From positions 1 through 64,000 of the forward strand of contig CACGJO010000004.1 in NCBI GenBank assembly GCA_902573425.1: DNA of 64,000 bases. Direction: 5' to 3'. Below, piece after piece: positions 1 through 64,000 of the stretch. Made by a program: the position numbers and the translations under genes. The stretch is from an uncultured Pelagibacteraceae bacterium. GTDB lineage: Bacteria > Pseudomonadota > Alphaproteobacteria > Pelagibacterales > Pelagibacteraceae. The notes under the pieces were generated by a model, which was given only the letters and a program-made list of their open reading frames with translations, ran no database searches and had not been told where the DNA came from. Position 1 is the first letter of the stretch. Every line of letters begins with the position of its first letter.

Positions 1-209
1 GGTCTACCTGTAATCTCACATCTATTTCTAACTCTAATTTTTGAAGAATTTTTTGGAAGTTTTGATAATTTAAGCTGAGCAGCAAATCTTTCATTTAAAG
101 GTAGTTTTTTGTTTTTTATAATAGCCTTTAATTTTTTTCTTTTGCTAGCAAAACGGTTTGACATTTTAATTCTCTTTAGATTTCTTTCAATTGCACTTGT
201 TTTTGCCAT
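1..209 (-). CDS. rpsN: 30S ribosomal protein S14 (partial, 3' end outside window)
   Basis: The reading frame starts at the ATG whose complement is at 207-209 and runs off the window start, giving about 69 residues from MAKTSAIERN. The segment RNRCEITGRP near the truncated end is the S14 core that contacts 16S rRNA in the head of the small subunit. No CxxC zinc pair is visible in this part, so it fits the zinc-free long form of about 100 residues. It starts one base after the rplE stop codon, as expected in an spc operon, and is probably translated by coupling to rplE. Confidence 0.93.
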   Translation of the reverse strand, partial: MAKTSAIERNLKRIKMSNRFASKRKKLKAIIKNKKLPLNERFAAQLKLSKLPKNSSKIRVRNRCEITGR

Positions 210-818
210 TTAATTATTCTCCTTTTTTTCCACTTTATCGATTATTTTTTTATACTTTTTCTTTTTTTTAGTTGTGTCTTTTATTATTGGGAAGTTAAAT
301 TCTTTTAAAAGAGAAATTGTATCTTCAATTTTTTTGCTAGTAGTTACAATTGTAATATCTAGACCTCTTATAGTTTCAACTTTGTCAAAATTAATTTCTG
401 GAAAAATTATATGCTCCTTAATACCAAAACTAAAATTTCCATATTTATCACAACTAGAATCTTTTAAGCCTTTAAAATCTTTTATTCTTGGAAGAGCAAT
501 ATTAACAAGTCTATCAATGAATTCGTACATTCTATCATTCCTTAATGTAACTTTGAGACCAGCATTAGAACCTTTTCTTGATTTAAAATTTGAAATGGAT
601 TTTTTAAATTTTGTTACAACAGGTTGTTGGCCAGCAATTGCGGCAACATCTTTTATACATGTTTCTAATTTTTTCTTTTCTAAAGCTTCCGCGCCCAGTC
701 CCATATTTAAAACTATTTTATCAATTCTAGGAACTGCGTGTATATTCTTTAAGCTTAATTTTGCCATTAAGTTTTTTATTATTTCATTTTTATATTTTTC
801 TCTTAATCTTGGTGTCAT
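210..818 (-). CDS. rplE: 50S ribosomal protein L5
   Basis: This 202-residue protein is L5, which binds 5S rRNA and forms the central protuberance and bridge to the small subunit. Recognisable blocks are [13 protein letters not shown] near the N terminus, [16 protein letters not shown] in the middle and [11 protein letters not shown] near the end. The family usually has about 179 residues; here the normal end (FNFPII) is followed by roughly 22 extra residues made mostly of Lys with some Glu. The start overlaps the rplX stop by four bases, so translation is probably coupled. Confidence 0.97.
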
Positions 819-1054
819 TTTTTAGCCTTTGCTTTTGTATCAATATTTTTTTTTAAGTTAGACATATGAATAAAACCTTCTTTAGTTATTATGCCTCCTT
901 TGTTTTCTTTGGTGGCTTTTTTGTGTTTTTTTTGCATGTTAACTTCTTTTACCTTTGCCAAATTTCTAACTCTGTCAATTTCAATTATTTCACCATTTTT
1001 GCCCTTGTCTTTACCTACAATTACTTTTACCTTTTCCCCTTTTTTTAAAAGCAT
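815..1054 (-). CDS. rplX: 50S ribosomal protein L24
   Basis: L24 initiates assembly of the large subunit by binding the 5' end of 23S rRNA. The KOW motif is clear at the N terminus ([19 protein letters not shown]). At 79 residues it is shorter than the usual 100-105, ending in a Lys/Ala tail soon after the [14 protein letters not shown] segment. It sits between rplN and rplE, the standard spc-operon position, and its last four bases overlap the rplE start. Confidence 0.95.
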
Positions 1055-1056
1055 GT

Positions 1057-1425
1057 TTAAATTACCTCCGGTGCTAGTGAAATTATTTTTGTTTGTCCCT
1101 TTAGTCTTAATTCTCTTGTTACAGGCCCAAATATTCTAGTTCCAATTGGTTCCCCTTTTTCATCCGTTAAAACAACTGAGTTGCTATCAAATTGAACTTT
1201 TGATCCATCTTTTCTAAATATCTCTTTCTTAGTTCTTACGACAACAGCTCTATGAACAGAACCTTTTTTAACTTTACCTTTGGGAAGAGCATCTTTGACG
1301 CTAACAACAATAAGATCACCTATACCAGCATATCTTCTTTTTGATCCACCTAGAACTTTTATACATTCAACCCTCTTTGCCCCTGTATTGTCTGCAACTA
1401 ATAGTTCTGTTTGTACTTGTATCAT
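1057..1425 (-). CDS. rplN: 50S ribosomal protein L14
   Basis: At 122 residues this is full-length L14, a 23S rRNA-binding protein at the subunit interface. Diagnostic segments are [18 protein letters not shown] at the N terminus and [11 protein letters not shown] near the C terminus. It is the first gene of the classical spc part; here it overlaps the end of rpsQ by four bases (ATGA type), so S10 and spc genes run together without a promoter-sized gap. Confidence 0.98.
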
Positions 1426-1652
1426 TTTTCAATAACCTGCCATGTTTTTAATTTAGAAACTGGTTTGCTCTCAATTATTTTCACAAAATCTCCTTCTTTA
1501 AATTTATTATTTTCATCGTGTGCATGATATTTTTTTTTTCTCGATATGACTTTTCCATAAAAAGGGTGTTGAAATTTTCTATTGACTTCCACAACAATAG
1601 TTTTGTTACCTTTACTGCTCACAACTTTTCCTTTTAAAATCCTTTTAGTCAT
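1422..1652 (-). CDS. rpsQ: 30S ribosomal protein S17
   Basis: This 76-residue OB-fold protein is S17, a primary 16S rRNA binder in the 5' domain. The N-terminal [20 protein letters not shown] and the later [16 protein letters not shown] blocks are typical. Length is normal for a short bacterial S17. It overlaps rpmC upstream and rplN downstream by four bases each, so the three are probably translationally coupled. Confidence 0.96.
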
Positions 1653-1837
1653 TTTTTGCTACCTAACAGATTATTATAAAGTCTTGCTATATTTTTTTTA
1701 ATATAAGAGTATTCAGAAACATTTTGTATCTGGCCATTAACTTTTTTAAATCGCATATTAAAAAGATCTTTTTTCAGTTTTTCAATCTCCCTAATTGACT
1801 GATCTTTTGTTAATTTTTTTGCCTCTTTTTTTTTCAT
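1649..1837 (-). CDS. rpmC: 50S ribosomal protein L29
   Basis: A 62-residue, mostly helical, basic protein in the L29 position between rplP and rpsQ. The segment [15 protein letters not shown] is the conserved L29 core (LFNLRFQ-type motif) with an Arg-rich helix after it. L29 sits near the polypeptide exit tunnel and contributes to the binding platform for targeting factors. The upstream gap to rplP is only two bases. Confidence 0.95.
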
Positions 1838-1839
1838 AA

Positions 1840-2244
1840 TTATCTTTTTACAAATTTGGTTTTAATTGGTAATTTTGCTGATGCTTTATAAAGTGCTTCT
1901 TTTGCTACCTCCTCTGATACTCCATCGATTTCAAATAATATTCTCCCAGGTTTTACTCTGCACGCCCAGTACTCGGGTGATCCTTTTCCCTTTCCCATTC
2001 TTACCTCTGTAGGTTTTTTTGAAACTGGTATATTTGGAAAAATTCTTGACCACACTTTTCCTGTTCTTTGCATGTGTCTTGTAAGTGCTACCCTGGCTGC
2101 TTCGATTTGTTTTCCTATTATTCTTTCTGGCTGTATTGCTTTAAGTCCGTAAGTACCATAATTCAGTTTCGCTACTCTTGTAGCTTTTCCGTGTATTCGC
2201 CCTTTATGAGCTTTTCTATATTTACTTCTTGTTGGTTGTAGCAT
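1840..2244 (-). CDS. rplP: 50S ribosomal protein L16
   Basis: At 134 residues this is L16, which lies near the A-site tRNA elbow in the large subunit. The N-terminal [16 protein letters not shown] and the [18 protein letters not shown] block are diagnostic. The start codon lies inside the 3' end of rpsC, with a 23-base overlap in another frame, a larger overlap than between most neighbours here and suggestive of tight coupling of S3 and L16. Confidence 0.98.
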
Positions 2245-2908
2245 TTTTTACTCTTTCCATTTTTTCTTTTTCAATATCTTTTAAAAATATTTCTCCTTTG
2301 TAAATCCAAACTTTGACACCGATCATTCCATAGGTTGTTAGAGCTTCTGACTCTGCATAATCTAGATTAGCCCTTAAAGTGTGCAAAGGTATACTTCCCT
2401 CTCTTAACCATTCACTTCTTGCTATGTCATTTCCTGCAAGTCTTCCGCTGACACAAACTTTAATACCTTTGGCTCCTAATCTCATTGTACCTTGCATTGC
2501 TCTTTTCATAGCTCTTCTATATGCAACTCTTTTTTCAAGTTGTTGAGCGATATTTTCAGATACTAAATAAGCATTTAGCTCTGGCTTTTTAATTTCTTTA
2601 ATATTTACTGAAACTTCATCTTTAGTAATTTTAGATATTTTGTTTTTTATTTTTTCTATATCAGAACCCTTTTTACCTATAACAAAACCAGGTCTTGACG
2701 TATGGATAGAAACTACACATTTTTTTGACGATCTTTCTATTACAACTTCTGAAACACCAGCATTTTTAATATTTTTTTTGATAAACTGTCTAATCTTATA
2801 ATCTTCAATTAAATATTTTCCATAGTCTCCCTTTTTAGCAAACCAAAGTGAGTCCCACGATCTATTTATACCAAGTCTAAAACCTATTGGATGTACCTTC
2901 TGGCCCAT
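2222..2908 (-). CDS. rpsC: 30S ribosomal protein S3
   Basis: This 228-residue protein is S3, with the N-terminal [12 protein letters not shown] signature, a KH domain containing [14 protein letters not shown], and the C-terminal domain with [18 protein letters not shown]3 lines the mRNA entry channel and contributes to helicase activity. Length is normal. The start is one base from the rplV stop codon and the end overlaps rplP by 23 bases. Confidence 0.98.
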
Positions 2909-3285
2909 TATTTGTTTACCTCATTTTTTTTTGTTTTGTTCTGTTTTTCCTCTAAAATTATTGTTATCCGGCTAAAAGGTTTTTTTATTGGTGCTGCCCT
3001 TCCTTTAGCTCTAGGTCTAAATCTTTTCATTATAATTGATTTTCCAACATAAGCCTCTTTTATATAAAGATTATCAATGTCATATTGATAGTTATTTTCA
3101 GCATTCGCAATCGCCGATTTAACTGTTTTCTTAATATCTAAAGCCACTTTTTTTCTTGTAAATTCCAAATCTCTTATTGCTACATCAGCTTTTTTCCCTT
3201 TTATAAAATTTAATACTAGGTTAGCCTTTCTAGCTCCAGTTCTGACGTTTTTATTTATAGCTTTAACTAAATTATTTTTTTGCAT
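2908..3285 (-). CDS. rplV: 50S ribosomal protein L22
   Basis: L22 lines the exit tunnel with a long beta hairpin. The ATG at 3285 ([17 protein letters not shown]) is chosen because everything upstream in this frame is Gln/Leu-rich translation of the alternate frame of the S19 tail and has no L22 similarity. This gives 125 residues, slightly above the usual 110, with the diagnostic [18 protein letters not shown] hairpin. The start lies 14 bases inside the rpsS 3' end. Confidence 0.95.
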
Positions 3286-3670
3286 CGTCTTTTCCTTTTG
3301 AAGCTGGAGTTGGTGTAGTTGCTGGTGCTTTAGAACTAGCAGAAGATTTTGAACTTGGTGCAGATTTTGTAGCGGCACTTGGGGCTCCTCCTTCAGCTGC
3401 CGCTTTTTTGTCAGCTGGTGTATGTCCCGAAAATTTTCTTGTTGGAGAAAACTCTCCTAATTTATGTCCTACCATTTCTTCAGAAATTGTTATTGGTATA
3501 AATGATCTTCCGTTATGTATTAAAAAGCTATGACCAACAAACTCAGGTATAATTGTTGAGTTCCTTGACCAAGTTTTGATTGGCTGACTTTTTCCCTTAT
3601 CTTTTAATTTATCAACTTTTTTTAAGAGACTAGGATGTACGAATGGACCTTTCCAAATACCTCTTGTCAT
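3272..3670 (-). CDS. rpsS: 30S ribosomal protein S19 with low-complexity C-terminal tail
   Basis: Residues 1-90 are a standard S19, the head protein next to S13 and the A-site finger: [31 protein letters not shown] and [12 protein letters not shown] are all present. S19 normally ends near residue 92, but here the frame continues about 40 residues as a low-complexity Ala/Ser/Pro/Thr/Lys tail to residue 132. The tail-coding DNA is intact and its last 14 bases overlap the rplV start. The tail is probably disordered and surface exposed; its function is unknown. Confidence 0.96.
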
Positions 3671-4503
3671 CGTTTATTCCTTTTCTTTCTTCTAGTTATA
3701 ATAAATTTATCACTTCTTTTAGGTCTTCTGGTTTTAAGTCCTTTTGCAGATTGACCCCAAGGAGATACAGGATGTCTCCCGCCAGCTGACTTACCTTCGC
3801 CACCACCGTGAGGATGGTCAACTGGATTTTTGACAACTCCACGAACCATCGGTCTCTTTCCTTTCCATCTATTTCTCCCAGCTTTACCAATTTGAATATT
3901 TTTTTGATCTGGGTTTGAAACTGTTCCTATTGTTGCTTTACATGAACCTCTTACTTTTCTCGTTTCTCCTGATGATAATTTAATTATTGCATACTCATCA
4001 TCAAATCCAGAAATAGTTACAGATGAACCAGCTGATCTTGCAAGTTTTCCACCGTTACCTTCTATTAACTCGACATTATGAACGAGTGTTCCAGGAGGTA
4101 TGTCCTTTAAGGACATTGCGTTTCCAATTTTAATTTCTTTTTTAATTCCTGAGGTAATGGTGTCGTTAACTTTTAATCCTTCAGGACAAATAATATAATT
4201 TTGCGTGTTATCTTCATATTTTATTAATGCAATGTAAGAAGTTCTATTTGGGTCGTACTCAATTCTAATGACTTTTCCTAATGCATCAATTTTATTTCTG
4301 TAGAAATCAATTATACGGTATCTTTTTTTATGTCCTGCTCCCTTTGATCTTGATGTTATCCTGCCTAAATTATTTCTTCCTCCAGTTGATACCTTTCCTT
4401 TGGTCAAAGATTTTATAGGAGAGCCTTTCCAAATATTTTTTCTGTCAATAAGAACTGTTGATCTAGTTGATTTTGTATAGGGTTTGAAAGTTTTTAAGGT
4501 CAT
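3667..4503 (-). CDS. rplB: 50S ribosomal protein L2
   Basis: At 278 residues this is full-length L2, needed for subunit association and the peptidyl transferase region. The C-terminal block [19 protein letters not shown] contains the conserved HPHGGG loop with the His implicated in activity, and [18 protein letters not shown] lies near the N terminus. The ends overlap rpsS by four bases, and rplW lies four bases upstream. Confidence 0.99.
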
Positions 4504-4507
4504 TTGT

Positions 4508-4801
4508 TTAGATTCCAGTAGCCAAATCTATTGTTTGGCCTTTTTTTAAAGTAACTACAGCTTTTTTAAAGCCACTTTTTGTTCCAAGTTTACCTCTAAC
4601 AATCTTTGATTTCGGTTTGTTATTAATTGTATTTATTTTAATAACATTAACTTTAAAAATTTTTTCAATGTTTTTTTTGATAGAATGTTTTGATGCACCT
4701 TTGTGTACTTTAAATACTACTTTGTTCAATTCAGATAATCCAGTAGCCTTTTCAGTTATTACAGGTGATTTTATTGTGTCTAAATAATTAATTTTTTTCA
4801 T
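4508..4801 (-). CDS. rplW: 50S ribosomal protein L23
   Basis: This 97-residue protein is L23, the main docking site at the tunnel exit for trigger factor and SRP. IKSPVITEKATGLSELN at the start and the VVTLKKGQTIDL segment at the end match the family, and the length is normal. It follows rplD with a 14-base overlap and precedes rplB, the canonical S10-operon order. Confidence 0.97.
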   Translation of the reverse strand: MKKINYLDTIKSPVITEKATGLSELNKVVFKVHKGASKHSIKKNIEKIFKVNVIKINTINNKPKSKIVRGKLGTKSGFKKAVVTLKKGQTIDLATGI

Positions 4802-5426
4802 TTATCAGCCTTTGTTCAATATTTTTAATTGAGCTTTTTGTAAAAAGTACATTTTTAAATCTTATAAGATCATAAACGTTAGTTCCTTTATAATTTATCA
4901 GTTTAACGTCAGGTATATTTCTTACAGATTTATAAATATTTTTTTCTGTTTCTTGATCAGAGATGATTAAAACGTTTTCCAACTTATTTTTAATTAAAAA
5001 ATTATTAAAAATTTTTGTTTTTTCTATTTTTTTCTTAATATCATTCAATATATAGAGCTCTTTATTATTATTTTTTTTTGATATTGTTTGAGCTAGAGCT
5101 AACCTTCTGATTTTTTTATTAATACTTTTTGTCTTATAATTATCTCCTTTAGGACCATGAGCTACACCACCGCCAACAAATATTGGCGCCTTTCTACTTG
5201 AGTGACGTGCGCCACCTGTTCCTTTTTGAGCATAAATTTTTCTAGTTGATCCAGTTATCTCGTTACGTTGTTTTGTTTTTGCAACTCTCTTTTTTGATCT
5301 ATTTAACTGCCAATCAACAACATACTTTAAAAGCTTGTTGTTAACTTTTAAACCAATCAATTTTTCAGATAAATCAACATTTTCGGATCTTCCAGCGCTA
5401 TCAATGTTTAAAACTTTTATACTCAT
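4788..5426 (-). CDS. rplD: 50S ribosomal protein L4
   Basis: The 212-residue product has the L4 extended loop (TGSTRKIYAQKGTGGARH) that reaches the exit tunnel and is followed by the conserved GGGVAHGP. In enterobacteria L4 represses its own S10 operon through a leader RNA; no such leader is visible here because rpsJ follows fusA directly. Three bases separate it from rplC, and its 3' end overlaps rplW. Confidence 0.97.
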   Translation of the reverse strand: MSIKVLNIDSAGRSENVDLSEKLIGLKVNNKLLKYVVDWQLNRSKKRVAKTKQRNEITGSTRKIYAQKGTGGARHSSRKAPIFVGGGVAHGPKGDNYKTKSINKKIRRLALAQTISKKNNNKELYILNDIKKKIEKTKIFNNFLIKNKLENVLIISDQETEKNIYKSVRNIPDVKLINYKGTNVYDLIRFKNVLFTKSSIKNIEQRLINEKN

Positions 5427-5429
5427 AAT

Positions 5430-6161
5430 TTATTTTTTTTTAGGTTGATCTTGTTTAACTGGTTTTTTTTCTTTCTTTGCATCTTGACTTGTGTTTTGAG
5501 CATATTTTTCTGCTGAGGTTTTTCGATTAAATGTTTTTACAGATTTTCTGAGGAAAACAATTGAGTTTTTCGATCCTGGAATAGATCCTTTTAAATATAA
5601 CAAATTATTTTCCAAATCTGATTTTATTATTTCTAAATTTAAAATGGTTCTATATTTAGCTCCCATATGACCTGCCATTTTTTTTCCTTTAAAAACTTTT
5701 CCTGGATCTTGATTTTGACCAGTAGAACCATGTGACCTGTGCGATACAGAAACCCCGTGTGAAGCTCTTAATCCTGCAAAATTATGTCTTTTCATAACTC
5801 CAGCAAAACCTTTTCCTATGGTCTTTGATCTAACATCTACAAACTTAACATCTTTTAAGGTTTCTAATCCTATCTCGTTACCTGTTTTATAATCGTCAGT
5901 TTTTTCAAGTCTAAATTCCTTAATTATTTTTTTCGGCTCAGTATTTTTCTTTGCAAAATAACCTTTCATTTGATTTGTAAGTTTAGAATTTTTTAAATTA
6001 ACAAAGCCCAACTTAATCGCTGAATAACCATTCTTTTCTTTGGTATATATATCAATTACTCTGCCTTTTTCGACTTTCAGAACAGTTACAGGAACAGAAA
6101 CTCCAGTATCGAAGAATTCCCTTGTCATTCCAATTTTTTTTCCAATTAATCCTATGCTCAT
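5430..6161 (-). CDS. rplC: 50S ribosomal protein L3 with Lys/Gln-rich C-terminal extension
   Basis: L3 is an early assembly protein close to the peptidyl transferase centre. The sequence starts IGLIGKKIGMTREF and carries the conserved ASHGVSVSHRSHGSTGQNQDP and GKKMAGHMG motifs, including the Gln that is methylated by PrmB in other bacteria. Length is 243 residues versus about 210; the final 30 or so are charged low-complexity sequence (Lys, Gln, Pro). Three bases separate it from rpsJ upstream. Confidence 0.97.
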   Translation of the reverse strand: MSIGLIGKKIGMTREFFDTGVSVPVTVLKVEKGRVIDIYTKEKNGYSAIKLGFVNLKNSKLTNQMKGYFAKKNTEPKKIIKEFRLEKTDDYKTGNEIGLETLKDVKFVDVRSKTIGKGFAGVMKRHNFAGLRASHGVSVSHRSHGSTGQNQDPGKVFKGKKMAGHMGAKYRTILNLEIIKSDLENNLLYLKGSIPGSKNSIVFLRKSVKTFNRKTSAEKYAQNTSQDAKKEKKPVKQDQPKKK

Positions 6162-6163
6162 AA

Positions 6164-6472
6164 TTATATTTTTATTTCTATGTTTACCCCTGAAGCTAAA
6201 TCCAATTTCATTAATGCTTCTACTGTTTGAGGTGTTGGTTCAACAATATCTATTAGTCTCTTGTGTGTTCTTGTTTCAAATTGTTCTCTGCTTTTTTTAT
6301 CAATATGAGGAGATCTTAATACTGTAAATTTCTCTATTTTAGTTGGCAAGGGTATCGGTCCTTTTACTTGAGCACCGGTTCGCTTAGCAGTGTTTACGAT
6401 TTCTTGGGTTGATATATCCAAGATTTTGTTATCGTAAGCTTTTAAGTGTATTCTAATATTTTGTTTATCCAT
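6164..6472 (-). CDS. rpsJ: 30S ribosomal protein S10 / NusE
   Basis: S10, 102 residues and full length, works both in the 30S head and as NusE in antitermination with NusB and Nus[44 protein letters not shown] and HKRLIDI are diagnostic. It starts five bases after the fusA stop codon. In many proteobacteria a tuf copy lies between fusA and rpsJ; there is none here. Confidence 0.98.
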
Positions 6473-6477
6473 TTTTA

Positions 6478-8553
6478 TTAAGCCATTTTTTTTGTAACCT
6501 CATCTTGAACATTTTGAGGCACTTTTGAATAATGATCGAAAAACATTGAATATTGAGCTCTACCTTGTGACATTGATCTAAGATTGTTTATATAACCGAA
6601 CATATTTGCTAAAGGGACCATTGCACTTATCACTGTTGCATTACCTCTTTTATCAGTTGTAGAAACTTGTCCTCGTCTACTATTTAAATCACCAATAACA
6701 TCGCCCATGTAATCTTCAGGGGTTATAACTTCGACTCTCATTACAGGTTCTAAAAGTTTTAGACCGGCTTTAGTACAAGCTTCTTTAAAGCAATATCTAG
6801 ATGCTATTTCAAATGCTAGAACACTAGAGTCCACATCGTGATGTAATCCATCTACAATTGTAACTTTATAATCAATTAGAGGAAAACCAGCTAAAATACC
6901 ATTATCAGCAACACTCTCTACACCTTTTTCAACACCAGGAATAAATTCTTTGGGTATTGATCCACCTTTAATTTTATTTTCTACTTCTCTACCTTTTCCT
7001 GGTTCAAGTGGTTCAACATTCAATTCAACTTTAGCGAATTGTCCTGCTCCTCCACTTTGTTTTTTGTGAATATAAACATTTGAAACTGGTTTTTGAATTG
7101 TTTCTCTATAAGCAACTTGCGGGGCGCCAATATTTGCTTCAACTTTAAACTCTCTTTTCATTCTATCAACTATAATATCTAAATGAAGTTCGCCCATACC
7201 CTTTATTATAGTTTGTCCTGACTCTTCATCAGAAGTAACTCTAAATGATGGATCTTCTTTTGCCAATCTACCTAAAGCTTCTCCCATCTTTTCTTGGTCA
7301 CCTTTAGTTTTAGGTTCAACAGCAATTTCTATTACTGGATCTGGAAATTCCATTGGTTCTAAAACAACAGGGTTATCTTCCTCTGAAAGTGTGTGTCCAG
7401 TAATTGTATATTTTAGCCCAGCAAGCGCAACTATATCGCCAGTATTTGCCTCTTTAACGTCCTCTCTGCTATTGGCGTGCATTAATAACATTCTACCTAC
7501 TCTTTCTTCTTTATCCCTTGATGTATTGTAAACACCAGTTCCCGATTTTAAAGTTCCTGAATAAATTCTTATAAATGTTAAAGAACCCACGAAAGGATCG
7601 TTTGCTACTTTGAATGCTAAAGCTGAAAATGGCTCTTTATCGTCGAATTTTCTTTCAATCTCATCTTTTGAATTTGGTTTTGTGCCTTTGATTGAATTTA
7701 TGTCTTTTGGGCTTGGTAAAAAATCAACAACTGCATCAAGTAGTGGTTGAACACCTTTGTTTTTAAAAGCTGAACCAGTTAGAACTGGTACAAAGTCAAA
7801 TTTCAAACATCCTTTACGTACACAAGAAATTATGTCTTTTTCAGATATTTCTTTACCATTTAGATAATCATCCATTAATTTTTCATCTTGCTCTACTGCA
7901 GTTTCTATAAGTTCTTTTCTGTATTTTTCTGCCTGTTCTTTCAAATCTGATGGAATATCTGTGTATTCAAATTCTGCTCCGAGTTTTTCATCTTTCCATA
8001 AAACTGCTTTCATTTTAATTAAATCTATGACTCCCTTTAAAGAAGCTTCCATGCCCACTGGGATTTGCATTACTAAAGGTTTAGCTCCAAGTCTATCTTT
8101 AATCATTTCAACGCAATTGAAAAAATCAGCTCCAGTTCTATCAAGTTTATTTACAAAACAAATCCGAGGAACTTTATATTTATCTGCTTGTCTCCAAACA
8201 GTTTCCGATTGAGGTTCAACACCGGCAACACCATCAAAAACAGCAACTGCACCGTCTAATACTTTAAGAGATCTCTCTACTTCAATTGTGAAATCTACAT
8301 GACCCGGTGTATCAATTATGTTTATTCTGTGGTCCCTCCAAAAGCAAGTCGTTGCTGCAGATGTAATAGTAATTCCTCTTTCTTGTTCTTGCTCCATCCA
8401 ATCCATTGTAGCTGCGCCATCGTGGACTTCGCCAATCTTGTGGCTCTTGCCGGTGTAATATAAAATTCTTTCTGTCGTTGTAGTTTTACCAGCATCAATG
8501 TGGGCCATGATACCTATATTTCTATATTTGTCTAAAGTATGAGTTCTGGGCAT
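6478..8553 (-). CDS. fusA: Translation elongation factor G
   Basis: EF-G is the GTPase that drives translocation. The ATG at 8553 ([14 protein letters not shown]) is preferred over an in-frame start eight codons upstream because this is the usual N terminus; it lies four bases after the rpsG stop. The 691 residues include G1 AHIDAGKT (17-24), [17 protein letters not shown] and domain IV with the [14 protein letters not shown] block. It occupies the normal str-operon position after rpsL and rpsG. Confidence 0.98.
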
Positions 8554-8557
8554 TTTA

Positions 8558-9025
8558 TTACCATCTAAAATGAGCAAAGGCTTTGTTTGACTCTGCCATT
8601 TTATGTGTGTCCTCTCTTTTTTTGACGGCTGATCCTTTATTTTGAGATGCGTCCATTATTTCGTAAAATAATTTTTCAGCCATAGTTTTATTTTTTCGTT
8701 TTCTCGATGCAGCTAGTAACCATCTCAGAGCTAAAGCTTGTGATCTATTTGATTTAACTTCAACTGGAACCTGATATGTTGCACCACCAACTCTTCGTGA
8801 TCTAACTTCAAGATTGGGTCTAACGTTTCCGATAGCTGAATTAAAAATTTTTAATGGATCTTGATTTTTTTCTTTCATTTTATCTAAAGCTGAATATAAG
8901 ATTTTTTCTGCTGTTGATCTCTTTCCATCATACATTATTGAGTTTATAAATTTTGAAATTACCTCCGATTGATATTTTGGGTCTGGATAACTTTTTCTTT
9001 TTGGTGCTTTTCTTTTTCTAGACAT
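8558..9025 (-). CDS. rpsG: 30S ribosomal protein S7
   Basis: A 155-residue S7, the primary assembly protein of the 30S head. [35 protein letters not shown] and the basic [12 protein letters not shown] segment are diagnostic. Length is normal. It follows rpsL by eight bases and precedes fusA by four, so rpsL-rpsG-fusA form a compact str unit. Confidence 0.98.
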
Positions 9026-9033
9026 GATTTAAA

Positions 9034-9405
9034 TTATTTCGGTTTTTTTGCTCCGTATAAAGAACGTCTTTTTTTTCTAGCAGTTACACCTTGCGCATCA
9101 AGATTTCCACGGAGTATGTGGTACCTAACACCTGGCAAATCTTTAACTCTGCCACCTCTTATCAATACAACTGAATGTTCTTGTAAATTATGTCCTTCAC
9201 CTGGGATATATGCTGTTACTTCAAAACCGTTTGACAATCTAACTCGAGCAACTTTTCTAAGTGCTGAGTTTGGTTTCTTGGGTGTAGTCGTATAAACTTT
9301 AATACACACACCTCTTTTAATTGGTTGTTTTTCAAGAGCTGGCACCTTGTTTCTAGACAAAGGTTTAACTCTAGGTTTTCGCAATAACTGACTTATAGTC
9401 GGCAT
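9034..9405 (-). CDS. rpsL: 30S ribosomal protein S12
   Basis: S12 (123 residues) is the decoding-site protein. [18 protein letters not shown] spans residues 40-57 and keeps Lys43, the residue whose replacement gives streptomycin resistance elsewhere, so this is the wild-type form. The [19 protein letters not shown] block is intact. A 184-base gap separates it from rpoC upstream, the largest gap in the cluster and the best place for a str promoter. Confidence 0.98.
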
Positions 9406-9517
9406 AGTTTTTAAAATTTATTAATTAAGATAGAAAATAAGGCGGGACAATCTCTCCAATTTTCAGTTATGGTTTAAGGTCTTACAAACCTTACTTTATA
9501 ACTATCAAAATTGCGCT

Positions 9518-9545
9518 AAACTAACATTGAAGTGTAAAAAGTCAA
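9518..9545 (-). promoter_or_regulatory. Candidate sigma-70 promoter for rpsL-rpsG-fusA and downstream ribosomal genes
   Basis: On the minus strand TTGACT (9540-9545) and TAGTTT (9518-9523) are separated by 16 bases, about 110 bases before the rpsL start, in the 184-base rpoC-rpsL gap. The -35 is good and the -10 moderate. I see no strong hairpin with a T run in the gap, so readthrough from rpoC is also possible. Confidence 0.35.
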
Positions 9546-9589
9546 TGATTAAAGGCATCAAAAAGACTAATAGTAGCAGGGTTTTTATC

Positions 9590-12500
9590 TTATGTTTTGG
9601 TTTCTTCTTGCTTAATTTCTAACTCTTTTTTTTCGAGCTGTTCTAATCTAATTTTGTCTTGATCTTGGGCAACTTTATTTAATTTATTTTTAGTAAATCC
9701 TGTGCCTGCGGGAATTAGTCTTCCTACTATAACATTTTCTTTTAATCCCTGAAGACTGTCTGTTTTACCTTTTATTGCTGAGTCAGTTAATACTCGAGTT
9801 GTTTCCTGGAATGAGGCTGCAGAAATAAATGAATTTGTTTGTAATGATGCTTTAGTAATTCCTAAGAGAACTCTTTCTCCTGATGCTGGCTTTTTATTAT
9901 CTTTTTTTAGCTCAGTATTAATTTCATCAAGCTTAATTTTATCAATCATTTCCCCGCTAAGTAATTTTGAGTCGCCTGGATCTTTGATTTCAACTTTTTT
10001 CAACATTTGTCTCACAATTGTTTCAATATGTTTATCGTTAATTACCACTCCTTGCATTCTATATACTTCTTGAACTTCACTAACAAAATATTCTGTAAGA
10101 GCCTCAACACCTAAAATTCTCAAAATATCATGAGGCGCTGGAGCTCCATCAAGTAAATATTCCCCTTTTTTAATTTTTTCTCCTTGATTGAAATTAGTAT
10201 GTTTACCCTTTGGTATTAAATAATTCGATGAATTTCCATCAGAGGTAACTATAGAAATTTTTTGCTTACCTCTTACTTCTTTACCAAATTGAATTGTTCC
10301 ATCATTTTCAGCGATTATTGCACTATCTTTTGGTCTTCTTGCCTCGAATAGTTCGGCAACTCTTGGTAGACCTCCTGTAATATCTTTTGTTTTAGAAGTT
10401 TCTTTTGGTAACCTTGCTAACACGTCTCCAGCAGATATTTTTTGACCATCTTTAACAGATAAAATTGAGTCAGGTACTAAATAATATCTTGCCTCATTTC
10501 CATCAGCTTTTTTAATAACTTCGCCATCGTTATTTCTTAGAGTAATTCTTGGTTTCAAATCTGAATTTTTCGATTGCGATCTCCAATCCAAAACTGATTT
10601 TGCTGATATACCTGTAGCATCATCAAGGGTTTCAGCTAAAGATATTCCTTCAACCAAATCCATATAGTTTGCAACTCCCCCCGTTTCAGCAATTACTGGT
10701 AAAGTATAGGGATCCCATTCACATATTTTTTTACCTTTGCCTATTTTATCTCCATGTTGAAAATATATTTTTGCTCCATAAGGAATTTTGTACAAGGCTA
10801 GTTGTCTACCATTATCATCTTCTAATGATAATTGTGTATTTCTTCCCATCACAATCGTATTATTTTTTGAGTCTTTTATTAAATTTTTATTATTTATTTT
10901 TAGTATTCCTTGATTAACAGAGATCACAGATGACTCCTCTTTAATTTGAGCAGTACCTCCTACGTGGAATGTTCTCATAGTTAATTGGGTCCCTGGTTCA
11001 CCAATGGACTGTGCAGCTATCATACCTACAGCCTCACCTATACTAACTAATTTACCTCTAGCTAAATCTCTTCCATAACTCATGGCACAAACACCACTCT
11101 TTGAACCGCATGTAATTACAGAGTAAACTTTTACAGATTTTACTCCTGCTGCATCAATTTTTTCACAATCAAATTCGTCAATCAGTTTTTCTTTTTTTAT
11201 TAAAACCTCTCCAGTAATTGGGTTTTTAATATCTTCGCCAATTACTCTGCCTAGGACTCTTTCAGATAAACTAACCAGAACATTTCCGCCCTCTATAATT
11301 TCTGACAGTGTGATAGTAGATTTTGACTTACAATCGCATTCTTTTTTAGTAATTTGTAAATCTTGTGCAACATCACATAATCTCCTTGTAAGATAACCCG
11401 AGTTTGCAGTTTTTAATGCAGTATCAGCCAGTCCTTTTCTAGCACCATGAGTAGAGTTAAAGTACTCTAAAACCGTTAATCCTTCTTTAAAATTTGAAAC
11501 AATTGGCTGTTCTATAATTTCACCTGATGGTTTTGCAATCAAGCCACGCATTCCAGCTAATTGTTTCATTTGCGCTGGTGATCCTCTAGCGCCTGAGTCA
11601 GCCATCATATAGACCGAATTTGTCTCTATTCTTCCATCTGGGTATTTTTTTTCTGCAGAAGAAATCTCTTTCATCATTTCATTTGCAATGGAGTCTGTAC
11701 ATTTCGACCAAATATCAACTACTTTATTATATTTTTCCCCTCTAGTTATCAAACCATCTTGATATTGTTTTTCATATTCCTCTATTTGTTTTTTAGTTTG
11801 ATTTACAAGTTTTTCTTTTGTTTTTGGAATTATTAAATCATTTTTACCAAAAGAAATTCCAGCTTTAAAAGCGTGTTTGAAACCCAGTTCTTTTATACTA
11901 TCACAAAAAATAACAGTCTGTTTTTGTCCACAATACCTGTAAACAGTATCAATTATTTCAGATACAGCTTTTTTGTTAAGTAGTTTGTTTGTCAAAGAAA
12001 AACCAATTTTGTGATGTTTCGGTAATGTTTCAGCTAATAAAAATCTTCCTGCTGTGCTTTGATGTTTTTCAATAATTTTTTTACCATCTTTATCTACTGT
12101 AGAAAATTGAGAAATAATTTTTGAGTGTAAGCTTATAAGTTTTCTCTCTAATGCATTGTTTATTTCATCAACGTTTAGAAAGATACCTTGTGGTTTTTCT
12201 TTTTCATTATCTTTAGATTGAGATAGATAATATATTCCCAAAACGATATCTTGGCTTGGAACTATAATTGGCTTACCGTTTGATGGGCTTAATATATTAT
12301 TTGTAGACATCATTAAAACTCTAGCTTCAAGTTGGGCTTCTAAACTTAATGGAATGTGAACAGCCATTTGATCACCATCAAAATCTGCATTAAATGCTGC
12401 ACACACTAAAGGATGTAACTCAATTGCATTTCCCTCAATTAGTTTTGCCTCAAAAGCTTGAACACCTAATCTATGTAAAGTTGGAGCTCTGTTTAACAAA

Positions 12501-13768
12501 ATAGGATGTTCTCGAATAATGTGTTCTAATGAGTCCCAAACCTCACTTCTTTGTTTTTCAACCATTCTTTTTGCTTGTTTAATAGTTGTTGCTAAACCAA
12601 GTTTCGCCAATCTTGCATATAAAAAAGGCTTAAAAAGTTCTAAGGCCATTTTTTTTGGTAATCCACATTGATGTAATTTCAGCTCCGGTCCAACTACAAT
12701 TACAGAACGACCAGAATAATCTACTCTTTTCCCAAGTAAATTTTGTCTAAATCTTCCTTGTTTACCTTTGAGCATTTCTGCTAAAGATTTTAATGGCCTT
12801 TTACCAGTTCCAGTAATTACCCTTCCTCTTCTACCATTATCAAACAGAGCATCGACGGACTCTTGCAACATTCTTTTTTCATTTCTAACTATTATTTCTG
12901 GTGCTTTTAAATCTAATAATCTCTTTAATCTGTTATTTCTGTTTATTACTCTTCTGTAAAGATCGTTAAGATCTGAAGTGGCAAATCTCCCACCATCTAA
13001 TGGAACTAACGGTCTCAACTCAGGTGGAATGACGGGGATAGTAGTTAAAATCATCCATTCCGGTTTATTACCAGATTCAATAAATGACTCTATAAGCTTC
13101 AATCTTTTTAAAGTTCTTTCTTCGGTAACTTTTGATTTAGTCTCTTTAAGAGAAACTCTCAATTTTTCTCTTTCTTTTTGTAAATCTATATTTATTAATA
13201 TTTCTCTTACAGCTTCAGCACCAATGCCAGCAGTGAAACCATCCTCACCGTATTTTTCTTGAGCTTTACTAAATTCGTCTTCTGTTAATAATTGTCCTTT
13301 TTTTAGTTCTGTTAATCCCGGCTCTATAACTATAAAGCTCTCAAAATATAATACTTTCTCAACTTCTTTAAGTTTCATATCTATTGCTAAAGAAATTCTA
13401 CTTGGTAGTGATTTTAAAAACCAAATATGAGCAACTGGACATGAAAGATTAATATGGCCCATTCTTTCTCTTCTCACATTAGATTTTGTAACCTCTACAC
13501 CACACTTTTCACAAATAATTCCTCTAAACTTCATACGTTTATATTTTCCACATAGGCACTCGTAATCTCTTACCGGGCCAAAAATTCTAGCACAGAAAAG
13601 ACCGTCTTTTTCAGGTCTAAAAGTTCTGTAATTAATTGTTTCAGGTTTTTTTATTTCGCCAAAAGACCATGACTTTATTTTATCTGGACTTGCTAAAGTA
13701 ATTTTAATATGGCTAAAACTTTTTTCAGGTAAATTTTGTTTTGTATCTTTAAATAATTGTTTTCTCAT
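9590..13768 (-). CDS. rpoC: DNA-directed RNA polymerase subunit beta'
   Basis: This 1392-residue protein is the catalytic large subunit of RNA polymerase. The N-terminal zinc finger uses Cys71, Cys73, Cys86 and Cys89; the active-site motif [12 protein letters not shown] lies near residue 460 and holds the three Asp residues that bind magnesium; the second Cys cluster (CDCKSKS ... [13 protein letters not shown]) is present, followed by the bridge/trigger region [24 protein letters not shown]. Length is normal for alphaproteobacteria. It follows rpoB by two bases. Confidence 0.99.
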
Positions 13769-13770
13769 TT

Positions 13771-16700
13771 TTAATTCAATTCTATATTTAATCCTAATGC
13801 TCTGATTTCTTTTACTAAGACGTTAAATGACTCGGGTATACCAGACTCAAAATTTTCGTCTCCTTTAACAATTGTCTCATAAACCTTTGTTCTTCCAGCA
13901 ACATCATCTGATTTTACTGTCAAGATTTCTTGAAGAGTATATGAAGCACCATATGCCTCTAGTGCCCAAACCTCCATCTCACCGAATCTTTGTCCTCCTA
14001 ATTGAGCTTTTCCACCTAATGGTTGTTGAGTTACTAAACTATATGGCCCTGTTGACCTTGCGTGTATTTTATCTTCAACAAGATGATGTAATTTTAACAT
14101 GTAGATTATCCCAACTGTTATAGGTCTATCAAATTTTTCCCCAGTTCTACCATCCCAAAGATTTGTTTGACCTGTATTTGGCAAGTTTGCTAGTTCAAGC
14201 ATTTTAGTAATATCTTGGGTTGAGGCTCCATCAAAAACAGGTGTTGCTATCGGTACACCATTTGAAAGATTACCACAAAGTTCTTTTAGTTCTTTTTTTT
14301 CAAATTTTCTTATTACTTCATTGTAGATTTCTTTACCGTAAATTCCTTCTAATGTGACTGTTAAATTAGAGTCGTTTTTTTTATTGAAATATTCATCTGA
14401 AATTTTCCTAATTTTTTCTCCTAATTCAGAGCATGACCATCCTAAATGTGTTTCTAATATTTGACCTACATTCATTCGACTAGGTACTCCAAGCGGGTTC
14501 AATACGATGTCCACTGGTTTGCCTGTTTCCATGTAGGGCATATCTTCGACTGGAACTATTTTGCTAATTACTCCTTTATTTCCATGCCGACCTGCCATCT
14601 TATCACCTGGCATTAATCTTCTTTTAACTGCCACAAAAACTTTAACTACTTTCATAACGGTTGGTAACAAGTCATCACCTTGTTTGATTTTTAAAACTTT
14701 ATCTTCAAACCTTAGTTGAATGTCTTTTTGAGCACTATTATATTGTTCTTTTAATTGTAAAACTTTATTGCTTGTATCTTTATTTTTTAATTCAAGCCTC
14801 CAATACTCTTTGATATTGAGCTTATCTAACAATTCTTTATCTAAAATAGAGCCTGCTTTTAAATCTTTAAAAGATTTTATTATTTCTTCTTTTTTTAAAA
14901 TTTCGTTTAATCGTAATTTAATATTTCTTTCTAAAATCTCTTCTTCAACTTGTTTATCTTCTTGAACAGCTTCAATTTCAGATCGTTCAATTGCTATTGT
15001 TCGCTCATCCTTTTCAACCCCATGTCTATTAAATACTCTTACGTCCACTACTACACCACCACTTCCAGGTGGTAATTTAAGTGAACTATCTCTTACATCT
15101 GTGGCTTTTTCTCCGAATATAGATCTCAGTAATTTTTCTTCAGGACTGGATGCTGTTTCTCCTTTAGGTGTAACCTTTCCGACTAATATATCTCCTGGGT
15201 TTACCTCGGCTCCAATATAGACTACTCCAGACTCATCTAGGTTTCTCAAGCTTTCTTCACTTACATTGGGAATATCTCTAGTTATTTCTTCAGTGCCCAA
15301 CTTTGTATCCCTAGCCATCAGCTCATGTTCCTCTATATGTATAGAGGTAAAAACATCGTCTGTTACACACCTTTCAGAAATTAATATCGAGTCTTCGAAA
15401 TTGTAACCTTGCCATGGCATAAATGCTACCGTAACATTTTTTCCTAAAGCCAACTCGCCAAGTTTAGTGGCAGGCCCATCTGCTATAATATCCCCTTTTT
15501 TTATAACATCACCAACTTTAACAAGTGGTTTTTGGTTTATACAAGTATTTTGGTTTGATCTTTGAAATTTTAATAAATTATATATATCAACACCAGACTT
15601 TGATAAATTTTTCTCTTCTGTGGCTTTAACAACAATTCTTTTTCCATCGATTTTATCTACAACACCATTTCTATTTGCAACAATTGTAACTCCAGAGTCT
15701 AAAGCAACATCACCTTCAATACCAGTGCCCACAAGAGGTGATTCTGGTTTTAATAATGGAACAGCCTGACGCATCATATTTGACCCCATTAAAGCTCTAT
15801 TAGCATCATCGTTTTCTAAGAAAGGAATTAAAGATGCTGCAACTGATACTAATTGTTTTGGTGAAACATCGATGTAGTCTATATTTTCTCTTCTTGATAA
15901 AATAAAATTTAGTCCTTTTCTACATGACACAAGTTCTTCAACAAAGTTACCCAACTCATTAATTGGTGAATTTGCTTGGGCTATAGTAAATTTTTCTTCT
16001 TCAATTGCTGATAAATATTCGATTTTGTCAATTATTTTTCCATTCGTAACTTTTTTATAGGGGCTCTCAATGAAACCATATCGATTTACTTTGGAGTATG
16101 TGGCCAAACTATTAATTAGTCCAATGTTCGGTCCTTCGGGCGTCTCTATTGGACAAATTCTGCCGTAATGAGTTGGGTGAACATCTCTTACTTCAAAGCC
16201 AGCTCTTTCCCTAGTTAATCCACCGGGTCCAAGCGCGGAAACTCTTCTTTTATGAGTAATTTCTGATAGTGGATTTGTTTGATCCATAAACTGGGACAAC
16301 TGTGATGTACCAAAAAAATCTTTAAAAGAAGTAGTTATGGGCTTTGCGTTTATCAAGTCTTGGGGCATTGACGACTCTATTTCTAAGAGTGTAGACATTT
16401 TTTCTTTGATTGTTCTTTCCATTCTCAGAAGACCAATTCTAAATTGATTTTCTACTAATTCTCCTACAGATCTAACTCTTCTATTTCCTAAATGATCTAT
16501 ATCGTCAACCTCTCCCTTTCCATCTCTAAGATCTAGCATGAACTTAATTATTGAAATTATATCATTCGAAGTAAGAACTCTGGTTGTCTCAGGTGTTTTT
16601 AAATCTAATTTTGCGTTTAATTTAACTCTACCAACATCTGATAAATCATACCTTTCTTTACTAAAATACAAATTTTTAAAAACTTCTTCAGCTATTTCAG

Positions 16701-17865
16701 TGCTTGGAGGTTCTCCTGGTCTTAAAACTTTATAAATATCATTTAATGCTTCCTCTTTATTGTTATTTTTATCTAACTTAATTGTTTCAAAAATATAAGG
16801 TCCCCTTATAATTGAATCTACGTTTGCTAATTCGATGTTGTATTTTTCAGATAATAAAATTTTTTCTAATAAATCACTTGTTAAATTAAAACCAGATTTT
16901 AAAATTATTTCACCTTTATTATCTTTGATATCCTCTTTTGTATATTTCCCAATTAATTCATCTGTTGAAACAAGAATTTCCTTTAAGCCTTTTGCTTTTA
17001 AATTTTTTGCTAATACGAGGTTTAATTTTTCACCTTTTTTTAATATCTTCTTTTTGTTTTTTTTATCAATTAAATCAAATTGTAGTTTAATTGGTCTTTT
17101 ATATTTTTCTGGTTCAAATTGAGTTGACCATGAATTAGTTACTTTGTCATAGCTAAAATTTTCGTATGAATAAAATGTCTTTAAAATTTCTTCTCTTGTT
17201 TTACCTAAAGCATAAAGAAGTGTCGTAATAGGAATTTTCTTTTTTCTGTCAATTCTAAAATACAATATGTCCTTTGGGTCAAATTCGAAATCTAACCAAG
17301 AACCTCTTCCTGGTATAATCCTACAATTAAAAAGCAATTTTCCACTCGCATGTGTTTTTCCTTTATCATGATCAAAAAATACGCCAGGACTCCTGTGCAT
17401 TTGGTTTACGACAACTCTTTCAACACCGTTAACAACAAACGTCCCGCTTGGAGTCATTAATGGAAGATCTCCAATAAAAACTTCTTGTTCTTTAGCAGAT
17501 AAAATTTGTTTTGTATTTTCAGTATTGTCTATATCAAAAACTACAAGTCTTAAATTGGCTTTAAGGGCAGCTGAGTAAGTCAAACTTCTTTGTCTACACT
17601 CAGTTACATCAAATTTTGGTTTTCCTAACCTATAAGATATAAATTCTAAAGAAGATTTTTCAGACGCGTCATTAATTGGAAATACACTTTCAAAAACTTT
17701 AGTTAAACCTTTGCTATAAATTGAATTAGCTTTTTGATCAGTTTTTTTTATAAATTCATTAAAAGAATTTTTTTGAACTTCAATTAAATTAGGTATCGAT
17801 AAAGTTTCTTTTAATCTTCCAAAACTTTTTCTGATACTTTTCTTTTGCGTAAAAGATAATTCCAT
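13771..17865 (-). CDS. rpoB: DNA-directed RNA polymerase subunit beta
   Basis: At 1364 residues this is full-length RpoB. The rifampicin-binding region is wild type, with [20 protein letters not shown] followed by [19 protein letters not shown]. Other anchors are [20 protein letters not shown] and the C-terminal clamp block [20 protein letters not shown]. It begins only 41 bases after rplL; the long attenuator-bearing rplL-rpoB spacer of enterobacteria is missing, so control of the beta operon must differ. Confidence 0.99.
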
Positions 17866-17906
17866 TCAACTAATAATTTTTTGGTACTACGAGAACTATA
17901 CCTGTA

Positions 17907-18275
17907 TTACTTTAATTCTACTTTAGCGCCAGCCGCTTCTAACTTTTTCTTAGCTTCTTCGGCGTCTTTTTTGGGCACTGCTTTTTTAATCTCTTTCGGA
18001 GCTGCTTCAACTAAATCTTTGGCTTCTTTTAAACCTAGACCAGTTATTGCTCTAACTTCTTTAATAACATTAATTTTTTTATCACCAGCAGCATTTAAAA
18101 ATATTGTGAATTCACTTTTCTCTTCAGCTGGAGCTGCTCCGCCAGCGGCTGGTGCAGCAGCCACAGGTGCTGCAGCAGTTACTCCCCATTTTTCCTCTAG
18201 TTGTTTAGAAAGTTCTGCAGCTTCGACTACTGTCAATTTTGAAAGTTCATCTATTATTTTGTTTAAGTCAGCCAT
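17907..18275 (-). CDS. rplL: 50S ribosomal protein L7/L12
   Basis: The 122-residue protein is L7/L12, the multicopy stalk protein that recruits translational GTPases. It shows the N-terminal dimerisation domain ([19 protein letters not shown]), an Ala/Pro/Gly-rich hinge at about residues 34-52, and the C-terminal domain with [24 protein letters not shown]. It follows rplJ after 14 bases, the normal L10-L12 order. Confidence 0.98.
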
Positions 18276-18289
18276 GTATAAAGATTTAG

Positions 18290-18802
18290 TTAATTTTTTT
18301 TGCTCTTCTCGTGCGCTAAAATAGCAATTTTTGAGCCTGGCGCAAGTAAAATACTTAAAAACTTCTGTGCAGGAGTAGACAAAATACCTATTATTTTTGC
18401 TCTTGCCTCATCTAATGTGGGTAGTGTGGCGATTTTAGCCACATCCTCAGCCTGTAAAACCTTACCATCCATATAACCGGCTACTATTTTTAAACTAGAT
18501 CCACTTTTTGCATATTTAGATAAAATTTTAGCAGACATGATAGGATCGGATGAAATTGCAGCGGCTGTAGGTCCTGTAAAAAACTTTTCAAGCTCTTTGT
18601 ATTTGGTATCCTTCAATGCAATTTTAGTTATTTTATTTTTTGTAACTTTAAAAAAAATTCCACTTTTTCTCATCTCATCCCTAATCTTATCAAGTTCATT
18701 TACATTGAGACCTTGATAATGAGCAATCATAACGGCCTCATTTGAGGTAAAAACTTTTTTCATTTCTTCAACGTAGTTTTTCTTTTGTTGCTTGCTCATC
18801 AT
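18290..18802 (-). CDS. rplJ: 50S ribosomal protein L10
   Basis: L10 (170 residues) anchors L7/L12 dimers to the ribosome. The segment [18 protein letters not shown] and the [15 protein letters not shown] block are typical, and the C-terminal helix that binds L7/L12 is present. Two consecutive ATG codons (18802 and 18799) could each serve as start. It overlaps the end of rplA by four bases. I see no room for a separate L10 leader. Confidence 0.96.
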
Positions 18803-19497
18803 AATTTCACCTCTTTAAAGTTAAATTTTATACTTGGGCTCATTGATGAAGATAAATAAAAATTCTTTATATTTTCAGAATTAAATATTGTTGATTTATC
18901 CTTTTTTAGACTCTGAAATACTGAATTAAGATTTTCTATTATTTTATTTGTTGTAAAAGTTTTTCTGCCAATTGATAGTCCGACATTACCATCTTTATCA
19001 TTTTTGATTTCAACAATCTTATTTTTAATTTTTGTAACAGCATTGACCAAATCATCTGAAACGGTACCTAATTTTGGATTTGGCATTAACCCTTTTGGTC
19101 CAAGAATTTTACCCAGTTTTCCTAATTTTGACATCATAGAAGGGGTACAAATAAGTTTATCAAAATTAATTTGGCCTGAAGTCATTTTTTGGATCAAATC
19201 CTCTGATCCAAAAACATCAGCTCCACTTTTTTTAGCATCGTTAAGTTTATTTCCATCACATAATACAGCTACCTTGAATTTTTTACCATTTCCATTTGGC
19301 AATTCGATGATTGTTCTAAGATTTGAATCACCGCCTTTAATTTTTTTTAAATTTATTTTAAAAGACAAATCAATTGAATCAATAAATTTTGTTGTTGACA
19401 TTTTTTTTATTAAATCAATTTTGTTATCCAAATTATCGACTTTATTTTTTTCTTTTTGTTCAAATAGTTTTTTAAACCTTTTAGATTTCTTTTTCAT
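18799..19497 (-). CDS. rplA: 50S ribosomal protein L1
   Basis: L1 forms the mobile stalk at the E site and represses the L11 operon in other bacteria. The 232-residue protein has an unusually Lys-rich N terminus, then the L1 core with NPKLGTVSDDLVNAVTKIKN and SIGRKTFTTNKIIENL. The LGKLGKILGPKGLMPNPK motif is intact. It starts one base after the rplK stop region, a normal L11-L1 pair. Confidence 0.97.
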   Translation of the reverse strand: MKKKSKRFKKLFEQKEKNKVDNLDNKIDLIKKMSTTKFIDSIDLSFKINLKKIKGGDSNLRTIIELPNGNGKKFKVAVLCDGNKLNDAKKSGADVFGSEDLIQKMTSGQINFDKLICTPSMMSKLGKLGKILGPKGLMPNPKLGTVSDDLVNAVTKIKNKIVEIKNDKDGNVGLSIGRKTFTTNKIIENLNSVFQSLKKDKSTIFNSENIKNFYLSSSMSPSIKFNFKEVKL

Positions 19498-19922
19498 TAT
19501 TTCTTAACCTCTATTCCCATTGATCTTGCTGATCCACATATTATTTTAGTCGCTTCTTCAATACTGTGTGCATTTAAATCCTTCATTTTTTCTTTTGCAA
19601 TAGTTTCAGCTTGTTTTAAAGTAATCGATCCAACAATTACTCGTCCTGGTTCTTGAGATCCACTTTTTAATTTAGCTGCTTCTCTAATAAAATGAGATGC
19701 TGGAGGAGATTTTATAATAAAGTCAAACTTTTTATCTTTATAAACAGTAATAACAACTGGAACTGGTTTTCCCATAAATGATTTTGTTTTTTCATTAAAT
19801 GATTTACAGAATTCCATAATATTTATTCCTCTTTGCCCTAATGCTGGTCCAACGGGAGGTGCTGGGTTAGCTTGACCACCTTTAATTTGAAGTTTTACAT
19901 ATCCTGCAATTTCTTTTGGCAT
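19497..19922 (-). CDS. rplK: 50S ribosomal protein L11
   Basis: The 141-residue L11 binds the GTPase-associated centre of 23S r[24 protein letters not shown] spans the N-terminal domain and carries the proline-rich thiostrepton contact; the C-terminal ends with [10 protein letters not shown]. Length is normal. It overlaps nusG by one base and rplA by one base, so nusG-rplK-rplA are probably one coupled unit. Confidence 0.98.
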
Positions 19923-20446
19923 TAGTTTTTCTCCACTTGGTTAAATTCTAAATCAACTGGTGTAGGACGCCCAAAAATTGAGACAGAAACTTTTAATCTT
20001 GATTTATCTTCGTCAATTTCCTCAACTAAGCCACTAAACGAAGCAAAGGGTCCGTCACATACTCTTACTTTTTCACCTATCTCAAAACTTATCCCTGCAG
20101 ATGGATTAGTTTCTGTTTCGGTAATTTGATTCATAATTTTTTTAACTTCATTTTCAGAAACTGGGACAGGTTTCCCCTCGGGACCTAGGAAGCCACTAAC
20201 TTTCTGTATATTTTTTATTTTATGATAAATTTGTTTATTTAAATCTAGTTTAACAAGAATGTAACCAGGAAAATATTTCTTTTGTTTTTGGGTTCTTTTG
20301 CCTTTTTTAACTTCTGTAACTTTATGAGTTGGAACCAAAACCTCGCCCAAATTAGTTTCCATTGAGGATTTTACCATAACATCTTTTATTGAATCTGCTA
20401 CTTTTTTTTCAAATCCTGAATAAGCTTGCACGATATACCAATTCAT
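19922..20446 (-). CDS. nusG: Transcription termination/antitermination protein NusG
   Basis: NusG (174 residues) couples RNA polymerase to ribosomes and Rho. The N-terminal NGN domain begins [20 protein letters not shown] and holds the [11 protein letters not shown] core; the KOW domain is at the C terminus ([21 protein letters not shown]). It follows secE by four bases, the universal secE-nusG arrangement. Confidence 0.98.
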
Positions 20447-20450
20447 AAAA

Positions 20451-20642
20451 TTAGAAATTAATAGTTAAAATTAAATCTAGGAAAAACTTTAAAATTTGAT
20501 CAAGTAATAAAAAAAATACTGCTGCTAAGCTTGCGAGAACAAAAACCATTAATGCTCCAGTTACAGTGTCTTTCTTTGTAGGCCAAGTAACTCTAAATGC
20601 CTCTTGCTTTACTTCTTGAAAAAATTTTAAAGGATTAATCAT
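20451..20642 (-). CDS. secE: Preprotein translocase subunit SecE
   Basis: This 63-residue protein is the short, single-span SecE found in most bacteria. It has the amphipathic FFQEVKQEAFRVTWPTKKDT segment and one C-terminal membrane helix (about residues 29-55). SecE clamps SecY in the SecYEG channel. Only 10 bases separate its start from the encoded CCA end of tRNA-Trp, so processing of that tRNA would leave a very short leader. Confidence 0.97.
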   Translation of the reverse strand: MINPLKFFQEVKQEAFRVTWPTKKDTVTGALMVFVLASLAAVFFLLLDQILKFFLDLILTINF

Positions 20643-20652
20643 AATTTTTTTT

Positions 20653-20728
20653 TGGCAGGAGCGGAGGGAATCGAACCCCCAACCTCCGGTTTTGGAGACC
20701 GGCGCTCTACCAATTGAGCTACGCTCCT
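20653..20728 (-). tRNA. tRNA-Trp (CCA anticodon)
   Basis: Read on the minus strand, this 76-base tRNA starts AGGAGCG, which pairs with CGCTCCT, and carries a G discriminator and an encoded CCA end. The anticodon stem CCGGT/ACCGG encloses the loop CTCCAAA, giving anticodon CCA for Trp. The T loop is the standard TTCGATT. It lies six bases after the tuf stop codon and 10 before secE, so it is co-transcribed with both. Confidence 0.97.
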
Positions 20729-20734
20729 AGTAGC

Positions 20735-21928
20735 TTACTTAATAATCTTCGTAACCACCCCAGCTCCAACAGTTTTGCCGCCCTCTCTAATTGCAAAGTT
20801 TAGTTTCTCACTCATTGCAATTGGAGTTATTAGTTTAACGTTAAATTTTGCATCATCACCAGGCATAACCATTTCTGTTCCTGATGGTAGTGTTACTTCA
20901 CCGGTTACATCGGTTGTTCTAAAGTAAAACTGAGGTCTATATTTGGTAAAAAAAGGAGTATGCCTTCCACCCTCATCTTTTTTTAAAACATACGCTTGTG
21001 CTTCAAACTCAGTGTGTGGAGTTACAGATCCTGGTTTAGCTAATACTTGCCCTCTTTCTATATCTGTTCTTTCGACACCTCTTAATAATGCTCCTATGTT
21101 ATCGCCGGCTTCACCTGTGTCTAAAATTTTTCTAAACATTTCAACGCCAGTTATCACAGTTTTTTTTGTTTCTTTAATACCAACTATTTCTAATTCTTCA
21201 CCAGTTTTAACTACACCTTGTTCTACTCTTCCTGTTGCAACTGTTCCTCGTCCTGAAATAGAAAAAACATCTTCTACTGGCATTAGAAATGGTTTGTCTT
21301 TCGGTCTGGCTGGTTGAGGTATAGTTTCATCAACTGCTTTCATTAATTCCATTATTGCATTTTTTCCAGTTGCCTCATCTTTGCCTTCAACAGCATTTAA
21401 CGCTGAACCTTTAATGATAGGAATTTTGTCTCCTGGAAATTTATATGATGTTAAAAGTTCTCTAATTTCTGTCTCAACTAATTCCACAAGTTCTTTATCT
21501 TTAACTTGATCAATTTTATTTAAGAAAACTACAATTGCAGGAACACCAACTTGTCTTGCAAGTAGAATATGTTCTCGCGTTTGTGGCATTGGACCGTCAG
21601 CAGCATTGACAACTAAAATTGCCCCATCCATCTGAGCAGCTCCAGTTATCATGTTTTTTACATAATCAGCATGGCCTGGGCAATCAACGTGAGCATAATG
21701 TCTTTTTTCTGTTTCATACTCAACATGAGCAGTTGAAATAGTAATACCACGTTCTTTTTCTTCAGGAGCTTTGTCTATCTGATCATATGCAATAAATTCT
21801 GCTCCACCTTTTTCTGCAAGCACTTTTGTTATAGCTGCAGTCAAAGTTGTTTTACCGTGATCCACGTGACCTATTGTACCAATGTTACAATGAGGTTTGT
21901 TTCTTTCAAATTTTTTCTTGTCCGCCAT
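20735..21928 (-). CDS. tuf: Translation elongation factor Tu
   Basis: EF-Tu delivers aminoacyl-tRNA to the ribosome. The 397-residue protein has G1 GHVDHGKT (20-27), [12 protein letters not shown] and the domain II/III signatures [12 protein letters not shown] and [19 protein letters not shown]. It lies between tRNA-Gly and tRNA-Trp, like tufB in enterobacteria. No second copy lies after fusA, so this is the only tuf seen in the window. Confidence 0.99.
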
Positions 21929-21973
21929 TTTTTTTCCTTTTCTTTTTCTTTATAATAATTTTTAAACTTTATT

Positions 21974-22047
21974 TGGAGCGGATGAGGAGAATCGAACTCC
22001 TAGCATCAGATTGGAAATCTGAGGTATTACCATTATACGACACCCGC
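21974..22047 (-). tRNA. tRNA-Gly (TCC anticodon)
   Basis: The 74-base minus-strand sequence begins GCGGGTG, paired with CATCCGC (one G-T pair), with discriminator T and an encoded CCA. The anticodon stem TCAGA/TCTGA holds the loop TTTCCAA, so the anticodon is TCC (Gly, GGA/GGG). It lies 46 bases after tRNA-Tyr and 45 bases before tuf, the Tyr-Gly-tuf order also known from the enterobacterial tufB operon. Confidence 0.96.
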
Positions 22048-22093
22048 ACAATCCAAACTTTTTCGCCCTCTATTATAAAACACTTCGTAAGTT

Positions 22094-22179
22094 TGGTGGA
22101 GGGGGAAAGATTCGAACTTTCGAAGACCGAAGTCAACGGGTTTACAGCCCGCCCCATTTGACCGCTTTGGTACCCCTCC
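22094..22179 (-). tRNA. tRNA-Tyr (GTA anticodon)
   Basis: An 86-base class II tRNA on the minus strand: acceptor GGAGGGG pairs with CCCCTCC, followed by discriminator A and encoded CCA. The anticodon stem CGGGC/.. with loop CTGTAAA gives GTA (Tyr), and the long variable arm (GACTTCGGTC) is typical of bacterial tRNA-Tyr. It is the first gene of the 22-kb minus-strand cluster. Confidence 0.96.
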
Positions 22180-22200
22180 TTTAACTTTGTTAAGGGATAC

Positions 22201-22229
22201 CCAATAACTCAAAAAGTATTCAACAACAA
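22201..22229 (-). promoter_or_regulatory. Candidate promoter of the tRNA-Tyr/tuf/secE cluster
   Basis: On the minus strand TTGTTG (22224-22229) and TATTGG (22201-22206) are 17 bases apart, about 21 bases before tRNA-Tyr. Both hexamers are imperfect. The 137-base gap to the divergent rlmB gene is the only space for the promoter that must feed this cluster, so the assignment rests partly on position. Confidence 0.3.
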
Positions 22230-22316
22230 GGGTTTTATAAGCATCTTGAATAATAAATGCAATAAATCATTTTGCTTTTAAATATGCTATTTATTTGGAT
22301 AAAACATTAAAAATTC

Positions 22317-23066
22317 ATGAAAAAATCTACTTTTTACATAGTCGGAAGGCATGCAGTTATAGAAGCTTTGAAAAACCCCAAAAGGAGAGTTTTAAAAGTT
22401 TTTTTAACTGAGGAGTCAAAAAAAAATATTCATAGAAGTAGTCAAAATATGAATTTACTAAAAAATATAAAAATTTATTTTAAAACAAAAAAAGAGCTAG
22501 ATAAGTATTGTGTGAGAGAACAAATAATGCACCAAGGTTATGTAGCAGAGATAGAGCATCTGGAAAAGTTAAATCTTAAAGAATTTATATATCAAAATAA
22601 AAAAGATGATATTAATCTGGTTGCTCTGGATGGCATAACTGATCCAAGAAATATAGGTTCTATAATAAGAAGTGCAGCATCATTTAAAATGGATGGAATT
22701 TTGGTAAAGGAAAGATCATTTCCTGCTGAAAGCAAGTTACTTTACAAAAGTGCCAGCGGATGTACTGAGCTAATCAATATATTCGAAGTAACAAATTTAA
22801 ATACTACCATTAAATATTTAAAATCCAAAAACTTTTGGGTAAGTGGTTTTGATATGAATGGAGAAAAAAATTTTACAGATAATGACTGGAAGGGTAAAAA
22901 TATTCTTCTATTTGGATCTGAGAGTGAGGGCCTTAAATTTCAAATAAAGAAAAACTCAGACTTTCTTTTTTATATTAATATAAACAAAGAAGTAGAAAGT
23001 TTAAATGTATCAAATTCAGCATCTATAGTTTTTCATCATATAAATCAAAAAATTGAAAATAAATAA
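22317..23066 (+). CDS. rlmB: SpoU-family 23S rRNA 2'-O-methyltransferase, RlmB-like
   Basis: The protein (249 residues) belongs to the SpoU/TrmH knotted methyltransferases. An N-terminal substrate-binding region (YIVGRHAVIEAL) precedes motif 1 DPRNIGSIIRSA (109-120), motif 2 LLFGSESEGL near 200 and motif 3 ESLNVSNSASI near 230. The YIVGRHAV start and layout fit RlmB, which makes Gm2251 in the 23S P loop, although other TrmH-like targets are possible. It is transcribed away from the tRNA-Tyr/tuf cluster and converges with the next gene. Confidence 0.85.
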   Translation: MKKSTFYIVGRHAVIEALKNPKRRVLKVFLTEESKKNIHRSSQNMNLLKNIKIYFKTKKELDKYCVREQIMHQGYVAEIEHLEKLNLKEFIYQNKKDDINLVALDGITDPRNIGSIIRSAASFKMDGILVKERSFPAESKLLYKSASGCTELINIFEVTNLNTTIKYLKSKNFWVSGFDMNGEKNFTDNDWKGKNILLFGSESEGLKFQIKKNSDFLFYININKEVESLNVSNSASIVFHHINQKIENK

Positions 23067-23067
23067 A

Positions 23068-23862
23068 TTATTTTATTTTTTTTAAAACAACTCTTCTATT
23101 TAAAGCAAATATACCTGGCAAAAACCATATCAGTAATTTATCTGCAAAATTCATTAAATTAAAAATAAATTTATTAATAGGTATATGAAAAGTATCTTGT
23201 ACTACACCTCCAGAATTTAGAAAAATTGAGAATTCAGAAAGTTCATTTTTTAAAAATACAAAGTTTGGAAAATAAAAATTAAATTTTTTTTCATTTTTAA
23301 ATAATAACTGAGCGACTGCTGTATTTGAGTCCCATGGAGAGTTGGATTTAAATATATATTTTTTTGAATTAAATATATTGACCTTGTAAGACCAAGCCTC
23401 ATCATCAAGTAGATATTGAAAAAATTTTAAGAAAAAAGATGTTTCGGGTTCATTGATTAAAATGAGACCATCTTTTTTTAAATAAATTAACATTCTTTTT
23501 AGAGACTGAGCTGGATTTGGACAATGATGTAGCGCATGATTTATTATAAAAACATCAACTTTTTTTAAATATTTTTTTCCCAAATTTAATTTAGTCATAT
23601 CTACTTTTTTTGATATCCAGGAATATTTTTGAATATCAGTCAATATAATCTTTTTATTTTTTAGTATGTCTTTACTAGCTCCATTTCCACATCCAAGTTC
23701 AATTATAATTTTTTTTCCTTTTAAATAGTTTTTCATCCAAAAAAATCTTTCTTGTAATAAAAAAAAAGTGTTTTTATTTTTTTTATTTTTAAATTTTTTC
23801 CTTGATTTTTGAATGCTACAATTTTTAATTCTTTTGGGATAAAATTCTTTTAGAAATATCAT
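23068..23862 (-). CDS. Class I SAM-dependent methyltransferase
   Basis: A 264-residue protein with a Rossmann-type SAM fold. Motif I is IIIELGCGNGASKDIL (about residues 52-67), the acidic ILTDIQ follows, and VDVFIINHALHHCPNPAQSL is the post-I region of Methyltransf_11 proteins. The second half is Phe-rich and not recognised. The start lies 12 bases after the stop of the polytopic membrane protein, so the two are probably co-transcribed; a role in modifying a glycan or lipid is an inference from that neighbour. Confidence 0.75.
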   Translation of the reverse strand: MIFLKEFYPKRIKNCSIQKSRKKFKNKKNKNTFFLLQERFFWMKNYLKGKKIIIELGCGNGASKDILKNKKIILTDIQKYSWISKKVDMTKLNLGKKYLKKVDVFIINHALHHCPNPAQSLKRMLIYLKKDGLILINEPETSFFLKFFQYLLDDEAWSYKVNIFNSKKYIFKSNSPWDSNTAVAQLLFKNEKKFNFYFPNFVFLKNELSEFSIFLNSGGVVQDTFHIPINKFIFNLMNFADKLLIWFLPGIFALNRRVVLKKIK

Positions 23863-23874
23863 TTTATTTTGAGA

Positions 23875-25191
23875 CTAATAGTAATAGAAATTAGCGCAAA
23901 TTAAAAAAATACTCAAATATAAAAATAAGAATATTGAGTTTTTATAATTAATGAATAATTTTGTAGAAAAAATCGTAAAAGCAAATAGCAAAATAATAGG
24001 GTCGAAATACTCCTGCATCAAAGGCCATAGAATAAGTGAGAGGAAATAAAAATAAGATATAATTAATAAATTATTAAAATTTTTTTCAAGAAAAAATATT
24101 AATATTATCCATGAAACAAAAAAAGAAAAATAAGTAAAGATTTCTTGCAATAATATATTTTCAAATAAAATAATTGAAATTTTATGGATAAAACCTAAAC
24201 CTACAAAATATTTTGTATTTGTAAATTCATAAAAATTAAAGAAAGTTAAAAGATAAGCTAGATAAATAAAAAAAATTACAAATAAAACATAATTTATATT
24301 TTTAGAATAAAATTTTTTAAGTTGTGTTAATATATTTTCATCCTTAAAAAAAATCATAGGCAAAAGGTAAAAAGCAATCATTGTAGTTGCATAACCTAAA
24401 TGTTCAAACCATAATAAATTAACTCTTGATAAAGTTGTGATAGTATTTGGATTATCAGATTGTGTTGACGGTGGAACGATGCCATTCCAAATATAAATTA
24501 AGTATAAAAATGGAATAGAGTATATCAAAAAATTTATTATTGAAAAAATTTTAAACTTTAGATTAATTCTTGAATTAATAATTTTTAATAAAACTAAGAT
24601 TGGTACAATTAAAAATTTTTGATCAAAATATATTGTTAATGAACTGACAAATGTTAAAAGAGTAATTAGAATGTATAAAGATGAGTCTTTTTTATTTTCA
24701 GCGTTAAATGTTAAATTAATTAAAAAAAAAGTTATTAAGAAAGAGATAATGGCGTAATTTATTTCAAGACCCCAATAGGCACTTGTCCTAAAAAAAGGAC
24801 TTAATAAAATAAAGGATGATATAAAAAATAAAATTATTTTATTTGTATTTTTAAAATTTTGAACTAAACAAATATAGAAAATGTATGGTGCTATTAACGA
24901 TATTATAAAAACAGATAGTCTATAACTATCGATATCTGAAATAAATGGATTAAAATATATATGTAAAATATAAAGCAAAGGTGTCCTGTTGCCAAAAAAT
25001 TCCTCATGTAAAACTGCATCTAAAAGATTATTGTTTTTGAATATTTCAAAATTTTTCCACATCCATGATAAATCACCTTGGTAGCCACCTGATCCAATGG
25101 AATTTTCACCATAATAAAAACCAATAAAAAATGATAAATATATTAGAGCGGATAGAAGTGCGGTTATATAATTTTTTATTTTTGTATTCAT
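23875..25191 (-). CDS. Polytopic membrane protein, GT-C glycosyltransferase-like
   Basis: I do not recognise an exact family. The 438-residue protein has about ten hydrophobic segments; the first ends near residue 28 and is followed by a soluble loop with GGYQGDLSWMWKNFEIF, an acidic-residue loop in the place where GT-C sugar transferases keep their catalytic Asp. That topology and the nearby polyprenol-phosphate mannose synthase suggest a lipid-linked sugar transferase. The ATG at 25191 lies two bases after the encoded CCA of tRNA-Thr, leaving no space for its own promoter or ribosome site. Confidence 0.6.
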   Translation of the reverse strand: MNTKIKNYITALLSALIYLSFFIGFYYGENSIGSGGYQGDLSWMWKNFEIFKNNNLLDAVLHEEFFGNRTPLLYILHIYFNPFISDIDSYRLSVFIISLIAPYIFYICLVQNFKNTNKIILFFISSFILLSPFFRTSAYWGLEINYAIISFLITFFLINLTFNAENKKDSSLYILITLLTFVSSLTIYFDQKFLIVPILVLLKIINSRINLKFKIFSIINFLIYSIPFLYLIYIWNGIVPPSTQSDNPNTITTLSRVNLLWFEHLGYATTMIAFYLLPMIFFKDENILTQLKKFYSKNINYVLFVIFFIYLAYLLTFFNFYEFTNTKYFVGLGFIHKISIILFENILLQEIFTYFSFFVSWIILIFFLEKNFNNLLIISYFYFLSLILWPLMQEYFDPIILLFAFTIFSTKLFINYKNSIFLFLYLSIFLICANFYYY

Positions 25192-25193
25192 CC

Positions 25194-25269
25194 TGGTGCC
25201 CTCACACGGACTCGAACCGCGAACCTACTGATTACAAATCAGTTGCTCTACCAATTGAGCTATGAGGGC
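25194..25269 (-). tRNA. tRNA-Thr (TGT anticodon)
   Basis: The 76-base minus-strand gene has acceptor GCCCTCA paired with TGAGGGC, discriminator A and an encoded CCA. Anticodon stem CTGAT/ATCAG with loop TTTGTAA gives TGT (Thr, ACA/ACG). D loop (AGCTCAATTGGTAGAGC) and T loop (TTCGAGT) are canonical. A membrane-protein gene starts two bases after its 3' end. Confidence 0.97.
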
Positions 25270-25277
25270 TTTATCGT

Positions 25278-25306
25278 TTATTAACCTGAAAAAAAAAATA
25301 AATCAA
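25278..25306 (-). promoter_or_regulatory. Candidate sigma-70 promoter of tRNA-Thr and the downstream membrane-protein gene
   Basis: Minus-strand TTGATT (25301-25306) and TAATAA (25278-25283) are separated by 17 bases, and transcription would start within a few bases of the mature tRNA 5' end at 25269. A run of ten T lies in the spacer. Spacing and position are good, hexamers are 4-5 of 6. Confidence 0.45.
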
Positions 25307-25328
25307 CAAATTTTGATTATAATCTAAT

Positions 25329-26099
25329 TTAAATAATTAAATGATTATTCTGCAAAAAATAAGTGTTCAATGGATAATTCTTTTTAATTTCAAAAAATTT
25401 ACTTTTTTTATTTGAAAATAAATATTTCTTAAAATTATATTTTGTTAAAAATCTTTCTATATCTTTTATATCTTCACCTGTTTCAATCATTAGAGCTGGT
25501 TTGTCCCTTTTTATAATTTTCTCCAAACCTTTGATGACCGAAAACTCATGCCCATTTACATCAATTTTAATAAGATGAATTTTTGTTTTAATATTTTTTA
25601 TTTTTTTTAAATAGATCTTTTGCTTAACTATTTCAATGTTTTTTTTAAATACAAAATCTAAATTTATTTGTTTTAAAAGTTTATTTTTGTTATAAAAAGT
25701 ATAAGTAATTAAATCTAAATTTTTTGAAAAAAACTTGTATCTTGGAAAAAAAATATCATAATATTTATTAAATTTATCTATTCCATAAGGATAGATTTTC
25801 ATATTTTTAATATCTAGCTTTTTCAAAATTTTAACATAGGGTATATAAGGTTCAAAACAGATTATTTTATTAACATTTAATTTACGACTGAAAAACTTTG
25901 ATGCTATACCATCACTAGCACCAACATCTATTATATTAATTTTTTGTGAAAAGTTTATGTATGAAACACCATTCGCATCTTGCTCAAAAATATTTGTAAA
26001 CCTAATAAAGTACCTCGTAATGAAGTAAAGTAAAGGATGGCTTCTGACTATTTTTTCAAAAAGATTTAGTATGCCAGAATTAGTTTTTGACGGTTTCAT
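25329..26099 (-). CDS. FkbM-family methyltransferase
   Basis: The 256-residue protein has the FkbM layout: motif I INIIDVGASDGIASKFF (about 73-89), the acidic IICFEPY, and the C-terminal half IHLIKIDVNGHEFSVIKGL followed by RDKPALMIETGE, which are hallmarks of FkbM O-methyltransferases. These enzymes often methylate sugar hydroxyls in surface polysaccharides. It starts two bases after the stop of the 525-residue membrane protein and lies in the glycan segment, so a sugar substrate is likely but not shown. Confidence 0.85.
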   Translation of the reverse strand: MKPSKTNSGILNLFEKIVRSHPLLYFITRYFIRFTNIFEQDANGVSYINFSQKINIIDVGASDGIASKFFSRKLNVNKIICFEPYIPYVKILKKLDIKNMKIYPYGIDKFNKYYDIFFPRYKFFSKNLDLITYTFYNKNKLLKQINLDFVFKKNIEIVKQKIYLKKIKNIKTKIHLIKIDVNGHEFSVIKGLEKIIKRDKPALMIETGEDIKDIERFLTKYNFKKYLFSNKKSKFFEIKKNYPLNTYFLQNNHLII

Positions 26100-26101
26100 T
26101 G

Positions 26102-27679
26102 TTAATTTATTTTTCTTATTACAGATAAAATAACACCATTTCTCTTAACCTGTGTAACATCAGTTCCTGAAAATTTTTTAAAGCAATTTGTGACATTTTT
26201 TGAAGAATTAATATTTTCTTTTATAAACGTTGATCTATTCGTCATGATAATAAATTCAGAATCTTCTAAATCTTCAAAACTAAAATTTGAAAAACCAGCT
26301 TTTTCTAAATAAAATTTAGCATTAAACTCGGCTATACCACAACTTGAAAACACAATTTTAGAATTTTTATTAAGATTTGTTTTATAAATAAGTTCTTTGA
26401 TAGATGATCCCCAGTAATCATTTTCGAACTTTTGATTATAGTTCTCAGATTTCCCATTCAAAATATTTAGATATGTATAATGATAAGGTGTTAACGATAA
26501 AAAATTAATTATAAAATAAGAAAATAATATTAATTTTAAAGATACTAAAAATTTTGAAAATTTTAATTTTATATTTTCGAGTAAGAAATAAATTGATAAT
26601 GCGGGAATTATACAGGTATATGGAATCATCCATAATACGTGTCTAAATCCATCGTAAATTGAAAATGGAGTTAAATATAATAAAACAAATGGATAAAATA
26701 TCATTATGAAAAGTAAAATAAGTTTATAGTAAAAAATTGAAAAACTTTTAAAAAAAAAGCCCCTATAACTAACAAATAAAATTATAAAAATTATATATGA
26801 TATTAAAAAGTACTCTGGTGATTTATAAATAAAGTTTATTAATAAATACGATTTAGGGATATCTTTATAGATAAAATATTCGCCATTTAATAACATATAT
26901 GGATAACCTCTCCACAAATCAGAAAATGACCATTCTATAAAAAATTTAAATGGTAGTATGAATATATTCTGATGCGTATCTATCCAAAATAAAACTAATA
27001 AAAAATAAAATATTAAAAAACTTTTTAAAATATCTAAAAACAATTTTTTCTTTTTAAAATTTCTAATACAAATTTTTTTTCCGAAAAAAACGTCATAGAA
27101 AATAAATAAAAATAAAGGAATTAATGAACCAAAAAAAAATAAATTAATTCCTGTACCAATTGCAGATAAAACTCCAATATTATAAAAATAGTTTGAACTT
27201 TTAATTTTTGATTGATTTTTAAGATATTTTATAAAAGAATAAAAAATCCAAACATGACAAAAAGCAATAATTGTATCTTTGCTGTTGAAAGACATATGGC
27301 CATGGAATGCGGGAAAAAGAAAAAGTACTATAAATGTAATTTTTGCTACTTTTTTGTTAAATAATTCTTTACACACTTGTGTAATCCCAAAAATTGCACC
27401 AATGGAAAAACTTAGGTTAAAGAGATGATTTACTTCAAACTGATATTTAATAGGAAAACTTTGTAAAAATAAATATTTTAATGAGTAATAAATTGGTGAG
27501 TAGTATTCTCTTCTGAAAATATATTCGTCAATTCTGCCAAGTGAGAATAAGTAATTTAATGTAATTTGACCTTGTTTTGATAAATGCCCTTCATCCCAGG
27601 TTTGACCGAGTGTTATTGCAGAATATGATGAAAATAGAATTAAAGATAATAAAATAATATTTTGTTTAGATTTAAACAT
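26102..27679 (-). CDS. Polytopic membrane protein, PMT/GT-C-like glycosyltransferase
   Basis: A 525-residue protein with about ten hydrophobic spans and the loop TLGQTWDEGHLSKQGQ just after the first span. The Asp-Glu pair there is where PMT and ArnT-type enzymes hold the catalytic acidic residue. It also has a long aromatic loop (NGEYFIYKDIPKSY) and a C-terminal soluble domain of about 90 residues with GSSIKELIYKTN. It is probably a transferase using a polyprenyl-phosphate sugar, but no exact family match can be claimed. It follows a 101-residue gene and precedes FkbM by two bases. Confidence 0.65.
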   Translation of the reverse strand: MFKSKQNIILLSLILFSSYSAITLGQTWDEGHLSKQGQITLNYLFSLGRIDEYIFRREYYSPIYYSLKYLFLQSFPIKYQFEVNHLFNLSFSIGAIFGITQVCKELFNKKVAKITFIVLFLFPAFHGHMSFNSKDTIIAFCHVWIFYSFIKYLKNQSKIKSSNYFYNIGVLSAIGTGINLFFFGSLIPLFLFIFYDVFFGKKICIRNFKKKKLFLDILKSFLIFYFLLVLFWIDTHQNIFILPFKFFIEWSFSDLWRGYPYMLLNGEYFIYKDIPKSYLLINFIYKSPEYFLISYIIFIILFVSYRGFFFKSFSIFYYKLILLFIMIFYPFVLLYLTPFSIYDGFRHVLWMIPYTCIIPALSIYFLLENIKLKFSKFLVSLKLILFSYFIINFLSLTPYHYTYLNILNGKSENYNQKFENDYWGSSIKELIYKTNLNKNSKIVFSSCGIAEFNAKFYLEKAGFSNFSFEDLEDSEFIIMTNRSTFIKENINSSKNVTNCFKKFSGTDVTQVKRNGVILSVIRKIN

Positions 27680-27693
27680 TTATTCATTTATTA

Positions 27694-27999
27694 TTATTTA
27701 TTTTCAATGTCTTTAAATTCATTTTTTATTTTAAGATAAAATTTATAAATCAGAAGTTTATCTTCATCATTAATTATTTTATCTTTTTCCAGACCTTGTT
27801 TTAATTCAGATCTTATTTTATCTTTAACGGACTCAATATTTTCCTTTTTGTTTAAAAGCAATATTTTGTTTATATTTTCTAATTTATCGGCAAATATTAA
27901 GTTGTAGGTCACATTGATAATTATAATTATTGCAAAAGTTATCGCAATTAACTTAATAATAAATTTTTTTAAGTCTGTCTGATTTTGATTATTACTCAT
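27694..27999 (-). CDS. Small single-span membrane protein of unknown function
   Basis: I do not recognise this 101-residue protein. It has a polar N terminus (about 12 residues), one strong hydrophobic segment at about 13-35 (IIKLIAITFAIIIIINVTYN), and then a charged Lys/Glu/Asp region predicted to form one or two helices. It lies 14 bases upstream of the PMT-like gene on the same strand, so a helper or scaffold role for glycan enzymes is possible. The reading frame has normal AT-rich codon use. Confidence 0.6.
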   Translation of the reverse strand: MSNNQNQTDLKKFIIKLIAITFAIIIIINVTYNLIFADKLENINKILLLNKKENIESVKDKIRSELKQGLEKDKIINDEDKLLIYKFYLKIKNEFKDIENK

Positions 28000-28028
28000 T
28001 AATTTTTATTATATGTCATTGTAATTAA

Positions 28029-29252
28029 TTAATATACCTTAAACACAGGAAGTGGAAAAATAAATTTACTTCCTTTTTTAATTAGATTTTGCTCTCTATT
28101 TAAAATTTCTTTTTTAAAATGCCAAGGTAGAACAAAATAAAAATTTGGCATTAACTTTCTAGATCTACTCTCGGTAATGATTTTAATTTTTGTACCTGGG
28201 GTGAAATGATTGTTTTTTTTAGGATTTCTATCAGCTATATATTTTATATGCTTATTTGTAATACCAAAGTACTGTAATAAAACATTTCCTTTTGTAGAGG
28301 CGCCATAGCCGTGGATTATTTTATTTTGTGATACTATTTTGTTAATATATTTAATTGTGTTTAATTTCATTTTATTAATATGTTTAAAAAATACTGAATA
28401 AGTCTTTTTATTTGTAAGTTTCATTTTATTTTCAATTTTTAAGATTTTATTTATAAATTTATTATTTGTTTTATAAATTGAATTCTTTTTACAAATAAAA
28501 TACTGTGTGCTTCCACCATTTATATTATTGTTTCTAAGGTCGAAAACTCTTAAATTATTCTTTTTTGCCATATTAATTATAATTTTATTTGAATAATACG
28601 TGAGGTGTTCTTGACAAATTGTATCAAACATTTTTTGTTTAACTATTGACATTAGGTCAGCATGCTCAATTAAAAAAATACCATTATCGTCTAATATTTT
28701 ATTTATATCTTTAAAAAATAGGTTCGGATTATTTATGTCATAAAACACAGATAAAGCTGTTATGATTTTAAACTTCTTTTTTGGTAATTTTTTAATAATT
28801 TTTTCTGCAGAAAAAAAATCAGAAATTTTATAATTTATTTTTTTATAAAACTTACTATATTTATTAACTAGTGGATCTACGCCGAATTTTATAAGTTTTT
28901 TATCGAAAAAATTTAATAAGGTACCATCATTACTTGCTATATCTAAAATGCAGTCCCCTTTTTTCAACTTAATTTTTCTTGTTAAATTTTTCATTATATT
29001 CTTCATGTGATTAGTCATGGTCTTATTTATCCCAGTCCTATATCCATAATCAGGCCCATATAAATATTTAAGATTGTAATTATTATTGAGCTGTACGAGT
29101 GAACACTTATTACATATCACAAGAGTTAATTCTGTTTTTTTGATATTTGTATTTATATTTTTAGGAAATTTTCCTGTATAACTTAGTTTTCCTAAAGAAA
29201 ATAATTTTGATAATTTTTTTCCTTGGCAATTTCTACATTTTTTCAATTTCAT
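28029..29252 (-). CDS. C-methyltransferase-like protein with N-terminal zinc-binding domain (NDP-sugar type)
   Basis: The 407-residue protein matches the three-part sugar C-methyltransferase architecture. The N terminus has CRNCQGKKLSKLFSLG and CNKCSLVQL, a four-Cys zinc site (Methyltransf_13); the centre has SAM motif I CILDIASNDGTLLNFF; the C-terminal domain has IHGYGASTKGNVLLQYFG (Methyltransf_14). Family members add methyl groups to NDP-keto-sugars in surface polysaccharides and antibiotics. Here it sits in the glycan segment, divergent from the GT2 gene across 33 bases. Confidence 0.85.
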   Translation of the reverse strand: MKLKKCRNCQGKKLSKLFSLGKLSYTGKFPKNINTNIKKTELTLVICNKCSLVQLNNNYNLKYLYGPDYGYRTGINKTMTNHMKNIMKNLTRKIKLKKGDCILDIASNDGTLLNFFDKKLIKFGVDPLVNKYSKFYKKINYKISDFFSAEKIIKKLPKKKFKIITALSVFYDINNPNLFFKDINKILDDNGIFLIEHADLMSIVKQKMFDTICQEHLTYYSNKIIINMAKKNNLRVFDLRNNNINGGSTQYFICKKNSIYKTNNKFINKILKIENKMKLTNKKTYSVFFKHINKMKLNTIKYINKIVSQNKIIHGYGASTKGNVLLQYFGITNKHIKYIADRNPKKNNHFTPGTKIKIITESRSRKLMPNFYFVLPWHFKKEILNREQNLIKKGSKFIFPLPVFKVY

Positions 29253-29270
29253 TCAGTCTATTTCTTGAGT

Positions 29271-29278
29271 ATTATAAT
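29271..29278. promoter_or_regulatory. Shared symmetric -10-like element between divergent methyltransferase and GT2 genes
   Basis: ATTATAAT at 29271-29278 reads TATAAT on both strands, seven bases before the GT2 ATG and 18 bases before the methyltransferase ATG. No good -35 is visible on either strand, so this is only a weak prediction of a bidirectional promoter. Confidence 0.25.
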
Positions 29279-29285
29279 TTACTTC

Positions 29286-29987
29286 ATGAAAAGTAAAATA
29301 TTAATTTTTTCAGCAACTTATAATGAGTCAAAAAATATAACACTTTTGCTAAATTATATTGAGGATCTTAATTTAAATTTAGATATTTTGATTGTTGACG
29401 ACAACTCTCCTGACAAAACTGCAGATATCATTAAAGAATACTCAAAAAATAAAAAAAATATTCATTTAATTGTAAGAGATAAAAAAAGTGGATTGGATAC
29501 TGCCCATAAGTTGGCATTTGAGTACAGTAAAAAAAAACAATATGAAAATTTAATTACAATAGACGCTGACTTAACTCACGACCCAAAAAAAATTCCAGAA
29601 TTTATAGAAGAATTAAAAAATAATCCTTTTGTTTTGGGTTCAAGATTCGTTGAAGGTGGCTCTTTAGATACTGCTGGTTGGAGAAGATCATTAAGCATAT
29701 TTGGAAACAAATTTATTAAAATAGTTTTTGGTATAAACTCTAATGAATTTACAACAGCTTTTAGGGGTTATAATTTAAAAAAATTAGAAGGTTTCGATTT
29801 AAGAGATGTGAAATCTAAGGGATATAGTTTTTTTATGGAAACCATATATTTATTGGATAAAAGAAACATTCCAATAAAAGAGATACCTTTTCACGCAAAG
29901 TTACGTCACAAAGGAAAATCAAAAATTGAAAGAATTGAAATATTTAGGACTTTAATAAATGTTTTGAGATTAAAGTTTTCAAAGTAA
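29286..29987 (+). CDS. GT2 glycosyltransferase, polyprenol-phosphate mannose synthase-like
   Basis: The ATG at 29286 (MKSKILIFSATYNES) gives 233 residues; upstream codons in frame look like non-coding sequence. The GT2 fold shows ATYNE, LIVDDNSPDKTADII, the metal-binding ITIDADLTHDP and GSRFVEGGSLDTAGWRR, which together are the dolichol/polyprenol-phosphate mannosyltransferase (DPM1) pattern. There is no membrane segment at the C terminus, as in the catalytic-only form. It would charge a polyprenyl phosphate with a hexose for the GT-C-like proteins nearby. Confidence 0.85.
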   Translation: MKSKILIFSATYNESKNITLLLNYIEDLNLNLDILIVDDNSPDKTADIIKEYSKNKKNIHLIVRDKKSGLDTAHKLAFEYSKKKQYENLITIDADLTHDPKKIPEFIEELKNNPFVLGSRFVEGGSLDTAGWRRSLSIFGNKFIKIVFGINSNEFTTAFRGYNLKKLEGFDLRDVKSKGYSFFMETIYLLDKRNIPIKEIPFHAKLRHKGKSKIERIEIFRTLINVLRLKFSK

Positions 29988-29996
29988 ATAGTTTTA

Positions 29997-30293
29997 TTAA
30001 TTTAAAATGAAGTAGATTAATTTAGTAAAAAAGAACATCGAATATATAAAAATCAAAGCTGACAGCAAATACAATATTACTATTAACTTATTTTTTTTAT
30101 TTTTTTCTCTAATAATATCCTCTGGCTCTCTATCAAAAATTGAATCTTTTTTTTTCTCTTTAAAGTCATAAGTGAACATCCAGTAATTTTCATCGTTATC
30201 AGTTTCTTTATCTGTTCTAATTGCTTTTAAATGAAGAATTATATAGTTAGCTAAGATACATAAACATATCAATATAAAGAGGATTTTTATCAT
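29997..30293 (-). CDS. Small two-span membrane protein of unknown function
   Basis: An unrecognised 98-residue protein. Hydrophobic segments lie at about residues 2-21 and 71-97, separated by a charged loop with KETDNDENYWMFTYDFKEKKKD and a predicted helix of alternating Lys and Glu. The start is three bases after the nadK stop codon on the same strand, so it is probably transcribed with nadK and converges with the GT2 gene. No function can be assigned. Confidence 0.55.
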   Translation of the reverse strand: MIKILFILICLCILANYIILHLKAIRTDKETDNDENYWMFTYDFKEKKKDSIFDREPEDIIREKNKKNKLIVILYLLSALIFIYSMFFFTKLIYFILN

Positions 30294-30296
30294 AAT

Positions 30297-31061
30297 TTAA
30301 TTAATTTTTTTTTGTTCTTCTTTTATTTTTTTAATCAAGCTGCTTCCTTTATCAAAAAGTAAATTTATTTTAATTTTTTTATTTACCTTAACTTCTATTT
30401 TTTTTATATTTCTTATTTCATTGTTATCCGCCACAGCTGAGATTGGTCTCTTTTTACTTTGAAGATTAATTATATTAATTTTTGATCTTTCAGAGATTAA
30501 TTTGCCTTTCCATCTTCTGGGTCTGAATGGACTAATTGGAGTTAGTGCAATTTTTTTTGAGTCTAAGGATAATATGGGGCCGTTAACTGATAAATTATAT
30601 GCCGTGCTTCCTGCTGGCGTTGATACAAGCACTCCATCACTTACTAATTCCTTGATTAAATTTTTTTGATTAACTTTAATTTGTAAATTAGCTGTTTGTT
30701 TACTTTGCCTTAATAAAGAAATTTCATTAACTGCAATCATTTTAAATATCTTTTTTTTTACATTTGTTATTTTGACTTCAATTGGGTTTATAGTAAACTT
30801 ATTAGCCTTTTCTATTTTTTTGCTTAGTAAAGAAATCTTCTGGTTTTTATTCATTAAAAAACCAACTGATCCACAATTAACTCCATAAAAAGGTTTTTTA
30901 AAATTATAAAATTTTTTAAGGCTTCTTAACATAAATCCATCGCCACCAGCTACGATAATACTGTTACATTTTTTAATAGAATACTTTTTAAAATTTTTTA
31001 ATCTTTTTCTCAATAACTGTGATTTTTTGTTTTTATCAAATATAAAATGACATTTATTCAT
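30297..31061 (-). CDS. nadK: NAD kinase
   Basis: This 254-residue protein phosphorylates NAD to NADP. It has the GGDG catalytic motif (39-42) and the second conserved block SDGVLVSTPAGSTAYNLS (141-158), with NGP and PFRPRRW further on. Length is normal for the compact alphaproteobacterial type. The gene lies in the same strand unit as two unrelated glycosyltransferase-like genes and the two-span protein; this housekeeping enzyme is embedded in the surface segment. Confidence 0.95.
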   Translation of the reverse strand: MNKCHFIFDKNKKSQLLRKRLKNFKKYSIKKCNSIIVAGGDGFMLRSLKKFYNFKKPFYGVNCGSVGFLMNKNQKISLLSKKIEKANKFTINPIEVKITNVKKKIFKMIAVNEISLLRQSKQTANLQIKVNQKNLIKELVSDGVLVSTPAGSTAYNLSVNGPILSLDSKKIALTPISPFRPRRWKGKLISERSKINIINLQSKKRPISAVADNNEIRNIKKIEVKVNKKIKINLLFDKGSSLIKKIKEEQKKIN

Positions 31062-31069
31062 AAATTTAT

Positions 31070-32008
31070 TTATTTAAAAAATAATCCACTTCTTAAATCT
31101 TTGTGCAAGGTATTATTTTTAAAATACCTTTTTAAATTAAATCTTAATAGATGATAAAATATATAACTAATTCTTTTGATAAATCTCTCAAATAATGTTG
31201 ATGGAAAAAATTTGTTAAGATTATTACTTGAAATTTGACTAATCTTTAATGTTCCAAATAAACCCTGGGGCGCATTAGCATAATTATCTGATAGATGTCT
31301 TATCAAAGAACCTTTGTCTAATTTGTCCTTTTGAAATGGAACAATAGTAGCTAAATACCTGCTCATACTTAATCCGTTCATATTTTCACCGTGCCAACCA
31401 ACAGCAGCCATTTCCCTTATTAATAAAATATTTGAAATTGATATCCATCTCCAATTAAAATTATAGAACTTTGTTTTAATAAAATCATTGAATTCTTTTT
31501 TATCATATATCCAAAAGGAACAATTTGAATTTGCTAAAACCAAATATTTCTTATTTGATAAATTTAAATATTTTGATGATTGCTCTACTTGATCAGTTGA
31601 ATAGAAATTTTTATCTTTTTTATTAATTTCAAATCTTAAAAAACCCAAATTATAATTATTTTTAATACAAGTATTTTTATGCTTTAACCAATAACTAAAA
31701 TTTTTTTTATCAAAAAGTATATCATCCTCGCAATAGATAAATATATCAAAATTATTTCTTTGAGATTTCATCAGATTTCTACAATACCACGTAAGTTTAA
31801 ATGGATGATTTTTTTTTAAGTTATAATAAAAATATTGTATTTTTTTATCTTTATTTTTAAATCTTTGATTTGAATGAACAAAAATTTGAGATTTATTTGA
31901 TAATTTGAGTAAACTTTTACAAACTTTTTTAAAGTTTTTAATTTTTTTTTTATTATATGGTTTTTTTAAATATAATGGAATATGAACTGATATCTTAAAA
32001 TTTTTCAT
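31070..32008 (-). CDS. Glycosyltransferase-like protein with acidic CEDD motif
   Basis: The 312-residue protein is not assigned to a known family with confidence. The N terminus (KISVHIPLYLKKP) and FDIFIYCEDDILFDKKNF at about residues 88-105 resemble a GT-A fold with a metal-binding DxD-like site. The rest contains NSNCSFWIYDKKEF and REMAAVGWHGEN, the latter suggestive of an acceptor-binding region. The start overlaps the GT17 stop codon by four bases, so these two are translated together; a role in adding sugar to the same product is inferred. Confidence 0.55.
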   Translation of the reverse strand: MKNFKISVHIPLYLKKPYNKKKIKNFKKVCKSLLKLSNKSQIFVHSNQRFKNKDKKIQYFYYNLKKNHPFKLTWYCRNLMKSQRNNFDIFIYCEDDILFDKKNFSYWLKHKNTCIKNNYNLGFLRFEINKKDKNFYSTDQVEQSSKYLNLSNKKYLVLANSNCSFWIYDKKEFNDFIKTKFYNFNWRWISISNILLIREMAAVGWHGENMNGLSMSRYLATIVPFQKDKLDKGSLIRHLSDNYANAPQGLFGTLKISQISSNNLNKFFPSTLFERFIKRISYIFYHLLRFNLKRYFKNNTLHKDLRSGLFFK

Positions 32009-32910
32009 ATATTATTTTCAAGATCTAACCAATCAGAATATTTGTCTAAATTTTTTTGTATAAAAGATGGCATCTCTTTAATAGATAAAGTTTTTAATTT
32101 AAACTCATCAGAATATTTATAGTCTCTAGATTTAGCTTGATGATTGAAATTTATTACTTTCCTTTTTACCATATCTTTAATGTCTTTAAGTGTTTGATTG
32201 CTATCTTTAAACTCCGCATGTTCTTCATGATTTGTTAATTTTATATAAATGTCCTCAGGTGATTTAACTTGTGAAAAATGCCAACCTCCATCTGTTATGA
32301 TTTTAATATTTGTATATTTTGAATCAGAAAAAAGTGTATCAATTCTGTAAATTGGGTAGTTTTTAATTTTGAGATCTCTTAACCAGCTAAAAGATTTAAG
32401 ATGTTTTTTTTTACATCCTCTAGTTCCATGCCATTCTATTCTGTCACAAAGTAAATTAAATTTGTAATAAAAAAGTTTTTGTTTGAATGCTACGATTTTG
32501 TTCTTGTTTTTTTCTAAATTTACATTTTCAAACCTTGGAATTTCATCGTTGTCACTATAAAATATGTAATCATTTTCATCTGCCTCTTCAATTCCTGAGG
32601 TTAGGCTATCTCTTTGGTGGGCAATTCTTTTGATAGAATTTTCTCTAATTTGATTATTTCCTGATTTGTCTAAATGTAGCTTGGTTTCATCGAAAAGATT
32701 GTTGGGCTCGTTCTCAACTACAATATAGTTAATTTTTTTTTTAAAATCTTTAAATTTATTTATATCAAAATTAAGTTTTTTCTTTTCTCCACTATGAGAA
32801 TATTTAGCTTCGGTAATAACAAATTTATCTACGTAAGGATCAAGTATATTAAATCTTAATTCCAACATCATATTTTCATTATAAAATGTTGTGCAATCAA
32901 AAACTTTCAT
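32005..32910 (-). CDS. Glycosyltransferase family 17-like protein (copy 1)
   Basis: The ATG at 32910 (MKVFDCTTFYNENMM) is preferred to an in-frame TTG four codons upstream. The 301-residue protein resembles GT17, the beta-1,4-N-acetylglucosaminyltransferase family: KVFDCTTFYNEN, LELRFNILDPYVDKFVITEA, SHSGEKKKLNF and the YSDNDEIP acidic motif. A second copy lies at 42819-43709. In bacteria GT17 proteins occur in surface glycan loci; acceptor and product are unknown here. It overlaps the next gene by four bases. Confidence 0.8.
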   Translation of the reverse strand: MKVFDCTTFYNENMMLELRFNILDPYVDKFVITEAKYSHSGEKKKLNFDINKFKDFKKKINYIVVENEPNNLFDETKLHLDKSGNNQIRENSIKRIAHQRDSLTSGIEEADENDYIFYSDNDEIPRFENVNLEKNKNKIVAFKQKLFYYKFNLLCDRIEWHGTRGCKKKHLKSFSWLRDLKIKNYPIYRIDTLFSDSKYTNIKIITDGGWHFSQVKSPEDIYIKLTNHEEHAEFKDSNQTLKDIKDMVKRKVINFNHQAKSRDYKYSDEFKLKTLSIKEMPSFIQKNLDKYSDWLDLENNI

Positions 32911-32931
32911 AAGGTGATACAAATTAAAACA

Positions 32932-32959
32932 TTTACTATTAACAATATTAAGCTATAAA
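32932..32959 (+). promoter_or_regulatory. Candidate promoter for the 2OG-Fe(II) oxygenase gene
   Basis: TTTACT (32932-32937) and TATAAA (32954-32959) are 16 bases apart, with the ATG 24 bases after the -10. The -10 matches 5 of 6 bases and the -35 4 of 6. It lies in the 73-base space between this gene and the divergent GT17 gene. Confidence 0.4.
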
Positions 32960-32983
32960 TAATAGTTGAATATTCATAAATCT

Positions 32984-33772
32984 ATGCGCGACTATATTAA
33001 CTTAAAGAATTTAGGCAAAAGTATGAAGGAATTTTATAATAAAAGTCCGTTTCCATATGCTGTTATAGATAATTTTTTTAAACCCTCCATTGCAAATAAG
33101 TTAGAAAAAGAATTTCCAAAATATAAAGATAAAAGATTACATGAATATAAAAATTATTGTGAGATAAAAAAAACATCAAATAATTGGAACTTTTTCCCTC
33201 CCTTGACCTACAAAGTTTTTTCACTTTTAAATTCAAATCAAGCAACAAAATTCTTATCAAAAAAACTTAAAATACCTAAAGTGATACCAGATTACGGGCT
33301 TCATGGTGGTGGTTGGCATTTAATGCATCACAAAGGCAAGTTAAATCCACATTTAGATTATTTTATACATCCTAAAGCTAATTTGCAGAGGAAATATAAC
33401 TTAATTGTTTTTTTGTCAAAAGGATGGAAAGAAAATTGGGGTGGTGAAATTTGTTTTTATAAAAAAAATAATGAAAACAATAAACTTCCCGGAGATTTAA
33501 CTACAAAAATTTATCCAAAATTTAATAGGGCTGTCTTTTTTGATGTATCAAACCATAGTTGGCACGGTGTTCTTCAACCAAAGAAAAAAGTAATAAGAAA
33601 TAGTATGGCAGTATATTATTTGATAAATCCTTCAAAAAAAGACTTGTTAAACAGAAAAAAGGTTTTTTATGCTCCAACTAATAAACAAAAGGGAAACAAA
33701 AAAGTTCTAAAGTTTATTAAATTAAGATCTAGCTCAAAACATTTCGCTAAAGTTTATAAAAAAAATAAATAG
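32984..33772 (+). CDS. 2-oxoglutarate/Fe(II)-dependent oxygenase, prolyl-hydroxylase-like
   Basis: The ATG at 32984 (MRDYINLKNLG) is preferred to a TTG six codons upstream, giving 262 residues. The double-stranded beta-helix iron site is visible: HLDYF supplies the His-x-Asp pair, SNHSWHGV supplies the distal His, and the Arg that binds 2-oxoglutarate follows in KKKVIRNSMAVYYL. The order resembles prolyl 4-hydroxylase-type 2OG-FeII_Oxy_3 proteins. Substrate is unknown; divergent GT17 and GT genes next door suggest a glycan or glycoprotein. It ends next to tRNA-Leu, converging on it. Confidence 0.8.
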   Translation: MRDYINLKNLGKSMKEFYNKSPFPYAVIDNFFKPSIANKLEKEFPKYKDKRLHEYKNYCEIKKTSNNWNFFPPLTYKVFSLLNSNQATKFLSKKLKIPKVIPDYGLHGGGWHLMHHKGKLNPHLDYFIHPKANLQRKYNLIVFLSKGWKENWGGEICFYKKNNENNKLPGDLTTKIYPKFNRAVFFDVSNHSWHGVLQPKKKVIRNSMAVYYLINPSKKDLLNRKKVFYAPTNKQKGNKKVLKFIKLRSSSKHFAKVYKKNK

Positions 33773-33776
33773 CTCT

Positions 33777-33861
33777 TGGTGCCCTCGGACAGACTCGAAC
33801 TGTCACTCCCATACGGGCAAGGATTTTAAGTCCTTTGTGTCTACCATTTCACCACGAGGGC
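33777..33861 (-). tRNA. tRNA-Leu (TAA anticodon)
   Basis: An 85-base class II tRNA on the minus strand: acceptor GCCCTCG pairs with CGAGGGC, discriminator A and CCA are encoded, and the anticodon stem AAGGA/TCCTT holds loop CTTAAAA, anticodon TAA (Leu). A long variable arm (TGCCCGTATGGGAG) follows. A T-rich run lies just after the 3' end and may help termination. Confidence 0.97.
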
Positions 33862-33872
33862 TCTACTGCATA

Positions 33873-33900
33873 TATATACATTAATTAGTGATTTTGGCAA
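33873..33900 (-). promoter_or_regulatory. Sigma-70-like promoter of tRNA-Leu
   Basis: Minus-strand TTGCCA (33895-33900) and TATATA (33873-33878) are separated by 16 bases. The predicted start is about five bases before the mature tRNA at 33861. It lies between the end of the autotransporter-like gene and the tRNA, so the tRNA probably has its own promoter. Confidence 0.5.
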
Positions 33901-33911
33901 AAATAAAGTTA

Positions 33912-36218
33912 TTAAAATTTATTTGAGATCTGTACCAACGCGCCGTATTCAGGAACTACACTCGTAAAATTATAATTAGCATCAACATCCAAATCAAATA
34001 CACCTAATTTTTTTGAATAGTGACTATTGAGTTTATAATCTTGTAAAGCGTCAAAACTTAAAGCAAAATCATAATCTTCTTTTTTAACACGTCCTATTTT
34101 AAGAAAAAAACTATCCGTGTGAGAATTTTCATTATAATCATAATTAAATGAATCTAAATGCTGTAATCTCTCATAGTTAAATGATAACGTAAGATTGTTC
34201 TCATAAACTTCCTCAATTCCATAACTAAATCTCATATTTTTTTGGGAATATTTTTCGATTTTATAAAGTTCAGAACTAGAGCTGTCTGAATAAGTATAAT
34301 CAACAACAACATCAGGTGAATAGTCATAAACCAATTCTAAACCACCGTTATGGGAAACACTTTTATTTTTATATTGAATTGGATCTAAATTAAATAAAAT
34401 TCCTGTTGCTAAATCACTAGTTACAAATTTCTCACTTCCGTAAATTACATTTGTTGCCCCTGATGAAGCGTTTGTCATAAATTCAGTGAAATCAGATAAT
34501 TTGGTTACTGCATATTTTAATTTAAATGATGGAGTAAGATTTAGACTGCCAAATTCAGTATCATTTCTAAAATCAATTGATGTATAAATTTGCTGACCAT
34601 TCCTTTCTCCAGTTATAACTCCTTCGGTTTTAAGGTCATATTCTAGTTGGCTTAAACCTATAACTGTATTGGTATATCCATTATCTTTAAAAGGGGTAAT
34701 AAAGTAATAGTTCAATGACAATGAATCCATTAATGTATCACCTGAGCTACCAAGCCGAGCTTTGCCATCTGAATATCTTACTGAATAACCATAAAAACTA
34801 TTTTTACTATTTTTTTTATCTGCTCCGAATGAAATGCCGCTGGTAGTTATATCTTTGGGTTTTTCTAAAATTGTGCCCAGATAATCAGATTTTCCATGAT
34901 AAGAGCCATATGTTAAATCACCATGACTCCAATATGACCAATTCCTTTTTTTGTCTTTGCTTGATTTATTTTTAAGAGAGGCAGTTTGAACAAGATCTTT
35001 GCTTTGAACTTTATCAAATAAATAGTTTAACATTAGGTTATCTGATTTTATTGAAGCACTGAAATTATTAAAGTTATTGTTATGTCTATTTCTTTTTATC
35101 CATTCAAATCTTTTAAAAATTACTGAACTATTTTCACTTACATTATTTTTTGCTAATTGAATTTGGGTGCTTACACCTGTCCTTGGGTCAGACACGCAAG
35201 CAAAGATACCGAAATTGCATGATAAACCTACTTGGGTAACAACATCTACACTGCCACCAGCAACAAATTTGTCTGAATCCTGCGAACCAATTCTATTTAC
35301 AAGATAAAGTTTATTTCCTGAGGGACTAAAGGCCATTCCAAAAGCAGCTGTATTAATTGTTCCTGATGGAGTAACCGAACCTACAATGGTTGCAGTATTA
35401 GTTGAAAAAGGTTGGGTTAATCTAAATTGGAAAATAGCATCTTTATCAGTTTGGTTTAATGCATTAGCATCATGCATTAGCACAAACATGTTCAATCCAT
35501 CTTGACTGAATTCTATAGCATGAGCATCATCCTTCGAGTCTAGATTAGCTGTAGTTGTTAATGTAATGGTATTTAATAAAGTTATAGATGTTAAGTCGTA
35601 AGCAGTTGATAATTTATATTCGTCAATATGTTGGGCTTCTCGAGTACCATCTAAAAAAATTAGTTTTTTTCCATCATTGCTAAAACTAAAGTTTGCCCTG
35701 CCTCCAGTATTACCATCTGTAAGATCACTTGTTACATTGTCTGAATAAGTTAACCCATTAAGATCGAATGGTTTAGCTAGATCAAAGCCATGGATTTTGC
35801 CCGTTACATTTCCTAAAAACAATTTAAGTCCATCTCTACTAAATTTAATATCTGAACATTTTGTGTCATTTTCATTGTCAGTCAAACCTACTTTTTCAAC
35901 TAATGGGCTTGCTTCATCTATTACACGTGAAACAGTTCTTAAATCAAAAGGAGTTTTAAGAGTCATCATGCTTATACATTCATGATCTCCATTAGATGTG
36001 AAATTGCTTGAAAAAACTTTTTTACCATCATTGCTAAAGGCTAAACCTGTGGGTAGTTGAAAAGCATCCCTAACTATTGTATTTCCTTCTGAGTTAGTGA
36101 GTCCAGATGCCAATGGTCTTATTGCTTTTTCAAACGTTAGAGTGGCTTGAGCTTTTGCGTATGTCTCATAGCAAATTGTTATAACAGCCAGTAAAAAAAA
36201 TAGCTTAATTGATCTCAT
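33912..36218 (-). CDS. Autotransporter-like outer-membrane protein with beta-propeller-like passenger
   Basis: The 768-residue protein starts with a signal peptide (RSIKLFFLLAVITIC, likely cleavage after AKA or AQA near residues 23-25). The passenger carries five blade-like repeats of the form FSxDGxKLF near residues 61, 126, 180, 237 and 297, a WD40/lactonase-type propeller pattern, and Cys pairs (C334/C341). A linker at about 345-400 precedes roughly 350 residues of alternating hydrophobic strands that end in a C-terminal Phe (VQISNKF), the mark of an outer-membrane barrel. Passenger ligand is unknown. The gene stands alone between tRNA-Leu and znuA. Confidence 0.7.
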   Translation of the reverse strand: MRSIKLFFLLAVITICYETYAKAQATLTFEKAIRPLASGLTNSEGNTIVRDAFQLPTGLAFSNDGKKVFSSNFTSNGDHECISMMTLKTPFDLRTVSRVIDEASPLVEKVGLTDNENDTKCSDIKFSRDGLKLFLGNVTGKIHGFDLAKPFDLNGLTYSDNVTSDLTDGNTGGRANFSFSNDGKKLIFLDGTREAQHIDEYKLSTAYDLTSITLLNTITLTTTANLDSKDDAHAIEFSQDGLNMFVLMHDANALNQTDKDAIFQFRLTQPFSTNTATIVGSVTPSGTINTAAFGMAFSPSGNKLYLVNRIGSQDSDKFVAGGSVDVVTQVGLSCNFGIFACVSDPRTGVSTQIQLAKNNVSENSSVIFKRFEWIKRNRHNNNFNNFSASIKSDNLMLNYLFDKVQSKDLVQTASLKNKSSKDKKRNWSYWSHGDLTYGSYHGKSDYLGTILEKPKDITTSGISFGADKKNSKNSFYGYSVRYSDGKARLGSSGDTLMDSLSLNYYFITPFKDNGYTNTVIGLSQLEYDLKTEGVITGERNGQQIYTSIDFRNDTEFGSLNLTPSFKLKYAVTKLSDFTEFMTNASSGATNVIYGSEKFVTSDLATGILFNLDPIQYKNKSVSHNGGLELVYDYSPDVVVDYTYSDSSSSELYKIEKYSQKNMRFSYGIEEVYENNLTLSFNYERLQHLDSFNYDYNENSHTDSFFLKIGRVKKEDYDFALSFDALQDYKLNSHYSKKLGVFDLDVDANYNFTSVVPEYGALVQISNKF

Positions 36219-36246
36219 AGCCTTGAATGTATTAAACTATATTTCT

Positions 36247-36252
36247 ATTATA
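36247..36252 (-). promoter_or_regulatory. -10 element upstream of the autotransporter-like gene
   Basis: A perfect TATAAT on the minus strand lies 28 bases before the ATG at 36218, in the 124-base gap after the znuA stop codon. No good -35 is seen at 16-18 bases, so the promoter may be weak or use an activator. Confidence 0.35.
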
Positions 36253-36342
36253 TAAATCAGATTCTTTCAATTTTTACATTAATTTGGTGCATTGCTAAAA
36301 ACGTATATTTAATAGTGATTTAATGCTTATTGAGGTAGTTTT

Positions 36343-37326
36343 TTAACAACCTTTAAAAGAGGAAGACATATTCTTAATTAAATCAAAATACAAAGTTTTC
36401 CCTGGATTTAAAGTAGCTCCTAAAGGATCTATAACTCCAGTCTTAATATTTGTGTCTTTTGCTACTGCTTTGATTATATCAGGATTAAATTGAGGTTCAG
36501 AAAATACACAGCTTACTTTTTCATGTTCAATTACTTCTCTAATCTCAGATAATTGTTCTGCACCAGGTAATACATCTGTATTTACTGTAAAAGCTCCCAA
36601 TACATTAACGCCAAATCTTTTTTCAAAATATTGGTAAGCGTCATGAAAAACAATTGATTTGAAATCTTTATTTAGCTCAGATTTTACTTCTTTTGTAAGT
36701 TTGTCTAAATCTTTGTGTGCTTTTTTTAAATTAGCTTTATATTTAGATTCATTTTTTTGATCGTTTTCAATTAGATGATCTGCCATTTCACTTAAAATTA
36801 CTTTTGCGTTCATTGGATCAAGCCAAATATGCGGATCGTGTTCACCATGGGCATGTCCGTGATGATCATCGTGTTTATCTTTTTTGTGACCATGTTCTTT
36901 ATGATCATCGTGTTTATCTTTTTTGTGACCATGTTCTTTATGATCATCGTGGTCTTCGAATATGTTTCTTTCTCTAAATTCCAATTTTTTTAATCCCTTA
37001 ATTTCCATTAATTCTATTTTTTCAGCTTTTTTTGCTATTGATTTTAATGGTTTTTTTAAAAAATTTTCCAAGTCTTCACCAACCCAAAATATTAAGTCCG
37101 CATTTTGTAGCATTTTTGCGTGCGATGGTTTTAAAGCAAATCCATGTGGAGAAGCATAACCATCCACTATTAAATCTGGTTTGCCTACTCCATCCATTAA
37201 ATAACTTGCTAATGAATGTATAGGTTTTATTGATGTAACTACTTTCACATCAGCATTTGCTGGTGAAAAAATAGCTAAAAGAGATAATAATGATACTATT
37301 AGTGGTAATTTCTTAATATTTTTCAT
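36343..37326 (-). CDS. znuA: Zinc ABC transporter substrate-binding protein ZnuA
   Basis: ZnuA binds Zn(II) in the periplasm and hands it to ZnuBC. The 327-residue protein has a signal peptide ending near ANA (residues 23-25), the metal ligand His37 (KPIHSLASYL), a His/Asp-rich loop at about 126-166 with two 13-residue repeats (DDHKEHGHKKDKH), His166 (HDPHIWLDP), His228 (FHDAY) and an acidic ligand in VIDPLGA. Cys273 and Cys327 could form the usual disulfide. It diverges from znuC across 73 bases holding two palindromic operators. Confidence 0.96.
   Translation of the reverse strand: MKNIKKLPLIVSLLSLLAIFSPANADVKVVTSIKPIHSLASYLMDGVGKPDLIVDGYASPHGFALKPSHAKMLQNADLIFWVGEDLENFLKKPLKSIAKKAEKIELMEIKGLKKLEFRERNIFEDHDDHKEHGHKKDKHDDHKEHGHKKDKHDDHHGHAHGEHDPHIWLDPMNAKVILSEMADHLIENDQKNESKYKANLKKAHKDLDKLTKEVKSELNKDFKSIVFHDAYQYFEKRFGVNVLGAFTVNTDVLPGAEQLSEIREVIEHEKVSCVFSEPQFNPDIIKAVAKDTNIKTGVIDPLGATLNPGKTLYFDLIKNMSSSFKGC
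36862..36939 (-). repeat. 39-base perfect tandem duplication within znuA
   Basis: Bases 36862-36900 and 36901-36939 are identical 39-base units (13 codons each), followed by a partial third unit of about 12 bases. They encode the repeated His/Asp/Lys-rich block of the metal loop. The exact match at DNA level means recent expansion or active homogenisation. Confidence 0.95.
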
Positions 37327-37345
37327 AATATTGATGAATTTAATT

Positions 37346-37360
37346 TGTTATAATATAACA
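37346..37360. promoter_or_regulatory. Zur-box-like operator 1
   Basis: TGTTATAATATAACA is a 15-base near-perfect palindrome that fits the alphaproteobacterial Zur pattern GTTATANTATAAC. It overlaps the predicted znuC -10. The adjacent zur gene makes this the most likely ligand site. Its centre is 18 bases from that of box 2. Confidence 0.7.
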
Positions 37361-37363
37361 CTA

Positions 37364-37378
37364 TGTAATATTATAACA
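37364..37378. promoter_or_regulatory. Zur-box-like operator 2
   Basis: TGTAATATTATAACA is a second palindrome of the same type with one imperfect arm, 18 bases from box 1. It overlaps the predicted znuA -10 region. Two boxes at this spacing would place two repressor dimers side by side along the DNA. Confidence 0.65.
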
Positions 37379-37399
37379 TTTTGAAGTCAAGCGATTAAA

Positions 37400-38146
37400 A
37401 TGAACTCAAATCAAAATATCTTAGTAAAATTAAAACAAGCTAGTTTTCGTATAAACAATAAATGGCTTGTTAAAGATGTATCTCTAGAGATTGAAAAAGG
37501 TAGAATAGTTACTCTTATTGGTCCGAATGGTTCTGGAAAAAGCACGACCGCAAAGATTGTCTTAGGAATCTATAAAAAAATTGATGGAAAAGTTGAAAAA
37601 TACACAAATAAAGTTGGATATGTTCCTCAAAAAATTTCAATTGATTGGACATTGCCACTCAGAGTAAGAGATTTTATGGTACTTACTGAAAATCTTAAAG
37701 AAGAAGCTATTAATGATGCTCTATCATTAACAGGTGTTATACATCTTAAAGATAAAAATTTAGGAGATTTATCAGGTGGGGAATTTCAAAGAGTTTTGAT
37801 TGCGAGAGCTATTTCAAAAAAACCAGAACTATTAGTTCTTGATGAACCAGTACAAGGGGTAGATTTTACGGGTGAAATTGTTTTATACAAACTTATAAAG
37901 AAAATTTCTGATGAACTAAATTGTGGAATTTTATTAATTTCTCACGACTTGCATACTGTAATGAGTGCTACGGATCACGTTGTTTGCCTAAATGGTCATG
38001 TGTGTTGTTCAGGATCTCCAATAGAGGTTGCAAAAAATAATGAATATAAAGCTTTATTTGGAGAACAGGCTTCTCAAATATTATCAAGATACGAACATAG
38101 ACACGATCATATTCATACAAATGAGGGTGAAATAAAAAAAAATTAA
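37400..38146 (+). CDS. znuC: Zinc ABC transporter ATP-binding protein ZnuC
   Basis: The 248-residue ATPase has Walker A GPNGSGKST at about residues 45-53, the ABC signature LSGGEFQR, Walker B LLVLDEP and the switch His in LISHDLH. The C-terminal His-rich tail (RYEHRHDHIHTNEG) resembles ZnuC proteins and may bind metal. The gene is the first of znuC-znuB-zur-acpS and its stop codon touches the znuB ATG. Confidence 0.96.
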   Translation: MNSNQNILVKLKQASFRINNKWLVKDVSLEIEKGRIVTLIGPNGSGKSTTAKIVLGIYKKIDGKVEKYTNKVGYVPQKISIDWTLPLRVRDFMVLTENLKEEAINDALSLTGVIHLKDKNLGDLSGGEFQRVLIARAISKKPELLVLDEPVQGVDFTGEIVLYKLIKKISDELNCGILLISHDLHTVMSATDHVVCLNGHVCCSGSPIEVAKNNEYKALFGEQASQILSRYEHRHDHIHTNEGEIKKN

Positions 38147-38950
38147 ATGTTAGAAGATTTTTTTATAAGAGCTTTAATAGCTGGACTCGGTATTGCAATT
38201 GTAACAGGGCCCCTTGGATGTTTCGTTATATGGAGACGGTTATCATATTTTGGCGATACTCTTGCTCACTCTGCTTTACTTGGAGTTACACTCGCTTATA
38301 CTTTAGAATTTAATATTGCTATTTCAGTATTTATAATTTCATCTTTAATTGCGTTAATTCTGATAGATTTACAAAAAAGAACTAATCTACCAGGTGATGC
38401 TTTACTTGGGCTTTTGGCTCATTCGTCTTTAGCAGTTGGATTAGTTGTTATTGGATTTTTAACATTCATTAGGTTCGATATCATGGGATTATTATTTGGA
38501 GACATATTAGCAGTTACAATTAATGATATATTTATTATATGGATAGGAGGTCCATTAATACTAATAATTCTTAAATTGATATGGAAAGCTTTATTTGCTT
38601 CAACAGTAAACTACGAATTAGCAGAAGCTGAAGGCTTAAATCCTGACAGAGCTAAAGCTATATTTACAATTTTAATGGCAGGCATTATTGCTATTTCAAT
38701 AAAAATGGTTGGATTATTATTAATTACAGGAATGTTGATTATACCAGCTGCAATGGCTAGAAATATTTCTTCAAGCCCACAAATGATGGTAATTTATTCA
38801 GTGATTGGAGGGTTGTTATCTGTGATTTTAGGTTTATTAACTTCTTTAGAATTTAATACAGCTTCAGGCCCTTCAATTATAGCAGCTGCCTTATTCCTAT
38901 TCGTACTTTCATTATTAAAAATTAAACAATCGATTAAATTGAAAAATTAA
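38147..38950 (+). CDS. znuB: Zinc ABC transporter permease ZnuB
   Basis: A 267-residue inner-membrane permease of the ABC-3 family with seven to nine hydrophobic segments. Typical blocks are WRRLSYFGDTLAHSALLGV near the N terminus and AGIIAISIKMVGLLLITGMLIIPAAMAR near 185-205. It follows znuC without a gap, so it is translated by coupling. ZnuB with ZnuC forms the uptake pore for zinc. Confidence 0.95.
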   Translation: MLEDFFIRALIAGLGIAIVTGPLGCFVIWRRLSYFGDTLAHSALLGVTLAYTLEFNIAISVFIISSLIALILIDLQKRTNLPGDALLGLLAHSSLAVGLVVIGFLTFIRFDIMGLLFGDILAVTINDIFIIWIGGPLILIILKLIWKALFASTVNYELAEAEGLNPDRAKAIFTILMAGIIAISIKMVGLLLITGMLIIPAAMARNISSSPQMMVIYSVIGGLLSVILGLLTSLEFNTASGPSIIAAALFLFVLSLLKIKQSIKLKN

Positions 38951-38965
38951 CGGAGAATCAATACA

Positions 38966-39373
38966 ATGACTAAAATGCACAAAGAAAATAATCTTACAAA
39001 AAATCAGCAAATAGTTCTTGATTTAATTGAAAAATCAACAGAACCGGTTAAAGCTTATTCAATATTATCTAATGTAAAAAAAAAGGGTATGAAAGCACCT
39101 CCTCAAGTTTATAGAGCTTTAGAAAAATTAATCAAAGTAGGAAAAATTCATAAAGTAGAAAGTAGAAATGCTTTTATAGCGTGTAAAAACACAAATTGTG
39201 AAGTTTCAAATGCAACTGCTTTTTCAATATGTCAAGCTTGTGAAAAAGTTACTGAGATCGTTAATTCTAAACTTTCTAAATATCTAAAGAGTTTTCAAGA
39301 TAGTACTGGTATGAAGTATAAAAAGTATAATCTGGAATTTTTTGGCTTGTGTCAAAAATGCAAATCAAAATAA
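38966..39373 (+). CDS. zur: Fur-family zinc-uptake regulator Zur
   Basis: This 135-residue repressor has a winged-helix domain (NQQIVLDLIEKS ... QVYRALEKLIKVGKIHKVESRNAF) and a C-terminal dimerisation domain with two CxxC pairs (CQAC and CQKC) that fit the structural zinc site. The putative sensory site, which in E. coli Zur includes a Cys and His residues, here has IACKNTNCEVSNATAF, with Cys instead of the expected His. A good GGAG ribosome site precedes the ATG. Its position behind znuCB and the upstream boxes imply autoregulation. Confidence 0.9.
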   Translation: MTKMHKENNLTKNQQIVLDLIEKSTEPVKAYSILSNVKKKGMKAPPQVYRALEKLIKVGKIHKVESRNAFIACKNTNCEVSNATAFSICQACEKVTEIVNSKLSKYLKSFQDSTGMKYKKYNLEFFGLCQKCKSK

Positions 39374-39374
39374 A

Positions 39375-39761
39375 ATGAATATTTTTGGAATAGGTTCAGA
39401 TTTAGTAAATATTAAGAGAATTCAGGGTATTTTAAGAAAAAACCGAAATTTTAAAAACAGAGTTTTTTCAAAAAAGGAAATTGTTATAGGTTCAAAAAAA
39501 AATAATCAGTCTAATTATTTTGCAAAAAGATTTGCTGCTAAGGAGGCATTTTCCAAAGCCTTAGGCACTGGTATTTCTAAAGGATTAAGCTTTAAAGATA
39601 TTGAAATTCTTAACAATAAGAAAGGTAAGCCGATTTTAAATATTAACGGCAAAAGTAAAAAAATTGTAAAAAAATTAATAAAAAAAAGATTTAAAACTTT
39701 TGTATCTCTGTCAGATGAAAAATCACACGCAATAGCTTCAGTTATTATATCAATTAACTAA
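39375..39761 (+). CDS. acpS: Holo-[acyl-carrier-protein] synthase
   Basis: The ATG at 39375 (MNIFGIGSDLVNIKRI) starts a 128-residue AcpS, which transfers phosphopantetheine from CoA to apo-ACP. The N-terminal GIGSDL supplies the metal-binding Asp, and FAAKEAFSKALG supplies the catalytic Glu/Lys block. The upstream codons belong to the out-of-frame zur end and are not coding. It lies two bases after the zur stop codon, placing a lipid-synthesis gene at the end of the zinc operon, and converges with the epimerase gene. Confidence 0.93.
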   Translation: MNIFGIGSDLVNIKRIQGILRKNRNFKNRVFSKKEIVIGSKKNNQSNYFAKRFAAKEAFSKALGTGISKGLSFKDIEILNNKKGKPILNINGKSKKIVKKLIKKRFKTFVSLSDEKSHAIASVIISIN

Positions 39762-40813
39762 TTACTTTTTTTTATTTTGTTAAAGATTTTCTTAATTTTA
39801 AACGACAATCCTTTTTTTATTTTCTTTAAAACTTTACCATTTTTGTGAGCATTTATTATTTGGTCTTCCCAATAATTCTTTTCAGTATCATCTGGTACTT
39901 GATTTTTTCTATACATTGAGTCAATTACCTGTTTCATCCCTTCTTTCATTAAATATTTTGGTTTAAATTCAGGAACATCTTTGAGTATTTTCTTGCTTGA
40001 ATAGCTTATGTCCTTTGAAAAAATGTTGTTTAGCAAATCAAGGTTTGGAATGTTTAATTTGCTAAGATTTGCAAATGGAATTTTAACAAGTTCAACTTGT
40101 TTTCCAATAATTTCCATAGCCATATTATGATAATCTTTCCAATTTGTAGCCTCTTGCGAGGCAAGTATGTAGTTTTGTCCAACACAATGCTTCTTTCCCA
40201 TGACTCCCTCAAAAGCCAGTGCGGCATCATCCGCATGTAGAAATTGATGCTTTATACTTCCGTCATCTGCAATAATTAGGGGTTTACCTTTTTTTATTCT
40301 GTCTATCCAGGAAAAATCTGTAGATCCTACTTGCCTTAACAAACCAGAATTGGGGCCATAAACAGTAGACGGTTTTACAATAGTTACCGGAAAACTTCTT
40401 TTTTCAAATTCTTCTTTAAAAATTAGTTCAGCTTCTGCTTTATAGTGGCCATAGCTATCATATGGTTGAATTGGAGAGTTTTCGTTAATCTCTGTTAAAA
40501 TACTTTTGTTACCATATGTAACTACAGTAGAGCACATTATATAGTGTTTTACTCCTTTGAAAGCCTCAATACTACTTTTGGCCTCAAGATGATTAAAACA
40601 TAACATATCGATAGCAACATCAAAATTTTCTTTTTGAATTTTTTTTTCAAAATTTTTAAAATCAGATCGGTCACCCTTTATTAATCGAACGTTTTTCGGC
40701 AAACTACCTCTGAGGCCTCTATTAAAACAAACTACTTCATGTTTGCTTTTAATAAGAAGATCAACAATACTTGAACTGATATTACCTGTTCCGCCAACAA
40801 TACAAATTTTCAT
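39758..40813 (-). CDS. NAD-dependent epimerase/dehydratase family protein
   Basis: The 351-residue SDR protein begins KICIVGGTGNISSSIVDLL, an NAD(P)-binding GxxGxxG pattern, and has a YGHYK active-site Tyr/Lys (SYGHYKAEAELIF) with VVTYG as the preceding strand and Ser region. PSTVYGP follows. Family members are sugar-nucleotide epimerases, dehydratases or reductases; the substrate is unknown. The next gene upstream (Gfo/Idh) is eight bases away, and the 3' end overlaps acpS by four bases, tail to tail. Confidence 0.8.
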   Translation of the reverse strand: MKICIVGGTGNISSSIVDLLIKSKHEVVCFNRGLRGSLPKNVRLIKGDRSDFKNFEKKIQKENFDVAIDMLCFNHLEAKSSIEAFKGVKHYIMCSTVVTYGNKSILTEINENSPIQPYDSYGHYKAEAELIFKEEFEKRSFPVTIVKPSTVYGPNSGLLRQVGSTDFSWIDRIKKGKPLIIADDGSIKHQFLHADDAALAFEGVMGKKHCVGQNYILASQEATNWKDYHNMAMEIIGKQVELVKIPFANLSKLNIPNLDLLNNIFSKDISYSSKKILKDVPEFKPKYLMKEGMKQVIDSMYRKNQVPDDTEKNYWEDQIINAHKNGKVLKKIKKGLSFKIKKIFNKIKKSN

Positions 40814-40820
40814 AAACTTT

Positions 40821-41888
40821 TTAAATTTTTTCGGCTAATTCCATTTTGTTTGAATTTTGACTTTTAATTGCAGCTTCAATTAATGCTTGAGTATTAAGAG
40901 ACTCTTCATAACTTGATCTTATATAACTTTTGTTATTTTCTTCTATTGATTTGAGCCAAGCAGAAATCTTATCGAGACCACCCAAATCATTATTTGGACC
41001 AAATTTTTCATTTATTTTTTTTCCCTGAATTGTGCCTTTGATAACTTTTTCAGTTGCATTTGCTTCTAATCTCAAATTTGGACCTATTAATTCTAGGTCC
41101 CACTTAGTCACGTCATGTCCACAATGATTGGTGTGTGAACCAAAAATTCCATTATCAAGTTCATAAATTAGTTGTAGGGAATTTTCAGCATCAATATTTT
41201 TATTATAATTAACCATATTTTTAATGCCCATTGATGCAGCTCTGATTGGTTTTGGATTGTTCAGAATATAACGTACACAATCTAATAAATGAATTGCCTG
41301 TTCAGCATACGGGCCTCCACTAAATTTTTTCTGTAAGTACCATTCGGGAACTTGTATTACAGGGTAATATCCAATTGTAAGTTTTGTTCTTACTAAATGG
41401 ATTTCTTTTCCTTCAATTAATTTTTTTAATTTTTCATAACGAGGGTCATATCTGGACTGAAATCCTACAGACGTAATTACACCTGAATTCTTGATATACC
41501 TTAAACACTCACGTCCCATTACAAGATTGTAAGCCGGTGGTTTTTCGACAAAAATATTTATTTTTTTATCACAAGCATATTTAATTGGTTCAGTTCTGAC
41601 GGTTGGAATAGTGGAGATTAATAATCCATCCATAGTAAAATTAAAAAAATCTTCAATTTTATCTGTAAAATTTTGTGTATTTGTTATGTTGGCTAATTTT
41701 TCAGCAGCTTCTATTTTTATATCGTGAATAGCTTCAATTTTTGCTCCCGAGGACATAGCCTGTTTTGCCAAAAGAGTAGCTTGCGCACCTGCACCAAAAA
41801 TACCGATTTTTAAAGGTTTAGACAACTTAAAGTTATTTACTGAACTTTTTGTTCTGAAAACGTTTTTAATTATTTTTTTTAAGCTCAT
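40821..41888 (-). CDS. Gfo/Idh/MocA-family oxidoreductase
   Basis: This 355-residue protein has an N-terminal NAD-binding fold (LKIGIFGAGAQATLLAKQAM) and the EKP motif (NIFVEKPPAYNLVMGREC) characteristic of Gfo/Idh/MocA dehydrogenases. The C-terminal part contains GGPYAEQAIHLLDCVRYIL, holding the catalytic His-x3-D type site. The family oxidises or reduces sugars and inositols. It is transcribed with the epimerase and the GT8-like gene, so modification of a sugar precursor is likely. Confidence 0.85.
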   Translation of the reverse strand: MSLKKIIKNVFRTKSSVNNFKLSKPLKIGIFGAGAQATLLAKQAMSSGAKIEAIHDIKIEAAEKLANITNTQNFTDKIEDFFNFTMDGLLISTIPTVRTEPIKYACDKKINIFVEKPPAYNLVMGRECLRYIKNSGVITSVGFQSRYDPRYEKLKKLIEGKEIHLVRTKLTIGYYPVIQVPEWYLQKKFSGGPYAEQAIHLLDCVRYILNNPKPIRAASMGIKNMVNYNKNIDAENSLQLIYELDNGIFGSHTNHCGHDVTKWDLELIGPNLRLEANATEKVIKGTIQGKKINEKFGPNNDLGGLDKISAWLKSIEENNKSYIRSSYEESLNTQALIEAAIKSQNSNKMELAEKI

Positions 41889-41900
41889 AGTCGGAATATT

Positions 41901-42815
41901 TTATATAACACCAAATCTTAGGCTTTTTTGGATTTCTTTTCCTTCAATCGTTTTAATATTGATCTTTATATCTTTATTTAATCTCATATCCGTTTTATCT
42001 TTCCAAATACCGGCGGCTAGATGAATTATTCCAATTTCATCATTGGGCAAAAAAGGTTCAACAAATGTATCTTTTTTTTCGTCGAACTTTGGTAACAAAT
42101 GACTTGTTATCCAATTACACTTTAAAGGCAAAAATTCAACATCAACATTATCATGATAAACTGCTATATTAATTGCTAAACCTTCAGACCCAAAAATTTT
42201 TCCTTTTGAAAGTGTTTTTTTTAAATTTTTTTGCCATACATCCCAACATTTAGAATTTTTTTCCAATGAAAAAACTCCAATGTTTATATGTGGAGCAAAA
42301 GCTAACTTTCTGGCAATTTCTTCGTTTATGCCAGACGACTTTGCATGTTTATAATTTTGAGATTTAATTAAAGCAATTTTTCCTAATAACCATTTGACTT
42401 TAGATGTAATTCTATAACCTGGTCCTATACTTTGAGTTATTCCTAATTTTCCATTTTCACAGGCTTTAAAATATAATTCAACTGCTTTCCAGGAATTAAC
42501 CCAAGCATCACAATCAATCCAAAGATACCTTTTAAATTCTGGAAAATAATTTGGCAAGAAAGCTCTTGAAACTTGGCTCTTTAACCATTCTTTTTTTATG
42601 ACTTTATAGCCTGGAACATCTATGTCCCAATTAGCTTTTTTAATCGAATAAACTTTTGATTTAATTGTTTTTATTTGATTTTCGGTCAAACCAGCATCTA
42701 AAACGCAAATTGAAAGATTATTGCTTTCTTCAAAAGATTTTATTGAGTCTATAAGTTCTTTAAGAAGATCGAAATATTTTGAGTCAGCCAAAGTTACAAT
42801 TGCATTGGAATTCAT
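41901..42815 (-). CDS. GT8-like glycosyltransferase with DxD motif
   Basis: The 304-residue protein starts NAIVTLADSKYFDLLKELI, resembling the nucleotide-binding end of GT8 enzymes, and carries RYLWIDCDAWVNSW with a DxD site for metal and nucleotide sugar at about residue 98. A second block FAPHINIGVFSLEKNSKCW and the C-terminal HLAAGIWKDK fit a GT-A transferase that binds UDP-sugars. The acceptor is unknown. It sits 12 bases before the Gfo/Idh gene and three bases after GT17 copy 2. Confidence 0.7.
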   Translation of the reverse strand: MNSNAIVTLADSKYFDLLKELIDSIKSFEESNNLSICVLDAGLTENQIKTIKSKVYSIKKANWDIDVPGYKVIKKEWLKSQVSRAFLPNYFPEFKRYLWIDCDAWVNSWKAVELYFKACENGKLGITQSIGPGYRITSKVKWLLGKIALIKSQNYKHAKSSGINEEIARKLAFAPHINIGVFSLEKNSKCWDVWQKNLKKTLSKGKIFGSEGLAINIAVYHDNVDVEFLPLKCNWITSHLLPKFDEKKDTFVEPFLPNDEIGIIHLAAGIWKDKTDMRLNKDIKINIKTIEGKEIQKSLRFGVI

Positions 42816-42818
42816 CGT

Positions 42819-43709
42819 TTATTCAAGCCAGTTTTTATATTTTTTTAAATTTTTTTTTATATAATTGGGTAATTCATCCGTGGAGGTAATTTTGAGTTCC
42901 TCACCCCCGTCAAATTTATTTTTTTTCGAATCCACTCTTAGATTATATACGGGTTTTTTATTAATAATCATTTTTTCTATACCCTCTTCACCAATTGGTT
43001 TAAGATCGTACTCTCTATGGTGTAGGTAAGAGGTCAACTTTTTTTCAATATTTTTTGCTGTTTTAAGATAAGAAAAATGCCAACCACCATTTTCTATAAA
43101 ATGAATATCTTGATATTTTGTTTTGGAAAAAAGAGCATCCAATCTCCAAAAGGGATAATTTTTATCTTTGATGTTTCTTAACCATTGTGGAGATAATAGA
43201 TTATTTTTTCTACACGCTTTGGTCCCAAACCATTCAAATGATTCTAGTTTTAAATTAAATTTGTAGTAAAATAGTTTTTGTTTAAAAAAAATTAATTTGT
43301 TTTTAATATTTTTTAAATTGTTTTGTTCCAGATTTGGAATCTCGTCTAAATCTGATATTAAAATAATATCATTTGGCTCAGCATCTTTGAGGCCCTCTGT
43401 AATATAGTTTCTTTGGAAATTTTCCCTTTTAGAAGCATTAAGAAAATATTTTGAATTAGTTATATCAATGTGATCCTTATCATCAAAATTTGCAATTCCA
43501 GGGGGTCCTTTATCTAAAACTAAATAAACTATTTTATGTTTAAACTTTTCAAAATTATTTATTTTAAAATTAAGACTTCTCTTTTTTCCATTGTGAGCAT
43601 ATTTGCTTTCAACAATTACAAATTTGTCAACATAGCTATTTAAATAATTTAAACGAAGATCAAGAAGTATATCTTCATCGAAATACATAAAACAATCAAA
43701 GATTTTCAT
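42819..43709 (-). CDS. Glycosyltransferase family 17-like protein (copy 2)
   Basis: A 296-residue paralog of the GT17-like gene at 32005-32910. Matching blocks are KIFDCFMYFDED, LDLRLNYLNSYVDKFVIVES, YAHNGKKRSLNF and the ISDLDEIP acidic motif, and both end with a PNYIKKNL/PSFIQKNL-type tail. The family adds N-acetylglucosamine in animals; the bacterial substrate is unknown. Its start overlaps the GGCT-like gene by four bases. Confidence 0.8.
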   Translation of the reverse strand: MKIFDCFMYFDEDILLDLRLNYLNSYVDKFVIVESKYAHNGKKRSLNFKINNFEKFKHKIVYLVLDKGPPGIANFDDKDHIDITNSKYFLNASKRENFQRNYITEGLKDAEPNDIILISDLDEIPNLEQNNLKNIKNKLIFFKQKLFYYKFNLKLESFEWFGTKACRKNNLLSPQWLRNIKDKNYPFWRLDALFSKTKYQDIHFIENGGWHFSYLKTAKNIEKKLTSYLHHREYDLKPIGEEGIEKMIINKKPVYNLRVDSKKNKFDGGEELKITSTDELPNYIKKNLKKYKNWLE

Positions 43710-44131
43710 TTTACTTTTATTTTTTTGTTTTTAGATATGAAAATGAATGAATCTCTATAACCGCAATCCTTGTAACCTTGAATGATAATATTTAAATATC
43801 TTTTGCTAGGTGGAAAATGTTTAGTTTTTTTTGGCATATAATAGTACATAACTTTTGTGCCATTTAGAGTGAAATATTTCTTTATATAAGTTACAGGATA
43901 ATTTTCATAAACATCTAATTTTTTTTCATCCCCTTTCGTTATTTTGTAAATAGCACCCAATACAAAACTGTTTTGTTTTTTTTCAATATCGGCAACCCCG
44001 CCACCTAAATAATAATTTCTAAATGAAAGCTTAAAGTTTTTTAGTGTATAGCAACCTATATATTTTGAGTTTTTACACCTTCGTTTCATTTGTTTTTGAT
44101 GTAAGTTGCTCCCGTAAGCAAAATATAACAT
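43706..44131 (-). CDS. Gamma-glutamylcyclotransferase-like protein
   Basis: The 141-residue protein starts MLYFAYGSNL, the substrate-binding YGSNL motif of the GGCT/AIG2 fold, and has LDVYENYP with the catalytic Glu. Members release 5-oxoproline from gamma-glutamyl compounds or act on related amines. Its start is one base from the end of the CinA-like gene and its end overlaps GT17 copy 2, so it is probably co-transcribed; why this enzyme sits beside glycosyltransferases is unclear. Confidence 0.8.
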   Translation of the reverse strand: MLYFAYGSNLHQKQMKRRCKNSKYIGCYTLKNFKLSFRNYYLGGGVADIEKKQNSFVLGAIYKITKGDEKKLDVYENYPVTYIKKYFTLNGTKVMYYYMPKKTKHFPPSKRYLNIIIQGYKDCGYRDSFIFISKNKKIKVK

Positions 44132-44892
44132 TAAATACCTTTCAAAATTCTTAATTTCTTTTTGGTTAACATTTTAATAATTTCTTTGTGGCAAGATTGT
44201 AACTTTGATTTTTTTTCTGACCTTAAAACAACAGATACGCCAATTTTTCCAAGTCTAAAAAAAGGATAACTTCCAATCTCAACTATTTTTTTGTATTTAT
44301 TTTGTATCTTTTCCAAGTTATTTGCAATTTTACTCTCTACAGTCTGAGTACTTATTGAAAGGCTCAAAATTCTAGAACCTTTTTTTAAATATTTTTTTAA
44401 ATTATGAAGCATGGATTGTAGAATTAAAGGAACGCCTGGAAGACAAATTATATTTTTAATCATAAAACCTGGTGCAGCACTTGAGGGGTTATATATTAAT
44501 TTTGAACCTTCTGGCATTTTTGCCATTTTTTTTCTAGAGTCATTAAATGCTTTTTTTCCATAATAATTACTTAGAATTTTATAAGCCTCCTCGTTGTATA
44601 CGTATTTTTTTTTAAAGGCTTTTGAAATAGATTTGGCTGTTATATCATCATGAGTAGGTCCAATTCCACCTGTTGTAAAAACATAATTATAATTTTTACT
44701 AAGATTTAATAAATTTTTTATTATTTTTTTCTCTTCGTCTGGAACAATACGAACTTCATGTATTTTTATTCCAAGATTTGTATTTAACCATGATGCTAAA
44801 TAAGAAACATTTTGATCTTTTGTTCTTCCTGATAAAATTTCATTACCAATGACTAAAATTGATGCGGAAATTTTTTTATATTTTCTAGCCAT
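44131..44892 (-). CDS. CinA N-terminal-type protein (MoCF domain only)
   Basis: At 253 residues this has the molybdopterin-binding-like fold of CinA proteins: SILVIGNEILSGRTKDQNVSYLA at the N terminus and VFTTGGIGPTHDDIT at residues 69-83. Full-length CinA has about 410 residues with a C-terminal nicotinamide-nucleotide amidase domain, absent here. Short versions exist in other alphaproteobacteria. It could act as an ADP-ribose pyrophosphatase in NAD recycling, but that is only family knowledge. It diverges from sfsA across 18 bases. Confidence 0.85.
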   Translation of the reverse strand: MARKYKKISASILVIGNEILSGRTKDQNVSYLASWLNTNLGIKIHEVRIVPDEEKKIIKNLLNLSKNYNYVFTTGGIGPTHDDITAKSISKAFKKKYVYNEEAYKILSNYYGKKAFNDSRKKMAKMPEGSKLIYNPSSAAPGFMIKNIICLPGVPLILQSMLHNLKKYLKKGSRILSLSISTQTVESKIANNLEKIQNKYKKIVEIGSYPFFRLGKIGVSVVLRSEKKSKLQSCHKEIIKMLTKKKLRILKGI

Positions 44893-44910
44893 AATTTGAT
44901 ACTATTTAAA

Positions 44911-45618
44911 ATGGATTTTGAAAACGAATTAATATCAGGTGTTTTAATAAAAAGATATAAGCGTTTTTTTGTTGATATTAAAATGGAAAATAAAGTAATT
45001 ACAGCTCACTGTCCCAACCCCGGATCTATGCAAAAACTTTTAGCTAAAGGAAATAAGGTATGGATTACAAGATCAAATAATGAAAAAAGGAAACTCAGTC
45101 ACACACTTCAGATTATAGAAGTAAATAATTCAAAATTTTGTGTCAACACTCATATTACTAATAAAATAGTAAAAGAAGCATTAGAAAACAATTATATTAA
45201 AGATTTAGCTATATATAATCAAATAACACCAGAGAAAAAATATGGGATAAATACCAGATTTGATTTCCTTTTGGATAGTACAAAAAATAATAAAAAAGCT
45301 TTTCTTGAGGTTAAAAGTGTTTCACTAAGTAGAAAAAAAGGTCACGCCGAGTTTCCAGATGCTGTAACCTCTAGGGGCAAGAAACATCTTGAAAGTTTAG
45401 TTTCTGCGAACAAACAAGGTTATGATTGCTACTTGTTATTTTTAATACAGATTGAAAATTGTCAATCTTTTGGTATTGCTGCAGATATAGACCCTGAATA
45501 TTCTAAATTTTTCAGAGAAGCTGTAAAAAAAAATGTAAAAGTACTTTGTTATGATTGTAAATTTTCAGACAAAAGCATAGAAATAAATAATAAAATAAAA
45601 ATTTTATTAAATGACTGA
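44911..45618 (+). CDS. sfsA: Sugar fermentation stimulation protein homolog SfsA
   Basis: The ATG at 44911 (MDFENELISGVLIKRYKRFF) gives 235 residues; a TTG five codons upstream is less likely. SfsA family signatures are present: HCPNPGSMQKLL, RFDFLLD, KKAFLEVKSVSLSRKKGHAEFPDAVTSRG and the C-terminal DPEYSKFFREAVKKNV. The fold is an OB domain with a PD-(D/E)xK-type catalytic domain; in E. coli it is a DNA-binding protein linked to maltose genes. It is the first gene of a coupled plus-strand unit and overlaps map by eight bases. Confidence 0.9.
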   Translation: MDFENELISGVLIKRYKRFFVDIKMENKVITAHCPNPGSMQKLLAKGNKVWITRSNNEKRKLSHTLQIIEVNNSKFCVNTHITNKIVKEALENNYIKDLAIYNQITPEKKYGINTRFDFLLDSTKNNKKAFLEVKSVSLSRKKGHAEFPDAVTSRGKKHLESLVSANKQGYDCYLLFLIQIENCQSFGIAADIDPEYSKFFREAVKKNVKVLCYDCKFSDKSIEINNKIKILLND

Positions 45619-46387
45619 TAAAATGTTAGAAGCTTTCGCTGGAACAAGAAAAGCTGGTTCTATTGCATCTGCAGCTTTAGATGAGGTAGCAAAAATAGTT
45701 AAGCCCGGTGTTACAACTGAACAAATTGATAAGTTGTGTTATGACTTTATTAATGATCATAAGGCTTACTCAGCCCCGCTATTTTATAGAGGTTATCCAA
45801 AATCATGTTGTGTATCAGCAAATCACGTCGTTTGTCATGGCATACCAAAAGATAAATTTTTAAGTGAGGGTGATATTGTTAATGTTGATGTTACTGCTTT
45901 GAAGGATGGGTGGCATGGAGATACAAGCAGAATGTATTTTGTTGGCGAAGTATCAACAAAAGCAAATCGGTTGGTAAAAACTACATATGACGCTTTAATC
46001 GAGTCTATTAAAATTTTAAAAAATGATATTCAACTTGGTGATATAGGTTCCATTATACAAAAATATGTTGAAAAAAAAGGTTTTTCAGTTGTAAGGGATT
46101 TTTGTGGACACGGTGTCGGAAAGAAATTTCATGAACATCCAAATATATTACATTACGGAGAAGAAAAGACTGGTGATAAATTAAAGACTGGTATGATTTT
46201 TACGATTGAGCCTATGATAAATGAAGGCCAATATGAAACTAAAGTGTTGAATGATGGATGGACAGCAGTTACGAAAGACAAAAAATTATCCGCACAATTT
46301 GAACACACTGTTGGTATAACTGATAAGGGATATGAAATATTCACAACTTCAAACAAAGGCTTAGACTATCCACCTTACAAAATATGA
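45611..46387 (+). CDS. map: Methionine aminopeptidase, type I
   Basis: The 258-residue MetAP removes N-terminal Met. The pita-bread metal ligands are visible: the Asp in DVTALKDGWHGDTS (two Asp), the His in GHGVGKKFHEHP, Glu in FTIEPMIN and Glu in QFEHTVGIT. Length is that of the plain type Ia enzyme without an N-terminal extension. Its start codon lies inside the sfsA end and its stop codon overlaps purB by four bases. Confidence 0.96.
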   Translation: MTDKMLEAFAGTRKAGSIASAALDEVAKIVKPGVTTEQIDKLCYDFINDHKAYSAPLFYRGYPKSCCVSANHVVCHGIPKDKFLSEGDIVNVDVTALKDGWHGDTSRMYFVGEVSTKANRLVKTTYDALIESIKILKNDIQLGDIGSIIQKYVEKKGFSVVRDFCGHGVGKKFHEHPNILHYGEEKTGDKLKTGMIFTIEPMINEGQYETKVLNDGWTAVTKDKKLSAQFEHTVGITDKGYEIFTTSNKGLDYPPYKI

Positions 46388-47682
46388 TTGAAAGATATTC
46401 AAGAAAAGAAATTAGAGAAATCTGGCTTGATAAAAATAGATATAGCTTATGGCTCAAAATTGAAATTGCCGCTGCTGAGGCAATGGAGAAATATAAAATA
46501 ATTCCCAGGGGTGTTGTTAAAAAAGTTAAATCAAAATCAAAAATAGATATAAAAAAAATATTAAAAGTCGAAGGGAAAGTAAGGCATGACGTTATAGCGT
46601 TTTTAACATCAATAATTGAAAAAGTTGGTAAAGAAGCCAGTTTTTTACATAAAGGGATGACTTCCTCCGATGTCTTAGACACTTGTTTTAATATTCAGTT
46701 AAAACAATCTGGTTCAATTATATCTGAAGATATTGAAATTTTATTAAACTCAATAAAAAAACAAGCAATCAAACATAAATATACATTATGCATCGGCAGA
46801 AGTCATGGGATTCACGCAGAACCAACTACTTTTGGTTTAAAACTTTTAACTTTTTATGAAGAATTTTCTAGAAATCATAAAAGACTTCAAAGTGCTATTA
46901 AAGAAATCTCGACTTGCGCAATATCGGGAGCAGTTGGAACATTTGCTAATGTAGACCCGAGAGTTGAGAAATATGTAGCTAAAAAATTAAAATTAAATGT
47001 TGAGCCTATATCAACTCAAATTATACCAAGAGACAGACATGCCTATTTTTTTTCGGTCCTTGGTGTAATAGCAAGCTCTATTGAGAGATTTGCTACAGAA
47101 ATAAGACACTTACAAAGAACAGAGGTTTCAGAGGTAGAGGAATTTTTTAATAATAAGCAAATGGGATCTTCAGCTATGCCACACAAAAAAAATCCAGTTT
47201 TGACAGAAAATCTTACTGGCTTAGCTAGATTAATTAGATCAGCGGTAATTCCAGCATTAGAAAATGTAGCACTTTGGCATGAAAGAGATATTTCTCATTC
47301 TAGTGTAGAAAGAAATATAGGACCTGACACTACTGTAACTTTAGATTTTGCTCTTGATCGCTTGAACAATGTTGTTAAATCAATGAAAGTAAATAAAAAT
47401 AATATGAAAAAAAATCTTAATTTAACAAAAGGAATATTCTTTTCTCAAAGGGTGTTGCTTGAACTTACATCTCAAGGTTTAAGAAGAGACCAAGCATATA
47501 GAATAGTTCAAAAGTGTGCAATAAAAGCGCTTGAAAATAATATCCCGTTCTACGATAGCTTGTTAAAAGACCAGGTAATTACAGACAAAATACCTGTTAA
47601 TACTCTCAAAAAATTATTTGATTTTGGTTATCACACGAGAAAAATTAATGTAATTTTCTCAAGAGTATTAAGAAAAAAATGA
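46384..47682 (+). CDS. purB: Adenylosuccinate lyase
   Basis: PurB (432 residues) catalyses two steps, releasing fumarate from SAICAR and from adenylosuccinate. The fumarase-superfamily signature [11 protein letters not shown] appears at about residues 260-270, and the catalytic His-containing SHGIHAEPT and TSSDVLDT regions are intact. The gene starts a purine set purB-purC-purS-purQ-purL, overlapping map and purC by four bases each. Confidence 0.97.
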
Positions 47683-48464
47683 ACAAAGGTAAAAAACTTT
47701 ACGAAGGAAAAGCTAAGATCATCTACGAGACCAAAGAAAAAGGTTTGGCAATTCAACATTTTAAGGATGATGCAACAGCTTTCAATAATCAAAAAAAAGC
47801 AACTGTTGAAGGTAAAGGTGTTCTCAATAACAGAATTTCAGAGCACATTCTTCAGAACTTGAACCAGGTAGGTATAAAGAATCATTTAATAAAAAGATTG
47901 AATATGAGGGAACAATTAATAAAGTTGGTTGAGATTATACCTATTGAAGTTATTGTTAGAAATATTGCGACAGGATCATTAACTAAAAGATTGGGCGTAA
48001 CTGACGGCACAATCTTAGAAAAACCGTTAATAGAGTTTTGTTACAAAAAAGATGAACTTGGTGATCCCCTTATTGCTAAAGAACATATTTTTGCATTTAA
48101 TTGGGCAACAGAAGACGAAATCAAATCAATTGAGGAAATGACTTTTAGAGTTAATGACTTTATGTCAGGAATGTTTAGGGGAATTGGAATTAAGCTAGTA
48201 GATTTCAAACTTGAATTCGGAAGAATATGGGATGGAGATACAAAAGAAGTTATTCTTGCAGATGAAATAAGTCCAGATACCTGTAGACTTTGGGATATTA
48301 AAAGTGAGAGGAAACTAGACAAAGATAGATTTAGAAAAGATCTGGGGAATATAATTCAAGCATATCAAGAAGTGGCTCGAAGATTAGGAATAGTTCCAGA
48401 AACAACTAATGTAAGTGAAGTTAATTTTAAAAAACCTACATCAATAAGTATTAAGAAAAAATAA
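47679..48464 (+). CDS. purC: Phosphoribosylaminoimidazole-succinocarboxamide synthase
   Basis: SAICAR synthetase (261 residues) adds Asp to CAIR. The N terminus [13 protein letters not shown] and [10 protein letters not shown], with [12 protein letters not shown] in the active site, are typical. A C-terminal segment of about 20 extra residues ([13 protein letters not shown]) is seen in alphaproteobacterial forms. The start overlaps purB by four bases. Confidence 0.97.
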
Positions 48465-48465
48465 A

Positions 48466-48705
48466 TTGAAATTTGCTGTAACGATCACGTTGAAAAAAGA
48501 TGTGCTTGACCCACAAGGTAAAGTTGTTGGGCAAACTTTAAAAAATATAGGAATTGGAAATCTTAATTCAATAAGACAAGGAAAATTTTTTGAAATTGAT
48601 TTGGACGAAAGTGACTCTACAAAAGGTGAGGCAAAAGTAAGAGAAATGTGTGAAAAATTACTAGCAAATCAGATTATTGAGGATTTTCAAATAAAAAAAA
48701 TATGA
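48466..48705 (+). CDS. purS: Phosphoribosylformylglycinamidine synthase subunit PurS
   Basis: The 79-residue PurS bridges PurL and PurQ in the three-part FGAM synthase. MKFAVTITLKKDVLDPQGK is the full conserved N terminus, so the start must be the TTG at 48466, one base after the purC stop; no in-frame ATG gives a full protein. The end overlaps purQ by four bases, so translation is probably coupled. Confidence 0.95.
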   Translation: MKFAVTITLKKDVLDPQGKVVGQTLKNIGIGNLNSIRQGKFFEIDLDESDSTKGEAKVREMCEKLLANQIIEDFQIKKI

Positions 48706-49382
48706 TGAAGTCGTCAGTAATAGTTTTTCCTGGTTCAAATTGCGATAGAGATATTGCCGTCGCTTTAAAAAAATTACAGTTTAAAAATTCAATGATATGG
48801 CATAAAGAGACTGAACTTCCAAAATCAGATTTAATTGTTGTTCCAGGTGGATTTTCTTACGGTGACTATCTAAGATCTGGCGCAATAGCAGCTAAATCAA
48901 ATATTTTGTCTGAAGTTGTATCTGCAGGAAAAAAAGGTTCTCTCATCCTTGGAATATGTAATGGATTTCAAATTTTAATTGAATGCGGTTTACTAAAAGG
49001 AGCATTATTAAGAAATTCAGGACTTAAGTTTATATCAAAAGATATTCAGGTTAAAATTTTATCTAATAAAAGTAAATTTTTTAATAAATATGAGTTGGGT
49101 GAAGTTTTAAAATTAAATATCGCCCACAATGAGGGAAATTACTTTACAAGTAAAGATCACCTTAACGAACTTGAGGATAACGAATTAATACCAATAAAAT
49201 ATTGTGATGAAAATGGAAAAATAAATTTAAAAAGTAACCCAAATGGTTCGATGAACAATATTGCGGGAATATTTAATAATACAAAAAATATATTAGGAAT
49301 GATGCCTCACCCAGAAAGAATGTCAGATAAAATTTTATCAAATGAAAATGGTTTGGGATTATTTTTAAGTATTATGAATTAA
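48702..49382 (+). CDS. purQ: Phosphoribosylformylglycinamidine synthase subunit PurQ
   Basis: The 226-residue glutaminase subunit of FGAM synthase starts [14 protein letters not shown], has the nucleophile elbow LGICNGFQ (Cys86) and the His/Glu pair in MMPHPERM. It supplies ammonia to PurL. Two adjacent ATG codons at 48702 and 48705 are possible starts. It overlaps purS by four bases and ends one base before purL. Confidence 0.97.
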
Positions 49383-49383
49383 T

Positions 49384-51576
49384 ATGATAGTAAGTAAAGA
49401 TCAAATAGAAGCTCATGGTTTAACGCTTGATGAATATAAAAAAATTAAAGAATATTTAGGTAGAGATTCAAATTTATTAGAATTAGGGATTTTTTCGGCA
49501 ATGTGGAATGAGCATTGTTCATATAAATCATCAAAGGTCCACCTAAAAAAACTTCCAACAAAAAATAATATTGTAATCCAAGGACCAGGAGAAAATGCCG
49601 GTGTTATTGATATTGGGGATGGAGATGCTGTTGTCTTTAAAATAGAAAGTCACAATCATCCCTCTTTTATTGAACCATATCAAGGTGCAGCTACAGGAGT
49701 TGGTGGCATATTACGCGATGTATTTACAATGGGTGCCAGACCAATTGCTTTGATGAACTCTATACACTTTGGATCACCCGAAAATCCTAAAACTAAAAAC
49801 CTATTAAGCGGTGTAGTTTCAGGTATAGGTGGTTACGGTAATTCCGTTGGAATACCAACTGTAGGAGGAGAGACTAAATTTAATGATACATATAATGAAA
49901 ATATTTTAGTCAATGCTATGGCTGTAGGTTTAGCAAATAAAAATAAAATATTCTATTCAAAAGCAAAAGGTTTAAATAAAGCTGTGGTATACGTGGGTTC
50001 AAAAACTGGACGAGATGGAATTCACGGAGCAACAATGGCATCAGCAGAATTTGACGACAACTCAGAAGAAAAAAAACCTACTGTTCAGGTTGGTGATCCT
50101 TTCACTGAAAAATTACTTTTAGAGGCATGCTTAGAATTAATGAAAGATAATTCTATTATATCAATACAAGATATGGGCGCAGCAGGGCTTACTTCATCAA
50201 GTATAGAAATGGCTTCAAAAGGAAAGCTTGGTATCGAGTTAGATTTAAATAAAGTGCCATGTCGTGAAAATAATATGACACCCTATGAAATGATGTTATC
50301 AGAAAGCCAAGAAAGAATGCTTTTAATACTGGATGATAACAAAGAGAAAGAGGCAAAAAAAATATTTGATAAATGGGATTTAGATTTTGTGGTTATTGGT
50401 AAGACTACAGACACTAATAGATTAATTCTTAATTTCGATAGCAAAAAAGTTGCCGATATTCCTATTCCAGCTCTAGCTGAGAAAGCTCCTATGTATGAAA
50501 GAAAATTCATGTTAAAAAAATTAAAAAAAGAAAAAATAGAAATAAATAATCTTAAAAAGATAAAAATTGATGACGCTTTATTAAAAATTTTATCTTCGCC
50601 AAACCACTCAAATAAAAATTGGATTACTGATCAATACGATCAATCTGTAATGTGTGATACTATCCAAAAGTCTGGTGGGGATTCTGCAGTAATTAGAATT
50701 CATAATAAAGATAAAGCTATAGCAATATCAGTGGACTCATCAGCTTCTTATTGCAAAGCTGATCCAAAAAATGGTGGAAAACAAATAGTTGCTGAAAACT
50801 GGAGAAATTTAATTTCAGTTGGAGCAAAGCCAATGGCAATAACAAATTGCTTGAACTTTGGGAGTCCAGAAAAACCTGAGGTTATGGGAGAATTTGTCGA
50901 TTGTATAAACGGTATCAAAGAGGCTTGTGAATTTTTGAATTTTCCAGTTGTTTCAGGGAATGTCTCTTTTTATAACGAGACCAAATCAAAAAGTATAGAT
51001 CCAACACCTGTTATAGGAGGTATTGGAATTATTAATGACCTCAACAAAATTAGAAATATAATGACCAAAAAAAATGGTAACGTAATTATAGTAATTGGTA
51101 AAACTATCGGACATTTAGGGCAGAGTGCTTTTATTTACGAGAATTTTTCCATGAAAGATGGACCGCCGCCTGAAATAAATTTGTTAAATGAGAAAAATAA
51201 TGGTTTAGCTGTTCTTGATTTAATTAAAAATGGTATTGCAGAGTCTGTTCACGATATTTCCTCTGGGGGAATGCTTGTTGCTTTAGCTGAGATGTCAATG
51301 TCATCGGGTCTTGGATTAAAAATAAATAAGCCTAAGAAGCTTAAAAACATTTATGAATATTTTTTTGGTGAAGATCAGGGGAGATATTTAATTGAAGTTT
51401 CTAAAAACAATCTTAAGAATCTTGAATTATTTCTAAAAAAAAATAATATTTTTTATGAAATTGTAGCTGAGGTACAAAATGACACATTTGAATTGGAGAG
51501 TTTATTTTCTATCAAAACAAAAAATCTTCAAATTTATAATAATCAATGGTATAATAGTTTTAATGCCATTAACTAA
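49384..51576 (+). CDS. purL: Phosphoribosylformylglycinamidine synthase subunit PurL (small type)
   Basis: At 730 residues this is the small PurL that works with PurS and PurQ rather than the fused 1300-residue enzyme. [40 protein letters not shown] and [11 protein letters not shown] carry the ATP and active-site His residues. It performs the FGAR to FGAM step. bolA starts 14 bases inside its 3' end. Confidence 0.97.
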
Positions 51577-51799
51577 AAATGAAATTTCAGATATGATATT
51601 AGCTGCCTTTCCTGATGCAACTCTTGAACTAAAAGATACTATGGGTGATAATAACCACTTCGAAGCGAAGATAATTTCAAAAAATTTTGTAGGAAAATCA
51701 AAGATAGAACAACATAAAATGGTTTATAAAGCTCTCAAAGGAAAAATGGGTAATGAATTACATGCTCTAGCCCTTACTACGGAGGAAAAAAATGGATGA
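51563..51799 (+). CDS. bolA: BolA-family protein
   Basis: The ATG at 51563 ([13 protein letters not shown]) starts a 78-residue BolA; upstream codons in this frame lie inside purL and are not BolA-like. The family class II KH-like fold is shown by [31 protein letters not shown], with the conserved His. BolA works with monothiol glutaredoxin in iron-sulfur handling; grxD follows immediately and overlaps by eight bases. Confidence 0.93.
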
Positions 51800-52115
51800 A
51801 ATAAAAAGTAAAATTAAAACAATGATCGATGAAAATAGTGTGGTGCTTTTTATGAAAGGTACACCCGATACTCCACAGTGTGGTTTTTCAATGACAGTTA
51901 CAAATATTCTCAAACATCTTCAGGTAAAATTCCAAGGAGTAAATGTTCTAGAGAGCAATGAGATGAGACAGGGAATTAAAGATTACACCGATTGGCCAAC
52001 AATACCTCAATTATATGTAAATGGAGAATTTATTGGAGGCTGTGATATTGTAAAAGAAATGTTTGAAAAAGGTGAATTAAAAAAACTTTTTGAGAGTAAA
52101 TCTTTATTATCTTGA
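51792..52115 (+). CDS. grxD: Monothiol glutaredoxin, Grx4 type
   Basis: The 107-residue protein has the CGFS active site (Cys30) in [13 protein letters not shown], and the [19 protein letters not shown] glutathione-binding block. These proteins carry a [2Fe-2S] cluster with glutathione and BolA. A strong GGAGG ribosome site lies in bolA, seven to eleven bases upstream. The end overlaps the convergent rpsD by nine bases, leaving no intergenic terminator. Confidence 0.96.
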
Positions 52116-52724
52116 ATAATACTCAATCACTAATTTAGGTTCCATTACAGTAGGATATGGGATATCAGCAAATTTTGGAATTCTTACAAGTTTGACGGTT
52201 TTGTTTTTTGTGTCTAATTGAACATATTCAGGAACGTCTCTATCTTTACTAGCTAAAGATGATTCGATTATTGTAAGTGATTTAGATTTATCCTTTACCT
52301 CAATTAAATCTTCTTCCTTAACTAAATAGCTCGAAATATTAACTTTTTTTTTGTTCACTCTAAAGTGTCCATGATTAATTAATTGTCTCGCAGAAAAAAC
52401 AGTTGGTGCAAATTTTGCTCTATAAATTACAGTATCTAATCTTCTTTCTAAAATACCAACCAGGTTTTCTGTTGTGTTACCCTTTTTTTTAATTGCAATC
52501 CTATAAACATTTCTAAATTGTCTTTCGTTAATATTTCCATAGTATGATTTGAGCTTTTGTTTAGCGTGTAACTGTACTCCATAATCTGTGGGTTTTCCCT
52601 TTTTGCTCTGGCCATGTTGTCCGGGTGGATAATTTCTTGTATTGAAAGGGCTTTTAGGTTTCCCCCATAAATTTACTCTCAACCTTCTATCAACTTTGTG
52701 TTTTGCTCTTATTCTTTTAGTCAT
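52107..52724 (-). CDS. rpsD: 30S ribosomal protein S4
   Basis: S4 (205 residues) nucleates 30S assembly and helps decoding fidelity. [35 protein letters not shown] and the S4 RNA-binding domain ([27 protein letters not shown]) are present. It is detached from the spc/alpha genes, as in many alphaproteobacteria. The promoter lies so close that the mRNA may have almost no leader, and no Shine-Dalgarno sequence is visible. Confidence 0.98.
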
Positions 52725-52734
52725 AAAAAAATTG

Positions 52735-52762
52735 TTTATAATCTTTATGTGATATTTGTCAA
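52735..52762 (-). promoter_or_regulatory. Consensus sigma-70 promoter of rpsD
   Basis: On the minus strand TTGACA (52757-52762, perfect) and TATAAA (52735-52740) are separated by 16 bases. The predicted start lies near 52728, only about four bases before the ATG at 52724. This is the best -35/-10 pair seen in the window. Confidence 0.7.
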
Positions 52763-52768
52763 TCGTTC

Positions 52769-53473
52769 TTATAGTTTGCTAAAAATACTAGATAAAATCC
52801 TTAGTTCTTTATTGCTTAATTCGGTCCTACCAAAAATATTACGAAGATTAATTAGCATAGTTTTCCTTTTTTCAGGCGGCTGAAAAAAACCTTTTCTTTC
52901 CAAACGATTTTCTACAAAATGCAAAAAGTTATACAGTTTTTTTTTGTTTATAACGCTGTCTAACCTTTTATTTTTATTAAAGTAACTTCTTTTAATATTT
53001 CTGAATATTTCGTAACAGACTATAATTAAACTATGAGATAGATTGATGGACTCAAGTTTTCTACTGACTGGAATTTTAAAGATATAATTACAATAAACTA
53101 TATCTTCATTGGATAAACCTGATGCTTCAGGCCCAAACATAATACCAATTTTTTTATTTTTATTTTTCTTTATGCTTTTTATAAATTCATTAAAAGAAAG
53201 GTGTTTTTTATTAATATCTCTTCTTCTTGCAGAAGAGGCATAAACAACATCATATTGATTTATTGCTTTTTCAACGCTAGAAAATATTTTAGTTTTTTTA
53301 AGAATATCTTTAGCTCCAACAGATGTTGCGATTGCTTTTTTGTTTGGCCAGTTTTCTTTTGGATTTACTAAATCTAAAGAGGAAAAACCAAAATTTTTTA
53401 AACATCTGGCAGAAAATCCAATATTTTCTGGTAACTGTGGTTTTACCAAAACAAAACCAGTTTTATTAATCAT
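52769..53473 (-). CDS. trmJ: tRNA 2'-O-methyltransferase TrmJ-like (SpoU family)
   Basis: The 234-residue protein begins [32 protein letters not shown], the TrmJ N-terminal signature including the Asn-Ile-Gly motif. It has [17 protein letters not shown] (motif 2) and [18 protein letters not shown] (motif 3). TrmJ makes Cm32/Um32 in tRNAs. The C-terminal helical extension is shorter than in E. coli. It overlaps the end of cimA by eight bases. Confidence 0.87.
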
Positions 53474-55067
53474 TTGCTGGTGCTTTTTCTTTATATAATT
53501 TGTAATCTAGACTATCAATTAAAGCTTTGAATGATGCATCTATAATATTTGGAGATACTCCTATAGTGAACCAATTCTTTCCGTCTTTATCTGTACTTTC
53601 TATTGAAACACGTGTTGTTGCGTTAGTTCCTGTATTTAATATTCTTACTTTATAATCAACCAGTTTTAAATCTTTTAAATATTTAGAATATTTTCCGACT
53701 TTATCTACATTAGAACGTATTGCATTATCTAAAGCATTGACTGGTCCATTACCTGAACCTTCACATATAATTTCTTTTCCATCGACCATAATATGTGCTT
53801 TTGCAAAAGAATTGATTTTATCTTTTGAGTCTCTCTTCACTGAAACATCGTATTTTGAAATAGTTAGATATTTAGGTATTTCTCCTAATAATCGTCTCGC
53901 TAATAACTCAAATGATGCATCAGCACCATCATAGGAATAGCCTGCAAATTCTCTGTCTTTCACCTCATTTAATAAATTTTGTATCTTGGGGTCACTTTTA
54001 TTAATTTTGATACCATACTTTTCTAATCTAGACATAATATTTGATTTTCCAGATTGATCTGAAACAACAATATTTCTAAAGTTCCCTACTAAATTGGGAT
54101 TAATATGTTCATAGGTTTTAGGATCTTTTGTTACTGCAGAAACATGTAGACCACCTTTGTGTGCAAAGGCTGATGCCCCTACGTAAGCAGAGTGTCTGTT
54201 AGATTTTCTATTTAGTATTTCATCTAACAATCTTGAACATTCTGTTAGTGTTTTCATTTTATCTTTAGAAATACCTATTTCAAAATTTTTTGCAAAACTT
54301 TCTTTTAAAACTAGTGATGGAATAAGAGAAATTAAATTTGCATTACCACATCTTTCGCCTAATCCATTAATTGTTCCTTGAATTTGACGAGCACCTGATA
54401 AGACTGCTGTCAAAGAATTCGCAACAGCATTTTCAGTATCATTATGGGCATGTATTCCTAGATTTTTTCCTGGAATACTTTTCGAAACTTTTAAAACTAT
54501 TTCTCCAACTTCGTGTGGAAGTGTTCCCCCATTTGTATCGCAAAGAACAATCCATCTGGCCCCTTCGTCAAATGCTGTTTTTATACAACTTAATGCATAA
54601 TCAGGATTATTTTTATAACCGTCAAAAAAATGTTCAGCGTCGAACATAAATTCTTTTTTATTTTTTATAAAAATTTTTGATGACTCTTTAATGTTTTCAA
54701 GATTTTCTTTATTTGTTATTCCTAAAGCTTTTTCAACATGGAAATCCCATGACTTACCTACCAAACAAACAGCTGGGGTATTTGAGTTTAAAATGGCAGA
54801 TAATCCAGGATCATTTTGAGCGCTCCTACCACTTTTCTTTGTCATGCCAAAAGCTGTTAGTACAGTTTTTCCTAGCTTTGGAGGTTTGTTAAAAAAAGTT
54901 GTATCAAGTGTATTAGCTCCAGGCCACCCACCCTCTAAATAATCTACCCCGAGCTCAGCAAGTGCATGAGCTATTTTATTTTTATCATCAACAGAAAAAT
55001 TAACACCCTCAGTTTGGGCTCCATCTCTTAACGTGGTATCAAAAATATATATTTTTTCTTTCGTCAT
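53466..55067 (-). CDS. cimA: Citramalate synthase (CimA/LeuA-type)
   Basis: The 533-residue enzyme has the HMGL-like TIM barrel with DTTLRDGAQTEGV at 10-22, HxH metal ligands in LGIHAHND and NGLGERCGNANLI. The C-terminal regulatory domain is present. The N-terminal TEGVNFSVDDKN and VDYLEGGWPGAN favour the citramalate synthase branch over isopropylmalate synthase. It would make citramalate from pyruvate and acetyl-CoA, the threonine-independent route to isoleucine. It overlaps cysS by four bases. Confidence 0.83.
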   Translation of the reverse strand: MTKEKIYIFDTTLRDGAQTEGVNFSVDDKNKIAHALAELGVDYLEGGWPGANTLDTTFFNKPPKLGKTVLTAFGMTKKSGRSAQNDPGLSAILNSNTPAVCLVGKSWDFHVEKALGITNKENLENIKESSKIFIKNKKEFMFDAEHFFDGYKNNPDYALSCIKTAFDEGARWIVLCDTNGGTLPHEVGEIVLKVSKSIPGKNLGIHAHNDTENAVANSLTAVLSGARQIQGTINGLGERCGNANLISLIPSLVLKESFAKNFEIGISKDKMKTLTECSRLLDEILNRKSNRHSAYVGASAFAHKGGLHVSAVTKDPKTYEHINPNLVGNFRNIVVSDQSGKSNIMSRLEKYGIKINKSDPKIQNLLNEVKDREFAGYSYDGADASFELLARRLLGEIPKYLTISKYDVSVKRDSKDKINSFAKAHIMVDGKEIICEGSGNGPVNALDNAIRSNVDKVGKYSKYLKDLKLVDYKVRILNTGTNATTRVSIESTDKDGKNWFTIGVSPNIIDASFKALIDSLDYKLYKEKAPAND

Positions 55068-56425
55068 TTATATTTCCAAGTTGTTTTGTTGTCTTTGTCT
55101 TTAATAACAACCCCGCTATTTTCGAGTTCTTTTCTTATACTATCTGCCAATTTATAATCACCTTTTTTTCTAGCTTGCTCCCTATCATTAATTTTATTTT
55201 GGATAGTTTTTTCGTCAATTTTCGATCTTGTTTTTTTAAATTTATTCCATATTTCTAGGTCTTCTTCTAATAAACCAATAAGTTTGCATCCGGCAAGGAA
55301 AAGTTTTTTTGAAGATTTGTCTCCTTTTGATGCTTTATCATACAAAGAATGTAATTTTGCTATGTAACCAGGAGTATTGATATCTTCTAAAAGTGGTTTT
55401 AATAAATCTTGGTTTAAAACATCTTCTTTAGTGTTTTCAAACTGTGTATACCACTTGTTAAGAGTGTTCTGACTTTCCTTAATTAAATTTTCATTCCAAT
55501 CTAAGGGTTGTTTATAGTGAGAACTCAACAAAGCAAGTCTGATAACCTGCCCATTAATCGTTTTTCTCATTTTTTCAATTGTAACAATATTTCCTAAAGA
55601 TTTTGACATTTTTTCTTTATTGAAAGTAACATATCCATTATGTAACCAATAATTTGCGAATTTATCCACTTTATTTGCACAACATGATTGTGCAATCTCA
55701 TTTTCATGATGAGGAAAAATAAGATCTAATCCACCACCATGTATATCAAAGTTTTTTCCAAGAAATTTTTCACTCATCACTGAGCATTCTAAGTGCCATC
55801 CTGGTCTCCCCCTTCCCCATGGAGAATCCCAACCTGGGTCTTCATTTGATGAAGGTTTCCAAAGAACAAAATCGAGAGGATGTTTTTTTAATTTTGAAAT
55901 TTCTACTCTTGCACCTGCAACTAATTCTTCAGAGTTTTTTTTCGATAACTTACCATAGTTTTTAAATGAGCTTATTGAAAAATATACATGATTCTCTTTC
56001 TCATAAGCATGATTATTTTTTAAGAGATTTTCAGTCATAGTTATCATGCCCTTAATATGTTCTGTAGCTTTTGGTTCTGAGGTTGGTTTTAAACAATTTA
56101 AATATTTACAATCATCATGAAAGTTTTTTGTAATTGTTTTGGTAAGTTCCTCTATTGATATTTTTTTATTTTTTGAACTTTCTATAATCTTATCATCTAT
56201 ATCAGTTATATTTCTGACATAAGTAACGTTGGTTTTTCCAAAAATTTTAGATAAAACTCTGTACAAAACATCGAATACGACTAGAGGTCTCGCGTTACCT
56301 ACATGTGGAAAATCATAAACAGTGGGGCCACAAACATACATTCCAATTTTTTTGGGATTAATTGGTACAAATGTTTCTCTTTTCCCAGTTATAGTATTTG
56401 ATAAGTTAAGTTGATTATTCTTCAT
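55064..56425 (-). CDS. cysS: Cysteinyl-tRNA synthetase
   Basis: CysRS (453 residues) is a class I synthetase. It has MYVCGPTVYDFPHVGNARP, the zinc Cys and HIGH-like HVGN, the zinc ligands in HLECSVMS and HHENEIAQSCC, and the KMSKS loop (KMSKSLGN). The anticodon-binding domain follows. Length matches the family. The start overlaps nadE by 11 bases in a different frame. Confidence 0.97.
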   Translation of the reverse strand: MKNNQLNLSNTITGKRETFVPINPKKIGMYVCGPTVYDFPHVGNARPLVVFDVLYRVLSKIFGKTNVTYVRNITDIDDKIIESSKNKKISIEELTKTITKNFHDDCKYLNCLKPTSEPKATEHIKGMITMTENLLKNNHAYEKENHVYFSISSFKNYGKLSKKNSEELVAGARVEISKLKKHPLDFVLWKPSSNEDPGWDSPWGRGRPGWHLECSVMSEKFLGKNFDIHGGGLDLIFPHHENEIAQSCCANKVDKFANYWLHNGYVTFNKEKMSKSLGNIVTIEKMRKTINGQVIRLALLSSHYKQPLDWNENLIKESQNTLNKWYTQFENTKEDVLNQDLLKPLLEDINTPGYIAKLHSLYDKASKGDKSSKKLFLAGCKLIGLLEEDLEIWNKFKKTRSKIDEKTIQNKINDREQARKKGDYKLADSIRKELENSGVVIKDKDNKTTWKYK

Positions 56426-57155
56426 TAAATGTACATACCGGTATTGGATTCATTTTGTGTAAATTTTTCTTTCTTATCTCTAAATATTTTTTATAGTTTT
56501 GGTCATTTTTATTGATCATTGCTTTTTCAAGTTGCTCATAAGTCATGCCAAGCTGTTGTACATCATTTCTACCATCATTCCATAGTCCATCTGTAGGTTC
56601 TGAGTTAATAATTTTCTCAGATACACCTAGGAATTTTCCAAGTTCCCACACTTGAGTTTTAGTACAATCAGCAATTGGAGAAATATCTACTCCTCCATCA
56701 CCATATTTAGTATAGAAACCAACGCCAAAATCTTCGACTTTATTTCCGGTACCTACAACTAATCCTGAATTAGCTGCAGCTACTTGATATAAAGTAGCCA
56801 TTCTCAACCTTGCTCTTGAATTTGCATAACCATGTTCATTATCAAAATTATTCAAAACCTGTGAGAAAGAGTTGAAAATTTTATCCATTTCGATCAAATG
56901 GTGTTCAACATTTTTGTATTTGTCTTTCAACCATTTAGCATGTGTTAAGCTTAGGTCGTGCTGAGACTTTATTTGCTTAATTGGCATTGTTAACACAATC
57001 GTTTTACGTCCGGTACTTGCACATAAAGCACTAACTACAGAAGAATCGATACCTCCTGAAATGCCAATAACAAGTGCTTTTGGTTTGTAAGACGACCCGT
57101 CACAATAGTTATTTATCCATTTCGTTATTATATCTGCTCTTTTTTTTACATCCAT
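56415..57155 (-). CDS. nadE: NH3-dependent NAD synthetase
   Basis: A 246-residue NadE without the glutaminase domain. The PP-loop ISGGIDSSVVSALCAS (31-46) and the GVGFYTKYGDGGVDISPIADC block are typical. It makes NAD from nicotinic acid adenine dinucleotide using ammonia. A GAGAGG ribosome site is visible upstream. It lies downstream of the DAHP synthase hairpin and starts the trmJ-cimA-cysS unit. Confidence 0.95.
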   Translation of the reverse strand: MDVKKRADIITKWINNYCDGSSYKPKALVIGISGGIDSSVVSALCASTGRKTIVLTMPIKQIKSQHDLSLTHAKWLKDKYKNVEHHLIEMDKIFNSFSQVLNNFDNEHGYANSRARLRMATLYQVAAANSGLVVGTGNKVEDFGVGFYTKYGDGGVDISPIADCTKTQVWELGKFLGVSEKIINSEPTDGLWNDGRNDVQQLGMTYEQLEKAMINKNDQNYKKYLEIRKKNLHKMNPIPVCTFNEE

Positions 57156-57185
57156 AATTAGTAACTACCTCTCTTTTAAGGTCAG

Positions 57186-57214
57186 GTCTTAATAATTACA
57201 ATAATTATTAAGAC
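57186..57214. terminator. Hairpin overlapping the DAHP synthase stop codon
   Basis: GTCTTAATAATT (57186-57197) is a perfect 12-base inverted repeat of AATTATTAAGAC (57203-57214), loop of five. It covers the stop codon of the DAHP synthase (57208-57210). It is not followed by a T run on either strand, so it is more likely an RNA stability element or a weak terminator between this gene and nadE. Confidence 0.45.
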
Positions 57215-58584
57215 GCGGCTTGAATAATTTTATTTGAAATTTTTGAATTTTTCTTAATTTCCTCTGAAATCAAGAAAGCTAACTCAACAGCTTGGTCAGC
57301 ATTTAATCTAGGGTCGCAATGTGTTCTATATCTATCTGATAAATCTTTTTCTGATATTTTTTGTGCTCCGCCAGTACATTCTGTCACATCTTGACCAGTC
57401 ATTTCAACATGAAGTCCGCCAGCATAGCTTCCTTCAGATTGGCTTATAGCAAAAAAATTCTTAACTTCTTTAACTATGCTATCAAAAGTTCTAGTTTTAA
57501 AACCTGTAGCTGCCTTAATTGTATTCCCATGCATCGGGTCACAAGACCAAACTACTTTGAGACCTTCTTTTTTTACCGCTTTAATCAATTTGGGTAAGTA
57601 TTTTTCAACGTTATCAGCCCCAAATCTTGAAATTAAAGTTATTCTTCCTGCCTCATTCTCCGGATTTAACACATTACAAAGTTTAATCAGCTCATCTGGT
57701 TTTAAAGTTGGTCCACATTTTAAACCAATTGGATTTTTAATACCTCTACAAAATTCAATGTGGGCTCCGTCGAGCTGCCTAGTTCTGTCTCCGATCCAAA
57801 CAAAATGAGCAGAAGTATCGTGATACTCACCAGTTGTTGAGTCAATTCTTGTCATAGCTTCTTCAAAAGGTAAAAGCAATGCTTCATGGGATGTATAAAG
57901 ATTTACTGTTCTCAATCTTCTATTATTATCTGAATTAATGCCACACGCTTGCATGAATGCAAGAGCATCGCTAATCCTATCTTCAATCTCTTTATATTTT
58001 CCTTTAGTTTTGTCTTTTATAAAACCTAGATTCCATAAATGAACCTGTCTTAAATCTGCAAAACCACCTTGTGAAAATGCTCTTAATAAGTTTAAAGTTG
58101 ATGCAGATTGCGAATAAGCCCTAAATAATCTTTTTGCGTCTGGGTCTCTCGATTTCTCTGTAAATTCTATTCCATTAATATTATCACCTAAATAACTTGG
58201 TAATTCTTTTCCGTCCTTTTTTTCAGTTGGTGCACTTCTAGGCTTTGAAAACTGTCCGGCAATTCTACCTATTTTAACAACTGGTACAGAGGCTGAAGCA
58301 GTCAAAACTAACGACATTTGTAAAATTACCTTAAAAGTATCTCTGATATTATCAGGATTAAATTCTGCGAAACTTTCAGCGCAATCACCACCTTGTAACA
58401 AAAAAGCTTTTCCCTCAACAACTTCACCTAATGCTTTTTTTAAAGAGCGAGTCTCACCAGCAAAAACTAGTGGGGGATATTTTTTTACCTTGCTTAATAC
58501 CAGATCAAGCTCCTTATGATCTTGATATTTGGGTATATGTTTTGCTGGAAATTTTTTCCAACTATTTAAAGTCCATTTTTTCAT
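57208..58584 (-). CDS. 3-deoxy-7-phosphoheptulonate synthase, class II
   Basis: The ATG at 58584 is chosen over an in-frame TTG two codons upstream, giving 458 residues. This is the class II (plant/mycobacterial-like) DAHP synthase, first step of aromatic synthesis, condensing PEP and erythrose 4-phosphate. Signatures are AFLLQGGDCAESFAEF near 78-93, GRIAGQFSKPRS and VVWSCDPMHGNT (metal and PEP site). It has no similarity to the AroF/G/H type. The product ends with a hairpin that includes the stop codon. Confidence 0.95.
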   Translation of the reverse strand: MKKWTLNSWKKFPAKHIPKYQDHKELDLVLSKVKKYPPLVFAGETRSLKKALGEVVEGKAFLLQGGDCAESFAEFNPDNIRDTFKVILQMSLVLTASASVPVVKIGRIAGQFSKPRSAPTEKKDGKELPSYLGDNINGIEFTEKSRDPDAKRLFRAYSQSASTLNLLRAFSQGGFADLRQVHLWNLGFIKDKTKGKYKEIEDRISDALAFMQACGINSDNNRRLRTVNLYTSHEALLLPFEEAMTRIDSTTGEYHDTSAHFVWIGDRTRQLDGAHIEFCRGIKNPIGLKCGPTLKPDELIKLCNVLNPENEAGRITLISRFGADNVEKYLPKLIKAVKKEGLKVVWSCDPMHGNTIKAATGFKTRTFDSIVKEVKNFFAISQSEGSYAGGLHVEMTGQDVTECTGGAQKISEKDLSDRYRTHCDPRLNADQAVELAFLISEEIKKNSKISNKIIQAAS

Positions 58585-58622
58585 ATTCAACTCTTGGTGG
58601 ATATTTATAGTATTATTGCAAT

Positions 58623-60440
58623 TTATTCAACAGTAACAGATTTAGCTAAGTTTCTTGGCTTATCTATATCGCATTTTTTGAATAAAGCTGCGTGATATGA
58701 AAGAAGTTGTAGAGGTATTGTAAATATAAAAGGTGTAAGCGATAAATCAGAGTCTGGTAGATTAATTTGAAACCTTATGTTTTCACTAATTACTTTTCCA
58801 TCAGAATTAGTTAATAATAAAACTTTACCACCTCTAGCTATTACCTCCTGCATATTTGATAAAGTCTTTTCAAAATATTTATCTTTTGGTGCAATCACAA
58901 CAACTGGTAAACCATCTTCTATTAATGCTAAAGGACCGTGTTTCATTTCCCCAGCAGGATAACCTTCTGCATGTAAGTATGATAGTTCTTTTAATTTCAG
59001 GGCACCTTCTAATGCAATTGGAAATGAGGAGCCTCTTCCTAAAAACATTGAGCCTTTAGATTCATAAATGTCTTTTGCAATTAATTGGATTTTTTCTTCT
59101 TCTTTTAATGCTTCACTAATTAGTGTGGGTAATTTTTTTAATTCGGAAATTTTCTTTTTATATTCAATATTTTGCATATCATTTCTTACCTCTGAAATTT
59201 TTAGAGAAAGTAAATATAAAACTAACATTTGACCAAGAAAAGCTTTTGTGGAAGCAACTCCTATTTCTGGACCTGCATGAATTGGTAAAACACAATCTGA
59301 ATTTCGGGCTATTGAACTTTCAACAACGTTTATTACTGAGCACGTTTTAACATTTTGCTTTTTACACAGGTCTAAAGCAGCGTATGTGTCAGCGGTTTCG
59401 CCAGATTGCGAGACAAAAATATATAAGGCTTTTTTATCAAATCTAACTTTTCTGTATCTAAATTCTGACGCTATATCGACTTCAATATTTATAGATGTAA
59501 ATTCCTCAAACCAATATTTCGCTACTAAACAAGAATGGTATGCGGTTCCACATCCAATCAATACTATCTTTTTAATTTCCTTTGGATCTAGTGGAAGGTT
59601 GTAAAAATTTATTTCCTCTCTGATTTTATCAATATATTCTTTTAAACAAGTTTTGGTAGTAACAGGTTGTTCAAAGATTTCTTTTATCATAAAATTTTTA
59701 TAATTCCCCTTGCTAACTGATGCTTTGTCTTCAGAAAGTGTAAAAATTTCTTTATTAATTTTATCTTTGTTGTGGTTATAAAATTTGACTTCATCTTTAG
59801 ATAAAACACATACGTCTCCATCATCTAAATATGAAATTTTGTTTGTCATAGACTTTAAAGCATATGAGTCAGAACCTAAATAATTTTCATTATTTGAATA
59901 ACCAACAGCTAAGGGACTGCCGCGTCTAGCACCAATTACGAACTCCTTATGATTTCTAAATATTATTCCAAGAGCAAAACTCCCTTTGAGCATATCTATA
60001 GTTTCAAATACTGCTTTTAAGGGATCTAGTTTTTTTAATTTTTCTGTGAGAAGAACTGTTATTACTTCAGTATCAGTTTGAGATTTAAAAGTCGTACCAG
60101 ATTTTTCAAATTCTTTTTTTAAATGATCAGAATTTTCTATTATTCCGTTATGTACTACTGATACTATCTCACTTGAGTGAGGATGGGCATTAACTTCATT
60201 TGGAACTCCATGTGTTGCCCACCTTACGTGTCCTATTCCTAAATTTCCTTCGTTTGGACTTTGAAATAAAATTTTTTCGAGTTTTTCAACTCTGCCAGAA
60301 CATTTTTTTTCATTAATTTCACCATTTGTAATTGTAGCAAGTCCTGCGGAGTCATAACCACGGTACTCTAATTTTTTCAGGGCATTTACTATATTAGTAG
60401 AAACTTTTTTATTACTGGCTATGCCTATTATCCCACACAT
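58623..60440 (-). CDS. glmS: Glucosamine-fructose-6-phosphate aminotransferase (isomerizing)
   Basis: GlmS (605 residues) makes glucosamine 6-phosphate. The N-terminal glutaminase begins MCGIIGIAS with the catalytic Cys2, and the SIS isomerase domains show IGCGTAYHS, SQSGETADT and VASTKAFLGQ. The C terminus ends NLAKSVTVE, as in the family. It feeds UDP-GlcNAc synthesis and is adjacent to the GlmU-like gene (overlap of one base). No glmS riboswitch or small RNA site is visible. Confidence 0.98.
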   Translation of the reverse strand: MCGIIGIASNKKVSTNIVNALKKLEYRGYDSAGLATITNGEINEKKCSGRVEKLEKILFQSPNEGNLGIGHVRWATHGVPNEVNAHPHSSEIVSVVHNGIIENSDHLKKEFEKSGTTFKSQTDTEVITVLLTEKLKKLDPLKAVFETIDMLKGSFALGIIFRNHKEFVIGARRGSPLAVGYSNNENYLGSDSYALKSMTNKISYLDDGDVCVLSKDEVKFYNHNKDKINKEIFTLSEDKASVSKGNYKNFMIKEIFEQPVTTKTCLKEYIDKIREEINFYNLPLDPKEIKKIVLIGCGTAYHSCLVAKYWFEEFTSINIEVDIASEFRYRKVRFDKKALYIFVSQSGETADTYAALDLCKKQNVKTCSVINVVESSIARNSDCVLPIHAGPEIGVASTKAFLGQMLVLYLLSLKISEVRNDMQNIEYKKKISELKKLPTLISEALKEEEKIQLIAKDIYESKGSMFLGRGSSFPIALEGALKLKELSYLHAEGYPAGEMKHGPLALIEDGLPVVVIAPKDKYFEKTLSNMQEVIARGGKVLLLTNSDGKVISENIRFQINLPDSDLSLTPFIFTIPLQLLSYHAALFKKCDIDKPRNLAKSVTVE

Positions 60441-61081
60441 TATTTTTTGTTCCTATAATTTTCTATTTCTTCCTGTTCAGACCTCTCTAAAGCCAAAGAA
60501 TTTTCTTTTACATCTCTTGTGATTACAGAGCCGGCACCAATAATTGATTTTTTTTTGATTTTAACCGGAGCAACCAAAGATGTATTTGATCCAACAAAAA
60601 CATTATCAGAAATAATAGTTTTATTTTTTTTAACTCCATCATAATTACATGTAATAGTTCCAGCTCCTATATTGGTATTTTTTCCAATCTCACTATCACC
60701 AATATAAGATAAGTGGTTTACCTTTGTTTTAGATTTAATTTTAGATTTTTTTGTTTCAACAAAATTTCCAATTTTAACACCAGACATTAAATGTGTTCCT
60801 TCTCTAATTCTTGAATAAGGACCTATTATGACTTTATTTTCTATTTTGGCTCCCTCGATATGACTAAAAGACAAAATTTCTACATTGCTACCTATTTTAA
60901 CTTTTTTTCCAATTACTACATAAGGGTTTATAGTTACGTTTTTCCCGAATTTAGTATCTTTAGATAAGAATATTGTTTCCGGAGCGATTAAATTCACCCC
61001 AAGCTTTAAAGCTTTTTTTCTCAATCTTTCTTGATTTGCTCTGTAAGCAGTTGCTTTTTTTAATTTAGAATTTGTCTTCAT
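60440..61081 (-). CDS. GlmU acetyltransferase half only (lacks uridylyltransferase domain)
   Basis: The 213-residue protein matches only the C-terminal left-handed beta-helix half of GlmU, with linker residues ([20 protein letters not shown]) that join the two domains in full proteins. [26 protein letters not shown] and [13 protein letters not shown] carry the acetyltransferase active site. The N-terminal 225 residues that make UDP-GlcNAc are absent, and the upstream 72 bases contain no remnant. It would acetylate GlcN-1-P, and the uridylyl step must come from another gene. Confidence 0.9.
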
Positions 61082-61097
61082 AAAAATTTCTCTTTAC

Positions 61098-61126
61098 ATT
61101 AGAATTATGATGGTAATAAGTCACAA
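61098..61126 (-). promoter_or_regulatory. Sigma-70-like promoter of the glmU-glmS unit
   Basis: Minus-strand TTGTGA (61121-61126) and TCTAAT (61098-61103) are 17 bases apart, with the GlmU-like ATG 16 bases past the -10. The -10 matches 5 of 6 bases. It lies in the 72-base gap to divergent gph. Confidence 0.5.
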
Positions 61127-61153
61127 AATATTTCTTTTTAATACTTAGAGAAA

Positions 61154-61816
61154 ATGACTCAAAAATTAACAATTTTATTCGATCTTGATGGTACTCTGGT
61201 AGATACAGCACCAGACTTAATGGGCGCTCACAACCATGTTATGAAAAAATTTGGCTATCCACAAAAAAGTCTTGGGGACATAAAACATATTGCTGGTCGT
61301 GGTGCTTGGATAATGATGCAAAGAACATTTAGGGACGAAATCAAAGATGAAAAATTGAAAAAAGCAATGGTAAAAGAATTTATAGATTATTATGCCAAAA
61401 ATATAGATAAAGGAAGTAAACCAATAAGAGGAGTGGTCAATTTTTTAGAATGGGCGAAATCAAATCAGATATTAATGGGTGTGTGTACAAATAAGCAAGA
61501 AAGGCTTGCGACAGATCTATTAAAAAAAATTAATTTGTCACAATATTTTGAATATATTGCTGGTTGCGATACTTTCGAATTTAATAAACCTGATCCTCGT
61601 CATTTAACTAACGTGATAGAAATAATAGGAGGAAGTATTAACAAAAGTATTATGGTTGGTGATAGTGAAGTAGATTCGCAATCAGCAGAAAATGCAAAAA
61701 TTCCTTTTATTTTAGTTGAAGAAGGTTATACAGAAAAAAACGTAAGCGAAATTCCACATAAAACCTTAATAAAAAATTTTTTAAATTTTGAAAGTATTGT
61801 TAAAAATTATTTATGA
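61154..61816 (+). CDS. gph: HAD-family phosphatase, phosphoglycolate phosphatase-like
   Basis: The 220-residue HAD hydrolase has ILFDLDGTLVDTAPDL with Asp10 and Asp12 as catalytic pair, GVCTNKQ as motif II, and MVGDSEVDSQSA as motif IV. The cap begins LMGAHNHVMKKFGYP. This pattern fits Gph, which clears 2-phosphoglycolate from DNA repair or oxygenase activity, but the substrate is not certain. It overlaps the LysE gene by four bases. Confidence 0.8.
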   Translation: MTQKLTILFDLDGTLVDTAPDLMGAHNHVMKKFGYPQKSLGDIKHIAGRGAWIMMQRTFRDEIKDEKLKKAMVKEFIDYYAKNIDKGSKPIRGVVNFLEWAKSNQILMGVCTNKQERLATDLLKKINLSQYFEYIAGCDTFEFNKPDPRHLTNVIEIIGGSINKSIMVGDSEVDSQSAENAKIPFILVEEGYTEKNVSEIPHKTLIKNFLNFESIVKNYL

Positions 61817-62415
61817 TAGATCTTCAGTTGTTTACAGCGCTAATAACTTATTATTTTATTATGTTCGCAACACCGGGTCCTAATAACGCAATGTTAACAG
61901 CATCGGGATTAAAGTTTGGATTTTACAAAACTCTTCCACATCTGATTGGTATACCGTTGGGTCATATCTTTCAAATAGGGCTAGTGTGCTTTGGTTTGGG
62001 TAATTTGTTTTTAATATTTCCTCAACTACAATTTTATATGAAAATCTTATGTTTTATTTATTTAATCTATCTTGGTTGGAAGATTATTGGTTCTTTTAGT
62101 CTTGTCAAAAAAGATACTAAAGGTAGACCTTTGAAGTTTTATGAAGCATCTCTATTTCAATTTATTAATCCTAAAGCATGGACAATAGCAATAACTGTAG
62201 CATCAGGTTTTTTCCCGACTGAGGAAAAATTTTTAGTAGCCACTATGTTTATAACTATTACTGCTGCTGTAGTTTGTTTTCCATCAATATGTATTTGGGC
62301 GATTTTTGGAAATTCGTTGCGAATTTATATTAAAAATGAAAAAGCAAAAAAAATTACAGAGTATATCTTGGCTATATTATTGATTTTAACAGCTATTACT
62401 GTGCTTTTAAAATAA
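61813..62415 (+). CDS. LysE-family amino acid exporter
   Basis: The 200-residue integral membrane protein has six hydrophobic segments and the LysE/RhtB signature at the N terminus (YYFIMFATPGPNNAMLTASGLKFGFYKTL) plus FQFINPKAWTIAIT in the middle. Members export basic or neutral amino acids. The start overlaps gph by four bases. The substrate cannot be told. Confidence 0.88.
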   Translation: MIDLQLFTALITYYFIMFATPGPNNAMLTASGLKFGFYKTLPHLIGIPLGHIFQIGLVCFGLGNLFLIFPQLQFYMKILCFIYLIYLGWKIIGSFSLVKKDTKGRPLKFYEASLFQFINPKAWTIAITVASGFFPTEEKFLVATMFITITAAVVCFPSICIWAIFGNSLRIYIKNEKAKKITEYILAILLILTAITVLLK

Positions 62416-62418
62416 TCT

Positions 62419-62447
62419 TTGATTTTATATTTTTGTTTTAATATAAA
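62419..62447 (+). promoter_or_regulatory. Sigma-70-like promoter of prpB-prpC
   Basis: TTGATT (62419-62424) and TATAAA (62442-62447) are exactly 17 bases apart, and the ATG of prpB begins six bases after the -10. Transcription is therefore predicted to start at or next to the A of the ATG, suggesting a leaderless mRNA. No Shine-Dalgarno is visible upstream. Confidence 0.6.
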
Positions 62448-62453
62448 AACTGA

Positions 62454-63350
62454 ATGCATTTTACAAAAAAAGATGCCAAAACAAAAAGAAAAGATTTTTT
62501 AAACAACCTTAAGGAAAAAAAATTACTTAGATTCCCGGGTGCATACAATCCTTTATGCGCAAAGTTAATTGCAGAGATTGGTTTTGATGGTGTTTATATA
62601 TCTGGCGGTGTTATGTCAAATGACCTTGGAATTCCAGATATAGGTTTGACTACACTTAAACATGTTAGTTACAGAGCAAATCAAATTGCCAAAGTTACTG
62701 ATTTACCGTCAATAGTTGATGCTGATACTGGTTTTTCAAATTGTAAAAAAACAATAGAAACTTTTGAAGAAATGGGTCTTTCCGGGTGCCACATAGAAGA
62801 TCAAATTGCAGAAAAAAGATGTGGTCACTTGGACAATAAAGAACTGATTTCAAAAGATGAAATGATTAAAAAAATTAAAGAGGCTGTTGCTTCAAGAAAA
62901 GATCCAAATTTTTCAATTATAGTAAGAACAGATGCCAACCTTGTAGAGGGACTTGAAAAAACGATTGAAAGAATAAAATCATATGAATCTGTAGGTGCAG
63001 ATATAATATTCCCAGAATCTATGAAAGATGAAAAGGAGTTTGAAAAAGTTAGAAAAAACTCAAAAGTCTTTTTATTAGCTAATATGACAGAATTTGGAAA
63101 ATCAAAACTATTATCCACAAAAGAATTAAAAAATTTAGGATATAATATTGTTATATATCCAGTAACAACACAAAGGTTAGCAATGAAAAGCGTAGAAGAT
63201 GGTCTAAAGTCTATTTTTAAGGATGGACATCAAAATAACATTATAGATAAAATGCAAACTCGAAAAAGATTGTATGAATTGGTAGAGTATGAAAAGTATA
63301 ATACTCCTGATAAAAAAATTACTGATTTTAAAACAGAGGGACACGAATAA
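62454..63350 (+). CDS. prpB: Methylisocitrate lyase
   Basis: The 298-residue enzyme of the isocitrate-lyase/PEP-mutase superfamily splits methylisocitrate into pyruvate and succinate. VDADTGFSN carries metal ligands, CHIEDQIAEKRCGH the catalytic Cys (KRCGH), and IIVRTDAN the next metal site. Together with the following citrate-synthase-like gene it forms the methylcitrate cycle for propionate oxidation. The only ATG in frame is 62454. Confidence 0.92.
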   Translation: MHFTKKDAKTKRKDFLNNLKEKKLLRFPGAYNPLCAKLIAEIGFDGVYISGGVMSNDLGIPDIGLTTLKHVSYRANQIAKVTDLPSIVDADTGFSNCKKTIETFEEMGLSGCHIEDQIAEKRCGHLDNKELISKDEMIKKIKEAVASRKDPNFSIIVRTDANLVEGLEKTIERIKSYESVGADIIFPESMKDEKEFEKVRKNSKVFLLANMTEFGKSKLLSTKELKNLGYNIVIYPVTTQRLAMKSVEDGLKSIFKDGHQNNIIDKMQTRKRLYELVEYEKYNTPDKKITDFKTEGHE

Positions 63351-63352
63351 AT

Positions 63353-64000
63353 ATGGCTGAAGAAATTAAAAAAGGTTTAATGGGAATAGTTGTTGATGAA
63401 ACAACTATCTCTCAAGTAATGCCTGAAATAAATTCTCTAACTTATAGAGGTTATAAGGTCCAAGATCTTTGTGAAAAATGTAGTTTTGAAGAGGTAGCTT
63501 ATTTGGTTTTAAATGGTGAACTTCCAAAATCTAAGGAGCTTAAAAAATTTATTAAAGAAGAGAGAAAAAATCGTAAATTATCAAAACAAATCTTAAATGA
63601 TATTAAAAATATGCCTAAGAGGGCACATCCTATGGATGCCATTCGATCAGCAGTTAGCTTAATGGGTCTTGAAGATAAAGATACAAGAGATAATTCTCCA
63701 AAAGCAAATATGAGAAAAGCGATGAGAATTTTTGCGCAAACACCTACCGCTGTAGCAGCATATTTTAGAGCCCGAAAAGGTAAGAAGTTTATCCCTCCAA
63801 ATAAAAAATTATCTTATTCAGAAAATTTTTTTAATATGATGTTTGATAAAGTTCCTAACAAAGACATTGTAAAAGCTTTTGATGTATCAATGATACTTTA
63901 TGCTGAACACAGTTTTAATGTTTCGACTTTTACTGCAAGAACAATTACGAGCAGTCTTTCAGACATGCATGGAGCTATAACTGGGGCAATAGCTAGTTTA
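63353..64000 (+). CDS. prpC: 2-methylcitrate synthase (partial, 3' end outside window)
   Basis: The ATG at 63353, two bases after prpB, opens 216 codons without a stop, running off the window. MGIVVDETTISQ, LTYRGYKVQDLCEK and LYAEHSFNVSTFTARTIT are citrate-synthase family blocks, and the sequence lacks the N-terminal extension of hexameric GltA. Paired with prpB it is most likely 2-methylcitrate synthase, joining propionyl-CoA with oxaloacetate. The C terminus is not visible. Confidence 0.88.
   Translation, partial: MAEEIKKGLMGIVVDETTISQVMPEINSLTYRGYKVQDLCEKCSFEEVAYLVLNGELPKSKELKKFIKEERKNRKLSKQILNDIKNMPKRAHPMDAIRSAVSLMGLEDKDTRDNSPKANMRKAMRIFAQTPTAVAAYFRARKGKKFIPPNKKLSYSENFFNMMFDKVPNKDIVKAFDVSMILYAEHSFNVSTFTARTITSSLSDMHGAITGAIASL

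Follow-up and report, generated by a model that had tools for sequence, protein, structure and literature searches.

A candidate extracytoplasmic glycosylation module, with a small single-helix protein encoded beside a GT-C fold glycosyltransferase, in a hypervariable genomic island of Pelagibacterales

In the window (the whole stretch of 64,000 nucleotides that was analysed, from an uncultured Pelagibacteraceae (SAR11) bacterium), we identified a run of predicted sugar transferase and methyltransferase genes between rlmB (22,317-23,066, forward strand; TIGR00186, 171 bits against a cut-off of 160) and nadK (30,297-31,061, reverse strand; NF003406, 311 bits, cut-off 211), which are the left and right borders of a variable island. 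The downstream end of the run, on the reverse strand, is a SAM-dependent methyltransferase gene (23,068-23,862; PF13489, 30.7 bits, cut-off 27); toward nadK, the same strand carries a second putative GT-C membrane glycosyltransferase of 438 aa (GTC2; 23,875-25,191), a tRNA-Thr(TGT) gene (25,194-25,269; ARAGORN; Rfam, 74.6 bits), an FkbM-family methyltransferase (25,329-26,099; TIGR01444, 64 bits, cut-off 37.7), a GT-C fold membrane glycosyltransferase of 525 aa (GTC1; 26,102-27,679), a protein of 101 aa with one predicted TM helix (sTM; 27,694-27,999), and a D-mycarose 3-C-methyltransferase-like sugar C-methyltransferase (CMT, Methyltransf_13/14; 28,029-29,252; PF08484, E=1.1e-45; PDB 4rv9, E=3.7e-41). 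A glycosyltransferase of 233 aa (GT2; 29,286-29,987) is encoded on the forward strand. All the reading frames named in a preliminary description of this DNA are present, and the FkbM and C-methyltransferase neighbors that it proposed were borne out by the family matches; it had overlooked the sTM and tRNA-Thr genes. The encoded CCA of the tRNA ends 2 nt before the ATG of GTC2, inside the reverse-strand gene run.

The rlmB-nadK island is hypervariable within conserved borders (the rlmB border is the same in relatives), and the order of most island genes is near-identical in related single-cell genomes (loci L131, L132, and L156). The dN/dS values of the scored genes (GTC1, GTC2, FkbM, CMT, GT2, and sTM) range from 0.03 to 0.24, so these are real genes under selection.

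The best PDB match of GT2 is the dolichyl-phosphate mannose synthase of Pyrococcus (PfDPMS, 5mlz; E=1.4e-22), far nearer than the next, ArnC (3e-7). We compared GT2 with the donor, acceptor, and acceptor-loop residues of PfDPMS (Gandini et al., 2017; PMC5526996): it keeps E12, D39 (guanine), D89 and D91 (DAD motif), S135 (Dol-P phosphate), and R202 and K208 of the acceptor loop, and the sole checked residue that is changed is Q93, a threonine in GT2 and a serine or threonine in most of its relatives. The DPM1-like character assigned to this gene earlier is thus strongly supported, and we annotate GT2 as a putative dolichyl/polyprenyl-phosphate mannose synthase type, presumably acting on bacterial polyprenyl phosphate rather than dolichyl phosphate, with its activity predicted from these residues. 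GT2 differs from PfDPMS in having no GtrA-like TM domain (PF04138); Pfam gives PF00535 only. The GtrA-like domain is present in PfDPMS and absent from soluble DPM1 types. We place the start of GT2 at the ATG at 29,286, since the TTG listed at 29,223 merely lengthens the frame.

The GT-C assignments rest on Pfam scans of whole families, on fold searching, and on the comparison of profiles; searches of Pfam, NCBIfam, and PDB sequences with GTC1 or GTC2 singly (for PDB, also as profiles) gave nothing useful. For GTC1, an AF2 model (pLDDT 93.1, pTM 0.93) was searched against the PDB with Foldseek, and ranks 1-36 were all GT-C enzymes, including PglB (6e-7), ArnT (3e-6), ALG12 (5e-6), STT3, and Pmt4 (1.4e-5); the TM-scores of Pmt4 (0.54/0.57) are the best within the top ten, and all of these matches are remote, with sequence identities of 10-13%. 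D29, just after TM1 (residues 3-23), matches the catalytic acidic residue that GT-C_A fold enzymes carry in the first extracytoplasmic loop and is invariant in 57/57 relatives, and N132, D135 (in NxKD135), R346, and the motif FExDYWxxS are likewise invariant or nearly so. PMT_2 (PF13231) is matched by 16 of 25 GTC1 relatives at E<=1 (best 1.6e-12); GTC1 itself scores under the curated cut-off (21.1 vs 26.1 bits), with nothing in the Pfam hmmscan. The earlier GT-C reading, for which comparison with PMT and ArnT structures had been proposed as a check, is therefore strongly supported for GTC1, whose use of a polyprenyl-linked donor is putative. A viral origin of GTC1 was rejected: a BFVD search gave no match at E<=0.001, the best being a Nitrosopumilus virus protein (1.6e-3).

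GTC2 had been read in the same way, and here the profile evidence stood although its own fold model, built from an alignment of five sequences, is unusable (pLDDT 44). Profile-profile comparison (hhalign) of GTC2 with GTC1 gave E-values of 1.4e-6 to 6.6e-8; as controls, unrelated membrane proteins scored 0.003 or worse, and the reversed profile scored 0.025. E29, after TM1 of GTC2, is invariant in 20/20 relatives and aligns with E30 of GTC1, the neighbor of D29, so that an acidic residue close behind TM1 is invariant in both families, in agreement with the acidic first loops described at the outset; PMT_2 is matched by 1 of the 20 GTC2 relatives (2.7e-5). On the profile homology, GTC2 is a putative remote GT-C relative.

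The gene between GTC1 and the CMT, sTM, accompanies GTC1 closely: all 62 informative distinct copies have a GTC1-family gene within 800 nt (60 of them within 100 nt), and its dN/dS of 0.03-0.06 indicates strong purifying selection. In the searches made, this previously undescribed protein family was found only in Pelagibacterales; about 285 genomes of other Alphaproteobacteria lacked it, and nothing outside the order rose above chance level (three weak matches, L242, L243, and L244, with E-values of 0.001-0.005, were judged to be chance). We read GTC1 and sTM as a putative two-subunit periplasmic GT-C enzyme, in which the two proteins would form a physical complex. A catalytic GT-C subunit with an auxiliary single-TM subunit is also found in Gpi14-Pbn1 (PIG-M/PIG-X), the GPI mannosyltransferase I of the ER (PMC12653191), but no homology between the systems was detected, the sTM system is bacterial, and sTM has 101 aa and is helical by appearance, whereas Pbn1 has about 400 aa and a large luminal domain. 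We tentatively suggest, at somewhat less than even odds, that the GT-C enzymes of Pelagibacterales include a bacterial class built of two subunits, with sTM as the obligatory partner, that works in a polyprenyl-phosphate-mannose pathway; sTM would then be analogous, though not homologous, to Pbn1/PIG-X.

The two membrane sugar transferases and the lipid-sugar loading enzyme probably serve to decorate the cell surface. On the cytoplasmic side of the membrane, GT2 would charge polyprenyl phosphate with a hexose, for which mannose donated by GDP-mannose is the likeliest candidate; a flippase other than GtrA would carry the lipid-linked sugar across; in the periplasm, GTC1 in complex with sTM would transfer the sugar to an acceptor in the envelope, most likely the O-chain or core of LPS; and GTC2 may do the same at a different site or with a different acceptor. 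The three methyltransferases (FkbM, CMT, and the SAM-dependent enzyme) would make or cap the methylated deoxysugars of that surface glycan, with nucleotide sugars or the glycan, not the lipid-linked hexose, as their substrates; since the CMT family acts on NDP-keto-deoxysugars, the CMT need not act on a polyprenyl-linked sugar. As for donor supply, the genome contains homologs of ManC (just under the curated cut-off), Gmd (9 bits below it), and UppP; uppS is present in 13 of 21 congeners and was undetected in this assembly (79.5% complete). Nor was GtrA (PF04138) found in this genome, at the same completeness; it is present in 5 and absent in 242 of 247 SAR11 genomes. The genome-wide flippase search covered the GtrA family. 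We slightly favor the view that the island is a single extracytoplasmic glycosylation module, with GT2, the flippase, GTC1 with sTM, GTC2, and the methyltransferases forming one pathway.

The main alternative treats the island as a collection in which the glycan genes are interchangeable and each encodes a real enzyme; GTC1 and sTM would draw their donor from a GT2 encoded elsewhere, and the local GT2 would feed something else. Co-occurrence across genomes, which had been proposed as a check, speaks to both sides. A similar set recurs in another genus, where CMT, GT2, FkbM, GTC2, sTM, and GTC1 lie within about 7 kb (L118), and FkbM, GT2, and CMT are found together again in L226. At the genome level, co-occurrence exceeds chance for GTC1-GT2 (p=6e-5) and GTC2-GT2 (p=5e-6), in Fisher tests that are uncorrected for relatedness and assembly completeness, use hit thresholds that differ among GTC1, GTC2, and GT2, and are only suggestive. 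The association is real, but GTC1 does not require this GT2 family, since only 16 of the 29 genomes that carry GTC1 have a DPMS-type GT2. The type of GT2 beside GTC1 also varies by locus, being of the DPMS type in L131, L132, L156, and L134-L137 (the last four with another DPMS subgroup at the same place in the locus) and lacking the DPMS residues in others, e.g., L133, L138, L139, L142 (whose copy was read as L053), L152, and L157. Moreover, the nearest orthologs of the window GT2 often adjoin gmd without GTC1, and the sTM-GTC1 copies at grxD-rpsD have no GT2 neighbor. We regard such a collection as a possible but less probable explanation than a single module.

Protein O-mannosylation of the PMT type, in which GTC1 with sTM would mannosylate periplasmic or outer-membrane proteins from polyprenyl-P-Man, is suggested by the DPMS-like donor enzyme and by the TM-scores of Pmt4; we consider it unlikely, as PglB and ArnT are ahead of Pmt4 by E-value among uniformly remote matches, GTC1 falls short of the PMT_2 cut-off and has no Pfam PMT match, and the sugar-modifying genes alongside suggest a glycan instead. 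Another use of the GT-C fold by GTC1 and/or GTC2, such as lipid-linked oligosaccharide transfer or polymerization, would suit the best E-values (PglB/STT3) and the unusable GTC2 model, but is very improbable given that the two acidic positions of GTC1 fit lipid-monophosphate GT-Cs (ArnT, PMT, and ALG) equally well and a lipid-monophosphate sugar synthase gene lies alongside.

A single module of this sort would be a pathway of a known kind, whose new part is the conserved sTM-GT-C pair. The rhizobial RgtE and RgtA-D proteins form a lipid A/core decoration system; with it, and with ArnC/ArnT, the island would share a GT2, an ArnT-like GT-C, and periplasmic use of a polyprenyl-P-sugar donor. ArnT is among the best fold matches of GTC1, yet their sequence similarity is very remote. 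Three-component periplasmic glycosylation systems of the GtrA/GtrB/Gtr type, and the undP-Ribf system with GT136 (PMC11127046), likewise encode a polyprenyl-phosphate sugar synthase together with a GT-C in variable surface-glycan loci. The island differs from them in having no GtrA or other recognized flippase gene nearby, in a synthase that is DPMS-like and has no TM domain, in the dedicated single-TM partner of its GT-C, and in the methyltransferases alongside.

Few groups of marine bacteria are as abundant as SAR11, and surface glycans are prime candidates for recognition by phages and grazers. To our knowledge, glycan assembly in SAR11 is known almost only from the O-chain cluster; our search of the open-access literature found no paper on a SAR11 polyprenyl-P-sugar pathway, which does not prove that there is none. 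If the proposed pathway is right, SAR11 would have a second, extracytoplasmic layer of surface variation, based on lipid-monophosphate donors and a GT-C with its own partner protein; one would then ask how the donor is flipped where GtrA is missing, and sTM-GTC1 would offer a testable bacterial pair of small subunit and GT-C. The O-chain biosynthesis cluster of Pelagibacterales (OBC/HVR2) lies between the 23S and 5S rRNA genes or at a relocated site (PMC11898729). We rejected the identification of the island with this cluster, because the window has no rRNA and the island is bordered by rlmB and nadK; what the two have in common is that each is a hypervariable SAR11 island rich in glycan genes.

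Between its two borders, rlmB (22317-23066) and nadK (30297-31061), the SAR11 island contains, on the minus strand, a SAM methyltransferase gene (23068-23862), GTC2 (438-aa membrane protein, 23875-25191), a tRNA-Thr (25194-25269), FkbM (25329-26099), GTC1 (525-aa membrane protein, 26102-27679), sTM (101 aa, one TM, 27694-27999) and a C-methyltransferase (CMT, 28029-29252); the glycosyltransferase gene GT2 (29286-29987) is divergent from this run. The island genes are GC-poor (22-23% vs. about 30%); the assembly has 985,842 bases (79.5% complete), and among named relatives, uncultured Pelagibacteraceae single cells are nearest. One related locus (L131) has most island genes in near-identical order (82-97% protein identity), and two others (L132 and L156) keep the order in part; the genes scored in these relatives have dN/dS of 0.03-0.24. 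Farther relatives retain the borders with swapped content, and the strand or position of the tRNA-Thr differs among relatives; thus the rlmB-nadK region is hypervariable. The known SAR11 O-chain cluster is flanked by 23S and 5S rRNA (PMC11898729); the window has no rRNA, so this island is a different one. Against L131, dS is uneven along the island (1.0 in CMT, 1.6 in sTM, 0.2-0.45 in several neighbours), which suggests piecewise recombination. The encoded CCA of the tRNA-Thr is separated by two bases from the GTC2 start (25189-25197, CACCA-GG-ATG; CACCA-AG-ATG in L131); either tRNA processing would leave the GTC2 mRNA without a leader, or GAGGG in the acceptor stem of the tRNA would serve as its Shine-Dalgarno sequence.

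The preliminary description had called both membrane proteins GT-C-like and proposed comparing their structures with PMT/ArnT. Pfam, NCBIfam and PDB sequence searches did not recognize GTC1; 16 of 25 relatives match the Pfam family PMT_2. Its AlphaFold2 model (57 sequences; pLDDT 93.1, pTM 0.93) retrieved GT-C enzymes without exception through Foldseek rank 36 (including PglB, ArnT, ALG12, STT3, AglB and Pmt4), and by its predicted fold GTC1 is a GT-C enzyme. Invariant residues include D29 (directly after TM1), N132 and D135 (NxKD), R346, P398, N405 and FExDYWxxS; the inferred position of D29 and D135 would agree with that of the acidic pair in GT-C transferases. For GTC2, an AlphaFold2 model from five sequences was not usable, and the claim holds as probable from profile comparison: GTC2 matched GTC1 across the N-terminal helices (E=1.4e-6 and 6.6e-8), whereas unrelated membrane families scored no better than 0.003 and a reversed profile gave 0.025. 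E29 of GTC2 is invariant in 20 relatives.

A GTC1-family gene lies within 100 nt of 60 of 65 distinct sTM sequences, and within 800 nt of two more; the other three are at a contig end, at a locus edge, and a chance match outside the order. The two genes differ among loci in their order and orientation, so the pairing is more than the inheritance of a single arrangement. The tree of 72 GTC1-family proteins places sTM-paired members in distinct, well-supported SAR11 groups, with sTM-less GT-Cs of other phyla between them, and forces at least four changes between paired and unpaired. L138 is the single sTM-less exception within the paired clade; one SAR11 clade (L168-L182), whose GTC1 proteins are longer (562-577 aa), is consistently without sTM. 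Its gene context is conserved and differs from that of the pairs, and the extended C-terminal region of these proteins might take the place of sTM. dN/dS is lower for sTM (0.03-0.06) than for GTC1 (0.14-0.16), with dS saturated, and about 285 other alphaproteobacterial genomes gave marginal sTM matches only. The simplest reading of these sequences is that sTM serves the GT-C enzyme as an accessory subunit, its charge suggesting N inside and C outside. Gpi14-Pbn1 (PMC12653191), a eukaryotic GT-C with a single-TM partner, is alike in this respect, with no detectable homology. A second sTM copy, at a contig end (G000:C2:110050-110301; L129 9042-9281), adjoins another putative GT-C of 525 aa with a PMT_2 match above cut-off in the same frame; the window's genome may have two sTM modules. 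Several other SAR11 genomes (L019, L021, L024-L029) have a distant sTM-GTC1 pair between grxD and rpsD, which in the window abut (52107-52115) with no such pair between.

GT2, proposed earlier as DPM1-like, is DPMS-like by sequence: among solved structures it is closest to Pyrococcus furiosus DPMS (1.4e-22), followed by ArnC (3e-7) and GtrB (2e-4), and the DPMS residues (Gandini et al., 2017; PMC5526996) E12, D39, D89, D91, S135, R202 and K208 are kept, with Q93 replaced by T. Because D39 contacts guanine in DPMS (same source), a GDP-sugar donor is suggested. The P. furiosus enzyme has a TM domain, whereas GT2 has none. Homologs of ManC (E=9e-106, slightly under the curated cut-off), Gmd (406 bits, cut-off 415) and UppP are encoded elsewhere in the genome; uppS was not found in this 79.5% complete assembly, but 13 of the 21 partial genomes from the genus carry it. 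GtrA, a flippase of three-component systems, was found neither in this genome nor in 242 of the 247 genomes of the order.

The proposal to search for co-occurrence across genomes gave a divided answer. In another genus (L118, genome G009), CMT, GT2, FkbM, GTC2, sTM and GTC1 lie inside about 7 kb; the FkbM-GT2-CMT set recurs in L226, and GT2 accompanies CMT or FkbM in L235, L228 and L227. L134-L137 have, at the same locus as in the window, a DPMS-type GT2 of another subgroup, with T at S135. Genome-level overlap with GT2, uncorrected for relatedness, exceeds expectation for GTC1 (16 vs. 6.7) and GTC2 (25 vs. 12). However, this GT2 family is absent from 13 of the 29 genomes with GTC1, and several GTC1 loci have a GT2 without the DPMS residues, so GTC1 could plausibly draw on a donor made by the local GT2 but need not depend on it.

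We propose that the island is a periplasmic glycan-decoration module, in which GT2 would convert GDP-Man to polyprenyl-P-Man, a transporter other than GtrA would flip it, and GTC1 with sTM, and GTC2, would transfer the sugar; the methyltransferases would modify the glycan at other residues. The nearest matches of CMT are D-mycarose 3-C-methyltransferase and TcaB9, so its substrate is probably an NDP-keto-deoxysugar rather than a lipid-linked hexose. As acceptor we favour LPS over protein. Pathways of this kind are already known (Gtr, ArnC/ArnT and the GT136 system, PMC11127046); the SAR11 form and the sTM-GT-C pair appear to be new. Beside a tRNA-Leu, 33912-36218 encodes a protein of 768 aa that seems to carry a signal peptide and whose C-terminal half looks beta-rich; it may be an autotransporter-type surface protein.
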